Assembly (NCBI RefSeq): GCF_022374875.2
Contig: NZ_CP092427.2
Span: 3,038,001-3,102,000, forward strand
Direction: 5' to 3'
DNA length: 64,000 nt
Origin: Mycolicibacterium rufum
GTDB taxonomy: Bacteria; Actinomycetota; Actinomycetes; Mycobacteriales; Mycobacteriaceae
In this document: piece by piece, positions 1 through 64,000 of the stretch
How the letters are laid out: each line of letters begins with the position of its first letter
Numbering within the stretch: position 1 is the stretch's first letter
Notes under the pieces: model-generated
The model's database searches: none
Seen by the model: the letters and a program-made list of their open reading frames with translations, nothing else
Told to the model about the DNA's origin: nothing
Position numbers and translations under genes: made by a program

Positions 1-294
1 GAGCTCAAGGGCGTCAAGAGCCTCGAGCATGCCAACGAGTTGAAGACCGCGCTCGAGGGTCTCGACAGCGTCGAGCTGGCGGTCAAGACCGCTGGTGACT
101 CGGGCAAGCTGTTCGGCTCGGTGACCGCGGCCGACGTCGTCGCGGCGATCAAGAAGGCGGGCGGGCCCAACCTCGACAAGAGGACGGTGCAGCTGCCCAA
201 GGCGCACATCAAGTCGGTCGGCACCCACCCCGTCACGGTGCGCCTGCACCACGACGTGGCGGCCACGGTGTCGCTGAACGTCGTCGCCGGCTAG
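1..294 (+). CDS. rplI: 50S ribosomal protein bL9, 3' part only (starts before the window)
   Basis: The open frame begins upstream of base 1, so about the last 97 residues of bL9 (usually near 150) are present. The visible part is the end of the central helix and the C-terminal rRNA-binding domain, with the family signature [16 protein letters not shown] followed by the [23 protein letters not shown] strand region. bL9 binds domain V of 23S rRNA near L1 and limits frameshifting. It ends in TAG and is followed by a strong hairpin, so it is probably the last gene of the usual rpsF-ssb-rpsR-rplI operon, which would lie upstream. dnaB follows on the same strand after 482 bases, the normal mycobacterial order. 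Confidence 0.96.
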
Positions 295-776
295 CCACCC
301 ACGGCATCACGGCCGGGTGAGGACCGAGAGGTCTTCGCCCGGCCGTTGCTATACGTTCGGCGAACTCTTCCGGGCGAATCGTCCCCAGCGAACATAACCC
401 GGTGTTAACCTGCGCGGCCCCGAAGCGAAACACAACACGCCCGAGAAGGAAACCGGCCGCGACACGCCGACGAATTTCCCATCCACAGATCGCGCACCGA
501 TCTATGGTGCGTCCATCTGCGGAAACAGTGCAGATCACAGTGTTGATCCACAGGTTCTCCCCAAGGCCTCAACATGGCTCACCAGACCTATCCACACGCC
601 ATCCACAGCTCTGTCAACAAGCGGTGGTTGCGTCTCTCCCAGCAACGTCTAACGTTGGCCGTCGCCGACGCAGTTGCGGGTGCCGACGGGGTGTTGTCGG
701 AGCCCGGACTTACAGTCGCAACAGGATGCGCGTCGAACGTGCGTTCGAGGTCGATTGAGGAGGGGTGAGGCACCGC
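295..776. other. 482-base gene-free region with a DnaA-box-like cluster
   Basis: No convincing gene lies between rplI and dnaB; the short open frames here lack mycobacterial codon use. Apart from the rplI terminator it holds four same-orientation 9-mers close to the DnaA box TTATCCACA: 479-487 (CCATCCACA), 544-552 (TGATCCACA), 588-596 (CTATCCACA) and 599-607 (CCATCCACA). Each differs at one or two bases, all in the first two positions. The dnaB promoter must also lie here; TACAGT at 711-716 is a possible -10 element but no clear -35 was found. Confidence 0.55.
311..344 (+). terminator. Stem-loop terminator after rplI
   Basis: A 15-base arm (311-325) pairs with 330-344 around a GAGA loop, with two G-U wobbles and no true mismatch. 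It starts 17 bases after the rplI stop. There is only a weak T-run after it, as is common for mycobacterial terminators. Confidence 0.75.
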
Positions 777-3377
777 GTGGCTGTCGTCGATGACCTGGGC
801 CGGTCCGGAGACCACACGTCCATGGAGCCTCCTCCCAATGAGGACTTCGGCCGGCAGCCTCCCCAGGATCTCGCGGCCGAGCAGGCGGTGCTGGGCGGCA
901 TGCTGCTCAGCAAGGACGCGATCGCCGACGTGCTGGAGCGGCTGCGCCCCGGTGACTTCTACAAGCCGGCCAACCAACTCGTCTACGACGCGGTGCTGGA
1001 TCTGTACGGCCGCGGAGAGCCCGCTGACGCGGTCACGGTGGCCGCGGAACTCGACCGCAAGGGGTTGTTGCGCCGCGTCGGCGGAGCGCCGTATCTGCAC
1101 ACGCTGATCTCGACGGTGCCGACGGCCGCCAATGCCGGGTTCTACGCCGAGATCGTCTCGGAGAAGGCCCTGCTGCGCCGTCTGGTGGAGGCGGGCACCC
1201 GGGTGGTGCAGTACGGCTACGCCGGGGCCGAAGGTGCCGACGTGAACGAGATCGTGGACCGGGCGCAGGCCGAGATCTACGACGTCACCGAGCGGCGCGC
1301 CACCGAGGACTTCGTGCCGCTCGAAGAGCTACTGCAGCCGACGATGGACGAGATCGACGCGATCGCGTCACAGGGCGGCATCTCCAAGGGCGTGCCGACG
1401 GGTTTCACCGAACTCGACGAGCTCACCAACGGTCTGCATCCGGGTCAGATGATCGTGGTGGCGGCGCGTCCCGGTATGGGGAAGGCGCTGGCGCTGGACA
1501 CGCCGCTGCCGACGCCGACCGGGTGGACGACGATGGCCGAGGTCGCGGTTGGTGACGAGCTGATCGGGCCGGACGGGTTGCCGACGCGGGTGGTCGCGGC
1601 GACCGCCGTGATGGAGGGCCGGCCCTGCTTCGAGGTCGAATTCTCCGACGGCACCGTGATCGTCGCCGACGCCGAGCATCAATGGCTGACCAAGACCCGG
1701 GCCTCGCGCCGGCGCGCCGGCGGCGCCGGCGCGATCTGCACCACCCGGGAGATCGCCGCGACGCTGCGGTGTCCCACGACGGATCGCCGGTTGGATCATT
1801 CGGTGACGAACGCTGCCCCTCTGCAAGGGTCGGACGTAGACCTTCTGGTACCGCCGTACACCTTTGGGGCGTGGCTCGGCGACGGTACGTCACGTGCTGC
1901 GCAGATCACCACCGACGACGCCGAGATTCTCCTGCGGATCGAGGGGGAGGGGTTGGTCGCCGTTCCCTCACCCGCAGCTCGGATGCGCTACGGGCTGCAG
2001 TTGCCTGCGCCGGAACCGCTCGCGCCGCGGGAGTGTGCGGTCTGCGGTGATCTCTTCGTTCCGCAGACGAGTCAGGTGCGTACGTGCGGACGGTCGTGCG
2101 GTGGTCGCGCACGCTTCGTATCGGAAGCAGTTTCCGCGCCGACGTGTTCGTGGTGCGGGGAACCGTCGTGCGGGCTTGCGCTGTGCCAGACCTGCCGTCA
2201 CGCCGTGGGCACCGTCCAGGCGCGCTTGCGCACACTGGGTGTGCTCGGAGACAAGCACATCCCCGTCGCCTACCTTCGCGCGTCCGAAGCGCAACGCCGT
2301 GCGTTGCTCGCCGGTCTCTTGGATACGGACGGAACCGTCACGAACGGCGGGTCGGTGCAGTTCTGTGTGACGAACAGGCGCCTCGCTGATGATGTCGCGG
2401 AGCTCGTGGTGTCCCTGGGGTATCGCTGCCAGGTGGCGACCAAGCGGGTGAAGGGTCGTACCGAGGCCTCTTCGACCGCCTACCTGATCAACTTCTCGGC
2501 CGCAGACAGCGTCTTCGGGCTGCATCGAAAAGATCTGCTGCACAAAGAGCGTCGCGCCGCGAGCGCGGTGCGGTCGAACTCACGGTTCATCGTCGATGTC
2601 CGCCCGGTGCCGAGTGTTCCGGTCCGCTGCGTCGAGGTCGACAACTCGAGCCACATGTATCTGGCCAGCCGGTCGATGATCCCGACGCACAACTCGACGC
2701 TCGGGCTCGACTTCATGCGGTCGTGCTCGATCAAGCACCATCTGCCGAGCATCGTGTTCTCGCTGGAGATGAGTAAGTCCGAGATCGTCATGCGCCTGCT
2801 GTCGGCCGAGGCGAGGATCAAGCTGGCCGACATGCGATCGGGCCGGATGAGCGATGACGACTGGACGCGGCTGGCGCGGCGGATGAGTGAGATCAGCGAG
2901 GCGCCGCTCTACATCGACGACTCGCCGAACCTGACGATGATGGAAATCCGGGCCAAGGCGCGGCGGCTGAAGCAGAAGGCGGATCTGCGGCTCGTTGTCA
3001 TCGACTACCTGCAGCTGATGACGTCGGGCAAGAAGGTCGAGTCCCGCCAGCAGGAAGTGTCCGAATTCTCGCGTCAGATCAAGCTTTTGGCCAAAGAGCT
3101 CGAGGTTCCGGTGGTGGCGATGAGCCAGCTGAACCGTGGGCCGGAGCAGCGCACCGACAAGAAGCCGCAGCTGTCGGACCTTCGTGAGTCGGGATCGATC
3201 GAGCAGGATGCGGACATGGTGGTGCTGCTCCACCGCCCGGACGCCTTCGAAAGCGACGACCCTCGCGGCGGCGAAGCAGACCTGATCGTCGCCAAGCACC
3301 GCGCCGGCCCGACGCGAACGGTCACCGTGGCCCACCAGCTGCATCTGTCGCGGTTCGCCAACATGGCGAAGCAGTAG
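777..3377 (+). CDS. dnaB: Replicative DNA helicase DnaB with in-frame intein
   Basis: This is the hexameric 5'-3' replication fork helicase. The extein is about 463 residues after splicing and matches mycobacterial DnaB: N-terminal primase-interacting domain (QDLAAEQAVLGGMLLSKDAI), Walker A loop ARPGMGK-S, Walker B region VIDYLQLM, and the C-terminal LSDLRESGSIEQDAD and LHLSRFANMAKQ segments. The Walker A lysine (residue 236) is the last residue before the intein and Ser640 the first after it, so ATPase activity depends on splicing. GTG at 777 is chosen over GTG at 765 because it gives the usual start MAVVDDL and has GAGG at 767-770 six bases upstream. A single transcription unit is likely, as the next gene is on the other strand. 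Confidence 0.97.
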   Translation: MAVVDDLGRSGDHTSMEPPPNEDFGRQPPQDLAAEQAVLGGMLLSKDAIADVLERLRPGDFYKPANQLVYDAVLDLYGRGEPADAVTVAAELDRKGLLRRVGGAPYLHTLISTVPTAANAGFYAEIVSEKALLRRLVEAGTRVVQYGYAGAEGADVNEIVDRAQAEIYDVTERRATEDFVPLEELLQPTMDEIDAIASQGGISKGVPTGFTELDELTNGLHPGQMIVVAARPGMGKALALDTPLPTPTGWTTMAEVAVGDELIGPDGLPTRVVAATAVMEGRPCFEVEFSDGTVIVADAEHQWLTKTRASRRRAGGAGAICTTREIAATLRCPTTDRRLDHSVTNAAPLQGSDVDLLVPPYTFGAWLGDGTSRAAQITTDDAEILLRIEGEGLVAVPSPAARMRYGLQLPAPEPLAPRECAVCGDLFVPQTSQVRTCGRSCGGRARFVSEAVSAPTCSWCGEPSCGLALCQTCRHAVGTVQARLRTLGVLGDKHIPVAYLRASEAQRRALLAGLLDTDGTVTNGGSVQFCVTNRRLADDVAELVVSLGYRCQVATKRVKGRTEASSTAYLINFSAADSVFGLHRKDLLHKERRAASAVRSNSRFIVDVRPVPSVPVRCVEVDNSSHMYLASRSMIPTHNSTLGLDFMRSCSIKHHLPSIVFSLEMSKSEIVMRLLSAEARIKLADMRSGRMSDDDWTRLARRMSEISEAPLYIDDSPNLTMMEIRAKARRLKQKADLRLVVIDYLQLMTSGKKVESRQQEVSEFSRQIKLLAKELEVPVVAMSQLNRGPEQRTDKKPQLSDLRESGSIEQDADMVVLLHRPDAFESDDPRGGEADLIVAKHRAGPTRTVTVAHQLHLSRFANMAKQ
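1485..2693 (+). other. Class 3 DnaB intein (403 aa) with LAGLIDADG endonuclease and Cys-rich region
   Basis: The insert splits the P-loop between Lys236 and Ser640. It starts with Ala instead of Cys/Ser and ends in THN followed by Ser+1. It carries the noncontiguous Trp-Cys-Thr set that defines class 3 inteins: intein residues Trp67 (HQWLT), Cys382 (VRCVEVDN) and Thr401 (PTHN). Class 3 inteins start splicing from the internal Cys rather than residue 1. Two LAGLIDADG-like helices are seen, FGAWLGDG (about residues 364-371 of the precursor) and LLAGLLDTDG (about 508-517), so the homing endonuclease may be active. Between them lie nine cysteines in zinc-ribbon-like spacing (precursor residues 420-473). 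Confidence 0.93.
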
Positions 3378-3401
3378 GACGGGCGATCGGGGCGGGCGCG
3401 T

Positions 3402-3926
3402 CTACGCCTCCCCCAAACTCGGCCGGTAATCAGCCGCCTCGTTCTCGGCAGCAAGTAATGCGCTCAGCTCGCCCTCCTGCTGGGCGACGAACACACCGAT
3501 CACGTGCCGACATACCTCCGGCACGCTCACCCCACGCATACTCGCAATACGTGTCAGCCCGGTGAGCATCGATGTCGACACGTGAAACTGCACGGCGAAC
3601 TGACCGCACGAGCCATCCTCAGGCGGCAATCCCGGACCCACCACGACAGGTTCATCAACCCCGTATTCGCCCATCTCGGCACCCCGAGCTCGCTCGACAA
3701 TGCCACCACCAGCGCCGGCACCAACGCTGTCGGCCGGGTCGGGAAACTCCTCATGACTGAACAACCCCATTCCGCCCACGCTAGACCGCGCGAAGACTGC
3801 TTCACGCGTCGGTTCCGCGCCGACGATTCTCGGTTCCAATTCCAGAAGGCGGAGGTCGAAGTCGCGCTCAACTGTCGCCGTGCTCACCGGGCTGCGCGTC
3901 GCCGTCTTTTGCAAGAACCGATACAT
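3402..3926 (-). CDS. Hypothetical protein, 174 aa
   Basis: I do not recognise a family. The start ATG at 3926 is favoured because AGAGGAG lies five to six bases upstream; the frame stays open to 3947. The product is rich in Glu, Gly and Ala in its first two thirds and has a helical C-terminal segment (STSMLTGLTRIASMRGVSVPEVCRHVIGVF is split over two predicted helices) ending ADYRPSLGEA. It has no signal peptide or membrane segment. It converges on dnaB with 24 bases between stops. Third-position GC is lower than in neighbouring genes, which may mean recent acquisition or a poorly conserved gene. The protein could also be a chance open frame; the ribosome site is the main support. Confidence 0.5.
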   Translation of the reverse strand: MYRFLQKTATRSPVSTATVERDFDLRLLELEPRIVGAEPTREAVFARSSVGGMGLFSHEEFPDPADSVGAGAGGGIVERARGAEMGEYGVDEPVVVGPGLPPEDGSCGQFAVQFHVSTSMLTGLTRIASMRGVSVPEVCRHVIGVFVAQQEGELSALLAAENEAADYRPSLGEA

Positions 3927-4134
3927 CCGGACTCCTCTGCGTCGCACCGGCGAAAGCGTCTACCGTGCAGGAGAAGTTCAACGATCCGCCAACCGCCACG
4001 GCATGACAGACCCGCCGACTCGCCCCATCGCTCGGTCATCGGTCGGATCACGCGTGCGTCGAAACTGGCGGGAGGTCGGTCATGCTCACAGATGGACCGC
4101 TCTCGACGAGGTCGCTCGAGTCAGACGCCGGCGA

Positions 4135-4686
4135 TCACATCAACGCCTCGGGCGTGAAGGTGACGTCGACTCCGCCCACGGTCATCGTCACCTGACCTTC
4201 CATCACCATGACCTGCGCCGCGACCCGTCGATCGACACTCTGGGCGAGCTGCTGTACCGGTTCATGCGGGATCTGCACCACTGACAGGTTCCGCAGTCCC
4301 GCCACTTTGGGACCGACGGTGCGCCACCAGGTGGCCACTCCGGCGGCGAAAGGAAACAGCAGCACCTGTTCGGCTTGGCCGGCCGCTTTGCCCAAGGCGC
4401 GTTCGTCGGGCTGGCCGACCATGATCCACTCCAGGATCCGACTCGTGTAGTCGGCGAGCCGCAAGTCCGGCACGCCGGGGGTGGACAGGCCGGCCCCAAA
4501 CGCCAACTCACCGCCGACGTCGTTGAGCCGGTGGGCGCGCAGTCCAAAAGCCAACAATCGCACCACCATCCGCTCATCAGTTTCACTGGGATGACGGGCC
4601 ACGGTCAGCGTGTGATCGGCGTAGTAGCCATGATCGACATCGGAGACGCCGAGTTCGACTTTGAACACAGTTGAGGAAAGAGCCAC
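4135..4686 (-). CDS. yaeQ: YaeQ family protein
   Basis: The 183-residue product matches the YaeQ family (about 180 residues) along its length: SSTVFKVELGVSDVDHGYYADHTLTVARHPSETDERM at the start (the RHPSE.DERM block is diagnostic), the WIMVGQPDERALGKAA block near residue 95, and FRNLSV-like LRNLSVVQIP near 145. The fold is a PD-(D/E)XK nuclease-like domain; a true enzymatic role has not been settled. The GTG at 4686 is chosen since it gives the typical VALSSTVFK start; no good ribosome site precedes it and TATAGC sits immediately upstream, so a leaderless or near-leaderless mRNA is possible. It stands alone. Confidence 0.88.
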   Translation of the reverse strand: MALSSTVFKVELGVSDVDHGYYADHTLTVARHPSETDERMVVRLLAFGLRAHRLNDVGGELAFGAGLSTPGVPDLRLADYTSRILEWIMVGQPDERALGKAAGQAEQVLLFPFAAGVATWWRTVGPKVAGLRNLSVVQIPHEPVQQLAQSVDRRVAAQVMVMEGQVTMTVGGVDVTFTPEALM

Positions 4687-5116
4687 GCTATAGTGTCCGC
4701 CCTGGCCGTGTTGTCCGAGCAATCGGGCCGCTCGAGCCGGACAGGCCGCCGCGAGCGTCGCCGGATCGAATCACCGTGCGCAGCGAAAAGGAACGGCGTG
4801 CGGCACGGGTCAGCGCCAACAGCAACAACATTCGGGGGCAGTCGGATGGACGCGCATCGATGTACTGCAAAGGCCCCGAGGGAAGACAACCGGAGTTCGT
4901 GCAGGCGCTCGACCCGATCATCGGACCTTCGCTCGGGCGAACGCCGCGCACTCCGCTGAGACGGGCAGTTGCGGTTCCAGCTGACCACCGCACCCGCGAC
5001 CCGCGTATGAGGGGTGCGAAGCCGGATCGGGTGTGGTCAGGTCATAGGGCGGTGTTCAGCGTCACGGTGTGCGCCGCATGAGTTCGCCAGTACCACCGCT
5101 CTTGCTAGCCTGTTGC
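4687..5116. other. 430-base gene-free region
   Basis: Between the YaeQ gene and the split-barrel gene there are only short overlapping open frames with low-complexity Arg/Ser/Pro translations and no ribosome sites. I see no RNA gene or clear repeat. The promoters of both divergent neighbours must lie at its ends. Confidence 0.5.
5106..5111 (+). promoter_or_regulatory. Predicted -10 element of a leaderless promoter
   Basis: TAGCCT fits the mycobacterial TANNNT -10 consensus and lies five bases before the ATG at 5117; no Shine-Dalgarno sequence is present, so transcription probably starts at the A of the start codon. Confidence 0.5.
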
Positions 5117-5557
5117 ATGCCGCGAAAACTCAGTGACGAAGAGATCGAGGAGTTTCTCGATAGCCGACCGGGCTGGGCGGCGTTGAGCACCATCGACAAG
5201 GACGGTCTCCCGCATACCGTGCCACTGGGCTACTTCCGCCTCGGCCGCGACATCATCATGGGCGTGCGCGATGGGACCCGCAAAGTCGCCAACGTCGAGA
5301 ACAACCCGAACGTCAGCGTCATGCTCGAAGACGGATCCAGCATGGCGGACATTCGGGGGGTGATGATCCAGGGTCACGCCCGCATCGTCCGCGAACCCGA
5401 CGAGGCACTCGACGTCGCGAGGGCGGGGGCTCGCGCGCGGGGTGTGCCGGAGTCCGAATGGCCGACCGCACCCCGACCGGGCTCGGCCTACATCCGCGTG
5501 ACACCCGTGAGGACCCGGTCGTGGGATTACTCGGATTCGACGTCCGGCCACTCCTAG
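5117..5557 (+). CDS. Pyridoxamine 5'-phosphate oxidase-like split-barrel protein (FMN or F420 binding)
   Basis: The 146-residue protein fits the PPOX-like flavin/deazaflavin split-barrel family: LDSRPGWAALSTIDKDGLPHTVPLGYF near residues 13-40, then GVRDGTRKVANVENNPNVSVMLE and the GHARIV strand typical of Rv1155-like proteins. Such proteins bind FMN or F420H2 and reduce small quinone-like or other substrates; the substrate cannot be told from sequence. The ATG at 5117 is preferred to the open frame start at 5069, because the family begins just before the DEEIEEFL helix and a leaderless promoter is placed exactly for it. No operon partner is evident; the next gene converges. Confidence 0.85.
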   Translation: MPRKLSDEEIEEFLDSRPGWAALSTIDKDGLPHTVPLGYFRLGRDIIMGVRDGTRKVANVENNPNVSVMLEDGSSMADIRGVMIQGHARIVREPDEALDVARAGARARGVPESEWPTAPRPGSAYIRVTPVRTRSWDYSDSTSGHS

Positions 5558-5614
5558 CCACTGGACCGATAGCAGCGTTGAGGCCGAAACGGTCTGCCTA
5601 CGTGGCGATTACCC

Positions 5615-6223
5615 TCAGGTCGCCGCGTCGATCCCGGTGACGGTCAGCGTGAAAGGGCCCTGCTGCTTGTCGAGGATGTAGAGCGACACCTCGTTGATGC
5701 TCGACGGGTCCAGGGTCCGCGGCGCCTGGGGCGCCGGATCGAAGCGCATGCCCACCGGCTGGAAACCCGCGACGGGCAGATCATAGGTGCGCGCGACGCC
5801 GGGCTCGGTGGTGAAGCGCTGGATGTAGGCCCACGGCTGCTCCGTGTCGCCGACCTTCAACACGTAGGTCTTGCCGTCGCCCACGGCCCGCACCCGCAAT
5901 GACGTGGCGCCCGTCGCCCGCTGCCCGATAGTCCGATCCTCCGGGCCGCGGGCCGAGGCGAAGCCTCCGTTGTTCTCCAGCGACAGCACGCCGGAGAACA
6001 CGAGGCCGCCGTTGCCGAACGTGACCGCCGAGGTGGACCGGCCGCCCATGACGGGGTCGTTCACCGTCGTCCAGGTCGCCACCTCGCCGGCGTTTCCGAG
6101 GTCGACGAGGACGACGTCGGATCCCTCGGGCGGGGCGGCCCGGGCGGACGGTTCGACGCTTCCCCACGACATGACGGCGAACGAGCATGCCATCACGACG
6201 CCGATCAGTGCGCGCATCCTCAT
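5615..6223 (-). CDS. Exported CIA30 domain protein
   Basis: The 202-residue product has a signal peptide (MRMRALIGVVMACSFAVMS...ARA, cleavage near residue 29) and a CIA30 domain: WTTVNDPVMGGRSTS, FSGVLSLENNGGFAS and LRVRAVGDGKTYVL follow the family order. CIA30 in eukaryotes is a complex I assembly factor; bacterial members are galactose-binding-like beta-sandwich proteins of unknown, often extracytoplasmic, function. It lies four bases behind the DUF4174 gene on the same strand, so the two are co-transcribed and probably translationally coupled. A role in the cell envelope is inferred from the two signal peptides only. Confidence 0.85.
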   Translation of the reverse strand: MRMRALIGVVMACSFAVMSWGSVEPSARAAPPEGSDVVLVDLGNAGEVATWTTVNDPVMGGRSTSAVTFGNGGLVFSGVLSLENNGGFASARGPEDRTIGQRATGATSLRVRAVGDGKTYVLKVGDTEQPWAYIQRFTTEPGVARTYDLPVAGFQPVGMRFDPAPQAPRTLDPSSINEVSLYILDKQQGPFTLTVTGIDAAT

Positions 6224-6227
6224 CCGA

Positions 6228-6698
6228 TCAACACCCCTCTGTGTCCGTACGCATCTCGCGCTGGCGCATCGGCATACCGTCGATCACCGTGTAGATCGCC
6301 TGCAGGTCCGGCAGGTCGGTGAAGCGCAGCTTCTCGCCGCCGTCTTTCCCGATCAACAGCACGGCGAAATCGTCCGCGCCGACACCGAACCGGGCCACCA
6401 GGCGCTGCCGCTCGCCGGCGTCGATGGCCTGGCCATCGAGTGTGCTGGTGCCGGTCGTCAGAATGCGCCCGAGCACCATGTCCCGGCCCTCGAACGCGCA
6501 GCGAGTCGCCTCGATGCGATTCAGGGTTTCCGTGAGCCGCGGGTCGGCGTCGGTCGGGGCGAACACCAGAAGGGGCCGGCGTTCCCAGCGGTAGTCATCG
6601 AGTCCGGCGGCCGCGGCGGTCCCCGATCCGAGGGCAGCGCTCGCCACGACCAGGACGAGCAACAGCACGCATCGCCGAACGCCGAGGTGAGCCGCCAT
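6228..6698 (-). CDS. Exported DUF4174 protein
   Basis: The 156-residue protein starts with an uncleaved-looking or cleaved signal (RRCVLLLVLVVASAALGSGTAAAA) and continues with the DUF4174 pattern: LDDYRWERRPLLVFAPTDADPRL, a Cys/Phe-Glu-Gly-Arg-Asp-Met block, and FAVLLIGKDGGEKLRF near the end. DUF4174 has a thioredoxin-like strand order (LVFAP and VLLIGKDG) but lacks a CxxC motif here, so redox activity is unlikely. ATG 6698 is chosen since it starts the signal peptide; a longer frame to 6746 adds an unlikely tail. It is the first gene of a two-gene unit with the CIA30 protein. Confidence 0.84.
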   Translation of the reverse strand: MAAHLGVRRCVLLLVLVVASAALGSGTAAAAGLDDYRWERRPLLVFAPTDADPRLTETLNRIEATRCAFEGRDMVLGRILTTGTSTLDGQAIDAGERQRLVARFGVGADDFAVLLIGKDGGEKLRFTDLPDLQAIYTVIDGMPMRQREMRTDTEGC

Positions 6699-6800
6699 AG
6701 TGCTTCCCGACTGTACCGATTCGAGCGCACGGTGGCCGTGACACAAAGATGACCAGATCCGCGAAACTGTTTGTTCCCTGTGAAACCTGTTCTAACTTTG

Positions 6801-6830
6801 TTGACGGCTGTCGAGTGACGTAGCCGTCAA
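6801..6830. promoter_or_regulatory. 9-bp inverted repeat upstream of the acidic hydrolase
   Basis: TTGACGGCT (6801-6809) and AGCCGTCAA (6822-6830) are perfect inverted copies around a 12-base spacer, flanked by TTGT and ACAA, 20 bases before the start codon. TTGACG could double as a -35 element. It may be an operator or an mRNA hairpin next to the ribosome site. Confidence 0.5.
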
Positions 6831-6850
6831 TAACAAGGTTGGGGAGTGGA

Positions 6851-8575
6851 ATGGCACAACTGTCAGCGTGGATGGGTGCGGGTGTGGTGGCCGCGGGTGT
6901 GTCTGCTGCGTTGATCGCAGGAGCCGATGCGGCCGCGGCCGACACCGGTTCCTCCGATACGGCGGGTGCGACCGCCGGTACGTCCGAGACCACAGAGCGT
7001 GGCCCTCGCGCGTCTGAGGACACCGCGGGTGAGAGCGATAGTGAGGACGCGTCGAGTGACACCAAGGACGCCGACGCCGACGCCGCCGAGGATGCCGACA
7101 CCAACACGGATGCCGACGAGGACGACATCGACGAGGCGCCGGACGTGTCCGAGGAGGACGCCGACGCTGACGCCGACACCGAGACCGACTCCGGCTCCGA
7201 CTCGACGCCCGTCCGCGACGATGAGGAAGCGGCCGACTCGAGCTCCGATGACGCGCCTGCCGTCGAGGACGACGCCCCCGAGCTAACAGACGGCGACGAA
7301 CCCACTCCGTCGGCACCGCCGGCCGCGGAACCCGCGAGCTCCACCGACGAGCAGAGCGCCCCCTCGAGTACCCCGACGTACGCCCCCGCCTCCAATGTCG
7401 TTGCCGCGAAGCGGGTGTCGGCGGCGATCGCGACGCCGACGGCTCTCGCCGCACCCGAGCCGCGGACGCTACAGGAGGTCCTCCAGTCGCTGGTGACGGA
7501 GTTCATCGGGGCAGCGATCCGGCTCGTCGCCGGGCCGCCGACGGTCCCGCCGGGCGTCAACGTCACGGTGCGCACGTCCCGGCTCGAGATCACCGAAGGA
7601 CGCTTCGTCCGCGCCGATTGGTACTACCCCGAGGGTGACGAACTGCCCGAGCGGTTCATCTACCTGCAGCACGGCTATCGAGGCGTCGGCCCGATGTACA
7701 GCTACACCGCATCCTGGCTGGCCGAGCGCACCAACAGCATCGTGGTCGTCCCCACCCTGTCGTCGAACCCCTATGTGCGCGACGGTTTCTGGCTCGGCGA
7801 CGATCAGGTGTACCGCGCCACCGCGGCGCTGCTCCTCGGTGACCGCGATGCGCTGACCGCCAGCGCCGTGGCCGCCGGCTTCGCCAAGAGGTACGGCGCC
7901 GATGCCGCGCTGCCGGATCGGTTCACCCTGGTCGGCCATTCGCTGGGCGCCGGGGTCGTCGCGGGCACGGCCGGCTACTACGCCGAAGCGATCATCGAAA
8001 GTGGGGCTGTCAATCAGCTGGCCGGCGTCATCACGCTCGACGGCGCCCCTCCCGGAACGGTCCTCGCCGATGCTCTCGACAAGCTCGACGGCCTCGGCAC
8101 CTACATCCCGGTGATCGAGCTCGGTGCTCCCCGGGAGGACGGCTCGCCCCGCCGCGTCGACGCCGCTCTCAACGAACACCGCCCCGGCCACTTCAACGGG
8201 GTGATCCTCGACAACGGGCAGCATCTCGACTCCATGCAGGGCGGAAGCAAGGCCATCCAGCTCATCTCCTACCTCAATCAGGGATTCCCGACCGAGCAGA
8301 ACAAGTCGGCCGCACAGACTCTGATCGCCGGCTGGATCAACGACATCTTCGCGGGCCGGATCGATTCGTCGACGGGCGCCTGCGAGGGCGCGGGCTGCGC
8401 CGGGATCTACGGTCAGCCCGGTGCGGCGGTGTCCATCGAGACTCCGGTGGGTCCCGCCACGGGCGTGGTCATCGGCACATCGGCGGCGCCGGTCACCATG
8501 GTGTTCCGGCCGCTGTCGGTGGTCTCCCTGCTGTCGTCGCGGTCCACGTCGCTGCGCCTGGCGGTCGCGGGGTGA
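6851..8575 (+). CDS. Exported alpha/beta hydrolase with long acidic N-terminal region
   Basis: The 574-residue protein has an N-terminal signal (AWMGAGVVAAGVSAALIAGADAAAA), then about 170 residues of low-complexity Asp/Glu/Ala/Ser/Thr sequence (7000-7370), then an alpha/beta hydrolase domain: FIYLQHGYRGVG (oxyanion side), nucleophile elbow LVGHSLGAG, and a likely His at GQHLDSM. The layout resembles mycobacterial exported PE/PPE-neighbour type serine hydrolases, in which an acidic disordered linker separates the signal from the catalytic domain. ATG 6851 follows GGGGAG with five-base spacing. The substrate is unknown; a lipid or cell-wall ester is only a guess. It converges with the esterase gene, ten bases apart. 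Confidence 0.85.
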   Translation: MAQLSAWMGAGVVAAGVSAALIAGADAAAADTGSSDTAGATAGTSETTERGPRASEDTAGESDSEDASSDTKDADADAAEDADTNTDADEDDIDEAPDVSEEDADADADTETDSGSDSTPVRDDEEAADSSSDDAPAVEDDAPELTDGDEPTPSAPPAAEPASSTDEQSAPSSTPTYAPASNVVAAKRVSAAIATPTALAAPEPRTLQEVLQSLVTEFIGAAIRLVAGPPTVPPGVNVTVRTSRLEITEGRFVRADWYYPEGDELPERFIYLQHGYRGVGPMYSYTASWLAERTNSIVVVPTLSSNPYVRDGFWLGDDQVYRATAALLLGDRDALTASAVAAGFAKRYGADAALPDRFTLVGHSLGAGVVAGTAGYYAEAIIESGAVNQLAGVITLDGAPPGTVLADALDKLDGLGTYIPVIELGAPREDGSPRRVDAALNEHRPGHFNGVILDNGQHLDSMQGGSKAIQLISYLNQGFPTEQNKSAAQTLIAGWINDIFAGRIDSSTGACEGAGCAGIYGQPGAAVSIETPVGPATGVVIGTSAAPVTMVFRPLSVVSLLSSRSTSLRLAVAG

Positions 8576-8598
8576 GCGGAGGCGGCTAGCCGCCGCTC
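8574..8598. terminator. Dyad shared by convergent genes
   Basis: GAGCGG (8574-8579) and CCGCTC (8593-8598) flank the self-complementary GGCGGCTAGCCGCC (8581-8594), spanning the stop codons of both convergent hydrolase genes. It can form a GC-rich hairpin in either transcript. Confidence 0.5.
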
Positions 8599-9494
8599 GA
8601 AGTGGCGCGGAGGACGTGGCCGCAGATCCGGTCGTAGGTCGCGCGGGTGATGTCGGTCGCTGCGCTCATGATGTTGTAGCCGTGATCGACCCCCTGCGCC
8701 TCGTAGTACTCGGCCAACGCCCCTGCAGCGCACAAGATTTCGGCGTAGCGTCGGCCCTCGTCGCGCAACCGGTCGTGTTCGGCGGTGATCACCAGCGCCG
8801 GCGCGACACCGACCAGCCGCGCGGGGTCGTCGCGGGCCGGTGATGCCAGCCGATCGTGCCGTGACGCGGCGTCGGGGATGTAAGCGGTGTCGAACACCTC
8901 GCCCATCCACGGCTTCATCACCGCCCGCGCGCCGAGGGTCGACGGCTTGTCGCGCGTGGGCGTCACCAGATCCAACGGCGCGTAGAACAACACCTGCAGC
9001 GCGACGTCCGGGCCGCCGCTCTCCATCGCCTGGCGGGCGGCTGCGGCCGCCAGATTGCCGCCCGCGCTCTGCCCTCCCACGCAGAGCCGGGTGCCGTCCC
9101 ATCCCCGGTCGGCGTCGGCCGCCCAACAGACGATGTCATAGACCTGTTGTGGCGCAGCGGGAAAACGATGCCGGGGTGCGAGCACGTAATCCGGGTTGAG
9201 CACAGTGACGCCCGCGTGGGCGGCGAGGTACCGGCACCACGGGTCATCCTGTTCGGGATGGCCGACCACGAATCCACCGCCGTGGATGTTGACGTAAACC
9301 GGCGGGCGCGGCACGTCTGTCGGTGGGTGGTAGACCGTGGCGGCGACGGGGCCGTGCCGCGTCGGAATCGACGTCGTCGACGTCCGGCCCGGAATCTCGC
9401 TGAAGCGCACCGCCGACTTCGGGGCCGGATTCACCGTCGCGGCGAACAACCGGGCCAGTGAATCGGCGACGAGCGGTCGGGACAGGATCGACAT
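8586..9494 (-). CDS. Alpha/beta hydrolase, hormone-sensitive-lipase type esterase
   Basis: The 302-residue protein has the HSL-family oxyanion motif HGGGFVVG, the nucleophile elbow GGQSAGGN, a downstream acid residue in ITAEHDRLRDEG and a catalytic His in GVDHGYN. Members hydrolyse short and medium acyl esters; many mycobacterial Lip proteins belong here. ATG 9494 is chosen because it overlaps the stop of the preceding SRPBCC gene as TGATG; the open frame upstream of it is a shadow. It is the last gene of a four-gene operon with the SRPBCC, SDR and epoxide-hydrolase-like genes. Confidence 0.9.
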   Translation of the reverse strand: MSILSRPLVADSLARLFAATVNPAPKSAVRFSEIPGRTSTTSIPTRHGPVAATVYHPPTDVPRPPVYVNIHGGGFVVGHPEQDDPWCRYLAAHAGVTVLNPDYVLAPRHRFPAAPQQVYDIVCWAADADRGWDGTRLCVGGQSAGGNLAAAAARQAMESGGPDVALQVLFYAPLDLVTPTRDKPSTLGARAVMKPWMGEVFDTAYIPDAASRHDRLASPARDDPARLVGVAPALVITAEHDRLRDEGRRYAEILCAAGALAEYYEAQGVDHGYNIMSAATDITRATYDRICGHVLRATSSGG

Positions 9495-9922
9495 CACCGA
9501 GCCTGCAGGGGGCCGGCGAACGACTTCCGCAGCGTTCGGGGGGCGACCAACGGCAGCAGCGCCGCCAGGAGCTTGCGGCCGAAACCGCTGGGCTTGCGGG
9601 TGAGTTCGATGTCGACGCGGGTTCCCTCGGGTTGCGTCGTCAGCTGGAAGACCCAGCCGCCGCCGGGACCGAACACCTTCGATTCGTGCGTGGTGACGGT
9701 GACGCGTCCACGCCGGGGATCCCACTCGTAGCGGGACCGCTCGCATGCCGCCGCGGTGCCCTCGGTGACGTCGGCCCAGGTGTCGCCGAGGGCGTGGACG
9801 TGGAAGTGGTCGGCGTCGATGGTCGGCCACGCAGCGGGTCGGGCAGCGGAGAAGTCGGTGAGCACCGACAGCACGTCCGGAGCGGTCAGGCGCGAGGTCA
9901 TGTGCAGACGGACAATGGGCAT
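9494..9922 (-). CDS. SRPBCC (START-like) family protein
   Basis: The 142-residue product fits the SRPBCC/polyketide cyclase-like fold: a short first strand (MPIVRLHMTSRLTAPDVLSVLTDF), a central WADVTEGT strand, RYEWDPRRGRVTVTTHESKVFGPGGGWVFQL, and a C-terminal helix (GFGRKLLAALLPL). Proteins of this fold bind hydrophobic ligands in a deep cavity. It has no obvious catalytic residue. It starts one base after the SDR stop and its TGA overlaps the esterase ATG, so it is translated with them. A role in handling a hydrophobic substrate of the neighbouring hydrolases is inference. Confidence 0.75.
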   Translation of the reverse strand: MPIVRLHMTSRLTAPDVLSVLTDFSAARPAAWPTIDADHFHVHALGDTWADVTEGTAAACERSRYEWDPRRGRVTVTTHESKVFGPGGGWVFQLTTQPEGTRVDIELTRKPSGFGRKLLAALLPLVAPRTLRKSFAGPLQAR

Positions 9923-9923
9923 G

Positions 9924-10682
9924 TCAGACCGCCGTCGTTCCGCCGTCGATGCTCCAGATGGCGCCGTGCACGTTGCCGGCACCAGGACCCGCCAGAAAGG
10001 TGACGACACTCGCGACTTCGTCGACCGTGCTCATCCGGTGCGACGGAATCCGCTGCAGGATGGGCGCGATGCCATGCGCGAACTCCTCGTTGCGTTCGGT
10101 GGCGATGGGACCCGGTGCCACGGCGTTGACCCGCACCCCCGACGGCCCGTACTCGGCGGCCCAGGCCTTGGTCAGCAGGTGCACGCTCGCCTTGGTGGCG
10201 CCGTAGAGCGCTGACCCCGCGGCGCCGTTGATGCCGGCGATGGAGCCGATGTTGACGATCGCGCCGTCGCCGCGCTGCGCCATCGCCGGCGCAAGAAGTC
10301 CGGTCAGCAGGAACGGCGTGATCACGCTGACGCCGAAGGCGTCGGTGATCTGGTCGTCGGTGACGTCAGCGGTCGGTGCCGGCTGGATGAGGGTGGCGAC
10401 GTTGTTGACGAGGATGTCCAGCCGGCCGCCCGCGGCACGGGTGGCGGCAGAGGCCAGTTCGCGCACGGCCGCGGCTCCCGCCGAGAAGTCCACGGCCACG
10501 AATGCCGCACTGCCGCCCGATGATTGGATGCGATCGACCACCTGCTGGCCGCGGGTCCGGGTGCGTCCGGTGACGACGACGTGCCCGCCGGCACGCGCCA
10601 GCGCGACGGCGATGCCGGCGCCCAAGCCGGAGGTGGAACCGGTGACCAGAGCGGTGCGACCGGACAAGGGTGAAGGGTTCAT
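9924..10682 (-). CDS. Short-chain dehydrogenase/reductase
   Basis: A classical SDR of 252 residues: cofactor motif TGSTSGLG near residue 15, VDFSA near 67, NNVA near 93, catalytic Ser in NIGSIAG, YGATK (Tyr-x3-Lys) and the PGPIATE loop, ending with IDGGTTAV. The Arg residues after the second strand (TGRTRTRG) favour NADP(H). It oxidises or reduces an alcohol/ketone whose identity is not visible. It starts five bases after the epoxide-hydrolase-like gene and is followed by the SRPBCC gene after one base. Confidence 0.92.
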   Translation of the reverse strand: MNPSPLSGRTALVTGSTSGLGAGIAVALARAGGHVVVTGRTRTRGQQVVDRIQSSGGSAAFVAVDFSAGAAAVRELASAATRAAGGRLDILVNNVATLIQPAPTADVTDDQITDAFGVSVITPFLLTGLLAPAMAQRGDGAIVNIGSIAGINGAAGSALYGATKASVHLLTKAWAAEYGPSGVRVNAVAPGPIATERNEEFAHGIAPILQRIPSHRMSTVDEVASVVTFLAGPGAGNVHGAIWSIDGGTTAV

Positions 10683-10687
10683 GAGCG

Positions 10688-11698
10688 TCAGCCTTTCGAG
10701 TGCTTGGCGACGTCGGCGATCGCCGACGCGAACTGTTGGGGTGCCTCCTGCGGCACGTTGTGGCCGATGCCGTCGAGCACGCGGTGCTCGTAGGGCCCGG
10801 TGTACAGCGATCGGTACGCGCTGCCGTCCTTGGCGGCGCCGTCGAAGTCGCTGCCGATCGTGATCGTCGGAACCGTGATCGCGGGTCGGGCGGCCAGGAT
10901 CTTCTCGTCGGCGTCGTAACGCGTCTCGCCGGCCGCGAGGCTGAGCCGCCAACGGTAGTTGTGGATGACGATGTCGACGTGGTCGGGGTTGTCGAACGCC
11001 GCGGCACTCAGGTCGTAGGTGGCGTCGTCGAAACGCCACAGCGGGGAGGCGTTGGTCCAGATGAGTCGGTTGAAGTCCTTGGTGTGCCTGCGGTAGCCGG
11101 CCTCGCCACGCGGCGTGGCGAAGTAATACTGGTACCACCAACCGTGTTCGGCCTGCGGCGTGAGCGGCTCGAGGTTCGCCGCCAGATCGACCGTGATGTA
11201 TCCACTCACCGCCACCAGACCCGAAACCCGCTGCGGCCACAGGGCGGCCACGTTGTTGGCGGTACGGCCGCCCCAGTCGTATCCCCCGATCACGGCTCGG
11301 GGAATGTCGAGCGCGTCCATCAGCGCGACGGTGTCGTGGGCGAGTGCGGCTTGCTGGCCGTTGCGCATGGTGCCGGGGGACCGGAAGGTCGTCGACCCGA
11401 AGCCGCGCAGATACGGCACGATCACGCGGAAGCCCTGGGCGGCGAGGATCGCCGACGCATCGGCGTAACTGTGGATGTCGTAGGGCCAGCCGTGCAGCAG
11501 GATGACGGGCCGTCCGTCCGGCGGCCCCGCTTCGGTGTACCCGACGCTGAGGTCGCCCGCGTCGATCTGTTTCACCGTGCCGAGCGAGTGCGTCGGAGCG
11601 GCCGGCGGGCCGGCCTGCGCCTGCGGTGCGCAGCCCGCCAGGGTGATCGCGCCGGCCATCGTCGCGAACAGGCCGAAGTCTCGTCTGGTGAGAGGCAT
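10688..11698 (-). CDS. Epoxide-hydrolase-like alpha/beta hydrolase, exported lipoprotein
   Basis: The 336-residue protein begins MPLTRRDFGLFATMAGAITLAGCAPQ, combining an RR (Tat) motif with a lipobox (LAGC), so it is probably a Tat-exported lipoprotein. The core has HGWPYD (oxyanion motif HGxP), the Asp nucleophile elbow GGYDWGGR and the catalytic His of GIGHNVPQE, the layout of epoxide hydrolases and haloalkane dehalogenases. ATG 11698 is preferred to the frame start at 11734 because it places the RR motif at the N terminus. It is the first gene of the operon divergent from a LysR regulator. Confidence 0.88.
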   Translation of the reverse strand: MPLTRRDFGLFATMAGAITLAGCAPQAQAGPPAAPTHSLGTVKQIDAGDLSVGYTEAGPPDGRPVILLHGWPYDIHSYADASAILAAQGFRVIVPYLRGFGSTTFRSPGTMRNGQQAALAHDTVALMDALDIPRAVIGGYDWGGRTANNVAALWPQRVSGLVAVSGYITVDLAANLEPLTPQAEHGWWYQYYFATPRGEAGYRRHTKDFNRLIWTNASPLWRFDDATYDLSAAAFDNPDHVDIVIHNYRWRLSLAAGETRYDADEKILAARPAITVPTITIGSDFDGAAKDGSAYRSLYTGPYEHRVLDGIGHNVPQEAPQQFASAIADVAKHSKG

Positions 11699-11734
11699 GC
11701 CTCCATGACAACCCACGGCACGCATCGAGTCCAA

Positions 11735-11770
11735 CGATTGTTATCGATGAGTCACATCTATGGAAGAGAT
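11735..11770. promoter_or_regulatory. Candidate LysR binding region in the divergent spacer
   Basis: ATC (11756-11758) and GAT (11768-11770) are nine bases apart, matching the classical LysR T-N11-A box (ATC-N9-GAT); the flanks extend to ATCT-N7-AGAT. A second dyad, CGATTGTTATCG, lies at 11735-11746. Both sit between the divergent start codons. Confidence 0.55.
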
Positions 11771-11782
11771 AGGGTGAGCTCT

Positions 11783-12688
11783 GTGGAGCTCCGTCAGGTC
11801 GAGCACTTCGTCGCCGTCGCCGACGAACTCAGCTTCACCCGCGCCGCGCAACGGGTCCATGTGGTGCAGTCGGCGTTGTCGACGTCCGTCGCTAAGCTCG
11901 AACGGGAACTGGGCGTCGAGCTGTTCGACCGGAGCCGCCAGCAGATCCGCCTCACCTCGGCGGGTGAGCGCTTCCGTCGTCATGCCTACGACCTGCTGCG
12001 CGTCAGCCGCGCCGCCGCCGAGTCGGTGACCGAGTTCCGCGGAACACTCTCGGGCACTGTCGAGTTCGGCTCGTTGATCTCGTTCGGACCGATGGACGTT
12101 GCAGGTGCGCTCGGCGACTTTCACCGGGCGCACCCGTTCGTCCGTCTGAGGTTGCGACTGAGCCAGTCGGGGGCGTCGTCCTATCTGGCCGCCTTGGTGG
12201 ACGGGTCGCTCGACGTCGCGCTGGTGTCGGTGCCCGAGCGCTTCCCCGCTCAGGTGCAGATGAGTCTGCTGTTCGAGGACCCGATGGTGTTCGTCTGCCG
12301 CAGGGATCATCCGCTGGCGACCAACGGCGAGGTGAGCCTCTCCGACGTCGCGGCCGACGATCTGGTCGGATTCCCTCCGGGGTTCGGCCTGCGCCGTCTG
12401 ATGGACAACGCCTGTCACGCCGCGGGCGTGTCGTCGCGCACCCGGTACGAGATCCCCGCCGGGTTCTCCGAAATCGCCGCTCTGGTCCGCGTCGGGCTCG
12501 GGACCACCTTCATGCCGGTGTCGGAGGCAGCGCGGTTCGATGATCTGCGGACCGTGGAACTCATGGAGCCAGTCCTCTGGCAGGTCTACCTCGCCCACCC
12601 TACGGCCGAGAGGCTGACCACCGCGGCGGCCCGGTTGGCGGACGCCCTGCTGGAGGCGGCCCCGGCCGGTCCTCCCCTTTCAGGATAA
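11783..12688 (+). CDS. LysR family transcriptional regulator
   Basis: A full-length LysR regulator of 301 residues: N-terminal winged helix-turn-helix (ELRQVEHFVAVADELSFTRAAQRVHVVQSALSTSVAKLE) and a substrate-binding domain (residues about 90-295) with the usual DVALVS and GLGTTFMPVSEA segments. GTG 11783 gives the typical start MELRQVEHF; GTG 11774 in frame is an alternative. It is divergent from the hydrolase/SDR operon, with a T-N11-A box between, so it probably controls that operon and itself. The inducer is unknown. Confidence 0.9.
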   Translation: MELRQVEHFVAVADELSFTRAAQRVHVVQSALSTSVAKLERELGVELFDRSRQQIRLTSAGERFRRHAYDLLRVSRAAAESVTEFRGTLSGTVEFGSLISFGPMDVAGALGDFHRAHPFVRLRLRLSQSGASSYLAALVDGSLDVALVSVPERFPAQVQMSLLFEDPMVFVCRRDHPLATNGEVSLSDVAADDLVGFPPGFGLRRLMDNACHAAGVSSRTRYEIPAGFSEIAALVRVGLGTTFMPVSEAARFDDLRTVELMEPVLWQVYLAHPTAERLTTAAARLADALLEAAPAGPPLSG

Positions 12689-12697
12689 GCCACGGTA

Positions 12698-12718
12698 GGG
12701 GGCTTGCGGCAAGGCCCC
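12698..12718 (+). terminator. Stem-loop after the LysR gene
   Basis: GGGGCTTGC pairs with GCAAGGCCCC (one bulged G) ten bases after the LysR stop, with a one-base loop extended by breathing; no T-run follows. Confidence 0.55.
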
Positions 12719-12768
12719 GGTGATGCTGCATGCTGGCTCGTCTCAGCTACTCGCTCAAAGGAATTCAG

Positions 12769-13191
12769 GTGTCAAGACCGTCCGACCAAGGTCCGTTCTT
12801 TCACGGCACGATCGCCGATCTGAGGGTCGGTGACCACCTCACCCCGGGTCGTCCCTCCAATTACCGCCCGGCGATCGTGATGAACCACATCTATTTCACG
12901 TCGCGTGTCGACGGGGCCGGCCTGGCGGCCGAGATCGCTGCGGAACTCGCCGACGGTGCGCCGCGGCCCCGGGTGTACGAGGTGGAACCCACCGGAGAGT
13001 TCGAGGACGACCCGAACGTGACCGACAAGAAGTTCCCGGGTAATCCGACACGGTCGTATCGCAGCACGGCCCCCCTGCGCGTCGTCGGTGAGATCACCGA
13101 GTGGACGCGGCTGACGCCTGAGGAGCTGCAGGTCTGGCGGGAGCGGCTCACCGTGCTCGTCTCGGACGAGGGCGGGGAGATCATCAACTGA
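12769..13191 (+). CDS. arr: NAD(+)-rifampicin ADP-ribosyltransferase
   Basis: The 140-residue protein matches Arr: FFHGT near residue 11 (His12), NHIYFT (Tyr42), and the diagnostic block EDDPNVTDKKFPGNPTRSYRS (79-99), which contains the catalytic Asp. Arr transfers ADP-ribose from NAD+ to the C23 hydroxyl of rifamycins and is the main cause of intrinsic rifampicin resistance in several fast-growing mycobacteria. GTG 12769 is chosen for AAAGGA seven bases upstream and for family length; ATG 12730 adds 13 unlikely residues. It stands alone between the LysR terminator and an exported protein gene, without integron features, so it is a native chromosomal copy. Confidence 0.95.
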   Translation: MSRPSDQGPFFHGTIADLRVGDHLTPGRPSNYRPAIVMNHIYFTSRVDGAGLAAEIAAELADGAPRPRVYEVEPTGEFEDDPNVTDKKFPGNPTRSYRSTAPLRVVGEITEWTRLTPEELQVWRERLTVLVSDEGGEIIN

Positions 13192-13269
13192 GGGCCGCTG
13201 CCGGGTAGACATCGCCGGTCACACTTCGTAGCCTTGCCCGGGACATCGACAGCCGTGACACGAAGGACC

Positions 13270-14391
13270 GTGACCATCCGCATGACCGGGGATCGCCACT
13301 GCCTTCGGAGAACGGCGTGCGGGTTCGCCACCGCGGCCCTTGTGGTGGTCGCGGCCGTGGGCGGTGCCCAGGCGGACCCGGCGGACGACGCGCTGACCAG
13401 GCTCAACGAGTTGTCCCAGCAGGCCGTCCAGACCCGTGAGGCCGTCACGGCGGCCCAGCGCGATGCGGACGCCACGCAGGCCGAGCAGGTCGCTGCCGAG
13501 GACCGCCATCGCGCCGACGCCACCGCCCTGGACCTGGCCAACGCCCAGTTGCAGCCCTTTCAGCAGGCGGTCGACCGGCTCGCGGTGATGAGCTACACGA
13601 GCGGCGGCGACAGTCAGATGACGGCGGTGCTGACCGCGCCGTCGCCGCAGCACCTCATCGACAGGCTGTCGCTGCAGAGGGTCATCGATGCCACCACCGC
13701 CGACCAGATGAAGGGATACCGGGCGACGCGCGAGCGGGCGGCCACGGCCGCGCAAGCCTCCGAGAAATCCGCGGCGGACGCCCGCGCCGCGGCTGAGCGC
13801 GCTGCCGCGATCCGCGCGGACCTGCAGGCCAAGTGGAAGGATCTACTGCGCCAGATCAGTGCGGCCGAGGCCCAGTACGCGGCGCTGACACCGCAGCAGC
13901 AAGCCGTGATCGAGGCCGCCGTCCCGCCGCCTCCGCCGGCCGCCGCGCCCGCGCCGCAGGACCCGGCGATCGTCGCGATGCCCGGCCTGCCGCCGGGCGA
14001 CCTGGCGCCGCCGCCCGTCGCGCTCCCCGACACCCCGGAAGCATTGCCGGTCGGCGTGGCGAACGAAGCGGGGCTGCAGCCCAACACGGTCCTGGTCGCC
14101 CGGGCCGTCAGCGCCCAGTTTCCCCAGATCTCGACCATCGACGGGGTGCGACCGGATTCGAAGCCGTGGCACCCCCGCGGCCTGGCGATCGACATCATGA
14201 TTCCCAATCCCGAGAGCCCCGAGGGCATCGCACTGGGGGATCAGATCCGGGCCTTCGCGATGGCCAACGCGAGCCGATTCGGGCTGCAGGACGTGATCTG
14301 GCGCGGGACGTACTCCACGCCGGCCGGTCCGCAGGCGAGCGGTTACGGACACTACGACCATGTGCACATCACCACGACGCCGAGCGGCTGA
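13270..14391 (+). CDS. Exported coiled-coil protein with C-terminal ARB_07466-like domain
   Basis: The protein (about 373 residues) has an N-terminal signal (CGFATAALVVVAAVGGAQA, cleaved before DPADD), a long Ala/Gln/Glu-rich coiled coil (about residues 40-220), a Pro/Ala-rich linker and a C-terminal domain with TIDGVRPDSKPWHPRGLAIDIMIPNP and YGHYDHVHITT. The DIMIP and HYDHVHI patterns recall the ARB_07466-like / peptidoglycan-active domain found in mycobacterial exported proteins. The coiled coil plus linker layout resembles RipA-type cell-wall proteins, suggesting a periplasmic role at the wall. The start is uncertain: GTG 13270 and ATG 13282 are both possible. Confidence 0.75.
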   Translation: MTIRMTGDRHCLRRTACGFATAALVVVAAVGGAQADPADDALTRLNELSQQAVQTREAVTAAQRDADATQAEQVAAEDRHRADATALDLANAQLQPFQQAVDRLAVMSYTSGGDSQMTAVLTAPSPQHLIDRLSLQRVIDATTADQMKGYRATRERAATAAQASEKSAADARAAAERAAAIRADLQAKWKDLLRQISAAEAQYAALTPQQQAVIEAAVPPPPPAAAPAPQDPAIVAMPGLPPGDLAPPPVALPDTPEALPVGVANEAGLQPNTVLVARAVSAQFPQISTIDGVRPDSKPWHPRGLAIDIMIPNPESPEGIALGDQIRAFAMANASRFGLQDVIWRGTYSTPAGPQASGYGHYDHVHITTTPSG

Positions 14392-14409
14392 GAGCTCGCG
14401 AAAGCGCTT

Positions 14410-15036
14410 CTACAACAAAAGTTCCGCCAGCGGATGAACGAAGTAGCGTAACGAGAACGCCTCGTAGACCGCGCCGGTGACGAAGAGGACCAGGGCCGGC
14501 AGTGCCAGCCAACCGAGGTCGCGCAACCCGCGGCGGTATGCCTGCCGACGGTTCACCGCTCCGACAGCACGGGGATTGACCCAGTACGCCCCGAGCAGGA
14601 ACACGCCCAACAGCAGCAGCAGGTAGGCCTGGAACTCGACGATCAGTGTCAACGAGTGCGGGATCAGCGCCACCCAGCCGATCTCGTTCTGGGGCACCAG
14701 CGTCATGCCCGTGGTCAAGGCCCAGTAGGCGAACAGCGCGATACCGCCGAACGGCACGATCAGCGACGGCGCGATGATGGTCAGCGCGCCCATCCGCAGC
14801 GTGTTCACCGCGAGAATCGTGAGCGCGAACAGCCAGGGGTCGGCAAAGAGTGAGCGAACCAGATCCGCTGTGCCGTCGTCCTCCAACCGCACGGACTGTG
14901 CGTCGCTGAGGTGGGGGAAGGCCAGCCCGAGCGCGAAGCCGATCAGGAAGATGCCGTACGCGGCGACGTTCGCCACCACGTAGACGCGGGCGTTGTCGCC
15001 GATGATGCGAAACGGAGGCCACTCTCGGACCGTCAT
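14410..15036 (-). CDS. SpoIIM-like integral membrane protein
   Basis: The 208-residue protein has about five membrane segments (for example VVANVAAYGIFLIGFALGLAF, LFALTILAVNTLRMGALTII, LIVEFQAYLLLLLGVFLLGAYW) and the stage II sporulation protein M-like pattern of an NxxxxG/A turn, a central glutamate (VEFQAY) and a C-terminal LRDLGWLALPAL. In non-sporulating actinobacteria this superfamily is common and its function unknown. It is divergent from a TetR regulator with four AGCGTG half-sites between, which suggests it is the regulated target. Confidence 0.7.
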   Translation of the reverse strand: MTVREWPPFRIIGDNARVYVVANVAAYGIFLIGFALGLAFPHLSDAQSVRLEDDGTADLVRSLFADPWLFALTILAVNTLRMGALTIIAPSLIVPFGGIALFAYWALTTGMTLVPQNEIGWVALIPHSLTLIVEFQAYLLLLLGVFLLGAYWVNPRAVGAVNRRQAYRRGLRDLGWLALPALVLFVTGAVYEAFSLRYFVHPLAELLL

Positions 15037-15073
15037 GCGAACCTTTCTGTCGACGCCGTGGCAGCACTAATAC

Positions 15074-15114
15074 AGCGTGTTGGCCACCACGCTAACACAG
15101 CGTGCTAGTACGCT
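15074..15114. promoter_or_regulatory. Cluster of four AGCGTG half-sites (probable TetR operator)
   Basis: AGCGTG at 15074-15079, CACGCT at 15088-15093, AGCGTG at 15099-15104 and ACGCT at 15110-15114 alternate in orientation, giving three overlapping dyads in 41 bases of the divergent spacer. Confidence 0.65.
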
Positions 15115-15153
15115 CGGTGAGCGGCGGATGGACGCCCGAGGAGGTAGTGACCG

Positions 15154-15741
15154 ATGCACACCAGGGAGCGGATTCTGCAGGCCGCGGCGGAAATGCTCGC
15201 CGAGGACGTGACGACGACGTTGAGTGTCCGTGCCGTTGCGGCGCGGGCCGGGGTGAGCACCGGCTCCTTGCGCTTCCACTTCCCGACCCAGCGCGCCCTC
15301 CAGGACGAGGTGCTGACGCGCATCTACCGACACTTCATCCCCGACGAGCCGATTCACGATGTGTCACGCCCGGCGCGGGACCGGCTGGTGGACTGCTTGC
15401 GCCAGGTTCTGGCAGCCGCCGGGGTGGGGGACGAAGCCCGTGCGGCCTGGGCTGCTGCCTACGAGAACTTCATCGCCCCGGAGCCGAGCGCGAAGATCCG
15501 CACCGCGTATCTGGCGCAGGAGCGCGTGGCCGCACAACGTGTCGAGTACTGGCTCGGCGTGCTGGCCAACGAAGGAGCCCTTCCTCGAGAGGATTTCGGG
15601 CGCAAGGTGCATTTCCTACTGACCGTTCTCAACGGCCTGTCGGTGCAACGCGCGCTGCCGTCCGACGAATCGGTGCTGCAGGCCGAAACCGAGACCCTCT
15701 ACCTGGCCGTCGACGCCGTGCTCGGAACCGGGACGCCGTGA
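15154..15741 (+). CDS. TetR family transcriptional regulator
   Basis: The 195-residue protein has a TetR helix-turn-helix in residues 1-50 (RERILQAAAEMLAEDVTTTLSVRAVAARAGVSTGSLRFHFPTQRALQ) and a helical ligand domain. It is divergent from the SpoIIM-like gene and an array of inverted AGCGTG half-sites lies 40-80 bases upstream of its start, so autoregulation and control of that gene are likely. It converges with the O-methyltransferase with a one-base gap. Confidence 0.9.
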   Translation: MHTRERILQAAAEMLAEDVTTTLSVRAVAARAGVSTGSLRFHFPTQRALQDEVLTRIYRHFIPDEPIHDVSRPARDRLVDCLRQVLAAAGVGDEARAAWAAAYENFIAPEPSAKIRTAYLAQERVAAQRVEYWLGVLANEGALPREDFGRKVHFLLTVLNGLSVQRALPSDESVLQAETETLYLAVDAVLGTGTP

Positions 15742-15742
15742 T

Positions 15743-16825
15743 TCAGATCTTCTCGGCCTCGATGAGGTCATGCGGAACCACCGAGAACGTCCGACCGGTG
15801 GGCCGCAGCCCTGCCCCGATTAGCAGGTCCGACAATTCTTCCGCCGACCGCAGTCGGCCGCCGTCGCGCTGGGTCAACGTGTGGAGATCGATTAACGGGG
15901 AGAACGGATTCGGGCAATTGCGCGGCTGAAGGTACTCGATCACCACCAGTCGACTGCCGCGAGGCATGCTCGCCGCCACCGCGTTGAGGATCTTCGCGCA
16001 GCGTTCGTCGTCCCAGTCGTGCAGCACGTCCTTGAGCAGGTAGACGTCGGCGGTGGCGTCGACGGCGCGGAAGATGTCGCCCTCGACGCGGTCGATCCGG
16101 TCGGCCACGCCCCGTTCGGCGAGGAAACGTTCCGCCTCGGCGATCATTCCCGCACTGTCGACCAGCACGCCGCGCACCCGCGCCTCGGCCACGATGACCG
16201 ACAGCAGTGTGCCGATGCCGCCGGCCACGTCGCACACCACGGCCCCGTCCGGCCACGGGTACACCCGGGCGATGGCACGGGCACTGATCTCGGTGGCCTG
16301 CCGCATCGTCGCCGCGAACACGCGTTGCTCGTCCGGATGCGCGGCGTACCAGTCCCATACCGACATGCCGTGCACGATCTCGAACGCACTCCGGCCGCTG
16401 CGCACGCTGGCGGCCAAACCGCCCCACGCGTCGACGGTCGAGCGCATCCCCTTGTACCGCATCCATGCTCGCAGCGACGTGGGATGATCGCTGCGCAGCA
16501 CCGCGCCCATGCGAGTCAGTGTCACCGCGCCGGTGCGGCCGTCCATCGTGCACAGGTTGCACGCGACCGCGCCGCGCAGCAGACGGTGGGTGGTCTCCTC
16601 GTCGCCGTCGATCAGGGCGGCGATCTGCGCCGCTGTCATCGGTCCCTCGGCCAGCACATCGGCGATCCCGAGCTCGGCGATGGCGGCGGCGACCTGCACC
16701 CCGCCCACGCCCTCACCCAGGTCCAGCATCGCGATCTGCGGCGGCACGAGCTTGTCGGCGAGCTGCTTGAGCCTGCGCCGCAGGGCGAGGGTGGCCAGCA
16801 CCACGGGCAGAGGCGTCGATGGCAT
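15743..16825 (-). CDS. SAM-dependent O-methyltransferase (COMT type)
   Basis: The 360-residue protein has the two-part layout of class I O-methyltransferases of the plant COMT/bacterial antibiotic type: an N-terminal dimerisation winged helix (residues about 35-115), then a Rossmann domain with VCDVAGGIGTLLSVIV, VLVD, VEGDIFRAVDATADVYLLKDVLHDWDD. The catalytic His is in VLHDWDD. It methylates a hydroxyl group of a small molecule or polyketide-like substrate that is not identifiable. It follows the topoM-like gene by nine bases, but a leaderless -10 element overlapping the topoM stop suggests its own promoter as well. Confidence 0.88.
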   Translation of the reverse strand: MPSTPLPVVLATLALRRRLKQLADKLVPPQIAMLDLGEGVGGVQVAAAIAELGIADVLAEGPMTAAQIAALIDGDEETTHRLLRGAVACNLCTMDGRTGAVTLTRMGAVLRSDHPTSLRAWMRYKGMRSTVDAWGGLAASVRSGRSAFEIVHGMSVWDWYAAHPDEQRVFAATMRQATEISARAIARVYPWPDGAVVCDVAGGIGTLLSVIVAEARVRGVLVDSAGMIAEAERFLAERGVADRIDRVEGDIFRAVDATADVYLLKDVLHDWDDERCAKILNAVAASMPRGSRLVVIEYLQPRNCPNPFSPLIDLHTLTQRDGGRLRSAEELSDLLIGAGLRPTGRTFSVVPHDLIEAEKI

Positions 16826-16831
16826 CCGGGA

Positions 16832-16837
16832 AGGCTA
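16832..16837 (-). promoter_or_regulatory. Predicted -10 element of a leaderless promoter for the O-methyltransferase
   Basis: On the minus strand TAGCCT stands six bases before ATG 16825, fitting TANNNT; its TAG is also the stop codon of the upstream topoM-like gene. No ribosome site is visible. Confidence 0.4.
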
Positions 16838-18973
16838 CCCCGCGGGCGTCACGTCGGCCCCGGATCCCTTGATGGACGCCTTGGAGCGTTTCTCGGCCCG
16901 CACGACCTTCGTGCCGCGTACGTAACCGGTCGGCGAGACTGCGGCCGCCAGCAGCGCGTCCTCTCCGCCGACGAACGGGTGGAATCCGACACCGGCCCCG
17001 CCGCGCCCCTTGACCGGGATGTCGGCGACTTCGGTGACCTTCCAGGCCTTTCCGGAGATCGACAGGAGGGCTTCGCCGTTCCCACACGTGAGCGGCAGCG
17101 CGGCGATCACTTCGTCGTCGTCGCCGGCCAGCTTGATACCGGCCACGCCGTTTCCGGCCGCGCCCTGCGGATTCACGGCGGCAGGATCGATGCGCAGCAC
17201 CTTGCCGCGGCGGGTGACCAAAGCCAGATGCGATCCGGGTGCCAGGACGCCGGACCGGACGAGGCCGGTGATGTCGGGCGCCACCGGGATGTCGCGAATC
17301 TTGAACGGCAGACCGTTGCCGTTGGTGAACTTCACCCGGCCGTCGCTCCAGACCGCCCACCCCAGCCCGGAGGTGAGCAGGTCGCCGTGGCTGTCGGAGA
17401 ACACCCCGCGGTCATCGAGGCGCCAGGCGGGATTGACCTTGCGCTCGCGCGGGCCGTCCTCGTCCGAGTTGGAGACCGTCGGCGTGGCCTCGACGTCCAG
17501 CACGGTGCGGCGGTCGTACTCCGCGCCTTTGAACAGCTTGGCGGTCTCCACCAGTTCCTGGTCGATCACCTTCCGTCGCGCATCGGGATTCGACACGAGT
17601 TCGGTGAGAGCCGTGAACTCGGCATCCAGCTTCTCGGCTTCGGCCTGCAGTTCGATGACGTCGAGCTTGGTCAGCCGCCGAAGCTGCAACGCCAGAACGT
17701 AATCGGCCTGCTCGGTGTCGATGCCGAACCGTTCCTGCAGGCCCTGACGGGCGTCGTCGACGGTGTCGGATCCGCGGATGACGGCGACGGCGGCGTCGAT
17801 GTCCAGGTGGATGGTCATCAGGCCGGCGACCAGGTGGCGCCGCGCGGTGACCTTCTCCAGTCGATGCTCGCTGCGGCGCAACACCACCGAGTCGCGCAGG
17901 TGCAGGAACGCGGCGATCAGTTCGCGCACCGACCACCACCGTGGCACCCGGTCCTCGTCCAGCGCGACCAGGCTGGCCGCGAACGTCCCCTCCAGCGGGG
18001 TCAGGGCCAGCAGCTGCCCGCGGATGGTCTCGGCGTCGTGTCCTCGCTTGGCGGTCACCACGATCCGCAGCCCGTTGCGTCGGTCGGTGAGGTCGGACAT
18101 GTCCGCCACACCGGACATCTCCCCCGACTCCACCAGAGCCCGGATGCGTTCCTGCACAGTGTTGCTCGCGACGCCGGGCGGCAGCTCGGTGATGATGCAG
18201 TTCTTGCCCTCGACCGAGATCGTGCCGCGCACGGTGAAGGCGCCGCGGCCGGTGGTGATGTACTCCCGCAGCCCGGCGGTGCCGACCACGGTCGCTCCGC
18301 ATCCCCAGTCGGGACCGGGGATGAGTTTGAGCAGGCGGTCGTCGGTCATGTTCGGGGTCTTCAGCAGCGCCCGGCAGGCCGCCATGATCTCGCGCGGATT
18401 GTGCGCCGGGACCTTGGTCGCCCATCCCTCGGCGATGCCGACCGCGCCGTTGCAGAGCAGCACCGGCCACTGCGCGGGCAGCACGGTCGGCTCGATCCAC
18501 TCACCGTCGAATGTCGGCACCATCGGGACGGCGTGGTCGTTGAGCTCGGCGGTCAGTGCGGCCCCGGGCGCCGACAACCGCATCTCGGTGTAGCGGTCCG
18601 CTGCCGGGATGTCTCCCTGGATGCGCGGGAAAGCACCTTGTCCATCAATGACTTTCACCCGCTGGAACTCTGCGGCCATCAACGCAGCGGCCCCGTACAT
18701 GGACGCACCGCCGTGCGGGTGCAGATTCCCGGTGACCGCCGAGCAGACCTTCGAGGACTTCTGCGGTTTGTTGCCGGGCAGCAGTCTCGAGTCGTGCATC
18801 TGGTACAGCAGCCGCCGCTGGCCGGGCTTGAGACCGTCGAATGCCGACGGGATGGCGCGGTCGCTGACGCTGTACAGCGCGAAGGTCAGCTGGTAGTGGT
18901 TCCAGTAGTCGTCGGCGCTCTGGTCGAGCACCAGGTCGGGGTTCTGCTCGGGTACGTCCAGGGTGGCGGTCAC
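16835..18973 (-). CDS. topoM: GyrA-like subunit of an atypical type II topoisomerase (TopoM-like)
   Basis: The 712-residue protein has the GyrA/ParC breakage-reunion domain: GLKPGQRRLLYQM, the KVCSAVTGNLHPHGGASMYGA loop, and the catalytic Tyr128 in AADRYTEMRLS. It is shorter than GyrA (about 840) and lacks a normal six-bladed C-terminal wrapping domain with a GyrA box; the C-terminal 200 residues instead carry a few propeller-like repeats (GVFSDSHGDLLTSGLGWAVWSDGRVKF; GAGVGFHPFVGGEDALLAAA). With the GyrB-like gene eight bases upstream it resembles the TopoN/TopoM pair described in M. smegmatis, which has unusual positive supercoiling activity. It is additional to the housekeeping gyrase, which lies elsewhere in mycobacteria. 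Confidence 0.85.
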   Translation of the reverse strand: MTATLDVPEQNPDLVLDQSADDYWNHYQLTFALYSVSDRAIPSAFDGLKPGQRRLLYQMHDSRLLPGNKPQKSSKVCSAVTGNLHPHGGASMYGAAALMAAEFQRVKVIDGQGAFPRIQGDIPAADRYTEMRLSAPGAALTAELNDHAVPMVPTFDGEWIEPTVLPAQWPVLLCNGAVGIAEGWATKVPAHNPREIMAACRALLKTPNMTDDRLLKLIPGPDWGCGATVVGTAGLREYITTGRGAFTVRGTISVEGKNCIITELPPGVASNTVQERIRALVESGEMSGVADMSDLTDRRNGLRIVVTAKRGHDAETIRGQLLALTPLEGTFAASLVALDEDRVPRWWSVRELIAAFLHLRDSVVLRRSEHRLEKVTARRHLVAGLMTIHLDIDAAVAVIRGSDTVDDARQGLQERFGIDTEQADYVLALQLRRLTKLDVIELQAEAEKLDAEFTALTELVSNPDARRKVIDQELVETAKLFKGAEYDRRTVLDVEATPTVSNSDEDGPRERKVNPAWRLDDRGVFSDSHGDLLTSGLGWAVWSDGRVKFTNGNGLPFKIRDIPVAPDITGLVRSGVLAPGSHLALVTRRGKVLRIDPAAVNPQGAAGNGVAGIKLAGDDDEVIAALPLTCGNGEALLSISGKAWKVTEVADIPVKGRGGAGVGFHPFVGGEDALLAAAVSPTGYVRGTKVVRAEKRSKASIKGSGADVTPAG

Positions 18974-18981
18974 GTGGTCTC

Positions 18982-21015
18982 CTACGTCAAGTCCAGAGCG
19001 GCGGTGTCGACACGGGCGGCGATCTCAGCCATCCACGTGCGTCTGCCCTCCGGTGGTCCGCCGAACAGGGTGTGGTGCAGTTTCGGATCCCCGTCGTCGA
19101 GATGCACCCGGATGACGGTGCGGCGCTGCGGATCCAGCACGGTGTTCCAGAAGTCGTCGGCATCCATCTCACCGAGGCCCTTGTTGCGCTGCACTTCGAT
19201 CTTGCGCCGGGACGTGGCTTTCAGTTGTGCCACCGCGGCATCGCGTTCGGACTCGTCCTGGCAGTAGATCCGCTGCTCACCGTCCTTGACCACGAACAGC
19301 GGCGGCAACGTCACATAGACCATGCCGGCCTTGACGAGCGGACGGTAGAAGTCGAGGAACATCGAGATGAGGCTGGAGTTGATGTTGCCACCGTCGGGGT
19401 CGGCGTCGGAGGCGAACAGGATCCTGTCGTAGCGGCACGACTCCGGGTCACAGTTGTCGCGCACCCCGCAGCCCAGGATGCGCTCGATCGCGTCGAACTC
19501 GTCCTTGACGCGGGCCTTGTTGACGGTGAATCCGTAGACGTTGGGCGGCTTGCCTTTCAGCGGGAACGCCGCCTGGAATGTCGCGTCGCGCGCCGCCTTG
19601 ATCGTGCCCAACGCCGAATCACCCTCGCAGAGGAACAATTCGGCGCCGGACCCGCGTCCGGTCTCACGGCTGGGGAGCAGCTTCGGCGGCAGTGACAGGT
19701 TGGTTCCCAGGCCCTTCGCCTTGGAGGCCGCGCGGGAGCGGGCCTTGGCGCCCTCGGCGCTGCGTCGAGCCCGCGCCGACTCCAGAGCCAGCTTGGTCCA
19801 CATCGACACGGCGTCGGCGTTGCCGGGGTTCGCCGCCCAGATGGTGACGCTGCGCGCCACATCCGGGGCCATCGCTACATTGAGCGAGCGCGAGGACACC
19901 GCGGTCTTGGCCTGCGAGTCCCACGACACATCGGGTGCCCGGGTGTCCACGGCCAGCGCGGTCACCGCAGCGAAATCCTGTGCCTCCGGACCGTCTTCGC
20001 CCTTGGCCAGCCCCAGGTCACGGATGCGGGACGCGCGGTCGGCCAGCGCTTCGGACAACCCCTTCACCGCGGCGGTCAGATGCGATCCGCCCCCGGGGGT
20101 GCGGACGGTGTTGCAGAACGCGGCCACCGTTGCCGGCTCGGCCGGTCCGGCGGTCAGGGACCACCGGAACGGCGTCGGACCACGGCCGGTGGTGTACTCG
20201 CCGCGGCCCTCGACGACGGCGCGGACCCCGGGGACGGGCGTGCCGGCGGCGGTGCACATGAGGTCGAGCAGGGTGTCCGAGCCCCACGGGCCGCGGAACG
20301 GCACGAGCAGCTCGGGCCGGACCTCCTCACCGGGCCAGCCCTCGTCGATGACAGTGAGGTGGACCCCGGGGGACATCCGGGCCGCCGCGTGGGCGCGCAG
20401 CAGCACCTCGTTGATGTCCACGGTGCTGTCCGGCACGACGGCCGGGTCGAACAGGATGCGCACCGTGGTGCCGTGGGCGTCCGGCTTGCGGTTGCCCGCG
20501 CCCCGCAGCTTCTGCGTGTCGGCGCGGGTGAACGGGGCGTCCGGGTCGAAGTCCTTGCCGTCGAACGTGCCGGGGTAGCCGCCACCGAAGCTCTGCAGGT
20601 AGGTCTTCCCAGCCCGGCGCACGGTGACGTCGGTCCGTTTGGAGATGAACACCGCGGCCGCTGCGCCGATGCCGTTCAGGCCGGCGCCGGTGCTGGCCGC
20701 GTCGGAGTGCGCCGAGAATTTGCCGCCGGCCCGTGCGGTGCCGAGGGTCTTGACGATGCCGTTCTTGCCGTTCACCGGGTCGGTGTCGACGGGGAGGCCG
20801 CGGCCGTCGTCGGCGACGCTGACCGACCCGTCGGAGTGCAGCGTGATGGTGACGGTCGTTCCCCCGTGGCTCGGGTCGGCGACCTCCTCGATCGCGTTGT
20901 CGACGATCTCCCGCAACGCGGTGTTGAGCACGTCGAGTCCGAGGTTGACCGCCGGCCGCAGGCGTGTGTGCTGGACATCGTCGAGTTCGGTGATGTCGGC
21001 GGCGGTGTAACTCAC
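18982..21015 (-). CDS. topoN: GyrB-like subunit of an atypical type II topoisomerase (TopoN-like)
   Basis: The 677-residue protein has a GHKL ATPase domain (Glu36 in REIVDNAIEEV, ADDGRGLP 68-75, GAGLNGIGAAA 110-120) and a TOPRIM domain with FLCEGDSALG (461-470) and ASDADPDGGNINSSL (535-549), ending in the NKGLGEMDADDFW block. It departs from GyrB: EGDSALG instead of EGDSAGG, FPLKGKPPNV instead of PLRGKILNV, DPDGGNI instead of DVDGAHI, and a Cys-containing stretch GCGVRDNCDPESCRYD before the metal site. The GTG start follows AAAGGGG. It heads the operon with the GyrA-like gene. Confidence 0.85.
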   Translation of the reverse strand: MSYTAADITELDDVQHTRLRPAVNLGLDVLNTALREIVDNAIEEVADPSHGGTTVTITLHSDGSVSVADDGRGLPVDTDPVNGKNGIVKTLGTARAGGKFSAHSDAASTGAGLNGIGAAAAVFISKRTDVTVRRAGKTYLQSFGGGYPGTFDGKDFDPDAPFTRADTQKLRGAGNRKPDAHGTTVRILFDPAVVPDSTVDINEVLLRAHAAARMSPGVHLTVIDEGWPGEEVRPELLVPFRGPWGSDTLLDLMCTAAGTPVPGVRAVVEGRGEYTTGRGPTPFRWSLTAGPAEPATVAAFCNTVRTPGGGSHLTAAVKGLSEALADRASRIRDLGLAKGEDGPEAQDFAAVTALAVDTRAPDVSWDSQAKTAVSSRSLNVAMAPDVARSVTIWAANPGNADAVSMWTKLALESARARRSAEGAKARSRAASKAKGLGTNLSLPPKLLPSRETGRGSGAELFLCEGDSALGTIKAARDATFQAAFPLKGKPPNVYGFTVNKARVKDEFDAIERILGCGVRDNCDPESCRYDRILFASDADPDGGNINSSLISMFLDFYRPLVKAGMVYVTLPPLFVVKDGEQRIYCQDESERDAAVAQLKATSRRKIEVQRNKGLGEMDADDFWNTVLDPQRRTVIRVHLDDGDPKLHHTLFGGPPEGRRTWMAEIAARVDTAALDLT

Positions 21016-21133
21016 TGCGCGCCCCTTTCGATCATGGGTGTGCCGCCAGAATCGTAAACGGCAGGACGGACATCATGGCTCAGCCGAGGCGGCGCGCGAC
21101 CGGGCTCGTCGGCGGTGGTGCGGGTGGTCAAGC

Positions 21134-22471
21134 CTACGAGGGCAGCTGGCGCAGGCCCCCGTCGGTGCCAATCGCGCTGTGTTCCGGCTGCTTCGAGCGC
21201 TCCACGGATGCCGATGCCGCCTCGGTGACCGGCTCCACGCGGGTCGCTGTGACCCATCTCTCGGCCGCGGCAGACCGGGGCCTGTCGGTCTCGACGGTCT
21301 CGACGGTCTCCTGTGACGTCACCGCGACCCGGTGGCTGCGCCGCAGGCTGAGATGGATCTCCTCGGTCTCCTCGAAGACCTCCCGCGCGGCGCGCAGCGG
21401 CCTGGTCGTGGTCTCGATCGCGGTCGCGATGATCGGCGGCACGAACGGGCGCACCCAGCGCATCGCCGCTCCCGCGACGTCGGGCACCATCGGGAGGGTC
21501 GCACGTTTCGAAGGTGGGGTCGATTCCAGCGCGGCGGGCGCCGCCAGCGTCACCTCGGTCGTCACGTCCGCCGCGGCCTCGGGGATCCGTTCGGCGGACA
21601 CCGCGGTCGGCGCCTGCCGCGCGGCGTCCACACGCCGGCGATGTTCCTCGCGCTCGATCTCGGTCTGAGCCGCGGCGGCCAGCTGGGCACTCGCGAGTTC
21701 CCGTTCTGCCCAGAGGGTTTCGACCTGCTCGCGCACCTGCGCCCGTGTGACGGCGATCGCGGTCTCGGCCTCGAGGTCGGCCCGCTCCTGCTCGACGGAC
21801 GCCGATGCGCGGTGATCCGACAGGGTCGTCGGCCGCAGCAGGCACGGCAGCAGGAACAGCAGCACGAACACGCTGACCGTCACAGCGCGCAACACCGTCG
21901 CTCCCGGGCTGGCGAGCGTGTGGGCGTTCATCGCGAGCCACCGTGCGCCGAACCCGCGGTCCGCACCGGCGATCGCGGCGTCGCGGGCTCCGGTCAGCGC
22001 CTGCTCGGCGTCGGCGACCCGGGAATCCAGCACCGGCGCGAGCCGATCACGCTCGGCCTGCGCACCCTCCAGACCCCGCTGCGCATCGGCGAGGAACGCA
22101 TCCGCCGTGCGGAGCCCGGGCCCCGCGCCGGGAACCCCGGTGATGCGTGTCCGGGGGCACTGCGGCGCGGCGCTGAACTCGCAGCGAGCGACGACCAGCG
22201 CCTGATCGCGGTGGCGGCCGGCGTCGTCGACGGCCGTGTCGAGGGCCGAGCGCGCCTGCCGGGCCCGGTCGAGGTCACTCGTCGCGGCGATCACCGCGGG
22301 CGCCGACCCGACGTTGCGGACCGCCTCCTCGTCGAGTCGGCGGTCGGTGGACCCGGCGAAGATCAGCATGGCCGCGAGCTCGCCGACGACCAGTCCGGCC
22401 AGCACCGCCGCCAACGCGTAGACGAGTCGGCGCGGCCATCGCGCACGGGAACGAAATCGTCGGTCAGACAT
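21134..22471 (-). CDS. DUF4407 membrane protein
   Basis: The 445-residue protein fits DUF4407: two membrane segments near the N terminus (LVYALAAVLAGLVVGELAAMLIF), a coiled-coil extracytoplasmic stretch with conserved CEFSAAPQCP cysteines, a second pair of segments (AVTVSVFVLLFLLPCLL) and a long Glu/Ala/Arg-rich cytoplasmic coiled coil (about residues 250-310) followed by a poorly conserved tail. The start ATG 22471 has GGAGTG upstream. Function unknown. It is followed by the topoN-like gene in the same direction after 118 bases. Confidence 0.82.
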   Translation of the reverse strand: MSDRRFRSRARWPRRLVYALAAVLAGLVVGELAAMLIFAGSTDRRLDEEAVRNVGSAPAVIAATSDLDRARQARSALDTAVDDAGRHRDQALVVARCEFSAAPQCPRTRITGVPGAGPGLRTADAFLADAQRGLEGAQAERDRLAPVLDSRVADAEQALTGARDAAIAGADRGFGARWLAMNAHTLASPGATVLRAVTVSVFVLLFLLPCLLRPTTLSDHRASASVEQERADLEAETAIAVTRAQVREQVETLWAERELASAQLAAAAQTEIEREEHRRRVDAARQAPTAVSAERIPEAAADVTTEVTLAAPAALESTPPSKRATLPMVPDVAGAAMRWVRPFVPPIIATAIETTTRPLRAAREVFEETEEIHLSLRRSHRVAVTSQETVETVETDRPRSAAAERWVTATRVEPVTEAASASVERSKQPEHSAIGTDGGLRQLPS

Positions 22472-22583
22472 CGACACTCCATGAGGTGTGGTTCGTGGTG
22501 AGACGCGGCGGAGCATCACGCCGGCGTGAGTGGGGGCCATCGTCTCACATCGCGGTGACGCCCGCACTCGTGGCTGTCGTGCA

Positions 22584-23138
22584 TCACCGACCCGGTGTCC
22601 ACTCCCGTCCGTCCGGTGTCTCCGTCACGATCCAATCGGCCTGCGCCCGAGGCTGATACGTCGCGAGATAGTCGACCTCCTGGGCGGCCCACCTCTCCCA
22701 GTGCGGTCGGTAGGTCTCGCCGTCCCGCTCCAGGGCACGTCGTTTGCGCTCGTCGTCGGGGGTGTCCACCCAGATACCGAGGTCGGCGGACGCCCGGTTG
22801 GCGGGCGTCAGCGCGCCGACGCCCTCGACGATGAGCCGCTGGGTTGGGGCGACGACGTGCCAGCCGGCGGGGGCGTTCGTGGTCCAGTCCCACCGCCGCC
22901 ACCTGCCGGGCCTGCCCGTCGAGCGTGGCTGCAGCAGTGCGGTGTGGACGTGCGCTACCGCCCACGCCAGGCCGTCCCAGCCGGGATAGATGTCGTCGAG
23001 CCGGACCACCGTGCTGGACGCCCACAGTTGGTGCACTTCATCTGCCAGCGTGGATTTCCCGGACCCGGACCGGCCGTCGATCAGGATCGTGCGAGCACCA
23101 CCGTCGGTCAGGCGGCGCGCGATGTCATCGACTTCCAA
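22584..23138 (-). CDS. P-loop kinase-like protein (uridine kinase fold)
   Basis: The product (about 184 residues) has a Walker A GRSGSGKS near residue 20 after LIDG, a VVRLDDIYPGWDG segment typical of uridine/pantothenate kinase-like enzymes, and VEGVGALTPANR. The start is uncertain: TTG 23138 gives MEVDDIARRL and overlaps the ykoC stop by 14 bases; the frame is open to 23189. Its position at the end of the riboswitch-controlled thiamine transporter operon suggests phosphorylation of an imported vitamin precursor, but this is inference from context only. Confidence 0.75.
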   Translation of the reverse strand: MEVDDIARRLTDGGARTILIDGRSGSGKSTLADEVHQLWASSTVVRLDDIYPGWDGLAWAVAHVHTALLQPRSTGRPGRWRRWDWTTNAPAGWHVVAPTQRLIVEGVGALTPANRASADLGIWVDTPDDERKRRALERDGETYRPHWERWAAQEVDYLATYQPRAQADWIVTETPDGREWTPGR

Positions 23139-23898
23139 TGAAGTTCCACTGACCGGTGGCGACCGACATCGTGATCGCGGCCGCGACAATGGCGAAGGCC
23201 GTTGCGATCAGGGCGATCTCGCGTACTCCGAACGGCGATGGTCGCGCCCAGGTCCGGGTCGAGTGGGCGCCGAACCCACGCGCCTCCATCGCGGTCGCGA
23301 GCAGGGATCCGCGCCGCACCGCGAAGACCAGCAGCGCGAAGGCCTGGCCCGCGGCCCGCCGCAGGCGAGCATGGTCGGCGACACCCCGTGCGCGACGGGC
23401 GTATCCGAGGTAGCGCCAGTCCTGGCCGAGCAGACCGATCATGCGCACCCCGGCCAGCGCGCCCAGCACGAACCTCGCCGGCAACCGCAGCACCTGTCCC
23501 AGTCCGTCGGCGAGTTCGGTCGGGTCGGTGTCGAGGAACAGGAACACCGCGGGTAAGGCGATGGCCAGGACCCGCAGGAAGGTGGCGAGTGCCAGGGTGA
23601 GAGACCCGTCGCTGACGGTGATGAGCAGGAAATGCCAGTGCACCGTACCGCTGGGCTCACCGTAGAGAGTGATCGTCAGTGCCGTCGTCGCCGCGGCGAC
23701 GAGGAGGATCGCGCCGCGATGGAGCAACGCGCGCAACCGGACTCGCAACACCGCCAGGAGGATGAGCTCGAGGATCAACGCGGTCGACGCGGACACCCAG
23801 TCCACGCTGAGCACCAGGCCGACGGCGAGGGTGAGCGCGGCCAGCAGCTTCGCGACGGGATTGATCTCCGTGGCGCCGACATCGAGGGTGGCGGTCAC
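23125..23898 (-). CDS. ykoC: ECF transporter T component, thiamine/HMP type
   Basis: The 257-residue protein is an EcfT: five or six hydrophobic segments and the two coupling-helix motifs, here ARG-type (YARRARGVAD near residue 165 and MEARGFGAHS near 205), which contact the ATPases. GTG 23898 overlaps the ykoD stop as GTGA. It is the third gene of the TPP-regulated ykoEDC operon and forms the energising scaffold for import of thiamine or its HMP moiety. Confidence 0.88.
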   Translation of the reverse strand: MTATLDVGATEINPVAKLLAALTLAVGLVLSVDWVSASTALILELILLAVLRVRLRALLHRGAILLVAAATTALTITLYGEPSGTVHWHFLLITVSDGSLTLALATFLRVLAIALPAVFLFLDTDPTELADGLGQVLRLPARFVLGALAGVRMIGLLGQDWRYLGYARRARGVADHARLRRAAGQAFALLVFAVRRGSLLATAMEARGFGAHSTRTWARPSPFGVREIALIATAFAIVAAAITMSVATGQWNFIGSR

Positions 23899-25382
23899 CG
23901 GGGAGCCGCCACGGCGTCGGCGGCCGCCGGACGCAACTCGATGTGCTGATCGGCCAGCAGCGCAGCGAAGTCGACGTCGTGGGTGACGGCCACGACGGCG
24001 GTGCCCCGATCGGCGATGTCGGCCAGCAGCCGCAGCAGCTCCTCCCAGGTGGTGCGGTCCTGACCGAACGTCGGCTCGTCGAGGATGATCATCTCCGGTC
24101 GGGTGGCGAGCACCGTTGCCACCGACAGCCGCCGCTGTTCGCCGCCGGACAGCGTGTACGGATTGGCATCGGCGAGATGCGCGAGGTGCAGCCGATCCAG
24201 CATCTCGTCGCACACGGCGGTGACGGTCGCACGGTCCCGTTTCAGCGCGCGGGGCCCGAGGGCGAGTTCGTCGTGCACGCTGCCGGTGAGGAACTGGTGC
24301 TCCGGATTCTGGAACACGCTGCCGATGCGGGTGAGCAGTTCGCGGGACCGCCACCGCACCGGCTCGGGGCGGTCGGTCGACGGCGCGAAACCGGATTCCG
24401 CGGCCAGCCGTCCCTGGCGCGGCGGCAGCAGCCCCCCGACGGTGAGCGCCAGCGCGGACTTGCCCGCCCCGTTCGGCCCGGTGACGACGGTGGTGGTGCC
24501 CCGGGCGATCTCGAAAGTCGAAGCGGAGCACGGCGGACCCGCCGGGTAGCCCGCGGACAGCCCCTCGGCGCGCACCAGGGTTGCGCCGGGCGCGCGATGG
24601 CGGGGGAGGTCCGGCAGGTCCAGACCCGGCACCCACACCCCGGCGCGACGCAGACCTTCGCGTTGCCGCTCCATGACGTCGCCGGGCGCCCCGTCGGCCA
24701 CCACGTGGCCGTCGTCGCCCAGCACGATCACCCGGTCGACGACGGGAAGCCATACGGCCGTGCGGTGTTCGACGACGATCAGCGTCGCGCCGCTCTGCTC
24801 GACCGCTGAGGTGACGGCATCGCGCACCTCCTCGACACCGGCCGGGTCGAGGTTGGCGGTCGGCTCGTCGAGCAACAGCAGCCCCGGTGCCATCGCCAGC
24901 ACACCGGCCAGGGCCAGTCGCTGCTTCTGACCGCCGGACAGGTGCGACGTGTCATGGGCGAGAGGCAGATTCAGTCCGACCGCGGCCAACGCCCGACGGG
25001 CTCGCGGCCAGATCTCGGCGCGCGGGACCAGGAAGTTCTCCATGCCGAACGCCACGTCGTCGCCCACCCGGGACAGGATCACCTGCGAGTCGGGGTTCTG
25101 CAGGACCATGCCGATGCGGCTACGGCGCTGCGCGGGCGGTACGCCGTCGACGAGCAGGGCGCCGGACTCGTCGCCGTCCTCGTCGCTGTCGAGCAGACCG
25201 GCCAGGCCCTGCATCAGCGTCGACTTGCCGGAGCCGCTCGCTCCGAGCAGCAGCACCCGTTCACCGGGATCGATGGTGAGGTCGAGTCCGCTCACGGCCC
25301 ACCGGCCCCTGCCGGCGTGGCGCCAGTGCCAGTCCCTGGCGGCGACGGCGACGCCGCCGGGTGGTCGCTGTGGTCCGGTCAC
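23895..25382 (-). CDS. ykoD: ECF transporter duplicated ATPase
   Basis: The 495-residue protein is two ABC ATPase domains in one chain. Domain 1 (about 1-240) has LLGASGSGKST, LSGGQKQRLALA and LLLLDEPTANLD; domain 2 (about 255-490) has VTGPNGAGKSA, LSGGEQRRLSVA and MIILDEPTFGQD, with Q-loops VLQNPD and VFQNPE. Both sites look intact. GTG 25382 overlaps the ykoE stop (GTGA) and the gene ends in another GTGA overlap with ykoC, so the three are translated as a chain. This fused ATPase is characteristic of the YkoEDC thiamine/HMP importer. Confidence 0.9.
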   Translation of the reverse strand: MTGPQRPPGGVAVAARDWHWRHAGRGRWAVSGLDLTIDPGERVLLLGASGSGKSTLMQGLAGLLDSDEDGDESGALLVDGVPPAQRRSRIGMVLQNPDSQVILSRVGDDVAFGMENFLVPRAEIWPRARRALAAVGLNLPLAHDTSHLSGGQKQRLALAGVLAMAPGLLLLDEPTANLDPAGVEEVRDAVTSAVEQSGATLIVVEHRTAVWLPVVDRVIVLGDDGHVVADGAPGDVMERQREGLRRAGVWVPGLDLPDLPRHRAPGATLVRAEGLSAGYPAGPPCSASTFEIARGTTTVVTGPNGAGKSALALTVGGLLPPRQGRLAAESGFAPSTDRPEPVRWRSRELLTRIGSVFQNPEHQFLTGSVHDELALGPRALKRDRATVTAVCDEMLDRLHLAHLADANPYTLSGGEQRRLSVATVLATRPEMIILDEPTFGQDRTTWEELLRLLADIADRGTAVVAVTHDVDFAALLADQHIELRPAAADAVAAPR

Positions 25383-25987
25383 CGGGCGTCGGCGGGTGAT
25401 CTCACCCGGCCCGACGCGAACCGGGACAGGGCACCGGTCTTGGCGAGACCACGCACGACGTACCACGACAGCGCGCCGGCGATGAGCGCGCCCGAGACGA
25501 CACCGGAGACGACGTAGATGGCCGCGAACGTCGACGTGGACCCGGGATACCAGAGGATCAGGTCGTTGATGCCCATCGCCAGTCCGGCGGCGGCCCCCGC
25601 CAGCACGGCCACGGGCAGGCCCCATCGGCGGTAGACGAAGGCGGCGAAGACCAACTCGGCCGCGAGCCCCTGCACCAGTCCCGATTCGATGGTGAGCACG
25701 CCCCACTGGTTGCCGACCAGCGCGGAGACGATGGCCGCGACCAGTTCGCCGTACAGCGCCGCCCCCGGCTTGCGGATCACCAGCGCGGTGAGCACCCCGG
25801 CGAAGAGCCACCCGCCGCCGACCAGCGCCTGGAGTCCGGGCAGGGCGGCGCTCAGGGGCGCGCCGAGAGGGTTGGAGGCGATGTTCCACAGCACGAACAC
25901 CAGCCCGGCGGCGACGGCGAGCACGCTCGCGACGACGATGTCGACGACGCGCCACCGGTAGATCGGGCGAACGGACGGCGATCCCAT
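25379..25987 (-). CDS. ykoE: ECF substrate-binding component YkoE (thiamine/HMP)
   Basis: The 202-residue protein has about five or six membrane segments and matches YkoE: VVDIVVASVLAVAAGLVFVLW, LVIRKPGAALYGELVAAIVSALVGNQWG (the IRKPGAAL block is diagnostic), VQGLAAELVFAAFVYRRW and VSGVVSGALIAGAL. It binds the vitamin precursor in the membrane. The start ATG 25987 is six bases from GGGAG, which belongs to the 3' strand of the riboswitch just upstream, so thiamine pyrophosphate should mask the ribosome site and shut translation of the operon. Confidence 0.9.
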   Translation of the reverse strand: MGSPSVRPIYRWRVVDIVVASVLAVAAGLVFVLWNIASNPLGAPLSAALPGLQALVGGGWLFAGVLTALVIRKPGAALYGELVAAIVSALVGNQWGVLTIESGLVQGLAAELVFAAFVYRRWGLPVAVLAGAAAGLAMGINDLILWYPGSTSTFAAIYVVSGVVSGALIAGALSWYVVRGLAKTGALSRFASGRVRSPADAR

Positions 25988-25989
25988 AC

Positions 25990-26086
25990 TTCACTCCCTA
26001 CGCCGGCATTACCCGGTCAGGTTCTACGGTCGACGGCCCGTTGCCGTCCTCTCAGCGCACGTTCGGGTGCGCTCCCGTGTGGTCAG
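25990..26086 (-). ncRNA. TPP riboswitch (THI element)
   Basis: Read on the minus strand, the aptamer shows the conserved thiamine pyrophosphate elements in order: CTGAGA (26050-26055), ACCTGA (26017-26022), GTAATGCCGGC (26002-26012) and GTAGGGAG (25994-26001). The last element contains the Shine-Dalgarno sequence of ykoE, implying translational control without a separate terminator. Confidence 0.93.
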
Positions 26087-26167
26087 AATTCGACGGTAGC
26101 CCAGCAGGGCCGTTCCTGCCAACCAGCGGTTTCCGGCTGCACGAACGGGCGCGACAACCCCTGTCGG

Positions 26168-27154
26168 CTAGAGCTGCGGGAGCACGGTCACTTTCCCTGT
26201 CGCCGTGCCGTTCTCGACGACCGTGTGGGCGGAGTTCGCGTCCTCGAGGGCGAACGATCGGGAATCCAACCGGGGGACGAGTGCGCCGTCGCCGGCGAGT
26301 GCCGCCGCGTGCGCCAGGATGTGACCGTGGTGCTCGCGATGGGCGCCGGTCAGCAGCGGCATCAACGTGAACACGCCCGAATAGCTGGCGCCGCGGAACG
26401 ACAGGGGCGCCAGGCTGTGGGTGCCCCAGCCCAATGCGCTGAGGACACGGCCGGTGTAGCGCTTGACCGCTGCGAACGAGGCGTCGAGGGTGGCGCCGCC
26501 GACGTTGTCCACGACGATGTCGAAGCCTTCTCCGCCGGTGTACCGGTCGACGTACTGGTCGACGTCGGTGCTGGTGTAGTCGATGGCGGTGGCCCCGGTC
26601 TGACGGATCACCTCCTGGCTGGACGGCGAGCCGGTCGCGAACACCTGGGCACCGCGGGCGAGGGCGAGTTGGACGGCGAGATACCCGACGCCACCGGCTC
26701 CGCCGTGGATCAGCACCCGGTGTCCCTCCGCGACGCCGGCGCGGTCGACGAGACCTTCCCAGGACGTGATGAAGCCCAGCGGAAGCGCGGCGGCCTGCGG
26801 CATGGACAGCGTGCGGGGCTTGCGGGCGATCAATCGTGCGTCGACGGCGGCCAGTTCGGCGAGTGAGCCGGCCACGCCGCCGACCCCGCCCGTCATGCCG
26901 AAGACCTCGTCACCGACCTGGAACTCGTCGACCTGCGGCCCCACCGCCTCGACCACCCCGGCCATGTCGATGCCGAGAATCGCCGGCGGTGCCATCTTCG
27001 CGTGGGCGGCCTCGCCCCGGTGGATCTTGATGTCGAGCGGATTGACACCGCTGGCCATGACGCGCACCAGGACGTCGCCAGGGCCCGGTCGGGGATCGGG
27101 GACCTCCCGGATCTGCAGCGGGGCGTTGTACTCAGTCAGGACTGCAGCGCGCAT
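26168..27154 (-). CDS. Zinc-independent quinone oxidoreductase (MDR family)
   Basis: A 328-residue MDR-family oxidoreductase of the quinone reductase (QOR) type: N-terminal catalytic fold (MRAAVLTEYNAPLQIREVPDP, GIDMAGVVEAVG), Rossmann motif IHGGAGGVGYLAVQLA and no zinc-binding cysteines. It probably reduces quinones or enones with NADPH. Its start overlaps the end of the Gfo/Idh/MocA gene by 19 bases, so the two are translated together; a third oxidoreductase lies at the head of the operon. Confidence 0.9.
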   Translation of the reverse strand: MRAAVLTEYNAPLQIREVPDPRPGPGDVLVRVMASGVNPLDIKIHRGEAAHAKMAPPAILGIDMAGVVEAVGPQVDEFQVGDEVFGMTGGVGGVAGSLAELAAVDARLIARKPRTLSMPQAAALPLGFITSWEGLVDRAGVAEGHRVLIHGGAGGVGYLAVQLALARGAQVFATGSPSSQEVIRQTGATAIDYTSTDVDQYVDRYTGGEGFDIVVDNVGGATLDASFAAVKRYTGRVLSALGWGTHSLAPLSFRGASYSGVFTLMPLLTGAHREHHGHILAHAAALAGDGALVPRLDSRSFALEDANSAHTVVENGTATGKVTVLPQL

Positions 27155-28260
27155 GACGTCTCCTCGGAGTCGGTGTTCATGTTGGCCCCGGCGGACGATG
27201 CCCCGCCGGCGATCCGGTCGATGAGCCGGTGCAATCGCACCGCGTCCCGGAACGACGGGGCGACGGCGGTGCCTTCGGCGAGGTCGCGGGCGAAGGCCGC
27301 GTACAGCCCGGCCAGGTTTCGTGCGGGGCCACGAAGTTCGGCCGGCGCGGAACCGTCGGCGACGATGATCGGCGAGACCTCGGTGTCGGATCCGCGGCCG
27401 GTGGCGAGCATCAACTCCGTCGCCTGGACATTGCCGTTGGCGGCGGGGCTGGTGATCAGCGCGTCGCCGTCGGTTCCGTTGATCTCCCAGCGCAAGTCTC
27501 CGGCGCGCGAGACGCCGCCGCGGTAGAAGATCGATGCCACCGCACCGCTGGCCAGTGCTCCGGTGATGGCCACCTGGTCCGGTGTGGTGGACCGGAGGGA
27601 TCCGCCGTCCCGCACGTCGATGTCCCGGTGGCCGACACCCAGCGTGGCGGTGACCGCGTCGATGTCGCCGAGGACGGCAGTCAGCGCGTCGAGGGCATGA
27701 CCGACGGATACCGACAGCGGCGTGACCCCGTTGCGGACGTCATACACATAACGGTGCCCGGCATCGGTGGTGGCACCCCAGAACTGGCCGGAACCAACGA
27801 TATTGGTCGCCAGCACCCGGCCGAGATGGCCTTGCCGGACCAGATCCCGCAGGTGGGTGATCACGGGATTGAACCGCGCCTGCAGGCCGGTCACGGTGCG
27901 CACGCCGGCCGCGGCGGCCATTGCGGTCACCTCCTCGGCCTGCGCGAGATCGACGGCGAGCGGCCACTCGCTGAACACCATCTTCCCGGCGGCGATCGCC
28001 TGCAGGACGAGATCGTGGTGATCGGGCACCTTCACGGCCACGACCACGAGATCGACGTCGGGGTGGGTGATCAACCGCGCCGGGTCGTCGAACGCGTCGA
28101 CCTCCCATGCGGCTGCAGCGCGTCGTGCCGATTCTGCGCGGCTGGTCGCCACGGCTCGAATCGCGAACTGCGGCAACGCCTGCAACGCCGGGATGTGGGT
28201 GGCGGCGGCCCAGCCGGCGCCCGGACTGGCGCCGATGACGCCGACTCCGAGGGGTTTCAT
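27136..28260 (-). CDS. Gfo/Idh/MocA family oxidoreductase
   Basis: The 374-residue protein has the NAD(P)-binding Rossmann start GVGVIGASPGAGWAAATHIPAL, the VDLVVVAVKVPDHHDLVLQAIAAGKMVFSEWPLA segment (EKP-like motif replaced by EWP, as in the galactose repressor-like Gal80 branch) and a C-terminal alpha/beta domain with YDVRNGVTPLSVSVGHALD. The EWP variant and GHALD block are typical of the Gal80-like branch, whose substrates are unknown. ATG 28260 has AGGAG upstream. It lies nine bases after the upstream oxidoreductase gene. Confidence 0.88.
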   Translation of the reverse strand: MKPLGVGVIGASPGAGWAAATHIPALQALPQFAIRAVATSRAESARRAAAAWEVDAFDDPARLITHPDVDLVVVAVKVPDHHDLVLQAIAAGKMVFSEWPLAVDLAQAEEVTAMAAAAGVRTVTGLQARFNPVITHLRDLVRQGHLGRVLATNIVGSGQFWGATTDAGHRYVYDVRNGVTPLSVSVGHALDALTAVLGDIDAVTATLGVGHRDIDVRDGGSLRSTTPDQVAITGALASGAVASIFYRGGVSRAGDLRWEINGTDGDALITSPAANGNVQATELMLATGRGSDTEVSPIIVADGSAPAELRGPARNLAGLYAAFARDLAEGTAVAPSFRDAVRLHRLIDRIAGGASSAGANMNTDSEETSCALQS

Positions 28261-28269
28261 GAGGGACTC

Positions 28270-29244
28270 CTAGTTCTCGTCGAAGGTGAGGACGAGGCGG
28301 CCGCGGACTCCGCCACGCTCGATGGCCCGGTGTGCCGCGGCGGCGTGCGCCGCGGGGAACGTCTGCGCCACGCGCAGCGTGATGCCGCCCTTCTCGGCCA
28401 GCACCCGGAGGGCGCGGAGCTTGTCGGTGGCGTGGGTGTAGTCGGGCACCCAGACGTCGCGGACGGTGATGGCGCGTTCCGGGTGCATGGTGGGCGTCCC
28501 GAACTCGCCGGGGCGACGGACCGTGGCGATCTGACCGCCGTCGCGCAGGGCGGACATCACCTGGTCGCCTTGGAGTGCGGCGTCGACGACCGCCGCGACA
28601 CCTCCGGGGTGCAGCCGCCGTATCCGTTCTCCGACATCGCTTCCCCGCGGGACGATCTCGTCGGCGCCGAGGGCCGCGACCAGAGACTCGTCGGCGGGTG
28701 CGGCGTCGGCGATCACCCGCAGCCCGTCGGCCTTGGCCAATTGGACGACGTAGCCGCCGACCGCACCCGCGGCTCCGGTGACGGCAAGCGTCTCGCCCGG
28801 GGAGAGATCCAGGACGTCGAGCGCGCGGCGTGCGGTGAGTCCGTTCATCGGCAACGTGGCGGCCTCGGCGTGACTGCTTCCGGTCGGCGCTCCGGTCACC
28901 TGGTCGGCCTCGACGACGACGTATTCGGCGTACGCACCGCCCGAGTCGTCGATCGGCATGAGGATCGCCATGACGCGGTCACCGATGGCCACGTCGGTGC
29001 GCGTGTCCGGTCCGATCTCGTCGACGACGCCGGCGACCTCCATACCCGGCCGGTAGGGCGGAGTCAGGGTGCTCGCGCGCAACGCGTCGTCGATGTCGCC
29101 GACGCGCAGGAGGACGTCGGCGGGGTTGACGGTCGCCGCGTGCACCCGGACACGGACCCGGCCGGGACCGGCGTGCGGCTCGTCGACGTCCACCAGCTGC
29201 AGGACCTCCGGTCCGCCGTATTCGGTCACCACCACTGCTCTCAT
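28270..29244 (-). CDS. NADP-dependent quinone oxidoreductase (MDR family)
   Basis: A 324-residue QOR-type MDR enzyme: RAVVVTEYGGPEVLQLVDVDEPHAGPGRVRVRV, GMEVAGVVDEIG, and Rossmann motif VTGAAGAVGGYVVQLAKADG, with no zinc ligands. ATG 29244 is chosen because it gives the family start; the frame upstream to 29547 is a shadow. It is the first gene of a three-gene operon, divergent from a TetR regulator, with twin CGGGGA-N4-TCCCCG palindromes between them. Confidence 0.9.
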   Translation of the reverse strand: MRAVVVTEYGGPEVLQLVDVDEPHAGPGRVRVRVHAATVNPADVLLRVGDIDDALRASTLTPPYRPGMEVAGVVDEIGPDTRTDVAIGDRVMAILMPIDDSGGAYAEYVVVEADQVTGAPTGSSHAEAATLPMNGLTARRALDVLDLSPGETLAVTGAAGAVGGYVVQLAKADGLRVIADAAPADESLVAALGADEIVPRGSDVGERIRRLHPGGVAAVVDAALQGDQVMSALRDGGQIATVRRPGEFGTPTMHPERAITVRDVWVPDYTHATDKLRALRVLAEKGGITLRVAQTFPAAHAAAAHRAIERGGVRGRLVLTFDEN

Positions 29245-29259
29245 GACTCGCCCTCTTTC

Positions 29260-29275
29260 CGGGGAGGCATCCCCG
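29260..29275. promoter_or_regulatory. Palindromic operator, copy 1
   Basis: CGGGGAGGCATCCCCG has perfect 6-base arms around a 4-base centre. It lies 16 bases upstream of the oxidoreductase start and has a twin at 29299-29314. Confidence 0.7.
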
Positions 29276-29298
29276 TTTAGTTGGAACGGTAGAGTAAG

Positions 29299-29314
29299 CG
29301 GGGAACCATCCCCG
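29299..29314. promoter_or_regulatory. Palindromic operator, copy 2
   Basis: CGGGGAACCATCCCCG repeats the same arms and spacing 39 bases from copy 1, 32 bases before the TetR start. Two sites between divergent genes fit autoregulation and operon repression by the TetR protein. Confidence 0.7.
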
Positions 29315-29345
29315 GATATTCCCGCGACGGAAAAGAGGTGCACCG

Positions 29346-29957
29346 GTGCGTGCCGATGCCCGACGCAATCGGACGGCGGTGGTGGCCGCTGCCGAGGCGG
29401 CGTACGCCGAGCGGGGAGTGGACGTGTCGCTGAACGAGATCGCCCGGCGTGCCGGCGTCGGCAACGCAACCCTGTACCGGCACTTCCCGGATCGCGAGGC
29501 GTTGCTCGCCGAGGTCTACACCGGCCACCTCGAGCGCTACTGCGCACTGGCCGAGGATGCCGCGAAGGCCGACGATCCGGTGACGGCGTTGCGGGACTGC
29601 GTCGTCGCCACCTGCGCGCTGCAGGCCACCAACAGGGGGCTGGCGGATCTGCTGGCCTCGCTGCGGTCGTTGTCTCCTCGCGTCGAGGAACTCCGCGCTC
29701 GCCACTACCGCGCCATCGCCGCCCTGTTCCGGCGCGCGGCCGGCAGCGGCCGGATCCGCTCCGACGCGTCCCCCGCCGACCTGGCGGTGCTCCTGATCGC
29801 CAATGCGGGTCTCATCCACCGCAGCGTCGATGATGCGCCGAGGTCCAGCGGGCGATTGGTCGGTCTCTGGCTGACGGGTCTCGTCTCCCCGGACGTCCCG
29901 GTGGAGGTGCCGCCGAGCCCCACCGATCGCCAGATCCGTCGCGTGCTGCGCGGCTGA
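29346..29957 (+). CDS. TetR family transcriptional regulator
   Basis: A 203-residue TetR protein with helix-turn-helix in residues 5-55 (RNRTAVVAAAEAAYAERGVDVSLNEIARRAGVGNATLYRHFPDREALL) and a helical regulatory domain with the pattern of the SACE_7040/YbiH-like group (LADLLASLRSLSPRVEELRARHY). GTG start with AGAGGTG upstream. It is divergent from the three-gene oxidoreductase operon and most likely binds the two palindromes between them. Confidence 0.91.
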   Translation: MRADARRNRTAVVAAAEAAYAERGVDVSLNEIARRAGVGNATLYRHFPDREALLAEVYTGHLERYCALAEDAAKADDPVTALRDCVVATCALQATNRGLADLLASLRSLSPRVEELRARHYRAIAALFRRAAGSGRIRSDASPADLAVLLIANAGLIHRSVDDAPRSSGRLVGLWLTGLVSPDVPVEVPPSPTDRQIRRVLRG

Positions 29958-30004
29958 CGGCGGCAGCCTCGCGAACTGACAGCCGTCAATTCACGGAAGC
30001 GCAT

Positions 30005-30020
30005 GCGCAAGCGCTTGCGC
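30005..30020. promoter_or_regulatory. Perfect 16-bp palindrome, probable LacI-family operator
   Basis: GCGCAAGCGCTTGCGC is a perfect palindrome with the central CG typical of LacI-family sites. It lies 63 bases upstream of the sugar-binding protein gene, whose operon ends with a LacI regulator. Confidence 0.75.
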
Positions 30021-30082
30021 GAGTTCTAGGCTCCTGCACAGCCGCGGCGCGGACGGCGTCGCACCGGGACAAGGGAGTCCAC

Positions 30083-31093
30083 ATGGTCGGGAAGCGCAGT
30101 AGGTCCACGCTGACGGTCGGGGCGGTGTTGATGGCCGGTTCGATGGTGCTCGGCCTGACGGGATGCAGCGGATCCGGGTCGGACGAGGTCAAGGTCGGTC
30201 TGATCACCAAGACCGACTCCAACCCCTACTTCGTGAAGTTGCGGGAGGCCGCCCAGGCGCAGGCCGACAAGGACGGCGCCAAATTGATCGCGCTGGCGGG
30301 CGCCTTCGATGGCGACAACGAAGGCCAGGTGACCGCCATCGAGAACATGGTCGGCCAGGGCGTCAAGGGCATCCTGATCACCCCGAACTCCTCGACCGGC
30401 GTGCTCGACGCCATCAAGAAGGCGCGCGACGCCGGCGTCATCGTCATCGCGCTGGACACCGCGACCGATCCCGAGGACGCGGTCGACGCCACCTACGCCA
30501 CCGACAACAAGGCCGCCGGTGTCAGCCAGGGCAAGTGGGTCCGCGCTGCCATCGGCTCCGCCCCACCCCAGGTCGTGATGCTCGACGGCACCCCCGGCGG
30601 CACCGTCGACACCTTCCGGCACGACGGATTCCTCGAAGGATTCGGCATCACCAACGGCTCACCCGAGATCGTCGGTCAGGAGAACACCAACGGCGACCAG
30701 ACCAAGGCGCAGACCGCGATGGAGAACATCCTGCAGCGCGCCCCGCGGATCAACGCGCTCTACACGATCAACGAGCCGGCGGCCGCCGGCGCCTACCAGG
30801 CCATCCAGTCCGCCAACCGCGCCGGCCAGATCACCATCGGCTCGATCGACGGCAGCTGCACGGGCGTCGCGGACGTCAAGGCCGGGAAGATCGGCGCCAC
30901 GGTCATGCAGTTCCCCGCGAAAATGGCCGAGATGGGTGTGCAGGCCGTGGTGAAGTTCGCCAAGGACGGCACCAAGCCCAGCGGCTTCAATGACACCGGC
31001 TCCGAACTGATCACCGACAAGCCGGTGCCCGGTCTCCCGTCCAAGGACACCGCCTGGGGCGAGCAGAACTGCTGGGGCAAAACCGGGTCATGA
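30083..31093 (+). CDS. Sugar ABC transporter substrate-binding lipoprotein
   Basis: The 336-residue protein has a lipoprotein signal (VLMAGSMVLGLTGCSG, lipid Cys28) and a periplasmic binding protein type I fold: VGLITKTDSNPYFVKLREAAQAQA, GVKGILITPNSSTGVLDAIKKARDAGVIVIALDT, DGTPGGTVDTFRHDGFLEGF. It resembles FrcB/RbsB-type pentose or hexose binders, especially the fructose FrcB set because of the downstream kinases. AAGGGAG precedes the ATG. It begins a six-gene unit joined by four-base ATGA overlaps and is preceded by the 16-bp palindrome. Confidence 0.9.
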   Translation: MVGKRSRSTLTVGAVLMAGSMVLGLTGCSGSGSDEVKVGLITKTDSNPYFVKLREAAQAQADKDGAKLIALAGAFDGDNEGQVTAIENMVGQGVKGILITPNSSTGVLDAIKKARDAGVIVIALDTATDPEDAVDATYATDNKAAGVSQGKWVRAAIGSAPPQVVMLDGTPGGTVDTFRHDGFLEGFGITNGSPEIVGQENTNGDQTKAQTAMENILQRAPRINALYTINEPAAAGAYQAIQSANRAGQITIGSIDGSCTGVADVKAGKIGATVMQFPAKMAEMGVQAVVKFAKDGTKPSGFNDTGSELITDKPVPGLPSKDTAWGEQNCWGKTGS

Positions 31094-32085
31094 CCACCGG
31101 CGCCCCGACGCAGGCGAAGCCGTCGGTCGCGAGCCGGTTCACCGCGGAGAGCCTTCTGCGTGAACCGTTGCTCGGCCCCCTGGTGGCGCTCGTCATCGCG
31201 ATCATCATCTTCAGCGCGGTCTCGGATTCGTTCCTCGAGCCGCAGAACGTCTCGCTGATCCTGCAGCAGTCGGTGGTCGTCGGCATCCTCGCGGTGGGTC
31301 AGACGTTGATCATCCTCACCGCAGGCATCGACCTGTCGATCGGCGCCGTGGCGGTCTTCGGGACCATCGTGATGGCCCAAACCGCGGGCGCCAACGGGCC
31401 TTTCGTGGCGCTCGGTGCGACGCTGCTGGTATGCGTGGTGTTCGGTGCGATCAACGGCGGGCTGGTCACCATGCTGCGACTGCCGCCGTTCATCGTCACG
31501 CTGGGGACGTTCACCGCGATCCAGGCGGCGACGCGTCTGCTCGCGGGATCCGAGACCTACCGCGTGGAGTCGGGACCGTTGACGTTCCTCGGCACCTCCT
31601 TCCGCGTCGGGTCGTTCTCGACCACATTCGGCGTGGTCGCCATGCTCCTGGTCTACCTGGTGACGTGGTACGCGCTGTCCCAAACCGCCTGGGGCAGACA
31701 CGTCTACGCGGTCGGCGGCAATCCGCAGGCGTCGGATCTGTCGGGGATCAAGTCCGGTCGGGTGCTGCTGTCGGTCTACGTCACCACCGGTGTCATCGCC
31801 GCGATCGCCGCCTGGGCGGCCCTGGGTCGTATCCCCAATGCCGACCCGAACGCCTACCAGAACGCGAATCTGGAGACCATCACCGCGGTGGTCATCGGCG
31901 GGACGAGCCTGTTCGGTGGGCGCGGCGGAGTGGGCGGCACCCTGGTCGGAACACTGATCGTCGGTGTGCTGCGCAACGGCCTCACCCAGGCCGGGGTCGA
32001 CAACCTCTACCAGAACATCGCCACCGGAATCCTGGTCATCGTCGCGGTGGCCGTGGATCAGTTCACCCGCAGGAGATCTCGATGA
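31090..32085 (+). CDS. Sugar ABC transporter permease
   Basis: The 331-residue protein is an RbsC/FrcC-type permease with about eight to ten hydrophobic segments and the family loop AGIDLSIGAVAVFGTI and the EAA-like region TAVVIGGTSLFGGRGGVGGTLVG. It is the single permease of the importer, presumably a homodimer. It overlaps the binding-protein stop (ATGA) and its own stop overlaps the ATPase start (ATGA). Confidence 0.92.
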   Translation: MTTGAPTQAKPSVASRFTAESLLREPLLGPLVALVIAIIIFSAVSDSFLEPQNVSLILQQSVVVGILAVGQTLIILTAGIDLSIGAVAVFGTIVMAQTAGANGPFVALGATLLVCVVFGAINGGLVTMLRLPPFIVTLGTFTAIQAATRLLAGSETYRVESGPLTFLGTSFRVGSFSTTFGVVAMLLVYLVTWYALSQTAWGRHVYAVGGNPQASDLSGIKSGRVLLSVYVTTGVIAAIAAWAALGRIPNADPNAYQNANLETITAVVIGGTSLFGGRGGVGGTLVGTLIVGVLRNGLTQAGVDNLYQNIATGILVIVAVAVDQFTRRRSR

Positions 32086-32864
32086 GCGACGCCCCCGTTC
32101 TCGAGGCGCGCGGCCTCGTCAAGAGGTACGGCAACGTGACGGCCATCAACGGCGCCGACTTCGAACTGCGCGCCGGTGAGGTCCTCGCGGTCATCGGCGA
32201 CAACGGCGCCGGCAAGAGCAGCCTGATCAAAGCGCTGGCGGGCGCCGTCATTCCCGATGCCGGCCAGATCCTGATGAACGGCTCTCCGGTGTCGTTCAAG
32301 AACACCCGCGACGCCCGCGCCGCCGGCATCGAAACGGTGTATCAGGACCTCGCGGTGGTACCGGCGCTCGACATCGCGTCAAACCTCTACCTCGGTCGCG
32401 AAGTCCGGCGAAACGGCATCGCCGGCAGGCTGTTCCGCCGACTGGACATGCCCCGGATGCGTCAGGACGCGGCGCAGCATCTGTCCGATCTGAAGATCGG
32501 CATCAAGTCGGTCAATCAGGCCGTGGAGACGCTGTCGGGCGGCCAGCGCCAAGGCGTCGCGGTGGCGCGGGCTGCGGCGTTCGGCCGCGGGGTGATCATC
32601 ATGGACGAACCCACCGCGGCGCTCGGCGTCCGGGAATCGGGTCAGGTCATCGACCTGATCAGATCCATTCGCGCACGGGGCATCCCGGTGGTGCTGATCA
32701 GCCACGACATGCCGCACGTGTTCGAGGTGGCCGACCGCATCCACATCCACCGGCTCGGACAGCGTGCCGGCGTCGTCGATCCCACGAAGCGCTCGATGTC
32801 CGAGGTGGTAGCGCTCATGACCGGTGCGGAGGAGCCGACCGATGAGGAACGCGCCGGGCTCTGA
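32082..32864 (+). CDS. Sugar ABC transporter ATPase, single domain (FrcA type)
   Basis: At 260 residues this is half the size of RbsA/XylG, as in FrcA of the fructose importer. Motifs: Walker A GDNGAGKSS, signature LSGGQRQGVAV, Walker B VIIMDEPTAALG, H-loop VLISHDM. The AGIETVYQDLAVVPALDIASNLYLGRE segment is typical of the FrcA/RbsA group. AGGAG precedes ATG 32082. Its 3' end overlaps the kinase start by 23 bases. Confidence 0.92.
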   Translation: MSDAPVLEARGLVKRYGNVTAINGADFELRAGEVLAVIGDNGAGKSSLIKALAGAVIPDAGQILMNGSPVSFKNTRDARAAGIETVYQDLAVVPALDIASNLYLGREVRRNGIAGRLFRRLDMPRMRQDAAQHLSDLKIGIKSVNQAVETLSGGQRQGVAVARAAAFGRGVIIMDEPTAALGVRESGQVIDLIRSIRARGIPVVLISHDMPHVFEVADRIHIHRLGQRAGVVDPTKRSMSEVVALMTGAEEPTDEERAGL

Positions 32865-33756
32865 GCGCCGACCGGTCGGGCTCTTCGTCGGACTGGCGAC
32901 CCTCGACGTGATCCACCGGATCGCCGAACCGCCCGCAGTGAACGAGAAGATCACCGCAAGCGGACAATTCGTCTCCGCCGGTGGGCCGGCCGCGAATGCG
33001 GCTGTCACGTTCGCCGCTCTCGGCGGGACGGCGACCCTGGTGACGGCGCTCGGCGACGAACCGGTCGCCGATCTGATCCGCGCGGACCTCAGGGCCTACG
33101 GCGTCGACGTGGTCGATGCGGCGCAGGGCACCACGAAACCGGTACCCGTGTCCGCAGTGTCCGTGGTCGAGGCCACCGGTGACCGCTCGGTGGTGTCGCT
33201 GGATGCCGTGACCTCCGACGCCGCGCCGCCCGCGCGGCTCGATGAGCTGGTCGCGGGGGCCGACGTGTTGCTGGTCGACGGGCACCATCCGCTGATCGCC
33301 CGAACTGCCGTGCGGTACGCCACTGCGCGCGCCGTGCCCGTGGTCGTCGATGCCGGGCGATGGAAGCCGGTGATGGACGACCTCCTCGAGGCGGCCACGG
33401 ACATGGTGTGCTCCAACGACTTCCGAGTGCCCGGCACCGACGGCTCGCGATCGACGGCGTCCGCACTCCTGGACCGCGGGGTGCCCACCGTCGTCATCAC
33501 CCACGGCGCCGATGCGGTCGAATGGTGGTCCGGCGGCCGGTCCGGTTCCGTCCCCGTGGAGCCGGTGCCCGTGGTCGACACGCTCGGCGCCGGCGACGTC
33601 TTCCACGGTGCGTACTGCTTCTACGGCGACGACACCGACGTCGCGGACCGCATCGCGCGCTCCGCGCGGGTGGCGGCACTGCGGTGCTCCGTCGTCGGGC
33701 CGCGGGCGTGGCTGCGCGAGCTTCCCATCCTGCGGCCTCCGGAGAGTGCCCGATGA
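32842..33756 (+). CDS. PfkB family sugar kinase
   Basis: The 304-residue protein has the ribokinase-like signature 1 (SAGGPAANAAVTFAALGG) and signature 2 with the anion hole and catalytic Asp (VDTLGAGDVFHGAY). It phosphorylates the imported sugar. ATG 32842 is chosen for the VGLFVGLATLD first strand and GGAGG ten bases upstream; the frame is open 18 bases further up. It is placed between the ATPase and a second kinase-like gene, an unusual doubling of kinases in one importer operon. Confidence 0.92.
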   Translation: MRNAPGSERRPVGLFVGLATLDVIHRIAEPPAVNEKITASGQFVSAGGPAANAAVTFAALGGTATLVTALGDEPVADLIRADLRAYGVDVVDAAQGTTKPVPVSAVSVVEATGDRSVVSLDAVTSDAAPPARLDELVAGADVLLVDGHHPLIARTAVRYATARAVPVVVDAGRWKPVMDDLLEAATDMVCSNDFRVPGTDGSRSTASALLDRGVPTVVITHGADAVEWWSGGRSGSVPVEPVPVVDTLGAGDVFHGAYCFYGDDTDVADRIARSARVAALRCSVVGPRAWLRELPILRPPESAR

Positions 33757-34400
33757 GCATCGACGACGTACAGGAGGCCACCCTCGACGAGCTGATCGCG
33801 TGGGCGCGCGCACTCGTCGTCCCCGGACAGCGGCGCCTGCTCGGTCTCACCGGCGCTCCGGGGGCCGGAAAGTCCACGGTGGCAGAACAACTGGTGAACG
33901 CTCTGGGACCGGACGTCGCGGTGCTGGTCCCGATGGACGGCTTCCACCTGGCCAACGAGGTCCTGATCGCCCTGGGACGCCGGGACCGCAAGGGCGCGCA
34001 CGACACGTTCGACGACGGCGGGTACGCGAGACTGCTCGCCTCGCTGCGGGCCCAGCGCGCCGACGACCCGGTGGTGTACGCGCCCCGGTTCCGCCGCGAG
34101 ATCGAAGAGCCGATCGGATCGTCCATCCCGGTTCGGCCGACGACGCCGCTGGTGGTCACCGAGGGCAACTACCTGCTCCTGGAGTCCGGCGCGTGGCCTG
34201 CCGCGCGCGCCTGCCTCGACGAGGTGTGGTTCCTGGCCCCCGACACCGGCATTCGGCACGACCGGCTGGTGCGCCGCCACGAGGCGTACGGCAAGTCGCC
34301 GGAGGACGCGAAGCGGTGGGCGCTCGGATCCGACGAGCGCAACGCGCAACTGATCGAGTCGACCTCCGGTCGCGCCGACCGGATCCTGCGCCTGCCATGA
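33753..34400 (+). CDS. Nucleoside/sugar kinase-like P-loop protein (FrcK-like)
   Basis: The 215-residue protein has Walker A GAPGAGKST near residue 36, PMDGFHLANEVL, and TEGNYLLLESGAWPAARACLDEVWFL, the pattern of uridine kinase-like/FrcK proteins encoded next to fructose-type ABC importers. ATGA overlap with the PfkB gene and with the following LacI gene. Its substrate could be the same sugar, a nucleoside, or a derivative; FrcK itself has not been clearly assigned. Confidence 0.85.
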   Translation: MSIDDVQEATLDELIAWARALVVPGQRRLLGLTGAPGAGKSTVAEQLVNALGPDVAVLVPMDGFHLANEVLIALGRRDRKGAHDTFDDGGYARLLASLRAQRADDPVVYAPRFRREIEEPIGSSIPVRPTTPLVVTEGNYLLLESGAWPAARACLDEVWFLAPDTGIRHDRLVRRHEAYGKSPEDAKRWALGSDERNAQLIESTSGRADRILRLP

Positions 34401-35395
34401 CGACCATGGGCGACGTCGCCCGCCTCGCCGGCGTCTCCGCCTCCACCGTCTCGCATGTGCTCAACGGCACGCGTAAAGTCGACGCCGCCACCCGGCAACG
34501 CGTGGAGGCGGCCATCGCGGAGACGGGCTACCGGCGCAACGTCGCCGCACGATCTCTGGCGGGCGGGCGAAGCCACACGGTGGGTCTGTCGATCTCCGCA
34601 CTGACGAACCCGTATTTCGGCAGCCTGGTGCACGCCGTCGAGCAGGCGCTGTCCGACGCCGGGTACGTGCTGATCGTCGGGGATTCCCATGACGCCGCGG
34701 AGCCGGAGAGGCGGGTCACCGATTCGCTGCTGGACCGGCAGGTCGACGGGATGATCGTGGCGCCCGCTGCCGGATCGGAGCACTCCACGCTTCCCGGGAT
34801 CGCCCGTACCGGAACACCCCTCGTGCTCATCGACCGGATGCTCGACGTCGACTGCGATCAGGTCGGCCCGGAGAACGCGGCCTCGGCGCAGATGCTGACC
34901 GAGCACCTGCTCGATCGCGGTCATCGCCGGATCGCGGTCGTCCGCGGCATCCCCGGGATCTCCTCCACGACCGAGCGATTCGACGGCTACGTCGCGGCGT
35001 TGGCGAGCCGGGGAATCGCCGTCGATCCGACGCTGGTGCTCGAGGGCCGTTCCAGCACCGACGACGCCGAGCGCGAGGTACGCGCGCTGATGGCGAGCGC
35101 GAACCGGCCGACCGCACTGGTGTCGATGAACAATGCGATGACGATCGGGACGCTCAAAGCCGTTCAGCACCTGGGCTTGTCGATTCCCGACGACGTCGCG
35201 TTCGTGTGTTACGACGATTTCGAATGGTCAGACCTGTTCTCCCCGAGACTCACCGCGGCGGGGCAGGACGTCCAGACCATCGGGGCCACCGCTGCGGAAC
35301 TGCTGCTGCGTCGTATCCGTCGCGAGGACGGGCCACCGCAGCGGATCCGGGTGCCGACGACATTCCACCACCGCAGATCCTGCGGCTGCGCCTGA
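34397..35395 (+). CDS. LacI family transcriptional regulator
   Basis: A 332-residue LacI regulator: helix-turn-helix and hinge in residues 1-60 (MGDVARLAGVSASTVSHVLNGTRKVDAATRQRVEAAIAETGY) and a periplasmic-binding-protein-like sugar domain. It is the last gene of the importer operon (ATGA overlap with the FrcK-like gene), so it is expressed with its own target, and the perfect palindrome at 30005-30020 is its probable site. Three bases separate it from the convergent methyltransferase. Confidence 0.93.
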   Translation: MTTMGDVARLAGVSASTVSHVLNGTRKVDAATRQRVEAAIAETGYRRNVAARSLAGGRSHTVGLSISALTNPYFGSLVHAVEQALSDAGYVLIVGDSHDAAEPERRVTDSLLDRQVDGMIVAPAAGSEHSTLPGIARTGTPLVLIDRMLDVDCDQVGPENAASAQMLTEHLLDRGHRRIAVVRGIPGISSTTERFDGYVAALASRGIAVDPTLVLEGRSSTDDAEREVRALMASANRPTALVSMNNAMTIGTLKAVQHLGLSIPDDVAFVCYDDFEWSDLFSPRLTAAGQDVQTIGATAAELLLRRIRREDGPPQRIRVPTTFHHRRSCGCA

Positions 35396-35398
35396 CCG

Positions 35399-36223
35399 TC
35401 AGCCCACCTTGGCGGCCTGCAGGGTGAAGCTCAGGGGCAGTAGGTCGCCGTTCTCGAGCAGGCGCCACTCGCCGTCCGCGCGGTGCATGCGTCCGGGCAG
35501 GGCCTCCCAGGGCACCGAGCGATGTTCGACGAGCATGGTGAGCTCCAGGCCGGCGTCCAGAAGGGCGGTGACGAGTTCTCCCAGACCGTGGTTCCACTCC
35601 CGCGATTCGGTGTTGTCGAACACGGTGTCCGTCTCGACGTAGGTACCCGGGGAGTCGAAGCGGACCGGTTCGGCATGCTCGAAGTACGGATAGGCGAGCA
35701 CGAGCGCATCGGTCCGCGTTTCGTCGATCGACCACAGCACCGGGTGTCCCTCGCGCAGGAACAACCGGCCCCGCGGCCGCAGCAGCGAGGCGACGACCTG
35801 GGCCCACCGCCGGATGTCGGGCACCCAGATGAGCGCCCCGATGCCGGTGTAGACGAGGTCGAAGCGGCCTGCACCGAGAACCGTTGCCGCGTCGTAGACG
35901 TCGGACTCGACGAAGTCGATCTCGACGCCGGCGTCGGCCGCGATCCGGCGGGCGTTCTCGATCGACACAGCGGAGAAGTCGAGGCCGGTCATGCGTGCCC
36001 CGAGCCGCGCCAGGGACAGCGTGTCGGTCCCGATGTGGCACTGCAGATGAACGCCGTGCAGTCCGCTGATGTCGCCGAGCCGGGGGAGGTCGAACCGTAC
36101 GACGTCGGAGAGCAGGTCGCGGTCGGCGAGGAGTCGGTCCACTGCGTAGTCGGGCGAGGCGGCGTGGGCGGGGGCGCGTTCGTCCCACATGGCCCTGTTC
36201 ACGGCTCGGTGTTCGTCGCTCAC
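35399..36223 (-). CDS. SAM-dependent methyltransferase
   Basis: The 274-residue protein is a class I methyltransferase: motif I LQCHIGTDTLSLARLGARMTGLDFSAVSIENARRIA (the ALQCHIGTDT variant of the Gly-rich loop), acidic loop VESDVYD, and FDLVYTGIGALIWVPD. This matches the small-molecule branch with the GALCWL/GALIWV motif. Substrate unknown. GTG 36223 is preferred over upstream starts since a leaderless -10 element lies seven bases before it and the sequence upstream has no ribosome site. Confidence 0.88.
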   Translation of the reverse strand: MSDEHRAVNRAMWDERAPAHAASPDYAVDRLLADRDLLSDVVRFDLPRLGDISGLHGVHLQCHIGTDTLSLARLGARMTGLDFSAVSIENARRIAADAGVEIDFVESDVYDAATVLGAGRFDLVYTGIGALIWVPDIRRWAQVVASLLRPRGRLFLREGHPVLWSIDETRTDALVLAYPYFEHAEPVRFDSPGTYVETDTVFDNTESREWNHGLGELVTALLDAGLELTMLVEHRSVPWEALPGRMHRADGEWRLLENGDLLPLSFTLQAAKVG

Positions 36224-36230
36224 ACGCAGG

Positions 36231-36236
36231 ATTATC
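36231..36236 (-). promoter_or_regulatory. Predicted -10 element of a leaderless promoter for the methyltransferase
   Basis: GATAAT on the minus strand is one base from TATAAT and stands seven bases before GTG 36223, with no ribosome site. Confidence 0.5.
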
Positions 36237-36327
36237 CCAGCCGTTGCGTGGACGCGACGGCGGCGCGTCGGCATGCCAGAATTCCGCAGGTCGGCTTCAT
36301 AGCCGCCCGAGGTCACCAGGAGATGAG

Positions 36328-36648
36328 ATGTCCGAAACGAAGATCACCGTCATCTACGACAATCCGCTCAGCGCAGAGGATTTCGAGTCGAGTTACCCGG
36401 AAGAACAGTTGGCCGTCGCCCGGTCCTTCCCCGGCCATATCAGGGTGGAGGCGTCCAAGGTGTGGCCGAAGGAAGACGGCAGTCCCACCCCCGCCTACCG
36501 CATGATCGATCTGTACTACCCCGACTACGCCTCCGCGAGCGAGGCCGTGACGTCGCCGGAGGCGGCGCGGTTCTTCGACGCCTTGGGCCGGATCGCGACC
36601 GGCGGGGTGCGCGTGCTGTTCTCCGACATCGAGGTTCCGCAGCGATAG
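36328..36648 (+). CDS. EthD family protein
   Basis: The 106-residue protein fits the EthD ferredoxin-like dimeric alpha/beta barrel fold: TKITVIYDNPLSAEDFESSYPEEQLAVARSFPGHIRVEASKVWPKEDGSPTPAYRMIDLYYPDYASASEAVTSPEAARFF. EthD members act in ether degradation or as small oxygenase/dehydratase-like enzymes and often stand near redox enzymes. AGGAG lies five bases before ATG 36328. It converges with the F420-reductase-like gene. Confidence 0.87.
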   Translation: MSETKITVIYDNPLSAEDFESSYPEEQLAVARSFPGHIRVEASKVWPKEDGSPTPAYRMIDLYYPDYASASEAVTSPEAARFFDALGRIATGGVRVLFSDIEVPQR

Positions 36649-36652
36649 GGCG

Positions 36653-37321
36653 TCAGGCCGTGCGGGCGCTCCACTCGGCGGTGCGCTCGGGACTCGCCTC
36701 GGCGAGTGCGGCGCGGGTCTTCTCGACGTCGAAGTCCTTGCCGTAGACCGGCGTGCCGGGCTGCTGTCGCCACGACTCGGAGATCGGCCCCGCGTCGACG
36801 GGATCGAAACCGAGTTGGTCGACGATGTCGTGGACGAGGGCCCGGCCGGGCCCGTTCTCGCCGGCGATCGGGAGAGCGATGCGGTGTGATGCGCCCTGCG
36901 GCGTGCCCCGTTCGAGGAGGTGCTTCCAGAAGATGCCGTTGAACACCTTGTAGACCGGGGCGCCGATGAGCTCAGCGACCCAGGCGCTTTCGACCTGCCC
37001 GTCCTCGATCGCGGCGATCTCGCCGTCACGTTGCTGCGGGTAGTAGTTGTTGGTCTCGATCACCGGGGCACCCGGCTTGCGCGCGTTGACGATGCCTGCG
37101 GCGAGGTCGGGGACGTTCTTCTGCGGGATGCTCACGATGACGAGGTCGGCGTCGGCGGCGGCGTCCTTCGCCCAGACCTCGGTCGCACCGGTCTCGGCGG
37201 CCAGCTCGGCCAGGGTTTCCGGCGCCCGCGAGTTCGACACGTTCACGTCGTGGCCGAGTTCGCGCAGCCGCCGCGTCAACGTGCCACCGATGTGCCCCGC
37301 TCCGATGATTCCGATCTTCAT
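36653..37321 (-). CDS. NADPH-dependent F420 reductase-like dinucleotide-binding protein
   Basis: The 222-residue protein has the NAD(P) fold of the F420:NADP oxidoreductase / NADP oxidoreductase coenzyme F420-dependent family: MKIGIIGAGHIGGTLTRRLRELGHDVNVSNSR (the NSR pattern binds the NADP phosphate), VIVSIPQKNVPDLA and NNYYPQQRDG, but is shorter than canonical Fno. Many such proteins use NADP and another partner. It is divergent from a quinone-reductase-type gene with twin 18-bp palindromes in between, which suggests joint control in redox or electrophile stress. Confidence 0.85.
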   Translation of the reverse strand: MKIGIIGAGHIGGTLTRRLRELGHDVNVSNSRAPETLAELAAETGATEVWAKDAAADADLVIVSIPQKNVPDLAAGIVNARKPGAPVIETNNYYPQQRDGEIAAIEDGQVESAWVAELIGAPVYKVFNGIFWKHLLERGTPQGASHRIALPIAGENGPGRALVHDIVDQLGFDPVDAGPISESWRQQPGTPVYGKDFDVEKTRAALAEASPERTAEWSARTA

Positions 37322-37370
37322 GCGTTCGGCAACGGCTCGCCCGGAGCTCGTATTCCGTCCAGGACGGGAA

Positions 37371-37388
37371 TGCTTCGATCACGAAGCA
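37371..37388. promoter_or_regulatory. 18-bp palindromic operator, copy 1
   Basis: TGCTTCGATCACGAAGCA has perfect 7-base arms around ATCA. It lies 50 bases before the F420-reductase-like start and has a twin 36 bases away. Confidence 0.72.
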
Positions 37389-37406
37389 TGTTGTGCCCTT
37401 CGTAGC

Positions 37407-37424
37407 TGCTTCGATATCGAAGCA
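37407..37424. promoter_or_regulatory. 18-bp palindromic operator, copy 2
   Basis: TGCTTCGATATCGAAGCA is a perfect palindrome with the same arms as copy 1, 20 bases before the quinone-reductase-like start. No regulator gene is adjacent, so the binding protein must be encoded elsewhere. Confidence 0.75.
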
Positions 37425-37443
37425 AACGACGAAGGAGGACATC

Positions 37444-38388
37444 ATGAAAGCAGTGCGTTACCACGAGTACGGGGACAGCGGCGTCCTGCGGTACGAGGAC
37501 GCTCCGCGACCCGTGCCGGGACACGGACAGGTGGTGGTGAAGGTCGCCGCCACGACCTTCAATCCGGTGGATGCCGGCATCCGCGGCGGGTACCTGGCGC
37601 AGGTGTACGCCGTCAGCTTCCCGCACATTCCGGGCGTCGACGTGTCCGGTACGACCGCCGAACTCGGTGCCGACGTGCAGGATTGGGCAGTGGGGGACAC
37701 CGTGGTGGCCTTCCTGCCCCTCGACGCCGACGGAGCGGCCGCCGAATACGCCGTGGTGCCGGCCGAGTCCCTGGCGGCCGCCCCGACGACGGTGCCCCTC
37801 GCCGACGCCGCAGCGCTGCCGGAGCCGGCGTTGACGGCCTGGCAGGCCCTGTTCGAGGTCGCCGGCCTGACCGGCGGGCAGTCGATTCTGATCAACGGAG
37901 CCTCCGGCGCCGTCGGCGGCTACGCCGTCCAACTGGCCAAGCAGGCCGGTGCCGTCGTCACCGCCACCGCCAGGGACCGCGACGCCGGGCGGCTGCGCGC
38001 TCTGGGCGCCGATCGCATCGTCGACTACCTCGAGTTCGGGCAGTCACCGATCGAGGTCGACGGCGGCCCCTTCGACGTCGTGCTCAATCTGATCAGCACC
38101 ACCGACGAGCAGACCGAAGCGCTGCTCGGCGCCGTTGCCGACGGCGGCTTCCACGTGGGAACCATGGTCTCGGGGCCGGAGAACCCCCCGCGAGGCATCC
38201 GGACCCAGCGGGTGTTCGTCCGCAGCGACGCCGCCCAACTCGCCGAGTTGGTCCGCCGCGTCGACGCCGGGGCGCTGCGCATCGAGATCGCCGATCGGCG
38301 CCCACTGGAGGACACCGCCGATGTTCACGACGCCTCCGACAACGGTCGCCTGCACGGCAAGACGCTGCTCGTCCCCGCTCAGCAGTAG
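37444..38388 (+). CDS. NADP-dependent quinone oxidoreductase (MDR family)
   Basis: A 314-residue QOR-type MDR enzyme: MKAVRYHEYGDSGVLRYEDAPRP, GVDVSGTTAELG, and Rossmann motif INGASGAVGGYAVQLAKQAG, with no zinc ligands. GAAGGAGGAC stands just before ATG 37444. It is divergent from the F420-reductase-like gene with the twin palindromes between, so both are probably under one unlinked regulator responding to quinones or other electrophiles. Confidence 0.91.
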   Translation: MKAVRYHEYGDSGVLRYEDAPRPVPGHGQVVVKVAATTFNPVDAGIRGGYLAQVYAVSFPHIPGVDVSGTTAELGADVQDWAVGDTVVAFLPLDADGAAAEYAVVPAESLAAAPTTVPLADAAALPEPALTAWQALFEVAGLTGGQSILINGASGAVGGYAVQLAKQAGAVVTATARDRDAGRLRALGADRIVDYLEFGQSPIEVDGGPFDVVLNLISTTDEQTEALLGAVADGGFHVGTMVSGPENPPRGIRTQRVFVRSDAAQLAELVRRVDAGALRIEIADRRPLEDTADVHDASDNGRLHGKTLLVPAQQ

Positions 38389-38409
38389 ACCGGGGGGCAC
38401 AATGCTGGG

Positions 38410-39669
38410 ATGACGCGCCAGGACAACCGCCCGGACACCGCCGGGGCGCTGACGACCATCCTGCGCGCTGCGCAGCTCCTGCATGACAGCGGGCAGTCGA
38501 CGAGCATGACCGTGCAAGCGGTACAACGACTCTCGCGGGGTCTGGGACAGCCGGCGGTGGTGATCCCGGGATGGACATCGATCACCGTCTACGACCCGCG
38601 CGGCGGAGGCGCGCAGGCGTTGATCGGGCAGACGCGTCCGGTCGGGGTCACCATGCGCCGGGTGGCCACGCTGATGCGCGCGGTGGACGAGGTCGGACGC
38701 CGGCCCGTCCAGCGCGACGACATCGAACGGGTCATCGACGCGGCCGGGCGTCTCGCGCCGTCGTCGACCCCGGCGTTCGTCGCCGCGTGCGGTGTCGGCG
38801 CGGCCGCGCTGGCCGTCGTCTTCGGCGCCACCGACATGCGCGTCGTCGCGCTGGTCGCCGTGGCCGCCGCGCTGGGAGGCGCGCTGCGCCGGGCACTGGC
38901 GCGGTTCGGCGCCGACCCGCTACTACAGACGTTCGTCGCCGCCGTGGTCGCCGGCGCGGCGGGGACCACCGCCGGTCAGGTCGGTCTGCAGTCCGCCGCC
39001 GGCCTGGTCGCCGTCTGCCCGGCGATGGTGTTGGTCCCGGGCCCGCAGATCCTCATCGGCGCCATGGATCTGCTCGCCGCGCGGATGACCCTCGCGATCT
39101 CCCGGTTGGGCTACGCCCTGCTGGTGCTGGCGACCATCGCGGTGGGCCTGATGCTCGGCCTGTGGCCGGGCGGCCAACCGCTGCCGTTGACGTCGCCACC
39201 GGCCGCTGTTCCGTTCGTGGTGGACGTCCTCGCCGCGGGTGTCGCGGCGGCCTGCTACCCGGTGTTCTTCTCGATGCCTTACCGCCTGATCGGCTGGCCG
39301 ATCGCGGTCGGGATGGCCGCGCACGCGCTGCACTGGTGGGCGATCACCACGTGGCATGCCAGCCTGCCGGTGGCGGCACTGCTGGCATGTCTGCTCACCG
39401 GCGCCGTCCTCACCCCGATGGCCTATCTACGGCACATGCCCTTCGCTGCAGTCGGTTTCGCGTCGGTGGTGGCCCTGGTGCCGGGCATGTACGTGTTCCG
39501 GACCGTCGTCGGCGTGGCCGAACTGTCCGCGGGGGCGGGCGAACGGACGCTGCTCGACGTGGCGAACAACGGCTCGACCGCCCTGCTGACCGTCATCGCG
39601 ATGGCCGTCGGATTGGCCGTGCCCACGCGGGTGCGCGACCGGGTCCTGGAACGGCGCAGCGGCGACTGA
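38410..39669 (+). CDS. ThrE family threonine/serine exporter
   Basis: The 419-residue protein is a fused ThrE: cytoplasmic N-terminal ThrE domain (DUF1212, residues 1-115), then about ten membrane segments (GVGAAALAVVFGATDMRVVALVAVAAALGG, LVAVCPAMVLVPGPQILIG, FAAVGFASVVALVPGMYVFRTVVG). The VPGPQ/VPGMYVFR pair is typical. ThrE exports threonine and serine by proton-driven antiport in corynebacteria. It begins 22 bases after the quinone-reductase gene and may be co-transcribed, but shows no functional link. Confidence 0.88.
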   Translation: MTRQDNRPDTAGALTTILRAAQLLHDSGQSTSMTVQAVQRLSRGLGQPAVVIPGWTSITVYDPRGGGAQALIGQTRPVGVTMRRVATLMRAVDEVGRRPVQRDDIERVIDAAGRLAPSSTPAFVAACGVGAAALAVVFGATDMRVVALVAVAAALGGALRRALARFGADPLLQTFVAAVVAGAAGTTAGQVGLQSAAGLVAVCPAMVLVPGPQILIGAMDLLAARMTLAISRLGYALLVLATIAVGLMLGLWPGGQPLPLTSPPAAVPFVVDVLAAGVAAACYPVFFSMPYRLIGWPIAVGMAAHALHWWAITTWHASLPVAALLACLLTGAVLTPMAYLRHMPFAAVGFASVVALVPGMYVFRTVVGVAELSAGAGERTLLDVANNGSTALLTVIAMAVGLAVPTRVRDRVLERRSGD

Positions 39670-39700
39670 CGGTCAGCAGGGAGTCCCGTCTGAGCGTCAG
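39666..39700. terminator. Bidirectional terminator candidate between convergent genes
   Basis: CTGACG pairs with CGTCAG, TCAG with CTGA and GGGA with TCCC in nested order, with one mismatch and a two-base internal loop, covering the stop codons of both the exporter and the dehydrogenase genes. Confidence 0.5.
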
Positions 39701-41040
39701 CCGGCGATGCGGATCAGCTTCTTGTTGACGAACTCGTCCATGCCGAAGCGGCCGAGCTCGCGGCCGAAACCTGACCGCTTCACCCCACCGAACGGCAGCT
39801 CGGCGCCCTCGGCTCCGACCGCGTTGACGAAGACCATGCCCGCCTCGATCTTGTCGGCGACACGCTTGGCCTGCTCGGCGTCGGTGGTGAAGACGTAGGA
39901 GCCCAGCCCGAACGGGGTGTCGTTCGCGACGGCGACCGCCTCGTCCTCGTCGGCCACCTTGTACACCGACGCCACCGGACCGAACAGTTCCTCGCGGTAG
40001 TCGGCGGGCACGTCGGTCAGCACGGCGGGCGGGTAGTGCGCGCCGTTGCGCTGCCCCTCGCTGATCAGGTGGGCGCCGGAGGACACGGCGCGCTGCACCT
40101 GCTCCTCGAGCCGCTCGGCGGCGGCGACCGACGACAGCGGCGCCAGCCCGTCGGCCCGCTCCAGCACCTTCTTGGTGAACTTGTCGAGGAATTCGTCGTA
40201 CACGTCCTGGGCGACGATGATGCGCTTGGCGGCGTTGCACGCCTGCCCGGTGTTCTCGAACCGGCCGTCGACGGCGGCCTCGACGGTGGCGTCCAGATCG
40301 TCGGTCGAGAGCACGATGAACGGATCCGAGCCGCCCAGCTCGAGCACCACCTTCTTGAGGTTCCGGCCGGCGATCTCGGCGACCGCCGCTCCGGCCCTCT
40401 CGGATCCGGTCAGCGACACCCCCTGGATGCGCGGGTCGGCGATCGCGGTCGCGATCTGTTCGTTGGTCGCGTACACGTTGACGTAGGCGCCCTCGGGGAA
40501 GCCGGCGTCGGTGAAGATCTTCTGCAGCGCCTCGGCGGATTCCGGGCACTGCGGAGCGTGCTTGAGCACGATGGTGTTACCGATGACCAGGTTCGGTCCG
40601 GCGAAACGGGCGACCTGGTAGTACGGGTAGTTCCACGGCATGATGCCCAGCAGCACACCGACCGAGCTGCGGCGCACCACTGCGGAGCCCTCGCCGTCGA
40701 GCAGGTCGATCGGCTCGTCGGCGAGGAACTTCTCGGCGTTGTCGGCGTAGAAGGTGTAGATCGCCGAGCAGAACTCGACCTCGCCGACCGACTGGTCCAG
40801 AGGCTTGCCCATCTCGCGCTGGATGATGCGGGCGAGCTCCTCCTTGCGCTCCTCGTGCAACTCGGCGACGCGACGGATCAGCGCTGCCCGGTCGGCGACC
40901 GAGGTGGTTCGGGACCACTCGCGGTGCGCCGTGTCGGCCGCCGCGATCGCCTGCTCGATCTGGTCGTCGGTGGCGGTGGGGTACTCCTTGACCAACTCTC
41001 CGGTGGATGGGTCGACCACGGCGTACATCGACGTGCTCAT
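39697..41040 (-). CDS. NAD(P)-dependent succinate-semialdehyde dehydrogenase family protein
   Basis: The 447-residue protein is an aldehyde dehydrogenase of the GabD-like group: oxyanion Asn in GIMPWNYPYYQ, nucleotide loop SLTGSERAGAAV, catalytic Glu in VVLELGGSDPF and catalytic Cys in FENTGQACNAAKR. GabD oxidises succinate semialdehyde to succinate in the GABA shunt. The upstream amino-acid permease on the same strand suggests use of GABA or a similar amine, with the permease importing and this enzyme finishing the route; no transaminase is present here. ATG start uncertain by a few codons (MSTSMYAVVDP). Confidence 0.9.
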   Translation of the reverse strand: MSTSMYAVVDPSTGELVKEYPTATDDQIEQAIAAADTAHREWSRTTSVADRAALIRRVAELHEERKEELARIIQREMGKPLDQSVGEVEFCSAIYTFYADNAEKFLADEPIDLLDGEGSAVVRRSSVGVLLGIMPWNYPYYQVARFAGPNLVIGNTIVLKHAPQCPESAEALQKIFTDAGFPEGAYVNVYATNEQIATAIADPRIQGVSLTGSERAGAAVAEIAGRNLKKVVLELGGSDPFIVLSTDDLDATVEAAVDGRFENTGQACNAAKRIIVAQDVYDEFLDKFTKKVLERADGLAPLSSVAAAERLEEQVQRAVSSGAHLISEGQRNGAHYPPAVLTDVPADYREELFGPVASVYKVADEDEAVAVANDTPFGLGSYVFTTDAEQAKRVADKIEAGMVFVNAVGAEGAELPFGGVKRSGFGRELGRFGMDEFVNKKLIRIAG

Positions 41041-41133
41041 CAGAACTCGCTCCTCATCTTCGGTTGACGGCGCACCACTGCGCCGGGCCCGTTCCGCGCA
41101 GCGCCGGGGCGCCGGGATCGGTTCGCCGCCAGT

Positions 41134-42546
41134 CTAGGTGGCCGGATTCCGCGGTGTGTCGAGTTCGTCGGCGTCCGGTACCGCCTCGCCCATGTTGATA
41201 GTCAGCGGGCGGCGGAAGAACCGTGTAAGCCACAGCAGCACAACGATTCCGATGGCAAACCAGATGATGCCGTAGCGGGTGGACTCGGCCGACAGGTAGA
41301 GCCACAGCAGGATGGTCGCCAGCACGCCCAGACCCGGCAGCACGATGTTGCGCAGGATCTGTCGCGGGCCCTGGACTTCTCGTCGCCGGTAGGCGAAGTA
41401 CACGATCACCGTCGCGTTCACCATGGTGAAGGCGATCAAGGCGCCGAAGTTGATCAGCGAAGCCACGAAGTCCAGGTTGAACGCGATCGCCAGCAACGAC
41501 ACCAGGCCCACGAAGACGATCGCGTAGGACGGCGTCTGGAAGCTCGGATGCAGGTAGCCGAAGAACCGGCCGACCGGACCGCGGCCGTTGCGCCCCATGA
41601 CGTAGAGCAGCCGCGACACCGACGCGTGGGAGGCGAGACTGGACGCCACCGTGGCCGCGAAGGCGGCCGAGGTCAGCAGGATCTTGAACAGATGTCCGCC
41701 GACGTTGAACGCGATCTCGGGCAGCGCGCTGTTCTCCAGCGACTCCTCGCTGAAATTCGAGACGTCGGGGAACAGCGACTGGGTGAAGAAGGCGGAGACG
41801 AAGAAGATCGCGCCGCCGATGAACAACGCCAGCAGGATCGCCTTCGGCACGATCGAGGAGTCCTTGGCCTCCTCGGTGTACATGGTGATCGCGTCGAAGC
41901 CGATGAACGAGAACGCCACGATCGTCGCACCGGTGATGACGAGGTCGAGGTGTACGCCCTCGTGCCACAGCGGTGCGGTCGAGAACAGCGTTCCGTTGCC
42001 CATCCCGTCCATCAGTGACTTCCCGGCCAGGATGAGGAACACCCCGATCAGCACCACCTCGAAAACGACGAGCAGCATGTTCACCCGGGAGGTGTTGGTC
42101 ATGCTGAACAGGCACATCCCGGTGATCGCCGCGACGTAGACGACGACGAAGATCCACTGCGGCGCGCCCGGGAAGAACGAGTACATGTAACTGCGGATGA
42201 TGAGCGCGTTGACCAGCGGCAACAGCAGGTAGTCCAGCAGCGCCGCCCAGCCGATCAGGAAACCGAAGTTGGGGCTGATCGTCGCCGAGGTGTACGTGTA
42301 GGCCGAGCCGGCCGACGGGAAGATCTGCGTCATCCGGCCGTAGCTGACGGCCGTGAACGCCATCACCACCAACGCGAAGACGTACGCCGTGGGGACCACA
42401 CCGCCCGTCTCGTCCGAGACGATGCCGAAGGTGTCGAAGACGACGGTCGGCGTCATGTAGCCCAGACCGAGGCCGACGATCGCCCACAGCCCGAGTGTGC
42501 GGGCCAGGGTCGTCGTGCCGGTCGATCCGGAGGCAGCCTGCGTCAT
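41134..42546 (-). CDS. APC superfamily amino-acid/polyamine permease
   Basis: The 470-residue protein has about 12 hydrophobic segments and APC features: GLWAIVGLGLGYMTPTVVFDTFG near the start, YGRMTQIFPSAGSAYTYTS, and FSFIGFDAITMYTEEAKDSSIVPKAI (the FIGFD...EEAK block of the putrescine/GABA-like branch). It lies 93 bases upstream of the semialdehyde dehydrogenase on the same strand and is divergent from the universal stress protein gene. The import substrate, probably an amino acid, amine or polyamine, is inferred from the neighbour. Confidence 0.9.
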   Translation of the reverse strand: MTQAASGSTGTTTLARTLGLWAIVGLGLGYMTPTVVFDTFGIVSDETGGVVPTAYVFALVVMAFTAVSYGRMTQIFPSAGSAYTYTSATISPNFGFLIGWAALLDYLLLPLVNALIIRSYMYSFFPGAPQWIFVVVYVAAITGMCLFSMTNTSRVNMLLVVFEVVLIGVFLILAGKSLMDGMGNGTLFSTAPLWHEGVHLDLVITGATIVAFSFIGFDAITMYTEEAKDSSIVPKAILLALFIGGAIFFVSAFFTQSLFPDVSNFSEESLENSALPEIAFNVGGHLFKILLTSAAFAATVASSLASHASVSRLLYVMGRNGRGPVGRFFGYLHPSFQTPSYAIVFVGLVSLLAIAFNLDFVASLINFGALIAFTMVNATVIVYFAYRRREVQGPRQILRNIVLPGLGVLATILLWLYLSAESTRYGIIWFAIGIVVLLWLTRFFRRPLTINMGEAVPDADELDTPRNPAT

Positions 42547-42676
42547 GGTGGTACCGCCCTCTCGAGGGTGGGTGAAACGTACCCTCGGGGCTTACCACAA
42601 GAACGGGGGCGTGGACGCGATTTGCGCGACCGAGAAGGTCTGAAGCAGTTGCCCTTTTTCCAGGCTGTCACGGGTG

Positions 42677-42682
42677 TAGCGT
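42677..42682 (+). promoter_or_regulatory. Predicted -10 element of a near-leaderless promoter
   Basis: TAGCGT fits TANNNT and lies eight bases before ATG 42691; no ribosome site is seen. Confidence 0.4.
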
Positions 42683-42690
42683 CTCGGCCC

Positions 42691-43542
42691 ATGCGGTATG
42701 TCGTCGGATACGGCCCGCGCCAGCGCGGTGTCGACGGGATCAATCTGGCCGCGACCCTGGCCCGATCGTCGGGGGCGACGCTCGACCTCGTCGCGGTGCT
42801 GCCCAGTGACGCGCCGACCTTCCACCGGTATTCCCCCGACCAGGCGTTCAACGCCGAGGTCGAGGAGCAGGGCCGCGGCTGGCTGGAGGACGGGCTGTCC
42901 CGGGTGCCCGAGGGCGTGCATGCCGACGGTCATCTGCAGCGGGCCGACTCCATCACGCAGGGTCTGCTCGACGCCGCGGTCGATCCCGAACGCGGTCGGG
43001 CCGCGCTGATCGTCGTCGGCACCTACCACCGGGTGCGCAGCGGCCGCTTCGGCCTCGGCAGTCTCGCCGACGCGCTGCTGCACGCGTCCGAGGTGCCGGT
43101 CGCCCTCGCCCCGGCGGAGTACCAGCCGCGGGCCGGCGTCACCCGGATCACCTGCGCCATCGGGCTGCGGCCGGGCAACGAGGTGCTGTTCGACAACGCG
43201 GTCCGGCTGGCGGGTGAGTGGAAGGTTCCGCTGCGGTTGATGTCTCTGGTGGCCGTCGGTGAGGACCGGCGTCACGAGTGGACCCGCGCGGCCGAAGAAC
43301 ACGCGGCGAAGCTGGTGGAGCGGGCGGCTCCGGCGCTCCCGGCCGAATGTTCGGTGACGAGCGTTGTCGGACACGGTGATTCGCTGGAGCACGCGGTCGA
43401 GGGCCTGACGTTCGACGACAGCGAGGTCGTCATGATCGGCTCCAGCCGGCTGGCGCAGCCCCGACGGTTGTTCCTCGGCCACACCGCCAGCAAGATCATG
43501 CGGGCGCTGCCGGTGCCGATGATCGTGTGGCCGCGGGACTAG
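42691..43542 (+). CDS. Universal stress protein (two UspA domains)
   Basis: The 283-residue protein has two UspA domains (about residues 1-145 and 150-283): MRYVVGYGPRQRGVDGINLAATLARSSGATLDLVAVL and, near the end, VVMIGSSRLAQPRRLFLGHTASKIMRALPVPMIVWPRD, with the ATP-binding-type glycine pattern GSSRLAQPRRLFLGHTAS. Tandem UspA proteins are common in mycobacteria and respond to hypoxia or stationary phase. ATG 42691 is chosen for the family start. Its TAG overlaps the convergent cupin stop as CTAG. Confidence 0.87.
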   Translation: MRYVVGYGPRQRGVDGINLAATLARSSGATLDLVAVLPSDAPTFHRYSPDQAFNAEVEEQGRGWLEDGLSRVPEGVHADGHLQRADSITQGLLDAAVDPERGRAALIVVGTYHRVRSGRFGLGSLADALLHASEVPVALAPAEYQPRAGVTRITCAIGLRPGNEVLFDNAVRLAGEWKVPLRLMSLVAVGEDRRHEWTRAAEEHAAKLVERAAPALPAECSVTSVVGHGDSLEHAVEGLTFDDSEVVMIGSSRLAQPRRLFLGHTASKIMRALPVPMIVWPRD

Positions 43543-43904
43543 TTCGCGTAGTAGTCGTTTCCGCGCGAGAACTCGATGAACACGCACGGTTCGTCGCCGA
43601 CGGTCCACGCGTCGTGGCCGGGTGGCAGCAGCATGACGTGACCCGCCGGGAAGGTGTCCTCCGTCCCGTCGGACATCCGCACGGCCAGTTCGCCCGACAC
43701 CACGTAGGCGACGTGCGGGAGTTCGCACAGATCCGTTCCCGCATAGGACTTGAGGTCGTTCGACCACCGGGCGCCGACGCCGAAGGTGACCTGCGTGACG
43801 GCCACTCCGTCGAGTTCGACCGTGCGTTTGGAGATCAGGCCGTGGACGTCGCTGTCCACGCCGGCCAGGTACGCCTTCTGCATCGCGGTGTTGTAGGTGC
43901 TCAC
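43539..43904 (-). CDS. Cupin domain protein
   Basis: The 121-residue protein has the two cupin motifs: ELPHVAYVVSGELAVRMSDGTEDTFPAGHVMLLPPGHDAW (motif 1 with His-x3-Val and Gly, motif 2 with PPGHD). Such small cupins bind metal and act as isomerases, dioxygenases or sensors; the metal His residues are partly present (HVAY and GHDAW). GTG 43904 has GAGGAG upstream. It follows the S9 peptidase gene on the same strand and converges with the universal stress protein. Confidence 0.83.
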   Translation of the reverse strand: MSTYNTAMQKAYLAGVDSDVHGLISKRTVELDGVAVTQVTFGVGARWSNDLKSYAGTDLCELPHVAYVVSGELAVRMSDGTEDTFPAGHVMLLPPGHDAWTVGDEPCVFIEFSRGNDYYAN

Positions 43905-43989
43905 AGGGGATCTCCTCGGTCGGCGCAGTGTGCGAGCGGATTGTGCACGAGCGGCCTGGCGAGCGCCAGACATTCGCTCACCGTGTCTT

Positions 43990-45870
43990 TCACTCTCGAC
44001 CGCCGAGATGCCGGGCCAGGAATGCCGAGACCGCCGTGTACATCTCGATGACGTTCTCCGGGTTGACGGCGCCGTGCCCCTCATCGGTCTGGATCAAATA
44101 CTCGACCTCGACGCCCCGGGCCTGCAGTGCGGCGACGAGGTTGTCGGACTCCGCCTGGACGACGCGCACGTCGTTGGCGCCCTGAATCACCATGAGCGGT
44201 GTGCGGATTCGGTCCACCCGGGTGATGGGTGAGCGGGCCGTCATGTCCGCCAACTGGTCGGGATCGTCGGGATCGCCCACGTACAGGTGCCAGTTGTTGG
44301 CCAGGTGCGGCCGGGCGATCGGCGGGAGGGTCCGCATGAAGTTCGCGAGATCGGAGATGCCCACGTAATCGACCGCCGCGGCGAACACGTCCGGGGTGAA
44401 GGTCACGCCGACCAGGGTTGCGTACCCGCCGTAGGATCCGCCGAAGATGGCCACCCGGTCCCGGTCGGCGTAGCCCTGCTCGACCGCCCAGTCGACCGCG
44501 TCGATCAGGTCGTCGTGCATCGCGCCCGCGAACTCGCCGATCGCCGCCTTGGTGAAGGCCTTGCCGTAGCCCGTCGAGCCGCGGAAGTTCACCTGCAGCA
44601 CCGCATATCCGCGATTGGCGAGCATCTGGACCCCGGCATCGAAACCCCAGCTGTCGCGGTACCAGGGTCCGCCGTGCACCAGGAGCACCAGCGGCAGATT
44701 CTTCGGCTCCACCCCGCACGGCAGCGTCAGGTACGCGGGCAGGGCCATCCCGTCGCGCGCGGTGATGGTGACCGGGCGCATGGGCGCCAGCTGCCGGGGA
44801 TCCAGGTGCGGCATCGGCCGGAACAACAGCCGGCTCTGCCCGGTGTGGTGGTCGTAGAGGTAGGTGGCGCCGGGGTCGCGATCGTGGTTGAAGCTGACGA
44901 TCCAGCGCCTGCCGTCGTGGTCGGACGACAGACGCCCGATGTCGCCGTCGGACAGTGTGCGCAGTGTGCCGAGCACCGCGGCGAAGTCGGGCTCGAGCGC
45001 GTGGATGACCTGGCGTTCGCCCAGATACCGCACGCCGAGCAACTCGCCGGTGCGACGGTCCTGTATCAGAGGCGCCGGCATCATCGCGCTGACGATGGCG
45101 CGCGGGTCGAGATCCAGGTCCGGGTGGCGATCGACCTCGGTCTCCTCGCCGGTGGCGAGGTCGACGCGCACCAGTCGCGTGTGACCGGAGTCCCCGAACG
45201 TGCCCATCCACAGGCCGGTGCCGTCGGGCGTGAGGACCATCGGGTGGATGCCGACGGGGTAGTCGCTGCCGTCATAGGCGACGACGGGACGAAGGTCGGC
45301 GGTCCCGCGATCCCATCGCGACAGCTCGAGGTCGCCGTCCGGTGTCAGCGAGGTGGCGTAGAGGTCCCCGCTGTCGCTGCTGAGCCAGCTGATCACGGAA
45401 CCGGGGTTCTCCGCGATGAGGGTGAGCGTGCCGGTGGCGACGTCGAGGTCGTGCACGTCGAGCAGCGTGGGCGTTCGGTCGTTCAGCATGATCGTCGTCG
45501 TCCCGTTCTTCACCTCCCGCAGGGGCAGGGCCATCACGCCGGGAAACGGGGTGAGGTCGACCGCGGGGGCGTCGGGGTCCTCCAGGTCGACGCGGTGGAT
45601 GTGCCAGTTCTCGTCGCCGTCGGCGTCCTGGAGATAGATGAGCCACCGCGGGTCGTCGGTCCACTCGTAGTGGAAGACGCTGCGGTGGTCGTCGGCGGTC
45701 ACGCAGCGCGGGTCGGCGGCGTCGTCGTCGAGGCTCTGCACCCAGACGTTGAGGCGGTTCTTCCACGGAGCGAGGAACGCGACCCTCGTGCCGTCGGGCG
45801 AGATGGTCGCCGCCGCGCGTGTCGGTGGGCGGAAGAGGTCTTCGACCGGAATGAGGTCGGGCAGGGCCAT
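43990..45870 (-). CDS. S9 family serine peptidase (prolyl oligopeptidase type)
   Basis: The 626-residue protein has an N-terminal beta-propeller (residues about 20-380, TISPDGTRVAFLAPWKNRLNVWV start) and a C-terminal alpha/beta hydrolase with VLLVHGGPWYRDSWGFDAGVQ, the nucleophile elbow FGGSYGGYA, an Asp in IQGANDVRV and the catalytic His of DEGHGAVN, the S9C acylaminoacyl peptidase layout. It has no signal peptide, so it acts in the cytoplasm on small peptides. A TetR gene lies 101 bases upstream on the same strand. Confidence 0.92.
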   Translation of the reverse strand: MALPDLIPVEDLFRPPTRAAATISPDGTRVAFLAPWKNRLNVWVQSLDDDAADPRCVTADDHRSVFHYEWTDDPRWLIYLQDADGDENWHIHRVDLEDPDAPAVDLTPFPGVMALPLREVKNGTTTIMLNDRTPTLLDVHDLDVATGTLTLIAENPGSVISWLSSDSGDLYATSLTPDGDLELSRWDRGTADLRPVVAYDGSDYPVGIHPMVLTPDGTGLWMGTFGDSGHTRLVRVDLATGEETEVDRHPDLDLDPRAIVSAMMPAPLIQDRRTGELLGVRYLGERQVIHALEPDFAAVLGTLRTLSDGDIGRLSSDHDGRRWIVSFNHDRDPGATYLYDHHTGQSRLLFRPMPHLDPRQLAPMRPVTITARDGMALPAYLTLPCGVEPKNLPLVLLVHGGPWYRDSWGFDAGVQMLANRGYAVLQVNFRGSTGYGKAFTKAAIGEFAGAMHDDLIDAVDWAVEQGYADRDRVAIFGGSYGGYATLVGVTFTPDVFAAAVDYVGISDLANFMRTLPPIARPHLANNWHLYVGDPDDPDQLADMTARSPITRVDRIRTPLMVIQGANDVRVVQAESDNLVAALQARGVEVEYLIQTDEGHGAVNPENVIEMYTAVSAFLARHLGGRE

Positions 45871-45971
45871 GAAGGGTCCGTTCTCTCGAGGTGTTGCGGA
45901 CAGGGGGGATCCGGCCACCGACCCGGTGCTCGTCGGTGGTTCGTTGGTATGCGGTTGTGGCAGTGCGGTTT

Positions 45972-46553
45972 TCAGGAGGACACGGGGCCTCCGAGCCGGC
46001 CGTTGGTGGCGTCCCGGATCGCGCGGTCGACCAACGCCAACGCCTCCTGCTGACTGACCTTCTCCTTCTCGACGATGGTCCTGCGGCCGACGTCCTCGTC
46101 GACCACCCGGAACGCGGCGGTGACGGCGGCGGCGCTGAGTCGGACGGTGAGGTCGTCTTCCGCAAGGCCGAGTCGCGCGGCCACGACGGGGATGAACCCG
46201 TGCTCCATCTCGTCGTGCACCATCAGGTAGGCCGTTCGTAACGCCGGCTCCGACAGTGAGAGCGTGGCGATGCGCAGGGCGCTGCGGACATCGGTCACCT
46301 CCTCGTCGGTCAGTGGGTGGGCTGCGGTGTAGGCCGCCATGTGCTCGGCCAACGAGAGGTGGGCCGGCCACTCGCGGGCCAAGGCGAGGAAGCGCCGCAG
46401 CGACGCGGCCAGCACCGGTTCCACGCAGCTCTCCTTCGTGCGGAAGTAGCGCCACACCGTTCGCGTGGAAAGTCCTGCCGCGGCGGCGATGTCGTCGCCG
46501 CTGGTGCCTGAGACGCCGTGTTCCCAGAACAGCGCGCAGGCATGCCGTGACAC
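45972..46553 (-). CDS. TetR family transcriptional regulator
   Basis: The 193-residue protein has the TetR helix-turn-helix (FWEHGVSGTSGDDIAAAAGLSTRTVWRYFRTKESCVEP) and a helical effector domain. The first usable GTG (46553) leaves a very short helix 1; the frame stays open to an in-frame stop further upstream, and GGGAGG lies seven bases before an in-frame ATC at 46581-46583, so a rare non-AUG start ten residues earlier is possible. Twin TGTCACT-N-AGTGACA palindromes stand just upstream, and a divergent acyltransferase gene follows them. Confidence 0.85.
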   Translation of the reverse strand: MSRHACALFWEHGVSGTSGDDIAAAAGLSTRTVWRYFRTKESCVEPVLAASLRRFLALAREWPAHLSLAEHMAAYTAAHPLTDEEVTDVRSALRIATLSLSEPALRTAYLMVHDEMEHGFIPVVAARLGLAEDDLTVRLSAAAVTAAFRVVDEDVGRRTIVEKEKVSQQEALALVDRAIRDATNGRLGGPVSS

Positions 46554-46596
46554 GTTCAGTCGTGCCTGTTCCTGACGGTCGATGCGAGGGCCTCCC

Positions 46597-46611
46597 TGTC
46601 ACTGAGTGACA
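46597..46611. promoter_or_regulatory. TetR operator palindrome, copy 1
   Basis: TGTCACTGAGTGACA is a perfect 15-bp palindrome with a single central base, next to the GGGAGG of the TetR gene. Confidence 0.75.
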
Positions 46612-46620
46612 ACCCCACAG

Positions 46621-46635
46621 TGTCACTAAGTGACA
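46621..46635. promoter_or_regulatory. TetR operator palindrome, copy 2
   Basis: TGTCACTAAGTGACA repeats the same arms 24 bases from copy 1, so two dimers could bind side by side and control both the TetR gene and the divergent acyltransferase. Confidence 0.75.
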
Positions 46636-46703
46636 ACGACGTCAAGGGCGGCACCTCCCCGTCGGTACGCTGGGCGGCGTCCTTGCCGACCGGAGCCACG
46701 CCG

Positions 46704-47549
46704 ATGAACACCACTGTCGTCCCGGAGACCGCACGCGTGCGGGCGCTGCGGCGCGCCCTCGAGTACACCGCGGATCGCGTGGGACCTCTGGTCGACGCGA
46801 CCCGCCCGTACGTCGACGGCCTGGAGCACCTCCCGCGAGACGGCCGTTTCCTCCTTGTCGGCAACCACACGCAGGCCGGCGTCGAATCGTTCCTGGTCCC
46901 CTACGTCGTCCGTCGAGCGGTGGGGGTCCTGGTACGGCCGTTGGTGGACCGCCAGATGGGCCGGATGCGCGGCCTGTCAGGAGATCTCCTGGCGGCCGCC
47001 GGTGGCGTGGTGGGGAGCCCGGAGGCGGCTCGGGAACTCATGAGCCGCGACGAGCCGGTGCTGGTGTTCCCCGGGGGAGCGCGGGAGATCTCGAAGTTCA
47101 AGGGCGAGCAGAACACCTTGCTCTGGGAGGGCCGGGCCGGGTTCGCCCGCGTGGCGATCGAGCACAGCTACCCGATCGTGCCCGCGGCACTGCTCGGAGG
47201 TGACGAGATCTATCGCAGCCTGGTCGCCCGCGACAGCGTGTGGGGGCGGCTGACCGGTGCGGTGTCGCGGCGGCTGACCGGCCGCACGGACACCGCGATG
47301 CCGTTGCTGCAGGGCATCGGACCGACGATGATCCCGCGGCCGCAGCGGATGTACCTGCGTCTCTGTGCGCCCATCGAGACGGCCGCGCCCGAGGGCGTCG
47401 CAGCGCAGGAGTGGGTGGCGACCGTCAAGCGGCGGACGCAGCAGGCGCTCGAGCATGCCCTCGCCGACCTCGGCGAACTCCGCGCGACCGATCCCTACCG
47501 CCGGCTCGATCCCCGGGCGCGATCGGTGGCGCTCGAACCCGCGCGCTGA
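46704..47549 (+). CDS. Lysophospholipid acyltransferase family protein (paralogue 1)
   Basis: The 281-residue protein belongs to the PlsC-like LPLAT group: RFLLVGNHTQAGVESFL (catalytic HTQAG variant of HxxxxD in which the His-x4-Glu spacing is kept), EPVLVFPGGAREISKFKGE and YPIVPAALLGGDEI. It transfers acyl chains to a glycerolipid or related acceptor at the membrane. ATG 46704 follows GGAG by eight bases. A second gene at 53468-54322 encodes a clear paralogue, also divergent from a TetR gene. Confidence 0.86.
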   Translation: MNTTVVPETARVRALRRALEYTADRVGPLVDATRPYVDGLEHLPRDGRFLLVGNHTQAGVESFLVPYVVRRAVGVLVRPLVDRQMGRMRGLSGDLLAAAGGVVGSPEAARELMSRDEPVLVFPGGAREISKFKGEQNTLLWEGRAGFARVAIEHSYPIVPAALLGGDEIYRSLVARDSVWGRLTGAVSRRLTGRTDTAMPLLQGIGPTMIPRPQRMYLRLCAPIETAAPEGVAAQEWVATVKRRTQQALEHALADLGELRATDPYRRLDPRARSVALEPAR

Positions 47550-47654
47550 ACCACGCGACGATGACATGGCGCAATGGCGCGATCCGTCCTTTTGCGAGCG
47601 GAAGCGGTCATAGACGGGCATCCTGATATTGACGCTCGAGCAAAGGGTGGCGAT

Positions 47655-50600
47655 ATGGGACCGACTCTGCGGTCGGCAACGTACTTCGTTGCCTTCCCGG
47701 TGGCGTATGCGCTGGCCATCATCGTGGGCCGGGCCACGCGGTTGGGCGGTGGCGAGATCGCGCTGGTCTGGCCTGCGGCGGCTGTGTCGACCATCTGGGT
47801 TCTGGCTGCCCACCAACGGTGCGGGCCGCGCGAACGCGCGGCACACCTGGCGCTGTTGACGGTGCTGACGTACGTCGTGAACCTCTTCACCGGCGCCGCG
47901 CCGCTGCTCTCCGCCTGGTTCGTGCTGGTCAACGTGGCGCTCTCCGTGGTCACCGTGGCGGTCCTGACGCACGGGCGCCGCGAGGTGACGCTGCGAGACC
48001 CCGCCGACCTCGGGCGGCTGGTCGCCGCGATCGTCGTCGGCAACTGCTGCGGAGCCGTGCTCGCGGCGGGGTGGTTCGTGGTGGTCGACGGCGATCCCGC
48101 CCTGCAGACCTTCGCCCACTTCGCCGTCCGCAACAGCGCCTCCGCGCTGCTCGGAGTGTGTATCTGGCTGCGGGTCACCGACATCACGTGGACGCGTCCC
48201 CGCGTGACGGTCCTCGGTGTCGTCGAGGCGGTACTGGTCGGGATCAGCGTCGTCGTCGTGTTCGTCTCCGCCTTCTGGCTGACCACCGGGGTGCCGATGG
48301 CCTTCATCACGCTGGTGCCGGCGATGTGGGTGGCGCTGCGGTACAGCACCACCGTCAGCACGGTCTTTCTCACTGCGGCGGGCATCTGGATCATCACGGC
48401 GACACTGCTCGACCACGGCGCCTTGATCGTCCCCGCGCACCTGGAGCGCGCACTGCTCGCGCAGTCCCTGGTCGGCAGCCTGACGATCGTGGTGCTCGCG
48501 TTGGCGCTCTACCGGGATTCCCGCGCGCGTCTGATCTCCGAACTCGAGCTCGCGCGAGACTCTGCGGATCGGGACTCCGCACTGCTCGGCGCTGTCCTCG
48601 ACAGCATCCACGACAGCGTGATCCTCACCGACTCCGACGGTGAGGTGGTGCTGCAGAACGCCCGCGCCGAGGAGTCCGGCCACGTCGACGACGTCATCTC
48701 CGCGTCCCGCCACCCGCGTGTGGACATTCGGCAGTCCGAGCGGCGGGATGTGGTCATCGAGGCCGACGACTCCCGCGTCATCGAGATGACGACCGCCCCC
48801 CTTGCCCGGCAGTCGCCGATGACCGTCGTCGCGTTCCGCGATGTCACCGAGGAGCGCCGGCACGCCCGGGAACTGCAGGAGGCTCGTGACCTGTTCGCCG
48901 GTGTGCTGCAGGCGGCCTCGGAGCAGGCCATCGTCGGCACCGATCCGACCGGTCGCATCACGGTGTTCAACATCGGCGCCGAGCGACTGACCGGATGGAC
49001 AGCGGCCGAGCTGGTCGGCCGCAGATCCACGGACTTCTCCAGTTTCCCGGAGATGTCCGCCCGTGCGGCGGAGCTCGGCGTCGCCCCCGGCCTCGGCGTG
49101 TTCACCCACAACGTCACGCCCCAGACGGCCGAGGTGCGGGAGTGGACCTTTCTTCGCCGGGACGGCTCGCCGGTCGCCATCAATCTGGCCGTGTCGGAGA
49201 TGACCGATCACGACGGCGGCTGCATGGGGTACATCGGCGTCGCCACCGACATCACCGAACGCAAGCAAGCCGAGCAGGCACTGGCCGAGAGTGAGGAGCG
49301 GTTCCGGCTGGCCTTCGACACGGCGCCCATGGGCATGTTCATGTTCGACGTCTCTGCCGAGCACTTCGGCCGGATCACCCGCTGCAACCAGGCCATGGCC
49401 GACGTCCTCGGTCGGCGGCCCGGTGACCTGTTGCAGATGACGGTGACCGACCTCGACGGACACGAATCAGGTTCGGATGCAGCCACGTTGGATCGGCTGT
49501 TGACGCTGCGCGTCGGGCAGACCTTCGACGCGGAGACGTCGTTCCGGCGCGCCGACGGGCACACGGTCTGGGGCCTGGTGTCCGCATCCGTCGTCGCGCC
49601 GCGCGGATCCGAGCCGTACGGGATCTGCCTGGTGGAGGACATCACGGCGCGCAAACGCGTGGAGGACGAACTGCACTACCTGGCCTCCCACGATCCGCTG
49701 ACCGGGCTGGCCAACCGGGTGCTGTTCATGGGCCGCGTCGACAAGGCGCTGGCGGACGCCGAGCGCACGGGATCGGACGGCGTCGGGCTCATCTTCCTCG
49801 ATCTCGACGGCTTCAAGGCGGTGAACGACACCTGGGGCCACGCCCTGGGCGACGAGGTGCTCAAGGTGGTCGGCGATCGGTTGAAGTCGTCGATCGGGCC
49901 GCACGACACCGCGGCGCGTTTGGGCGGCGACGAGTTCGTGGTGCTCTGCCCGCGCGACGCCGACGCCGCGTCTCTGCGCAGCGCCGCCGAACGGATCCGC
50001 GCGGAGATGCGGCGACCCGTGCGCCTGGGCCCCGGTCGGATCTACGACCAGCTCTCGGTCAGCGCCGGCGTGGTGATCTCGCAACCGGGCTGCCGGAGCG
50101 AGACGCTGCTGCAGCGGGCCGACAAGTTGATGTACTTCGCCAAACGCAGCGGCAAGGACTGCGTCACGATGGGCAGTGAACCCCTCGAAGAGGCTGCGCT
50201 GCTGCGCGAGATGCAGCTGACCCCGGAACTCGGGCGGGCGCTGGACCTGCGTGAGTTCGCCGTCCACTTTCAGCCGATCGTGGACTTGCGGACCGGCGAA
50301 TGCGTCGCCGCGGAGGCCCTGTTGCGCTGGCAGCACCCCGAACGTGGCCTGCTGGCCCCCGACGCGTTCCTCAGCATCGCCGAGGCGTCGCGGTTCATGC
50401 CGGCCATCGGGAGAGCGGTGCTCAACGAGGCGTGCCGGCAGGCGCAGATGTGGACCGGTTCCGCGGAGCGGTCCGCGGTGCACGTCAACGTCTCCGGGCG
50501 GCAACTCGAAGCGGGCGATCTGCGGGCCGACGTCCTCAACGCGCTCGACGTGAGCGGGCTGGACCCGCACCGCCTCGTGCTCGAACTCACCGAGACGCAC

Positions 50601-51245
50601 GCTGGGCACATCGCCGCGTCGATCGGTGACGATCTGGCCGCGCTGCGCGATCTGGGCATCCGTATCGCCATCGACGACGTCGGCACCGGTTTCAGCGGGC
50701 TGGTGAAGATCGCTGACCTCCCGATCGACATCATCAAGATCAGTCGTCAGTTCATCGCGGGCCTGCCGGCCGACGTGCGGTGCGGCGCGATCTCGAAGGC
50801 GATCGTCGGGCTGGGCCGCAGCCTCGACATGACGGTCATCGCCGAAGGGATCGAACGCCAGGAGCAGCGCGACCTGCTCCTCGAATGGGGGTGCGCTCTG
50901 GGGCAGGGCTACCTGTTCGGGAAGGCGCGGCCCGGAGTCAGTGGAATCAAACTGCCCTCCTCCCTGTTCCACCCTGCAGAGGCGGTATCACCGCCGCAGC
51001 AGAGGGAAGAGGCGAGTTCGATGAAGAAAATCGGCTTGATGAGCCTGGTGGCCGGTGCACTGTCCGCAGCGGTGATCGGCTTCGCCGGTCCGGCGCAGGC
51101 CGACCAGACCGGCTTCGGGTTCGGGGGCTACGGCTACGGTCATCACGGCTATGGATACGGGTACGGCAACGACGACTACCCCTGGATACATCAGCTGTTC
51201 CCGCACGTGTACGTGCCCCACGTGGACACCACCGTCCACCCCTGA
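47655..51245 (+). CDS. MASE1-PAS-GGDEF-EAL cyclic-di-GMP enzyme, in-frame with a small exported protein
   Basis: Domains in order (of 1196 residues): MASE1 membrane sensor with about eight hydrophobic segments (1-300), three PAS domains (about 310-410, 414-535, 545-665), GGDEF with intact LGGDEFVVL near 755, and EAL with AAEALLRW near 886 and DDVGTGFSGL near 1008. Both catalytic motifs look functional, so it may make and break cyclic di-GMP. After the EAL domain ends (about 1110) there is no stop; the frame runs into a 74-residue protein with its own ribosome site, start codon and signal peptide (51021-51245). Whether both are made as one chain is unclear. ATG 47655 is chosen over 47574 because it precedes the first membrane segment. 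Confidence 0.88.
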   Translation: MGPTLRSATYFVAFPVAYALAIIVGRATRLGGGEIALVWPAAAVSTIWVLAAHQRCGPRERAAHLALLTVLTYVVNLFTGAAPLLSAWFVLVNVALSVVTVAVLTHGRREVTLRDPADLGRLVAAIVVGNCCGAVLAAGWFVVVDGDPALQTFAHFAVRNSASALLGVCIWLRVTDITWTRPRVTVLGVVEAVLVGISVVVVFVSAFWLTTGVPMAFITLVPAMWVALRYSTTVSTVFLTAAGIWIITATLLDHGALIVPAHLERALLAQSLVGSLTIVVLALALYRDSRARLISELELARDSADRDSALLGAVLDSIHDSVILTDSDGEVVLQNARAEESGHVDDVISASRHPRVDIRQSERRDVVIEADDSRVIEMTTAPLARQSPMTVVAFRDVTEERRHARELQEARDLFAGVLQAASEQAIVGTDPTGRITVFNIGAERLTGWTAAELVGRRSTDFSSFPEMSARAAELGVAPGLGVFTHNVTPQTAEVREWTFLRRDGSPVAINLAVSEMTDHDGGCMGYIGVATDITERKQAEQALAESEERFRLAFDTAPMGMFMFDVSAEHFGRITRCNQAMADVLGRRPGDLLQMTVTDLDGHESGSDAATLDRLLTLRVGQTFDAETSFRRADGHTVWGLVSASVVAPRGSEPYGICLVEDITARKRVEDELHYLASHDPLTGLANRVLFMGRVDKALADAERTGSDGVGLIFLDLDGFKAVNDTWGHALGDEVLKVVGDRLKSSIGPHDTAARLGGDEFVVLCPRDADAASLRSAAERIRAEMRRPVRLGPGRIYDQLSVSAGVVISQPGCRSETLLQRADKLMYFAKRSGKDCVTMGSEPLEEAALLREMQLTPELGRALDLREFAVHFQPIVDLRTGECVAAEALLRWQHPERGLLAPDAFLSIAEASRFMPAIGRAVLNEACRQAQMWTGSAERSAVHVNVSGRQLEAGDLRADVLNALDVSGLDPHRLVLELTETHAGHIAASIGDDLAALRDLGIRIAIDDVGTGFSGLVKIADLPIDIIKISRQFIAGLPADVRCGAISKAIVGLGRSLDMTVIAEGIERQEQRDLLLEWGCALGQGYLFGKARPGVSGIKLPSSLFHPAEAVSPPQQREEASSMKKIGLMSLVAGALSAAVIGFAGPAQADQTGFGFGGYGYGHHGYGYGYGNDDYPWIHQLFPHVYVPHVDTTVHP
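51021..51245 (+). CDS. Small exported Gly/Tyr/His-rich protein (internal start within the longer frame)
   Basis: From ATG 51021, with AAGAGG eight bases upstream, the 74 residues form a complete small mycobacterial-type exported protein: signal MKKIGLMSLVAGALSAAVIGFAGPAQA cleaved before DQTGF, then repeats of GYG and HH (FGFGGYGYGHHGYGYGYG) and a His/Pro-rich tail. This looks like an independent gene whose neighbour's stop codon is missing; it may also be made as part of the long chain. The His and Tyr residues suggest metal binding, which is a guess. Confidence 0.6.
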   Translation: MKKIGLMSLVAGALSAAVIGFAGPAQADQTGFGFGGYGYGHHGYGYGYGNDDYPWIHQLFPHVYVPHVDTTVHP

Positions 51246-51253
51246 TCAACCCC

Positions 51254-51290
51254 CGACGAGGGCGCCCGCGGACCGCGGGCGCCCTCGTCG
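51254..51290. terminator. Perfect 17-bp stem terminator
   Basis: A perfect 17-base stem (51254-51270 with 51274-51290) closed by a GAC loop starts eight bases after the stop at 51245. It can serve the plus-strand gene and also the convergent S4 gene. Confidence 0.85.
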
Positions 51291-51356
51291 TCTGTTCGGG
51301 GGGGACTACGTAGTCGAAACACCCACCGCAGCAGTCCGATTCGAGGACAGCCGGGT

Positions 51357-51719
51357 TCAGAGCTGCCGTGCGCGCCACTTGTCGAGGAGTCGGCGGTCCC
51401 TCTTCGTCGGCCTGCCTGCCCCGCGGTCGCGCACCGCCACGGGCACCGCCGCGGGCGGCGGCGGGGGAGTCCGGTCGAGGTAACAGGTGGCCGCGTCGGC
51501 AGCACCCACCCGCTTCTGGATCACCCGGACGACCTCGACGATCCGCGTCCGGTCGCCGACGAGCGCGCGCACCGTGTCGCCAGGGCCCACCATGGTCGAC
51601 GGCTTGGCCGGCCGGTCGTTCACGCGAACGTGTCCACCGCGGCACGCCTCGGCCGCGTCGGGCCGCGTCTTGGTCAGCCGGACCGCCCACAACCAGCGGT
51701 CCACCCGCGTCGCCTCCAT
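51357..51719 (-). CDS. S4 domain RNA-binding protein (Hsp15-like)
   Basis: The 120-residue protein starts MEATRVDRWLWAVRLTKTRPDAAEACRGGHVRVNDRPAKPSTMVGPGDTVRALVGDRTRIVEV, a typical S4 domain with the VDRWLWAVR start of Hsp15/RlmD-type proteins, followed by a basic tail. Hsp15 binds free 50S subunits carrying nascent chains during heat shock. In-frame ATGs exist at 51731 and 51728; 51719 gives the family start. Confidence 0.88.
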   Translation of the reverse strand: MEATRVDRWLWAVRLTKTRPDAAEACRGGHVRVNDRPAKPSTMVGPGDTVRALVGDRTRIVEVVRVIQKRVGAADAATCYLDRTPPPPPAAVPVAVRDRGAGRPTKRDRRLLDKWRARQL

Positions 51720-51759
51720 GGGGACCATCATGGACCGCGAGGGGCGACCCCTGGAGGAG

Positions 51760-52641
51760 ATGACCGTGCTTCTGGTGACCGGGCCGAGTGGAAACGTCGG
51801 GGAGGAACTCGTCGACCTCCTCGACACGCGGTATCCACACACGTGGCGCGTCGGCAGCCGGCATCCCGAACGGTGGTCGGCCGCCCTTTCGGCCGAGGCC
51901 GTGCGTCTCGACTTCTTCGACCGATCCACCTGGACCCCGGCGCTCGATGGTGTCGACGCGCTGTTCCTGCTGTTTCCCCTGCCGGGCAACCGCGCCGCAC
52001 GGGAGGCAATCGTCCCGTTCCTGCATGCCGCCGAGCGCGCGGGCTGCCGCCACGTCGTCTACGTGTCGGTGTTCGGCGCCGACCGGGCGCGCTTCATCCC
52101 GCACCACACGGTGGAGGCCGCGCTGCGTGATGCGGGGATGTCGGCCACGGTGCTGCGGTGCAGCTTCTTCATGCAGAATCTGCATCGCGCCATCTCGACT
52201 CATGGCGTCGACATCGCCGATGCCGGCGAACTCTTCATCCCCGCGGGGCGGGGCAAGACCACGTTCATCGACGCACGCGACGCCGCCGAGGTGGCCGCCA
52301 CCGTGCTCACCGACCCCGACCCGCATCGCGATGTGGTGTACCACCTGACCGGCCCGACGCCGTTGACCATGGACGACGTCGCCGCCGAACTGACTGCCAC
52401 CCTGGGGCGCCCGATCCGCTACGTCAACCCAGGTTTGGTGCGGTTCGCCGTGCGGCTGCGGGGCCGCGGAGTCGGCTGGGACACCATCGGATTCATGTCC
52501 GCGGTCTACACGTTGACCCGGCTCGGGCAGAATCAGCCGGTCACCGACGACGTGCGGCGACTTCTGGGCCGACCGCCGCGGACGCTGCACGAGTTCCTGG
52601 TCGATGCCGCCTGGCGCTGGCGGGACCGTGCATGGACCTAG
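51760..52641 (+). CDS. NmrA-like NAD(P)-binding protein
   Basis: The 293-residue protein is an atypical short-chain dehydrogenase of the NmrA/HSCARG type: first strand and loop LLVTGPSGNVGEELVDLL, VDALFLLFPLPGN, HVVYVSVFGADRARFIPHHTVEAALRDAG and a VYHLTGPTPLTMDDVAAELT block. It lacks the Tyr-x3-Lys pair, so it is likely a redox sensor or binding protein, not an oxidoreductase. ATG 51760 or GTG 51766 (seven bases from GGAGGA) may be the start. Its TAG overlaps the stop of the convergent TetR gene. Confidence 0.85.
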   Translation: MTVLLVTGPSGNVGEELVDLLDTRYPHTWRVGSRHPERWSAALSAEAVRLDFFDRSTWTPALDGVDALFLLFPLPGNRAAREAIVPFLHAAERAGCRHVVYVSVFGADRARFIPHHTVEAALRDAGMSATVLRCSFFMQNLHRAISTHGVDIADAGELFIPAGRGKTTFIDARDAAEVAATVLTDPDPHRDVVYHLTGPTPLTMDDVAAELTATLGRPIRYVNPGLVRFAVRLRGRGVGWDTIGFMSAVYTLTRLGQNQPVTDDVRRLLGRPPRTLHEFLVDAAWRWRDRAWT

Positions 52642-53345
52642 GTGATGAGGCCCAGCGCCGTCTCGCGGCCGCGGTTCAGGAACGCGATGATCTCCGTTGC
52701 GGTGGAACGCAATTGAGCTTCATCGGCCTGCTCCGGGCCCAGCAGCGCGGTCACCGCGGCGCTGAGCACCGTCAGCGGAGAGCCCGCGGGACCGGGAGCA
52801 GGCGCGGGACCGACGAGCGACATCGCGATGCCCGTGACGAGTCCGTGCAACGCGAACGCCTGATCGGCAGTGTCCCAGTCCGTTCGGGCCAACCCGTGGG
52901 TCCGCCACACCGGAAGCACCGCCCCGATCACCGCACTCGGACCGAGCGCGTCGTGCAGAGCGACCGAGCGCGGATGGTCGGCCAGGATGCCGAGCAGGTT
53001 CTCGTCGTGACGTTGTAGCGCCGCGAGCAGGGGCTGGCTCGTCGCGGCGTCGAGCATCGTCGGGCAGAACCGTGACGGCCGTGCCAGGTCGGGATCCTCG
53101 CCGAGTCGACGAATCAGATCCTCGAGCAGTCCGAGGAAGCCGCGGCCGACCAGGCCGATGAGGAGATCCTCCTTGGTGGGCCAGTACAGGTAGACCGTGC
53201 CCTTGCCGACGTGCGCGCGGTGGGCGACGTCGGCGACGGTGAAGCCGCGTGCGCCGCGTCCGAGAAGCAGATCGCTCGCCGCGGCCAGCAGACGCGCCGC
53301 TTTCGTCGAGTGCTGCTCGGGCAGGTCGACGGACGGGGTGCTCAC
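52638..53345 (-). CDS. TetR family transcriptional regulator
   Basis: A 235-residue TetR protein: helix-turn-helix in residues 15-65 (LLAAASDLLLGRGARGFTVADVAHRAHVGKGTVYLYWPTKEDLL) and a long helical effector domain. It is divergent from acyltransferase paralogue 2, and a 29-bp palindrome with perfect 11-base arms sits between them. A leaderless -10 element stands seven bases before its GTG. It and the acyltransferase mirror the module at 45972-47549. Confidence 0.91.
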   Translation of the reverse strand: MSTPSVDLPEQHSTKAARLLAAASDLLLGRGARGFTVADVAHRAHVGKGTVYLYWPTKEDLLIGLVGRGFLGLLEDLIRRLGEDPDLARPSRFCPTMLDAATSQPLLAALQRHDENLLGILADHPRSVALHDALGPSAVIGAVLPVWRTHGLARTDWDTADQAFALHGLVTGIAMSLVGPAPAPGPAGSPLTVLSAAVTALLGPEQADEAQLRSTATEIIAFLNRGRETALGLIT

Positions 53346-53352
53346 CGAGCCG

Positions 53353-53358
53353 ACTATA
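53353..53358 (-). promoter_or_regulatory. Predicted -10 element of a leaderless promoter for the TetR gene
   Basis: TATAGT on the minus strand fits TANNNT and lies seven bases before GTG 53345. Confidence 0.5.
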
Positions 53359-53383
53359 TCGAGCAGAGCGTCTCCACTGAACT

Positions 53384-53412
53384 AACTGACCAAATCGGTC
53401 GTTTGGTCAGTT
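53384..53412. promoter_or_regulatory. 29-bp TetR operator with perfect 11-base arms
   Basis: AACTGACCAAA (53384-53394) and TTTGGTCAGTT (53402-53412) are perfect inverted copies around seven bases that themselves contain GGTC. It lies 39 bases from the TetR start and 56 from the acyltransferase start. Confidence 0.82.
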
Positions 53413-53467
53413 CTTCGGGTACGCTCGGTGCCGACCCCCAGATCGGTACCCGACCGAGGAGACGCCC

Positions 53468-54322
53468 ATGACGAACCCCATCGTCGATCGAGCGAACCGT
53501 GTTGCCACCCTGCAGAAGGCGATCTTCACCGTCGCCGATCTGCTCGGTCCCGCCGTCGACCTGTCCCGGTTCTACGTCGACGGATTGGAGAACCTGCCCC
53601 GCGACGGCCGGTTCCTTCTCGTCGGCAACCACACCACGGCAGGGTGGGCCGAGGTGGTGCTGATCCCGTACTTCGTGCACCGCGAGTTGGGGGTCCGCGT
53701 GCGCGGGCTGGCCACCCGCCAGCTGGCCGACATGCGGGGCATCGGTCGCGACGTGCTGGAGGCGGCGGGCGCGGTCGTCGGCGATCCCGACGTCGGCGCC
53801 GAGCTCATGCGTCAGAACGAGACGGTGCTGGTGTTCCCCGGCGGCGGGCGGGACATGCTCAAGTTCAAGGGGGAGGAGTATCAGCTGCTCTGGGAGGGCC
53901 GCAGCGGATTCGCCCGGCTGGCCATCGCCCACGACTACCCCATCGTTCCTGTCGGCCTGGTCGGCGGCGACGACGTCTATCACATGCTCGTCGAGCGCGG
54001 CGGCACCTGGGAGCGGATGACCCGCGGCATCGGCCAACGCCTGCACGGCGTGAACGGTGTGGGGATTCCCCTCGTGCGCGGCGTCGGTCCGACGATGGTG
54101 CCGCGCCCGCAACGGATGTACCTGAGGTTCGGGTCGCCGATCGACACCACCCGACCCGCGAAGACTCCGGTCGCGGACTGGCAGAACACCGTCAAGGAAC
54201 GGACGCAGACGGCGCTGCAGGGAATCCTCGACGACCTGCGGACGCGCCGCGAGTCGGACCCCTACCGCAATCTGAACCCGCTTGCCTGGGGACGTGCCCT
54301 CCGTCCCCTGGCGGCCGGTTGA
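53468..54322 (+). CDS. Lysophospholipid acyltransferase family protein (paralogue 2)
   Basis: The 284-residue protein shares long stretches with paralogue 1 (YVDGLE-LPRDGRFLLVGNHT, VLVFPGGGRDMLKFKGEEYQLLWEGRSGFARLAI, GVGPTMVPRPQRMYLR). Motifs are NHTTAG in place of the acyltransferase HxxxxD core and FPGG. It is divergent from a TetR gene across an 11-base-arm operator. Its stop overlaps a possible ATG (54322) of the NDH-2 gene as TGATG, so the two may be coupled. Confidence 0.86.
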   Translation: MTNPIVDRANRVATLQKAIFTVADLLGPAVDLSRFYVDGLENLPRDGRFLLVGNHTTAGWAEVVLIPYFVHRELGVRVRGLATRQLADMRGIGRDVLEAAGAVVGDPDVGAELMRQNETVLVFPGGGRDMLKFKGEEYQLLWEGRSGFARLAIAHDYPIVPVGLVGGDDVYHMLVERGGTWERMTRGIGQRLHGVNGVGIPLVRGVGPTMVPRPQRMYLRFGSPIDTTRPAKTPVADWQNTVKERTQTALQGILDDLRTRRESDPYRNLNPLAWGRALRPLAAG

Positions 54323-54366
54323 TGCCGGAGGGGTGGATTCGGCCCGGGAACGGGTATCGCCGAGGT

Positions 54367-55728
54367 ATGGCTACTTCTCGTCCCCGGATCGTCATCATCG
54401 GTGGAGGATTCGGCGGGCTGTTCTGTGCCCGTCGATTCAAGAACGTCGACGCCGACGTCACGCTGCTCGACCGTGCGGCCTGCCATGTGTTTCAGCCGCT
54501 GCTCTACCAATGTGCCACCGGCACTTTGAGTATCGGCCAGATCAGTCGGTCGCTGCGCCAGGAGCTCGAACACCACCACAACGTGACCACGTTGCTCGGT
54601 GAGGCCATCCGGCTCGATCCGGCCTCCCGTCGGGTCACCGCGCGCCGTCCCGACGAGACGACCTTCGATCTCGACTACGACTACCTGGTGATTGCCGCGG
54701 GCATGCGGCAGTCCTACTTCGGCAAGGAGGAGTTCGCGGCCTGGGCGCCGGGGATGAAGACGCTCGACGACGCGCTGAGCATCCGCCGTCGGGTCTTCGC
54801 CGCGTTCGAGATCGCCGAGACGCTGCCCGCCGGTCCGGAGCGGGACCAATGGTTGACGTTCGCGGTCACCGGAGGAGGCCCGACGGGTGTCGAATTGGCC
54901 GGGCAGATCAGAGAACTCGCGACCCGAGCACTGGCGAACCAGTTTCACAGCATCGACCCCGAAGAGGCGCGGGTGCTGTTGTTCGACGGCGGTGACCGCG
55001 TGCTGAAGAGTTTCGCGCCTGCTCTGGCTGATCGCGCGCAGCAGACCCTCGAAGAGCTCGGTGTGGAACTGCACTTCGGTGTGCACGTCTCCGACGTCAG
55101 GCGCGACGGGGTGACGGTCAGCGCGAAGTCCGGCGGCGCGAGTGAGGAGTACGCCACCCGCACCGTGCTGTGGACGGCAGGCGTCGAAGCGGTGCCGTTC
55201 GCACGGCATGCCGCCGAGTTGCTCGGCGCGCAGAGCGACCGGTCGGGCCGCATCACCGTCGATGCGGATCTGTCGGTGCCCGGGCACTCCGAGGTGTTCG
55301 TGATCGGCGACCTGGCGGGCCGCGACGGACTGCCCGGGGTGGCAGAGAATGCGATGCAGGGTGGTCTGCACGCCGCCGCCTGCATTCGCCGTGATCTCAC
55401 CGGCCGCGCACGCAAGAACTACCGCTACCGCGACCTCGGATCCGCGGCCTACATCAGCCGGGGTAACGCGCTGCTGCAGGCGGGACCGGTCAAACTCGCG
55501 GGGCTGTTCGGTTGGCTGGGATGGGGTTTCATCCACATCGCCTTCCTCACCGGCGTCCGCAACCGGTTCAGTACCGTCGGCACCTGGCTGGCTACCATCA
55601 CGCGGGCCAACCGCAGCGACCGAGCCTTCATTCTCGGCGGGTCCGGCCATCCCGAGGAGCCGTACACTTGGGAATCGCCTGTGCACCAGAGCTATAACGC
55701 CCGGCAGGAGAAGTCGGCGTATCGCTGA
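54367..55728 (+). CDS. Type II NADH dehydrogenase-like FAD oxidoreductase (NDH-2)
   Basis: The 453-residue protein fits NDH-2: FAD motif PRIVIIGGGFGGLFCARRF, HVFQPLLYQCATGTLSIGQISRSLRQEL, NADH motif FAVTGGGPTGVELAGQI, VIGDLAG and the C-terminal membrane-binding amphipathic stretch (GLFGWLGWGFIHIAFLTGVRNRF). It passes electrons from NADH to quinones without proton pumping. ATG 54367 is the usual start; ATG 54322, overlapping the acyltransferase stop, is in frame and would add 15 residues. Its last 101 bases overlap a convergent small membrane protein gene. Confidence 0.88.
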   Translation: MATSRPRIVIIGGGFGGLFCARRFKNVDADVTLLDRAACHVFQPLLYQCATGTLSIGQISRSLRQELEHHHNVTTLLGEAIRLDPASRRVTARRPDETTFDLDYDYLVIAAGMRQSYFGKEEFAAWAPGMKTLDDALSIRRRVFAAFEIAETLPAGPERDQWLTFAVTGGGPTGVELAGQIRELATRALANQFHSIDPEEARVLLFDGGDRVLKSFAPALADRAQQTLEELGVELHFGVHVSDVRRDGVTVSAKSGGASEEYATRTVLWTAGVEAVPFARHAAELLGAQSDRSGRITVDADLSVPGHSEVFVIGDLAGRDGLPGVAENAMQGGLHAAACIRRDLTGRARKNYRYRDLGSAAYISRGNALLQAGPVKLAGLFGWLGWGFIHIAFLTGVRNRFSTVGTWLATITRANRSDRAFILGGSGHPEEPYTWESPVHQSYNARQEKSAYR

Positions 55729-56029
55729 ATCCGCGTGACACGCGGGATCGCCGAGCTGCGGCCATGGTGCTGACCGCGATGACGAGGACGCCGGTGCCCA
55801 GCAGAGTGAGCGTCCACTGCCGACGGTCCACGATCTCCATACGGCACAGCCTCGAATAGTCCGGGAGGACCACGTCTCCCGACGACGTCGGTGGCCGGGG
55901 GGACACCGCGGTGCCGCAGTGCACGATCGCGCGGGCCGGTGACACCGAGACGGGGACGAGGGCGCCGACGCCGCCGACGAGCACCGCGACCACGCCGACG
56001 GCGAGAGCCAGTCGATGCCACGCGCTCAC
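55628..56029 (-). CDS. Small membrane protein, two segments
   Basis: The 133-residue protein has an N-terminal hydrophobic segment (LALAVGVVAVLVGGVGALVPV), a second near residue 75 (WTLTLLGTGVLVIAVSTMAAA) and a Cys pair (HCGTAV and RLCRME) between them. I do not recognise the family. Its GTG start at 56029 overlaps the lipoprotein stop as GTGA, which supports it being real, but its last 100 bases lie inside the convergent NDH-2 coding sequence. Confidence 0.65.
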   Translation of the reverse strand: MSAWHRLALAVGVVAVLVGGVGALVPVSVSPARAIVHCGTAVSPRPPTSSGDVVLPDYSRLCRMEIVDRRQWTLTLLGTGVLVIAVSTMAAARRSRVSRGFSDTPTSPAGRYSSGAQAIPKCTAPRDGRTRRE

Positions 56030-56547
56030 GGGGTGCTCGCTTGCGTCGGGCAGGCCTCGACGGGCACCGGCATGGTGATGTCACCCTGGTCGCTGAAGTG
56101 GAACGTCATCATCGCGGACATTCCCGGCTGTAGTTGCGGGTCGAGCGCATCGACGTGAACGGCCGGTCTGCTGCCGCCTGCGTCGACGGCCGCGGCGCTG
56201 GGTTGCCCGAAACCGACCGTCGACTTCGCCGGAATGTCGGCGGTGACAGCGAGGTCCCGCATGGCCGCAGCATCGGTGGAGATGCCCTCGAGGCGCTCGA
56301 CCCCGGCCGGACGGCCGTTGGTCACCGTGAAGCGAACGCTCGCCGCGGAGCCGGCCTGCAGTGCGCAATGGCCGGGAACGAACGTCGGGACGATGAAGGC
56401 GTTCTCGACCGTCGTGCCTTCGGTCTGTGAGCCCGAGCCACGGTTCGAGGATGCTGTTGCGGCGTCGTGACCGCACGCGGACAGCGCCGCTGCGCTTGCT
56501 GCCGCCGACACGCACACCAGGACGCGGGATGATCTGCTGGATCGCAT
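56026..56547 (-). CDS. LpqE-like lipoprotein
   Basis: The 173-residue protein has a lipoprotein signal (VLVCVSAAASAAALSACGHD, lipobox LSAC) and a beta-rich domain (TTVENAFIVPTFVPGHCALQAGSAASVRFTVTNG, FHFSDQGDITMPVPVEACP) similar to mycobacterial LpqE and PCuAC-like lipoproteins. The copper-binding His/Met pattern of true PCuAC is not complete. GGAGT precedes ATG 56547 at ideal distance. It is followed in operon by the small two-segment membrane protein. Confidence 0.72.
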   Translation of the reverse strand: MRSSRSSRVLVCVSAAASAAALSACGHDAATASSNRGSGSQTEGTTVENAFIVPTFVPGHCALQAGSAASVRFTVTNGRPAGVERLEGISTDAAAMRDLAVTADIPAKSTVGFGQPSAAAVDAGGSRPAVHVDALDPQLQPGMSAMMTFHFSDQGDITMPVPVEACPTQASTP

Positions 56548-56698
56548 GAGACTCCTTTCGTGATCTTCCATCTCACGGATTTGGCATTGCCGGCCGGTAG
56601 GAATTCCATGCGGGCGCAGCGCATTGCTTGGTGAATTCTCAGAAAGCAATAGTTGCGCTGTCGCAATGGAAGGCTCATTGCGCGTGATGCGTCGGCGG

Positions 56699-58177
56699 TC
56701 AGGCCGCTTGGTCTCCGGGTGGTGCGGGTCCGCCGGGTTCGGCGGGGTCGCTGGTTGACGTCGCAGGCTCCGGGTCGGTCGGCGCGGGCGACTCAACTTT
56801 GGTCTCTTCGGCGGGTTGTTCGTCGTTGGGTGGGCGGAGCAGGACTTCGGGGCGGTGGTGGGTGTTGATCCGGGTTTGGCCGGTGTCCAGGCCTGGGGGT
56901 GGGGTCCATTCGACGTCGTGGCGGTTGTTCATGGTGGTGCTCCAGCCGCCGGCTTTGACGGAGCGGTTGTCCGGGGGGCAGGCCAACCCGAGTTCATCGA
57001 TGTTGGTGAGCCCACCGGCGGCCCAGTCGGTCAGGTGGTGGGCCTGGGCGCCGTAGGCGCCGACGGTGCAGCCCGGTTTGGTGCAGCCGCCCTCGCGGGC
57101 GATGAGCATGATCCGCTGCGCCGGCGAGGCGACCCGTTTCGCCCGGAACAGGTTCAGGGCGGAGCCGGTGGCGCGGTCGAACACCGCCAGGTAGTAGTGG
57201 GCGTGGGCGGCCATCCGGATCACGTCTTTGATGGGAAGGCGGGTGCCGCCGCCGGTGACCCCGATCCCGGCGCGGGATTCGAGGTCTTGCAGGGTGGTGC
57301 GGATGATCACCGACACCGGTAGGCCGTTGAGCTGACCGAGGTCGCCGCTCATCAGGGCGATGCGGCCGATGGCGAGTAGGGCGTCGTGTTGGCGTTGGGC
57401 CAGGCTGCGGTGGTCGTTGTCGATCTGGGCTTGGGTGGGGGTGCCGGAGGTGCAGGGTTCGGGGTCGTCGGGGTTGCACATCCCGGGTGCGGCGTAGCGG
57501 GCGAACAGCACCTCCCACACCGCCCACGCCTCCGGAGTGAGCACCATTTTCAGGTCGGTCATGGCATCGCGGCGCTGGGGGTGTTTCGTCACGGCTCGTT
57601 GGCGGGCGCGGTCGGTGTCGTCGGGTTCGGGGCCGTCCTGATCGAGCAGGAACAACCGCAATTCCGCGGTGTCGTGCAGGGCTTTGGGTCCGGCGCCGAC
57701 CGCGGCGCGGACCAGGTCGACTTCGAACTGCTCCCGGGTCGCGGTGTCGACGAAACCGGGCAGCTTCTCCACCGACTTACGGATCACCGTCACGTGCTCG
57801 GGATTGATCAACCCTTTCTCTTGGGCGACCGCGACGGCGGGGAGCACCGGCGGCAGCGGTGGTCCGGTCACCGGTGGGCGCGGCGCCAACACCGCAGCAT
57901 CGGTCAGCCGGCGGTGGGCTTCGGAGTGCGAGATGCGCCACCGGATCGCCAGGACGTCTTTCCAGTTCTTGGCGCCCATCTGCGCAGGGGTGGTCTCGAC
58001 CTGCAGCCGGGCCAACAACCGGTGCCGCACCGCCGGCAACCGACAGCCCAGGGTCTCGAGCTCATCGAGCACCTCGACCAGTTCGGCGGCCGTGGCGAGA
58101 TCCGAGTCGCAGGCGATCAGGTCGTCGACGGCGGCCACCACGGTGGCCACCGCCGCCCGAAGATCGCCCCTCGACAT
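56699..58177 (-). CDS. DUF222 / HNH endonuclease protein of the 13E12 repeat family
   Basis: The 492-residue protein is a 13E12 (REP13E12) family protein: DUF222 region (about residues 30-330, VEVLDELETLGCRLPAVRHRLLARLQ, WKDVLAIRWRISHSEAHRRLTDA) and a C-terminal HNH-like endonuclease (REGGCTKPGCTVGAYGAQAHHLTDWAAGGLTNIDELGLACPPDNRSVKAGGW). The Cys/His zinc residues and HH-DWA-GG-T are intact. An SOS box lies 3-19 bases before ATG 58177, so it should be induced by DNA damage through LexA/RecA. The role is unknown; members occur in many copies in mycobacteria and may be mobile. Confidence 0.9.
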   Translation of the reverse strand: MSRGDLRAAVATVVAAVDDLIACDSDLATAAELVEVLDELETLGCRLPAVRHRLLARLQVETTPAQMGAKNWKDVLAIRWRISHSEAHRRLTDAAVLAPRPPVTGPPLPPVLPAVAVAQEKGLINPEHVTVIRKSVEKLPGFVDTATREQFEVDLVRAAVGAGPKALHDTAELRLFLLDQDGPEPDDTDRARQRAVTKHPQRRDAMTDLKMVLTPEAWAVWEVLFARYAAPGMCNPDDPEPCTSGTPTQAQIDNDHRSLAQRQHDALLAIGRIALMSGDLGQLNGLPVSVIIRTTLQDLESRAGIGVTGGGTRLPIKDVIRMAAHAHYYLAVFDRATGSALNLFRAKRVASPAQRIMLIAREGGCTKPGCTVGAYGAQAHHLTDWAAGGLTNIDELGLACPPDNRSVKAGGWSTTMNNRHDVEWTPPPGLDTGQTRINTHHRPEVLLRPPNDEQPAEETKVESPAPTDPEPATSTSDPAEPGGPAPPGDQAA

Positions 58178-58180
58178 GAT

Positions 58181-58196
58181 TCGAACATACATTCGA
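58181..58196. promoter_or_regulatory. Mycobacterial SOS box (LexA site)
   Basis: TCGAACATACATTCGA differs from the consensus TCGAAC-N4-GTTCGA at one base (GTTCGA is ATTCGA). It lies just before the start of the DUF222/HNH gene. Confidence 0.85.
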
Positions 58197-58327
58197 CCAC
58201 CGACAAATCTCCTGACTCAACTTTCTGTCAGGGTCTCGCCACGCCAAGTCACGCCGTGCGGCCGAGGATCCGGCGGCACAAGAGGGCCGTGAGTAACGAA
58301 GGCGCCGCCTCGATACCTGCGCCGCCT

Positions 58328-58672
58328 CTACTCATACGGATCGATCGTCGCGTCGTCGTGGCCGCGAAGGCGCTCGCGGAGATCGAGCAGAAGTCCGGAC
58401 GCGCAATCGAAGTCGGCCCGCGGCCCGTCTCGCGTCCAGGAGTCGACGAGGAACTGCGCGAGGGCCCGCAGCTTCACATTGCAGTTCTGCGACATCACCC
58501 TGAGGATGTCGAACGCCGCCTCGGCGTCCATCCCGAAGGTCTGCATCAGCATGCCCTTGGCCTGCTCGATCACGGGCTGGCTGGCCAGCTTGTCGTGCAG
58601 CTGGGCGACCTCCCGGCGAAGGTCCGCGACGTCGGCATGGTCGATGCTCGACGGGGTGAGCGCGCGAGTCAT
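58328..58672 (-). CDS. ANTAR domain regulator
   Basis: The 114-residue protein has a short N-terminal coiled coil (DVADLRREVAQLHDKLASQP) and an ANTAR domain (IEQAKGMLMQTFGMDAEAAFDILRVMSQNCNVKLRALAQFLVDS). ANTAR proteins bind RNA and act as antiterminators on two-hexaloop hairpins, often under control of a sensor. Here the protein is free-standing with no attached receiver or GAF domain, typical of mycobacteria. No operon partner is evident. Confidence 0.88.
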   Translation of the reverse strand: MTRALTPSSIDHADVADLRREVAQLHDKLASQPVIEQAKGMLMQTFGMDAEAAFDILRVMSQNCNVKLRALAQFLVDSWTRDGPRADFDCASGLLLDLRERLRGHDDATIDPYE

Positions 58673-58761
58673 GATTGCCTACCTCGCTTCCGTCGTGGAC
58701 AGGACGCGTGCTCCCTTTCTACGCCGGTGCATGCGCTGCAGCAATGATTGCTGGGTGATCT

Positions 58762-59814
58762 TCATTCGTCGAGGGCGATGACCACCTTCACGTCGCCGGG
58801 CTGCGCGTCGAACGCGTCTGGGGCGCGGTGGATCGGCACGCGACGGGTGATCAGGCCGGCCAACCAATCGCGGTCGGCCTTGGCCAGCGCGTCAGCAGCC
58901 TGACGATAGTGCCGCAGGTTGGCGTTGACCGACCCCACGACGGCGTCGTTCTCCAGCACCACCTCGCGATTGACCGCCCCTGCATCGACCGACAACCTCC
59001 GCCCGGCCGGGGAAACACCAGTGAGGCAGACGATTCCGTAGGTCGACGTGTTCGCGATGGCGCCGAAGACCACGGGGCCCGCGCCAGTCGCCTCGATGAC
59101 CACGTCGGGCTGCAGCCGAGCGGCGACGGTGTCGATGTCGTCGTGGTGGTAGGTCGCGCCGAGCGCCGCGACGATGCCCGGCTTGGGTCCCTCGGTGACC
59201 CGGTCGAGGACGTGGGTGTCCAGCCCCCTCTGCACCGAGAGCATCGCCGCCAGCAGGCCGACGGGTCCGGCTCCGGTGATCAACGCGCGCTCGGGTTCGA
59301 AGTAGGCCCGCTGCCCGATCCGCCACACTTGTTCCCAGGCCTTGGCGACCACGGTGGTGGGTTCCATCAGCACGCCGACCTCTTCGAGGTGCGCGTCGAT
59401 CGTGACCGCATAGTCAGCCTCCACGCGCCAGCGCTGGGCGCCGTAGCCGTCGAGCTCCTTGATCCCCCGCTCGGTGTAGCGGCCGTTACGGCACATGTCG
59501 AACTCGCCGTGGGCGCAGGCCCGGCACGGCACTGGGTCGGGCCTGCGCACCACGCCCACCACCAGATCGTTAACGTGGAAGGCGCTCCCCGGTGGCGCTT
59601 CGGCGACCCGGCCCAGCGATTCGTGGCCGAGCACCAGCGTGTCCCGCCCCGGTGGCGCCCAGCCGTAGTGACCGGAGGCGATCTCCCTGTCCGTGCCGCA
59701 CACACCGACGGCGAGACCGTCGACCAGGAGATCGCCAGGTCCGGCCTGTGGTTCGTCCACATCGTCCACGCGGAGTGTCCCGGCGCTTCCCGGCCGCACG
59801 GTCAAGGCCTGCAT
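58762..59814 (-). CDS. Glucose 1-dehydrogenase-like zinc enzyme
   Basis: The 350-residue protein is an MDR-family glucose dehydrogenase: catalytic zinc Cys in GVCGTDREIASG, GHESLGRVAE, structural zinc loop CRACAHGEFDMC (three visible Cys), and cofactor motif ITGAGPVGLLAAML, with the glucose dehydrogenase C-terminal pattern (NTSTYGIVCLTGVSPAGRRLSVD). It oxidises glucose or a related sugar with NAD(P). It is divergent from a MarR regulator with a 40-base dyad in between. Confidence 0.87.
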   Translation of the reverse strand: MQALTVRPGSAGTLRVDDVDEPQAGPGDLLVDGLAVGVCGTDREIASGHYGWAPPGRDTLVLGHESLGRVAEAPPGSAFHVNDLVVGVVRRPDPVPCRACAHGEFDMCRNGRYTERGIKELDGYGAQRWRVEADYAVTIDAHLEEVGVLMEPTTVVAKAWEQVWRIGQRAYFEPERALITGAGPVGLLAAMLSVQRGLDTHVLDRVTEGPKPGIVAALGATYHHDDIDTVAARLQPDVVIEATGAGPVVFGAIANTSTYGIVCLTGVSPAGRRLSVDAGAVNREVVLENDAVVGSVNANLRHYRQAADALAKADRDWLAGLITRRVPIHRAPDAFDAQPGDVKVVIALDE

Positions 59815-59828
59815 GTACGATGATTTGC

Positions 59829-59868
59829 CAGTACGCATTCGTTGCAAACCCGCAATATTTGCGTACTG
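59829..59868. promoter_or_regulatory. Extended dyad operator for the MarR regulator
   Basis: CAGTACGCA (59829-59837) and TGCGTACTG (59860-59868) are perfect inverted copies; inside them TTGC (59842-59845) and GCAA (59852-59855) share the same centre. The 40-base dyad lies between the divergent dehydrogenase and MarR genes. Confidence 0.7.
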
Positions 59869-59902
59869 ATAATCGAATGTATGACGAGCGAGTGGGGTCC
59901 TG

Positions 59903-60379
59903 ATGTCTGAGCGCACCACAACGGCGGTGACGAACGACCAGGTCGAATCGGTGATGCGCGCCTCCCGCGCGCTGGTCGGGATCACCGCCGCGTCGATCAT
60001 GACCGTCGATGACGTCGTGACGGTTCCCCAGTTGCGGGTGATGATGATGATCGCCACCCGTGGTGCGATGAACCTCGCCGCCGTCGCCGACGCACTCCAG
60101 GTCAATCCGTCCAACGCCAGCCGGCTCGTCGACCGTCTGCTGAAGGGCGGTCTCGTCGACCGTCGCGAGGCGCCCACCGACCGGCGCAACATCGCGCTCA
60201 CGCTGACCGCCGACGGGCAGGCGCTGATCGACGGGGTGATCCGGCACCGCCGCACCGCGATCCGGCGGGTACTGCGGCAGATGACGCCCGAACGGCGCGA
60301 TCTGCTGGCCACCGTTCTGGAGGACTTCGCGACCGCCGCGGGAGAGCCGGCTCAGGAGTTCCGGCAGGTTGTGGTCTGA
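59903..60379 (+). CDS. MarR family transcriptional regulator
   Basis: The 158-residue protein has the MarR winged helix (VPQLRVMMMIATRGAMNLAAVADALQVNPSNASRLVDRLLKGGLVDRREAPTDRRNIALTLTADGQALI), with the D-R-R wing. It is divergent from the glucose-dehydrogenase-like gene across a 40-base dyad, which it probably binds. The start is the ATG at 59903. Confidence 0.9.
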   Translation: MSERTTTAVTNDQVESVMRASRALVGITAASIMTVDDVVTVPQLRVMMMIATRGAMNLAAVADALQVNPSNASRLVDRLLKGGLVDRREAPTDRRNIALTLTADGQALIDGVIRHRRTAIRRVLRQMTPERRDLLATVLEDFATAAGEPAQEFRQVVV

Positions 60380-60392
60380 CTCCGCCCGTCGG

Positions 60393-60875
60393 TCAGGATG
60401 CGAGCACCTGAGGCGACAACTCTTTCAGCATGGCGTTCGCCCAGCGCATCTGACGCAACGTCTGCGGGTGGCACCGTTTCGTCACCGCGAGCAACCGGGT
60501 GTCTTTGGTGGCCTGGGCGCCCTGCGCGAGCAGTTCCCAGTCCATTGACGTGCCCGCCGCGGCCCGGTGCACCCGGCGCAGGTCCGCCAGCAGGAGCAGC
60601 GCGGGTTCGGGCCGGCGGCGCAGGACGTCGCTGAGACGCTCCTGCATCCCGCGCGTCAGTCGCCGACGCCGGTCCGTCGACGACAGCCGTAGACCGTAGT
60701 GGCGGGCGTGATCGGCGAGCGTGGCCGCGTGGTCGTCGGACCAGGCCGCCAGGTCACGCGCGAGATGGCAGATGTCCTGGTCGGCGTGGTGGCGGGCGGC
60801 GATGGCGCGCAGGTCGTGGGCGAGATGTGCTTCGCTGCGGTGCAATTCGGCGATGGCCAGGGTCAGCTTGCTCAT
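60393..60875 (-). CDS. Helical protein of unknown function, coupled to the molybdopterin enzyme
   Basis: The 160-residue protein is all helical (LTLAIAELHRSEAHLAHDLRAIAARHHADQDICHLARDLAAWSDDHAATLADHARHYG) with several His pairs in spacing suggestive of a four-helix bundle; I do not recognise the family with certainty. Its ATG overlaps the stop of the molybdopterin enzyme (ATGA), so the two are made together. It could be a chaperone or accessory for cofactor insertion, or a ferritin-like metal protein; neither is shown. Confidence 0.7.
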   Translation of the reverse strand: MSKLTLAIAELHRSEAHLAHDLRAIAARHHADQDICHLARDLAAWSDDHAATLADHARHYGLRLSSTDRRRRLTRGMQERLSDVLRRRPEPALLLLADLRRVHRAAAGTSMDWELLAQGAQATKDTRLLAVTKRCHPQTLRQMRWANAMLKELSPQVLAS

Positions 60876-63316
60876 GGCTGGGCCTCCTCTGCGACGTGTT
60901 CGTCGACGATTGCCGACTCACCGCCCACGGTGGGCGGCACCTCTTCCGTCACCGGGGCCGATGCCGTCGTGGTCGGGGCAGGCGCGGCACCTCGACCGGC
61001 GCCCACCCGCCGCAGCGACGCCGCCGCGGTCTTGAAGATCGGCTGCTTGGACACCGGGTCCCAGTCGGTCAACGTCAGTTCGTTCGCCGCGCGATGACGC
61101 CCCTCGGAATCGGTATCCCAGTAGCCGTAGTGGAACGGCAGGAACACCACCCCGGGACGAATCCCGGTGATGCGTGCCGCCGCGACGACACAGCCACGCG
61201 GGGTGCGGATCTCGACGGCGTCGCCTTCCTCGATGCCGGCGCGTCCGGCGTCGGACTCGGCGATCTCGACCCACACCTGCGGCGCGGCGGCATCGAGTTG
61301 CGGCACCCGACCGGTCTTGGTGCGGGTGTGGAAGTGATACAGCGTGCGGCCGGTGATCAGTGCGTAAGGAAAGTCCGACGTGGGCTGCTCATGCGGTGGC
61401 ACGTACTCGGCGGCTTTGATGATCGCCCTGCCACCGGGGTTCATCGCGCGGTACTCGGTCGGATCGAGAGGCGCGCCCGTGATGAGGTCCTTGCCGTAGG
61501 CCTCGCAGTAGTCCGGATCGGCGAAGAACGCTCCGCCCGCATACAGCCGTTCGGTGCCGTCGGGATGCTCTGCGGTGCAGGGCCATTGGATGCCGCTGCC
61601 TCCGCGCAGCTTGTCGTAGCTGAGTCCGGTGTAATCACAGGGCCGCCCGGCACTGCACTGCTTCCACGCCTCGAAGGCCTCCTCCGCCGTGGACCAGGGC
61701 GGAAGCGGTCGGCCGTCCTTGTCGCGGAAATCCATCCGCCGGGCGTAGTCGAGGAAGATCTCCAGATCGGGACGGGCCTGACCCGGTGGATCGATCGCCT
61801 TCTCCGAAAGATGCACGGTGCGATCGACATTGGTGAAAGTGCCGGTCTTCTCGGCCCAGGCCGCCGCCGGAAGAACCACGTCGGCGAGCTGGGCGGTCTC
61901 GGTCAGGAAGATGTCCTGGACGACCAGGAACAGCCGGTCCTGGGCCAGGATGTCCCGGATCCGCGCGAGGTCGGGAAGTGACACCGCGGGGTTCGTCGCG
62001 CTCACCCACAGCATCCGCAGGCTGCCCTCCTCGGCGTAGCGGAACATCTGCATGGCGTGCGTCGGCGGGGCGTAGTGCGGAATCTGCATCGGCTCGACAT
62101 TCCACAGCTGGGCCAGCTCCTCGATGTGGGAGTCGTTCGCCCAGTTGCGGAATCCGGCGAGATCACCGTCGGCGCCGCACTCCCGGGTGTTCTCCGCGGT
62201 GGGCTGGCCGTTCATCTGCAACACCCCGCATCCGGGCTTGCCGAGCATGCCGCGCACCAGATGGATGTTGTTCACCTGCACCGAGGCGGCCGTCGCCTGG
62301 TGGGACTGATAGAAACCCTGCAGCACCGTCGACAGCAGGCGCTCGGCGGTGCCGAGGATCTCCGCCGCCCGCCGCACATCGGATGCCTCGATCCGGCAGA
62401 TCTCGGCGACGCGGTCCGGCGGGAACTCCGCCACCCGCTTGCTCAGCTCGTCGAAACCGACCGTGTGGGCATCGATGTACTCATGATCGACCCAGTCGTG
62501 AGTCAGGATCTCGTGCAGCAGACCGTTCATCAGGGCGACGTTGGTGCCGGGCAGCGGCGCGAGGTGCACGGTCGCGTGCCGGGCCACGGGTGTGGGGCGG
62601 GGGTCGACGCACAGCAGGGCCGGCGGGTTGGGGCCGGCGAGCCGGTCCAGCATCCGCATCCACAACACCGTCTGGGTCTCGGCGACGTTGTGGCCGAACA
62701 GCGCGATGACATCGGCGTGGTCGACATCGGTGTAGGACCCGGGTTGACCGTCGCAGCCGAAGGACTCTTTGAGGGCTTCGGCGGCCGTCGCGGTGCAGAG
62801 CCGGGTGTTGCCGTCGACGTGATTGGTGCCGATCGCGCCGTGGGCGATCACGCCCTGGGTGTAGTACTCCTCGATGAACAACTGGCCCGACGTGTAGAAC
62901 CCGATCGCGCTGGGGCCCTGATCGGTGAGCAGGTGCTTGCTGCGGGCGACGATCGCGTTCATCGCGGTGTCCCAGTCGGTGTCGACGAGTTTTCCGTCGC
63001 GCCGGATCAGCGGGGTGGTCAGGCGGTCGGCTGAGGCGTTGGCCTGCCATCCGAACAGGTCCTTGGGGTCGAGGCGGCCGTGGTTCACCCGGTCGACAGC
63101 GCGCCCGCGCACCCCGACGATGCGGCCGTCCTTGACCGCGATGTCGAGCCCGTCGCCGTTGGAGTGCAACACCGCTGCCGACTGCACCCATGTGTCGACG
63201 TCGTCGGGCGAGACGCCGTCGTCGAGGAACATGTCGACTCGGGGCGGCCACTGCTCACCGGGCCCGTACGGCGTGCGGCGTCCCCACGGTTCGGCGATGC
63301 GGTCCCGACGTGCCAC
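60872..63316 (-). CDS. Molybdopterin oxidoreductase lacking the N-terminal 4Fe-4S cysteines
   Basis: The 814-residue protein is a DMSO reductase family (MopB) enzyme of the NarB/NapA/FdhF type: QSAAVLHSNGDGLDIAVKDGRIVGVRG, GRLDPKDLFGWQANAS, TSGQLFIEEYYTQGVI, NHVDGNTRLCTATAAEAL and a C-terminal molybdopterin-binding domain (GDAVEIRTPRG, FHYGYWDTD). The four Fe-S cysteine positions are Ala48, His51, Asp55 and Asp83, so the usual cluster cannot form, while Cys174 aligns with the Mo ligand Cys of NapA/NarB. It is co-translated with a small helical protein and divergent from a TetR gene. Substrate unknown; nitrate or formate activity is doubtful. Confidence 0.9.
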   Translation of the reverse strand: MARRDRIAEPWGRRTPYGPGEQWPPRVDMFLDDGVSPDDVDTWVQSAAVLHSNGDGLDIAVKDGRIVGVRGRAVDRVNHGRLDPKDLFGWQANASADRLTTPLIRRDGKLVDTDWDTAMNAIVARSKHLLTDQGPSAIGFYTSGQLFIEEYYTQGVIAHGAIGTNHVDGNTRLCTATAAEALKESFGCDGQPGSYTDVDHADVIALFGHNVAETQTVLWMRMLDRLAGPNPPALLCVDPRPTPVARHATVHLAPLPGTNVALMNGLLHEILTHDWVDHEYIDAHTVGFDELSKRVAEFPPDRVAEICRIEASDVRRAAEILGTAERLLSTVLQGFYQSHQATAASVQVNNIHLVRGMLGKPGCGVLQMNGQPTAENTRECGADGDLAGFRNWANDSHIEELAQLWNVEPMQIPHYAPPTHAMQMFRYAEEGSLRMLWVSATNPAVSLPDLARIRDILAQDRLFLVVQDIFLTETAQLADVVLPAAAWAEKTGTFTNVDRTVHLSEKAIDPPGQARPDLEIFLDYARRMDFRDKDGRPLPPWSTAEEAFEAWKQCSAGRPCDYTGLSYDKLRGGSGIQWPCTAEHPDGTERLYAGGAFFADPDYCEAYGKDLITGAPLDPTEYRAMNPGGRAIIKAAEYVPPHEQPTSDFPYALITGRTLYHFHTRTKTGRVPQLDAAAPQVWVEIAESDAGRAGIEEGDAVEIRTPRGCVVAAARITGIRPGVVFLPFHYGYWDTDSEGRHRAANELTLTDWDPVSKQPIFKTAAASLRRVGAGRGAAPAPTTTASAPVTEEVPPTVGGESAIVDEHVAEEAQP

Positions 63317-63344
63317 GGCTTCACTCCTCGGATCGCCGGTCCGC

Positions 63345-63360
63345 TACAGACCGGTCTGTA
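63345..63360. promoter_or_regulatory. 16-bp perfect palindrome, probable TetR operator
   Basis: TACAGACCGGTCTGTA is a perfect palindrome between the divergent molybdopterin-enzyme and TetR genes. Confidence 0.78.
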
Positions 63361-63406
63361 TCGTCAGCAGTGATACCCGTCGCACCCGGAGTGAAACTGG
63401 ACCCGC

Positions 63407-63988
63407 ATGACCGTCGACACGTCTTCGTCAGCCCGGCAGCGCATCCTCGCGACGGCCTACGAGTTGTTCACCCGCCGGGGCATCCGCGACGTCGGGGTGG
63501 ACGAGGTGGTGCAGAAGGCCGCGGTGGCGAAGACGACGCTGTACCGACACTTCCCGTCCAAGGACGACCTGGTGGTCGCGTTCCTCGCCGAGCGGGAACA
63601 GGCGTGGACCGTCGAGATCGTCGAGAAGCAGTCGCAGTTGCGTGCCGACGATCCGGCGGGGCGGCTGCTGGCGATCTTCGACGTGTTCGACGACTGGTTC
63701 GCCGAGCACACCGACTTCGAGTCGTGCTCGTTCGTCAAGGTTCTTCTCGAGATGGGCGCCGACGGCCGGATCGGCGAGGCGTGCATTGCGCATCTGGCGG
63801 CGATCCGCGGAATCGTCGCCGAGCGGGCCCGGCTCGCCGGCTTGCGTGACGTCGAGGAGTTCACGCTCGCGTTCAACGTGCTCATGAAGGGCAGCATCAT
63901 CGCCGCCGCCGAAGGTGATCGTGCCGCGGCGCGGCGCGCCAGACCGATCGCCGCGTGGTTGATCGAGCGTCACCGCACGGGCAGGTGA
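63407..63988 (+). CDS. TetR family transcriptional regulator
   Basis: The 193-residue protein has a TetR helix-turn-helix (ARQRILATAYELFTRRGIRDVGVDEVVQKAAVAKTTLYRHFPSKDDLV) and a helical effector domain of the type with W-x4-IV near residue 67. It is divergent from the molybdopterin oxidoreductase operon across a perfect 16-bp palindrome and probably represses it. Confidence 0.91.
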   Translation: MTVDTSSSARQRILATAYELFTRRGIRDVGVDEVVQKAAVAKTTLYRHFPSKDDLVVAFLAEREQAWTVEIVEKQSQLRADDPAGRLLAIFDVFDDWFAEHTDFESCSFVKVLLEMGADGRIGEACIAHLAAIRGIVAERARLAGLRDVEEFTLAFNVLMKGSIIAAAEGDRAAARRARPIAAWLIERHRTGR

Positions 63989-64000
63989 GCCGACACCCTC

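What the first reader, a model, noticed from the sequence alone, without database searches (positions are those of the whole stretch)
47655..51245. Cyclic-di-GMP enzyme fused in frame to an exported small protein
No stop separates the EAL domain from a protein with its own ribosome site, Met, signal peptide and cleavage site. Either a stop was lost and the small protein is made from an internal start, or the chain is truly fused, which would place a signal peptide at residue 1123 of a cytoplasmic enzyme. Overlap of a signalling enzyme and a secreted Gly/Tyr/His-rich protein is unusual and could couple their production.
Basis: seen in the sequence. Interest (0 to 1): 0.7.

Follow-up and report, generated by a model that had tools for sequence, protein, structure and literature searches.

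The report
Signalling enzyme merged with exported protein
In this mycobacterium the gene of a predicted c-di-GMP enzyme runs, without a stop codon, into the gene of a small, predicted exported protein that five relatives keep separate; the small protein is likely still made on its own, from what looks like a stress-type promoter inside the end of the enzyme gene.

Summary
The open frame is real: 47655-51245 reads from a PAS-GGDEF-EAL enzyme into a 74-residue protein with a signal-peptide pattern. In all five other genomes found with the two genes adjacent (M. chubuense and M. chlorophenolicum among them) a TAG stop stands at the codon where the window has a glutamate codon (50979-50981), and the small gene is out of frame with the enzyme. 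So the fusion is most simply a stop loss, seen in one genome. The small gene looks complete in itself: 38 of 39 family loci counted carry GGAAT(C/T)-N17-GTT 75-110 bases before the start, against one other hit in 246,113 positions; 34 of the 39 have no trace of this enzyme within 1.5 kb. The pattern fits the SigH/SigE-type promoters of mycobacteria. In the six adjacent genomes it lies inside the enzyme's last codons. Most likely the small protein is made from its own promoter and start, and the fused chain is a by-product. Whether that chain is made, inserted or clipped is untested, and a sequencing error is not excluded.

The parts
47655..50978 (+). enzyme part: hydrophobic N-terminal segments, PAS domains, GGDEF, EAL (1108 codons before the position where relatives stop)
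   Evidence: Pfam matches PAS, GGDEF, EAL; hydropathy; 81-83% identical relatives
50943..50968 (+). promoter-like element GGAATC-N17-GTT of the small gene, inside the enzyme's last codons
   Evidence: 38 of 39 family loci counted carry GGAAT(C/T)-N17-GTT upstream; alignment of the six adjacent genomes; matches published GGAAYR-N17-GTT except the sixth base
50979..50981 (+). glutamate codon where 5 of 5 adjacent relatives have a TAG stop
50982..51020 (+). linker; leader of the small gene in relatives; among the six adjacent genomes only the window's has both frames in phase
   Evidence: -35 start to ATG is 78 bases here, 77, 79, 79, 80, 80 in the five others
51006..51016 (+). ribosome site GAAGAGGCGAG of the small gene, largely conserved in the family
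   Evidence: leader alignment of 23 loci
51021..51101 (+). predicted signal peptide (27 residues, A-x-A pattern before Asp)
   Evidence: alignment A1, hydropathy; no signal-peptide program was available
51102..51242 (+). predicted mature small protein, Gly/Tyr/His-rich with a conserved end (family consensus PWxxQLxPxVKVPHVDT)
51255..51289 (+). strong G+C-rich hairpin after the stop, terminator-like but without a T run
   Evidence: hairpin in all six adjacent genomes; one search lists no terminator with a T run

Best explanation
This is most likely a stop-loss fusion: two genes that stand separate in five relatives read as one frame in the window genome, while the small protein is likely still made from a predicted ECF-type promoter and its own start codon inside the enzyme gene's end. 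Shown by sequence: the small gene with its promoter-like element lies directly behind the enzyme in six genomes; there the element doubles as the enzyme's last codons; in five of the six a TAG stop follows it, and in the window it does not. Inferred: under envelope or oxidative stress an alternative sigma factor (SigE-like rather than SigH-like, by the sixth base) transcribes the small gene, whose product is exported by the Sec route and cleaved after residue 27. Inferred: when the enzyme's own mRNA is translated, ribosomes run on and add 88 residues to the EAL domain's tail, including the signal peptide; that chain is probably a tolerated by-product.
For: Relatives' stops and out-of-frame starts in 5 of 5. 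Promoter-like pattern in 38 of 39 family loci with a fixed 17-base gap, against 1 other hit in 246,113 positions; 34 of the 39 show no enzyme match within 1.5 kb. In the six adjacent genomes the codons GGA ATC AAA of the pattern are unchanged, although GGA is 10 of 108 Gly codons and AAA 4 of 17 Lys codons in the window's frame. Published SigH consensus GGAAYR-N17-GTT, SigE preferring a pyrimidine at the sixth base (PMC4803200, passages). Small gene conserved in protein, own against the five: dN 0.046-0.086, dS 0.265-0.624. Hairpin after the stop in all six. In 12 genomes (13 loci) where the enzyme was read to its end without the small gene beside it, its tail is of other sequence.
Against: No transcript, ribosome or protein data. 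The sixth base departs from the SigH consensus, the pattern that I counted allowed only C or T there, and no sigma factor was tested. One family locus (L051) lacks the pattern. Only one genome has the fusion, so a base-calling error at that codon cannot be excluded from here; three searches for independent copies timed out. The leader shows no conserved RNA structure, and the hairpin lacks a T run.
Confidence: 0.8

Rival explanations
1. A working fusion: the enzyme chain carries the signal peptide as a last membrane segment, with the small protein outside, possibly cut off by signal peptidase, so that one translation event gives both products.
For: The first 290 residues hold several hydrophobic segments and the PAS-GGDEF-EAL part is predicted cytoplasmic, so a further in-to-out segment at 1125-1147 is topologically possible. 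The 14 linker codons hold no stop.
Against: The arrangement is in 1 of 6 adjacent genomes; the small gene has its own promoter-like element in 38 of 39 loci; nothing shows selection on the linker.
Confidence: 0.08
2. A base-calling or assembly error at one codon: the strain has two separate genes like its relatives.
For: All 5 adjacent relatives have a stop at exactly this codon. [quoted passage not shown]
Against: The genome is rated 100% complete, 0.17% contaminated, in 3 contigs. The spacer length also differs from the five relatives. Reads were not available.
Confidence: 0.1
3. The adjacency itself is selected: the enzyme and the small protein act together, and the shared DNA couples them.
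For: The order enzyme then small gene holds in six genomes, and the acyltransferase gene stands upstream in both named relatives.
Against: In genomes that have both genes they can lie far apart: G106, G120, G202 and G222. 34 of 39 family loci counted have no match to this enzyme within 1.5 kb.
Confidence: 0.12

Closest known systems
MorA-type PAS-GGDEF-EAL c-di-GMP enzymes (PDB 4rnh, 'Motility regulator'; the name MorA is recalled)
   Same: GGDEF and EAL domains align over 2-420 of the 438 residues searched, E 3.2e-87; EAL signature residues kept
   Different: the window's frame continues 88 codons past the relatives' stop into a predicted exported protein; the part before GGDEF was not compared with it
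SigH/SigE regulon promoters of mycobacteria (GGAAYR-N17-GTT; PMC4803200, passages)
   Same: GGAA core, pyrimidine at base 5, 17-base gap, GTT
   Different: sixth base is C, the SigE-like choice; dependence on either factor untested; the passages read do not name this small family
C-terminal extensions by stop-codon loss (Saccharomyces, Drosophila; PMC4494051, abstract and outline)
   Same: a lost stop adds downstream codons to an existing protein
   Different: here the added stretch is a whole downstream gene with its own start and signal-peptide pattern, in a bacterium
Small proteins of the mycobacterial translational landscape (PMC4633059, listing and start of abstract only)
   Same: the title calls small proteins a common feature in mycobacteria
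   Different: here the small frame is conserved, and in the window it is in frame with and inside a large one

Membership tests
GGDEF-EAL c-di-GMP enzyme | GGDEF and EAL domains above the curated cut-off | tested here: met
   PF00990 137.4 bits (cut-off 23.8), PF00563 215.8 bits (cut-off 31.3)
GGDEF-EAL c-di-GMP enzyme | catalytic signatures GGDEF, EAL, NVS, LELTE, DDxGTG, K, AEGIE, QGY (list recalled) | tested here: met
   all present; an inhibitory RxxD before GGDEF (recalled) is absent
GGDEF-EAL c-di-GMP enzyme | cyclase or phosphodiesterase activity | not testable with these tools
   needs purified protein
SigH-type ECF promoter | GGAAY and GTT 17 bases after the hexamer | tested here: met
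   38 of 39 family loci; consensus
SigH-type ECF promoter | purine at the sixth base of the -35 hexamer | tested here: not met
   C in the window; the paper says SigH strongly prefers a purine, SigE a pyrimidine; it also says variation at the sixth base can be tolerated
SigE-type ECF promoter | GGAA core and pyrimidine at the sixth base | tested here: met
   GGAATC; of the 38 loci with the pattern 35 have C and 3 T at the sixth base, where the pattern allowed only these two
SigE-type ECF promoter | transcription depends on SigE | not testable with these tools
   needs a strain without sigE
Sec-exported protein | positive start, hydrophobic core, A-x-A before the cut | tested here: met
   MKK, core 1125-1147, AQA-D; conserved in the 21-member alignment; no prediction program used
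functional fusion protein | one chain detected in cells | not testable with these tools
   needs immunoblot or mass spectrometry

The most novel reading that the evidence does not exclude
One message, two fates: the c-di-GMP enzyme carries a secreted protein as a cleavable membrane-tail, so each round of enzyme synthesis also releases the exported protein, while a stress promoter buried in the enzyme's last codons can make the exported protein alone. Stop loss would then have tied c-di-GMP signalling to an envelope-stress output in one step.
Probability: 0.08. Interest if true: 0.75.

Novelty: new variant of a known kind. Interest (0 to 1): 0.45.

Why it matters
It shows a gene fusion next to five relatives that keep the two genes apart, with DNA that appears to serve both as promoter and as protein code. 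It also points to a family of small, predicted exported proteins of mycobacteria, without a Pfam or NCBIfam model, that shares a nearly invariant stress-type promoter pattern; if the pattern works, this would be a handle for a new output of the envelope-stress response. For annotation it is a warning: a gene caller may report one long protein and miss the conserved small gene.

Tried and rejected
Conserved RNA hairpin in the leader: an inverted repeat seen by eye (GGCGGT..ACCGCC) is not supported; the consensus fold of 23 leaders has no pairs. Sigma-70 promoter and T-run terminator: none found in 50850-51400. A regulon of the same promoter pattern in this genome: GGAATCA-N16-GTT has 5 sites, with 2 for the reversed-pattern control, so there is little excess over chance; besides the window's own, one of them (L097) stands between two genes on the same strand and may be real, the others and one site of a looser pattern lie over open frames of 206 codons or more. 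Structure prediction was not run: the tail is low in complexity and a model would not decide between the explanations.

Rows left out: one search started from 40 chosen loci. L083 could not be placed and was dropped; L051, a second copy in G166, lacks the pattern. Not in that count: loci L012-L035 other than L025 (mostly signal-peptide-only, weak or second segments of one gene), L049 (likewise), the named loci L087 and L088, loci that repeat places already counted, and the matches for which no locus was given. Related genomes are not independent trials. In one search enzymes whose match ends near residue 845 (L060-L065) were not read, so their ends are unknown to me.

Confidence in the best explanation went from 0.83 to 0.80 and in the working fusion from 0.10 to 0.08, so that it agrees with the novel case.

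Full report
The observation. The window's + strand is open from 47574 (47655 by the Met from which the close relatives' alignments run) to 51245. Pfam finds PAS, GGDEF and EAL domains far above cut-off and nothing in the last 74 residues. From 47655 the chain has 1196 residues, EAL ends near 1090 and the small protein's Met is residue 1123.

Relatives. The window lies in a genome of 6.1 million bases (G000). Relatives of the enzyme at 81-83% identity are in G078 and G291 and in Mycolicibacterium chlorophenolicum DSM 43826 and M. chubuense DSM 44219 (L087, L088); the contig positions of L088 agree with G291, so I count these two as one genome. Two further genomes, G019 and G221, have the same adjacency with a more distant enzyme. 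Thus six genomes, the window's included, have the small gene directly behind the enzyme. In the five others a TAG stop stands at the same aligned codon, where the window has a glutamate codon at 50979-50981. From the -35 element to the small ATG there are 78 bases in the window and 77, 79, 79, 80 and 80 in the others, so only the window has both frames in phase. As the two most distant adjacent genomes (G019, G221) also have the stop, its loss is most simply placed on the window's lineage (inference; no tree was built).

The small gene as its own unit. Upstream of the start in the family the pattern GGAAT(C/T)-N17-GTT stands at 75-110 bases: 38 of 39 loci counted, with 1 other occurrence in 246,113 positions of the same loci. 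A tblastn of the enzyme against these 39 loci, which mostly reach 1.5 kb to each side, matches the 5 adjacent ones and none of the other 34. In one search, where a DNA query spanned the junction, 34 of 297 genomes matched: 4 over the junction (G291, G078, G019, G221), 2 over the enzyme's end only (G114, G280), and 28 from the promoter or leader of the small gene onward (one of them, G120, has a second match to the enzyme's end elsewhere). A ribosome site GAAGAGGCGAG is largely conserved in 23 leaders. In the six adjacent genomes a strong hairpin follows the stop; it has no T run and the terminator scan does not list it.

Which promoter. The published SigH consensus of M. tuberculosis is GGAAYR-N17-GTT; the same paper says that SigE prefers a pyrimidine and SigH strongly a purine at the sixth base, and that variation there can be tolerated (PMC4803200, passages). 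Of the 38 loci 35 have C and 3 T at that base, which the counted pattern required. So the element reads as SigE-like within this group. No sigma factor was tested. In the window's own genome the pattern GGAATCA-N16-GTT is no more than slightly above its control (5 against 2), so no regulon is claimed.

Promoter inside code. In the six adjacent genomes the element lies in the enzyme's frame as the codons GGA ATC AAA and onward. The nine bases are unchanged in all six, although GGA is 10 of 108 Gly codons and AAA 4 of 17 Lys codons in the window's frame. In the 13 loci (12 genomes; L070 and L089 are the same) where the enzyme was read to its end and the small gene is not beside it, the tail is of other sequence. 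The reading is that the small gene's promoter region has come to encode the enzyme's end in this clade (inference).

Selection. The small gene differs from the five relatives by dN 0.046-0.086 and dS 0.265-0.624; the 300 enzyme codons before the element by dN 0.057-0.250 and dS 0.577-0.954. Both are conserved in protein over the pairwise comparisons; these do not isolate the time since the stop was lost.

The small family. With a profile of 21 members, 174 of 396 genomes of the genus have a match at E 1e-6 or better, though many weaker matches cover little more than the signal peptide. In 150 genomes drawn from the order 5 matched, the window's own among them and all of its genus, out of 55 genera. 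Invariant residues in the 21 include A27 before the predicted cut and, near the end, W-x5-P-x-V-x-V-P-x-V-x-T. No Pfam or NCBIfam family matched the window's member.

What the fused chain could do. The first 290 residues hold several hydrophobic segments and the only one after that is 1125-1147. If made, the fused chain could be threaded out there, and signal peptidase could release the same mature protein. Nothing here shows it.

In print. Eight searches: promoter consensus and sigma factors, internal starts and promoters, c-di-GMP enzymes in mycobacteria, stop loss and gene fusion. No listed title or abstract start describes this case. Only the listed best papers were seen, and the library holds open-access papers only.

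Verdict. A stop-loss fusion, present in the assembled sequence and most simply derived, whose small partner is most likely expressed on its own. Ordinary in mechanism, unusual in anatomy.

Noticed in passing
L097, G000:C1:1831840-1831865 (outside the window): The pattern GGAATCA-N16-GTT stands between two genes on the same strand, 58 bases before an ATG whose frame looks by eye like a cyclic-nucleotide-binding sensor; the gene before it ends like a thioredoxin reductase. Possibly a second gene of the same promoter type.
   Followed up: partly
51487-52638 (+) and 51357-51989 (-): An NmrA-like frame overlaps a long antisense frame that looks by eye like an S4 RNA-binding protein; both frames are matched in M. 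chubuense. The true starts are unclear.
   Followed up: partly
46620-47549: Acyltransferase gene directly before the enzyme, kept in M. chlorophenolicum and M. chubuense at 88-89% identity.
   Followed up: no
L067, L068 (G019): This enzyme lacks the stretch that corresponds to query residues 542-665, about one PAS domain.
   Followed up: no
L061 (G109): The enzyme relative has an in-frame TGA within the matched stretch.
   Followed up: no
L041 and L051 (G166, contig C2): Two copies of the small gene about 4.6 kb apart; one keeps the promoter pattern, the other lacks it. Pairs 2-5 kb apart also in G249, G242 and G253.
   Followed up: no
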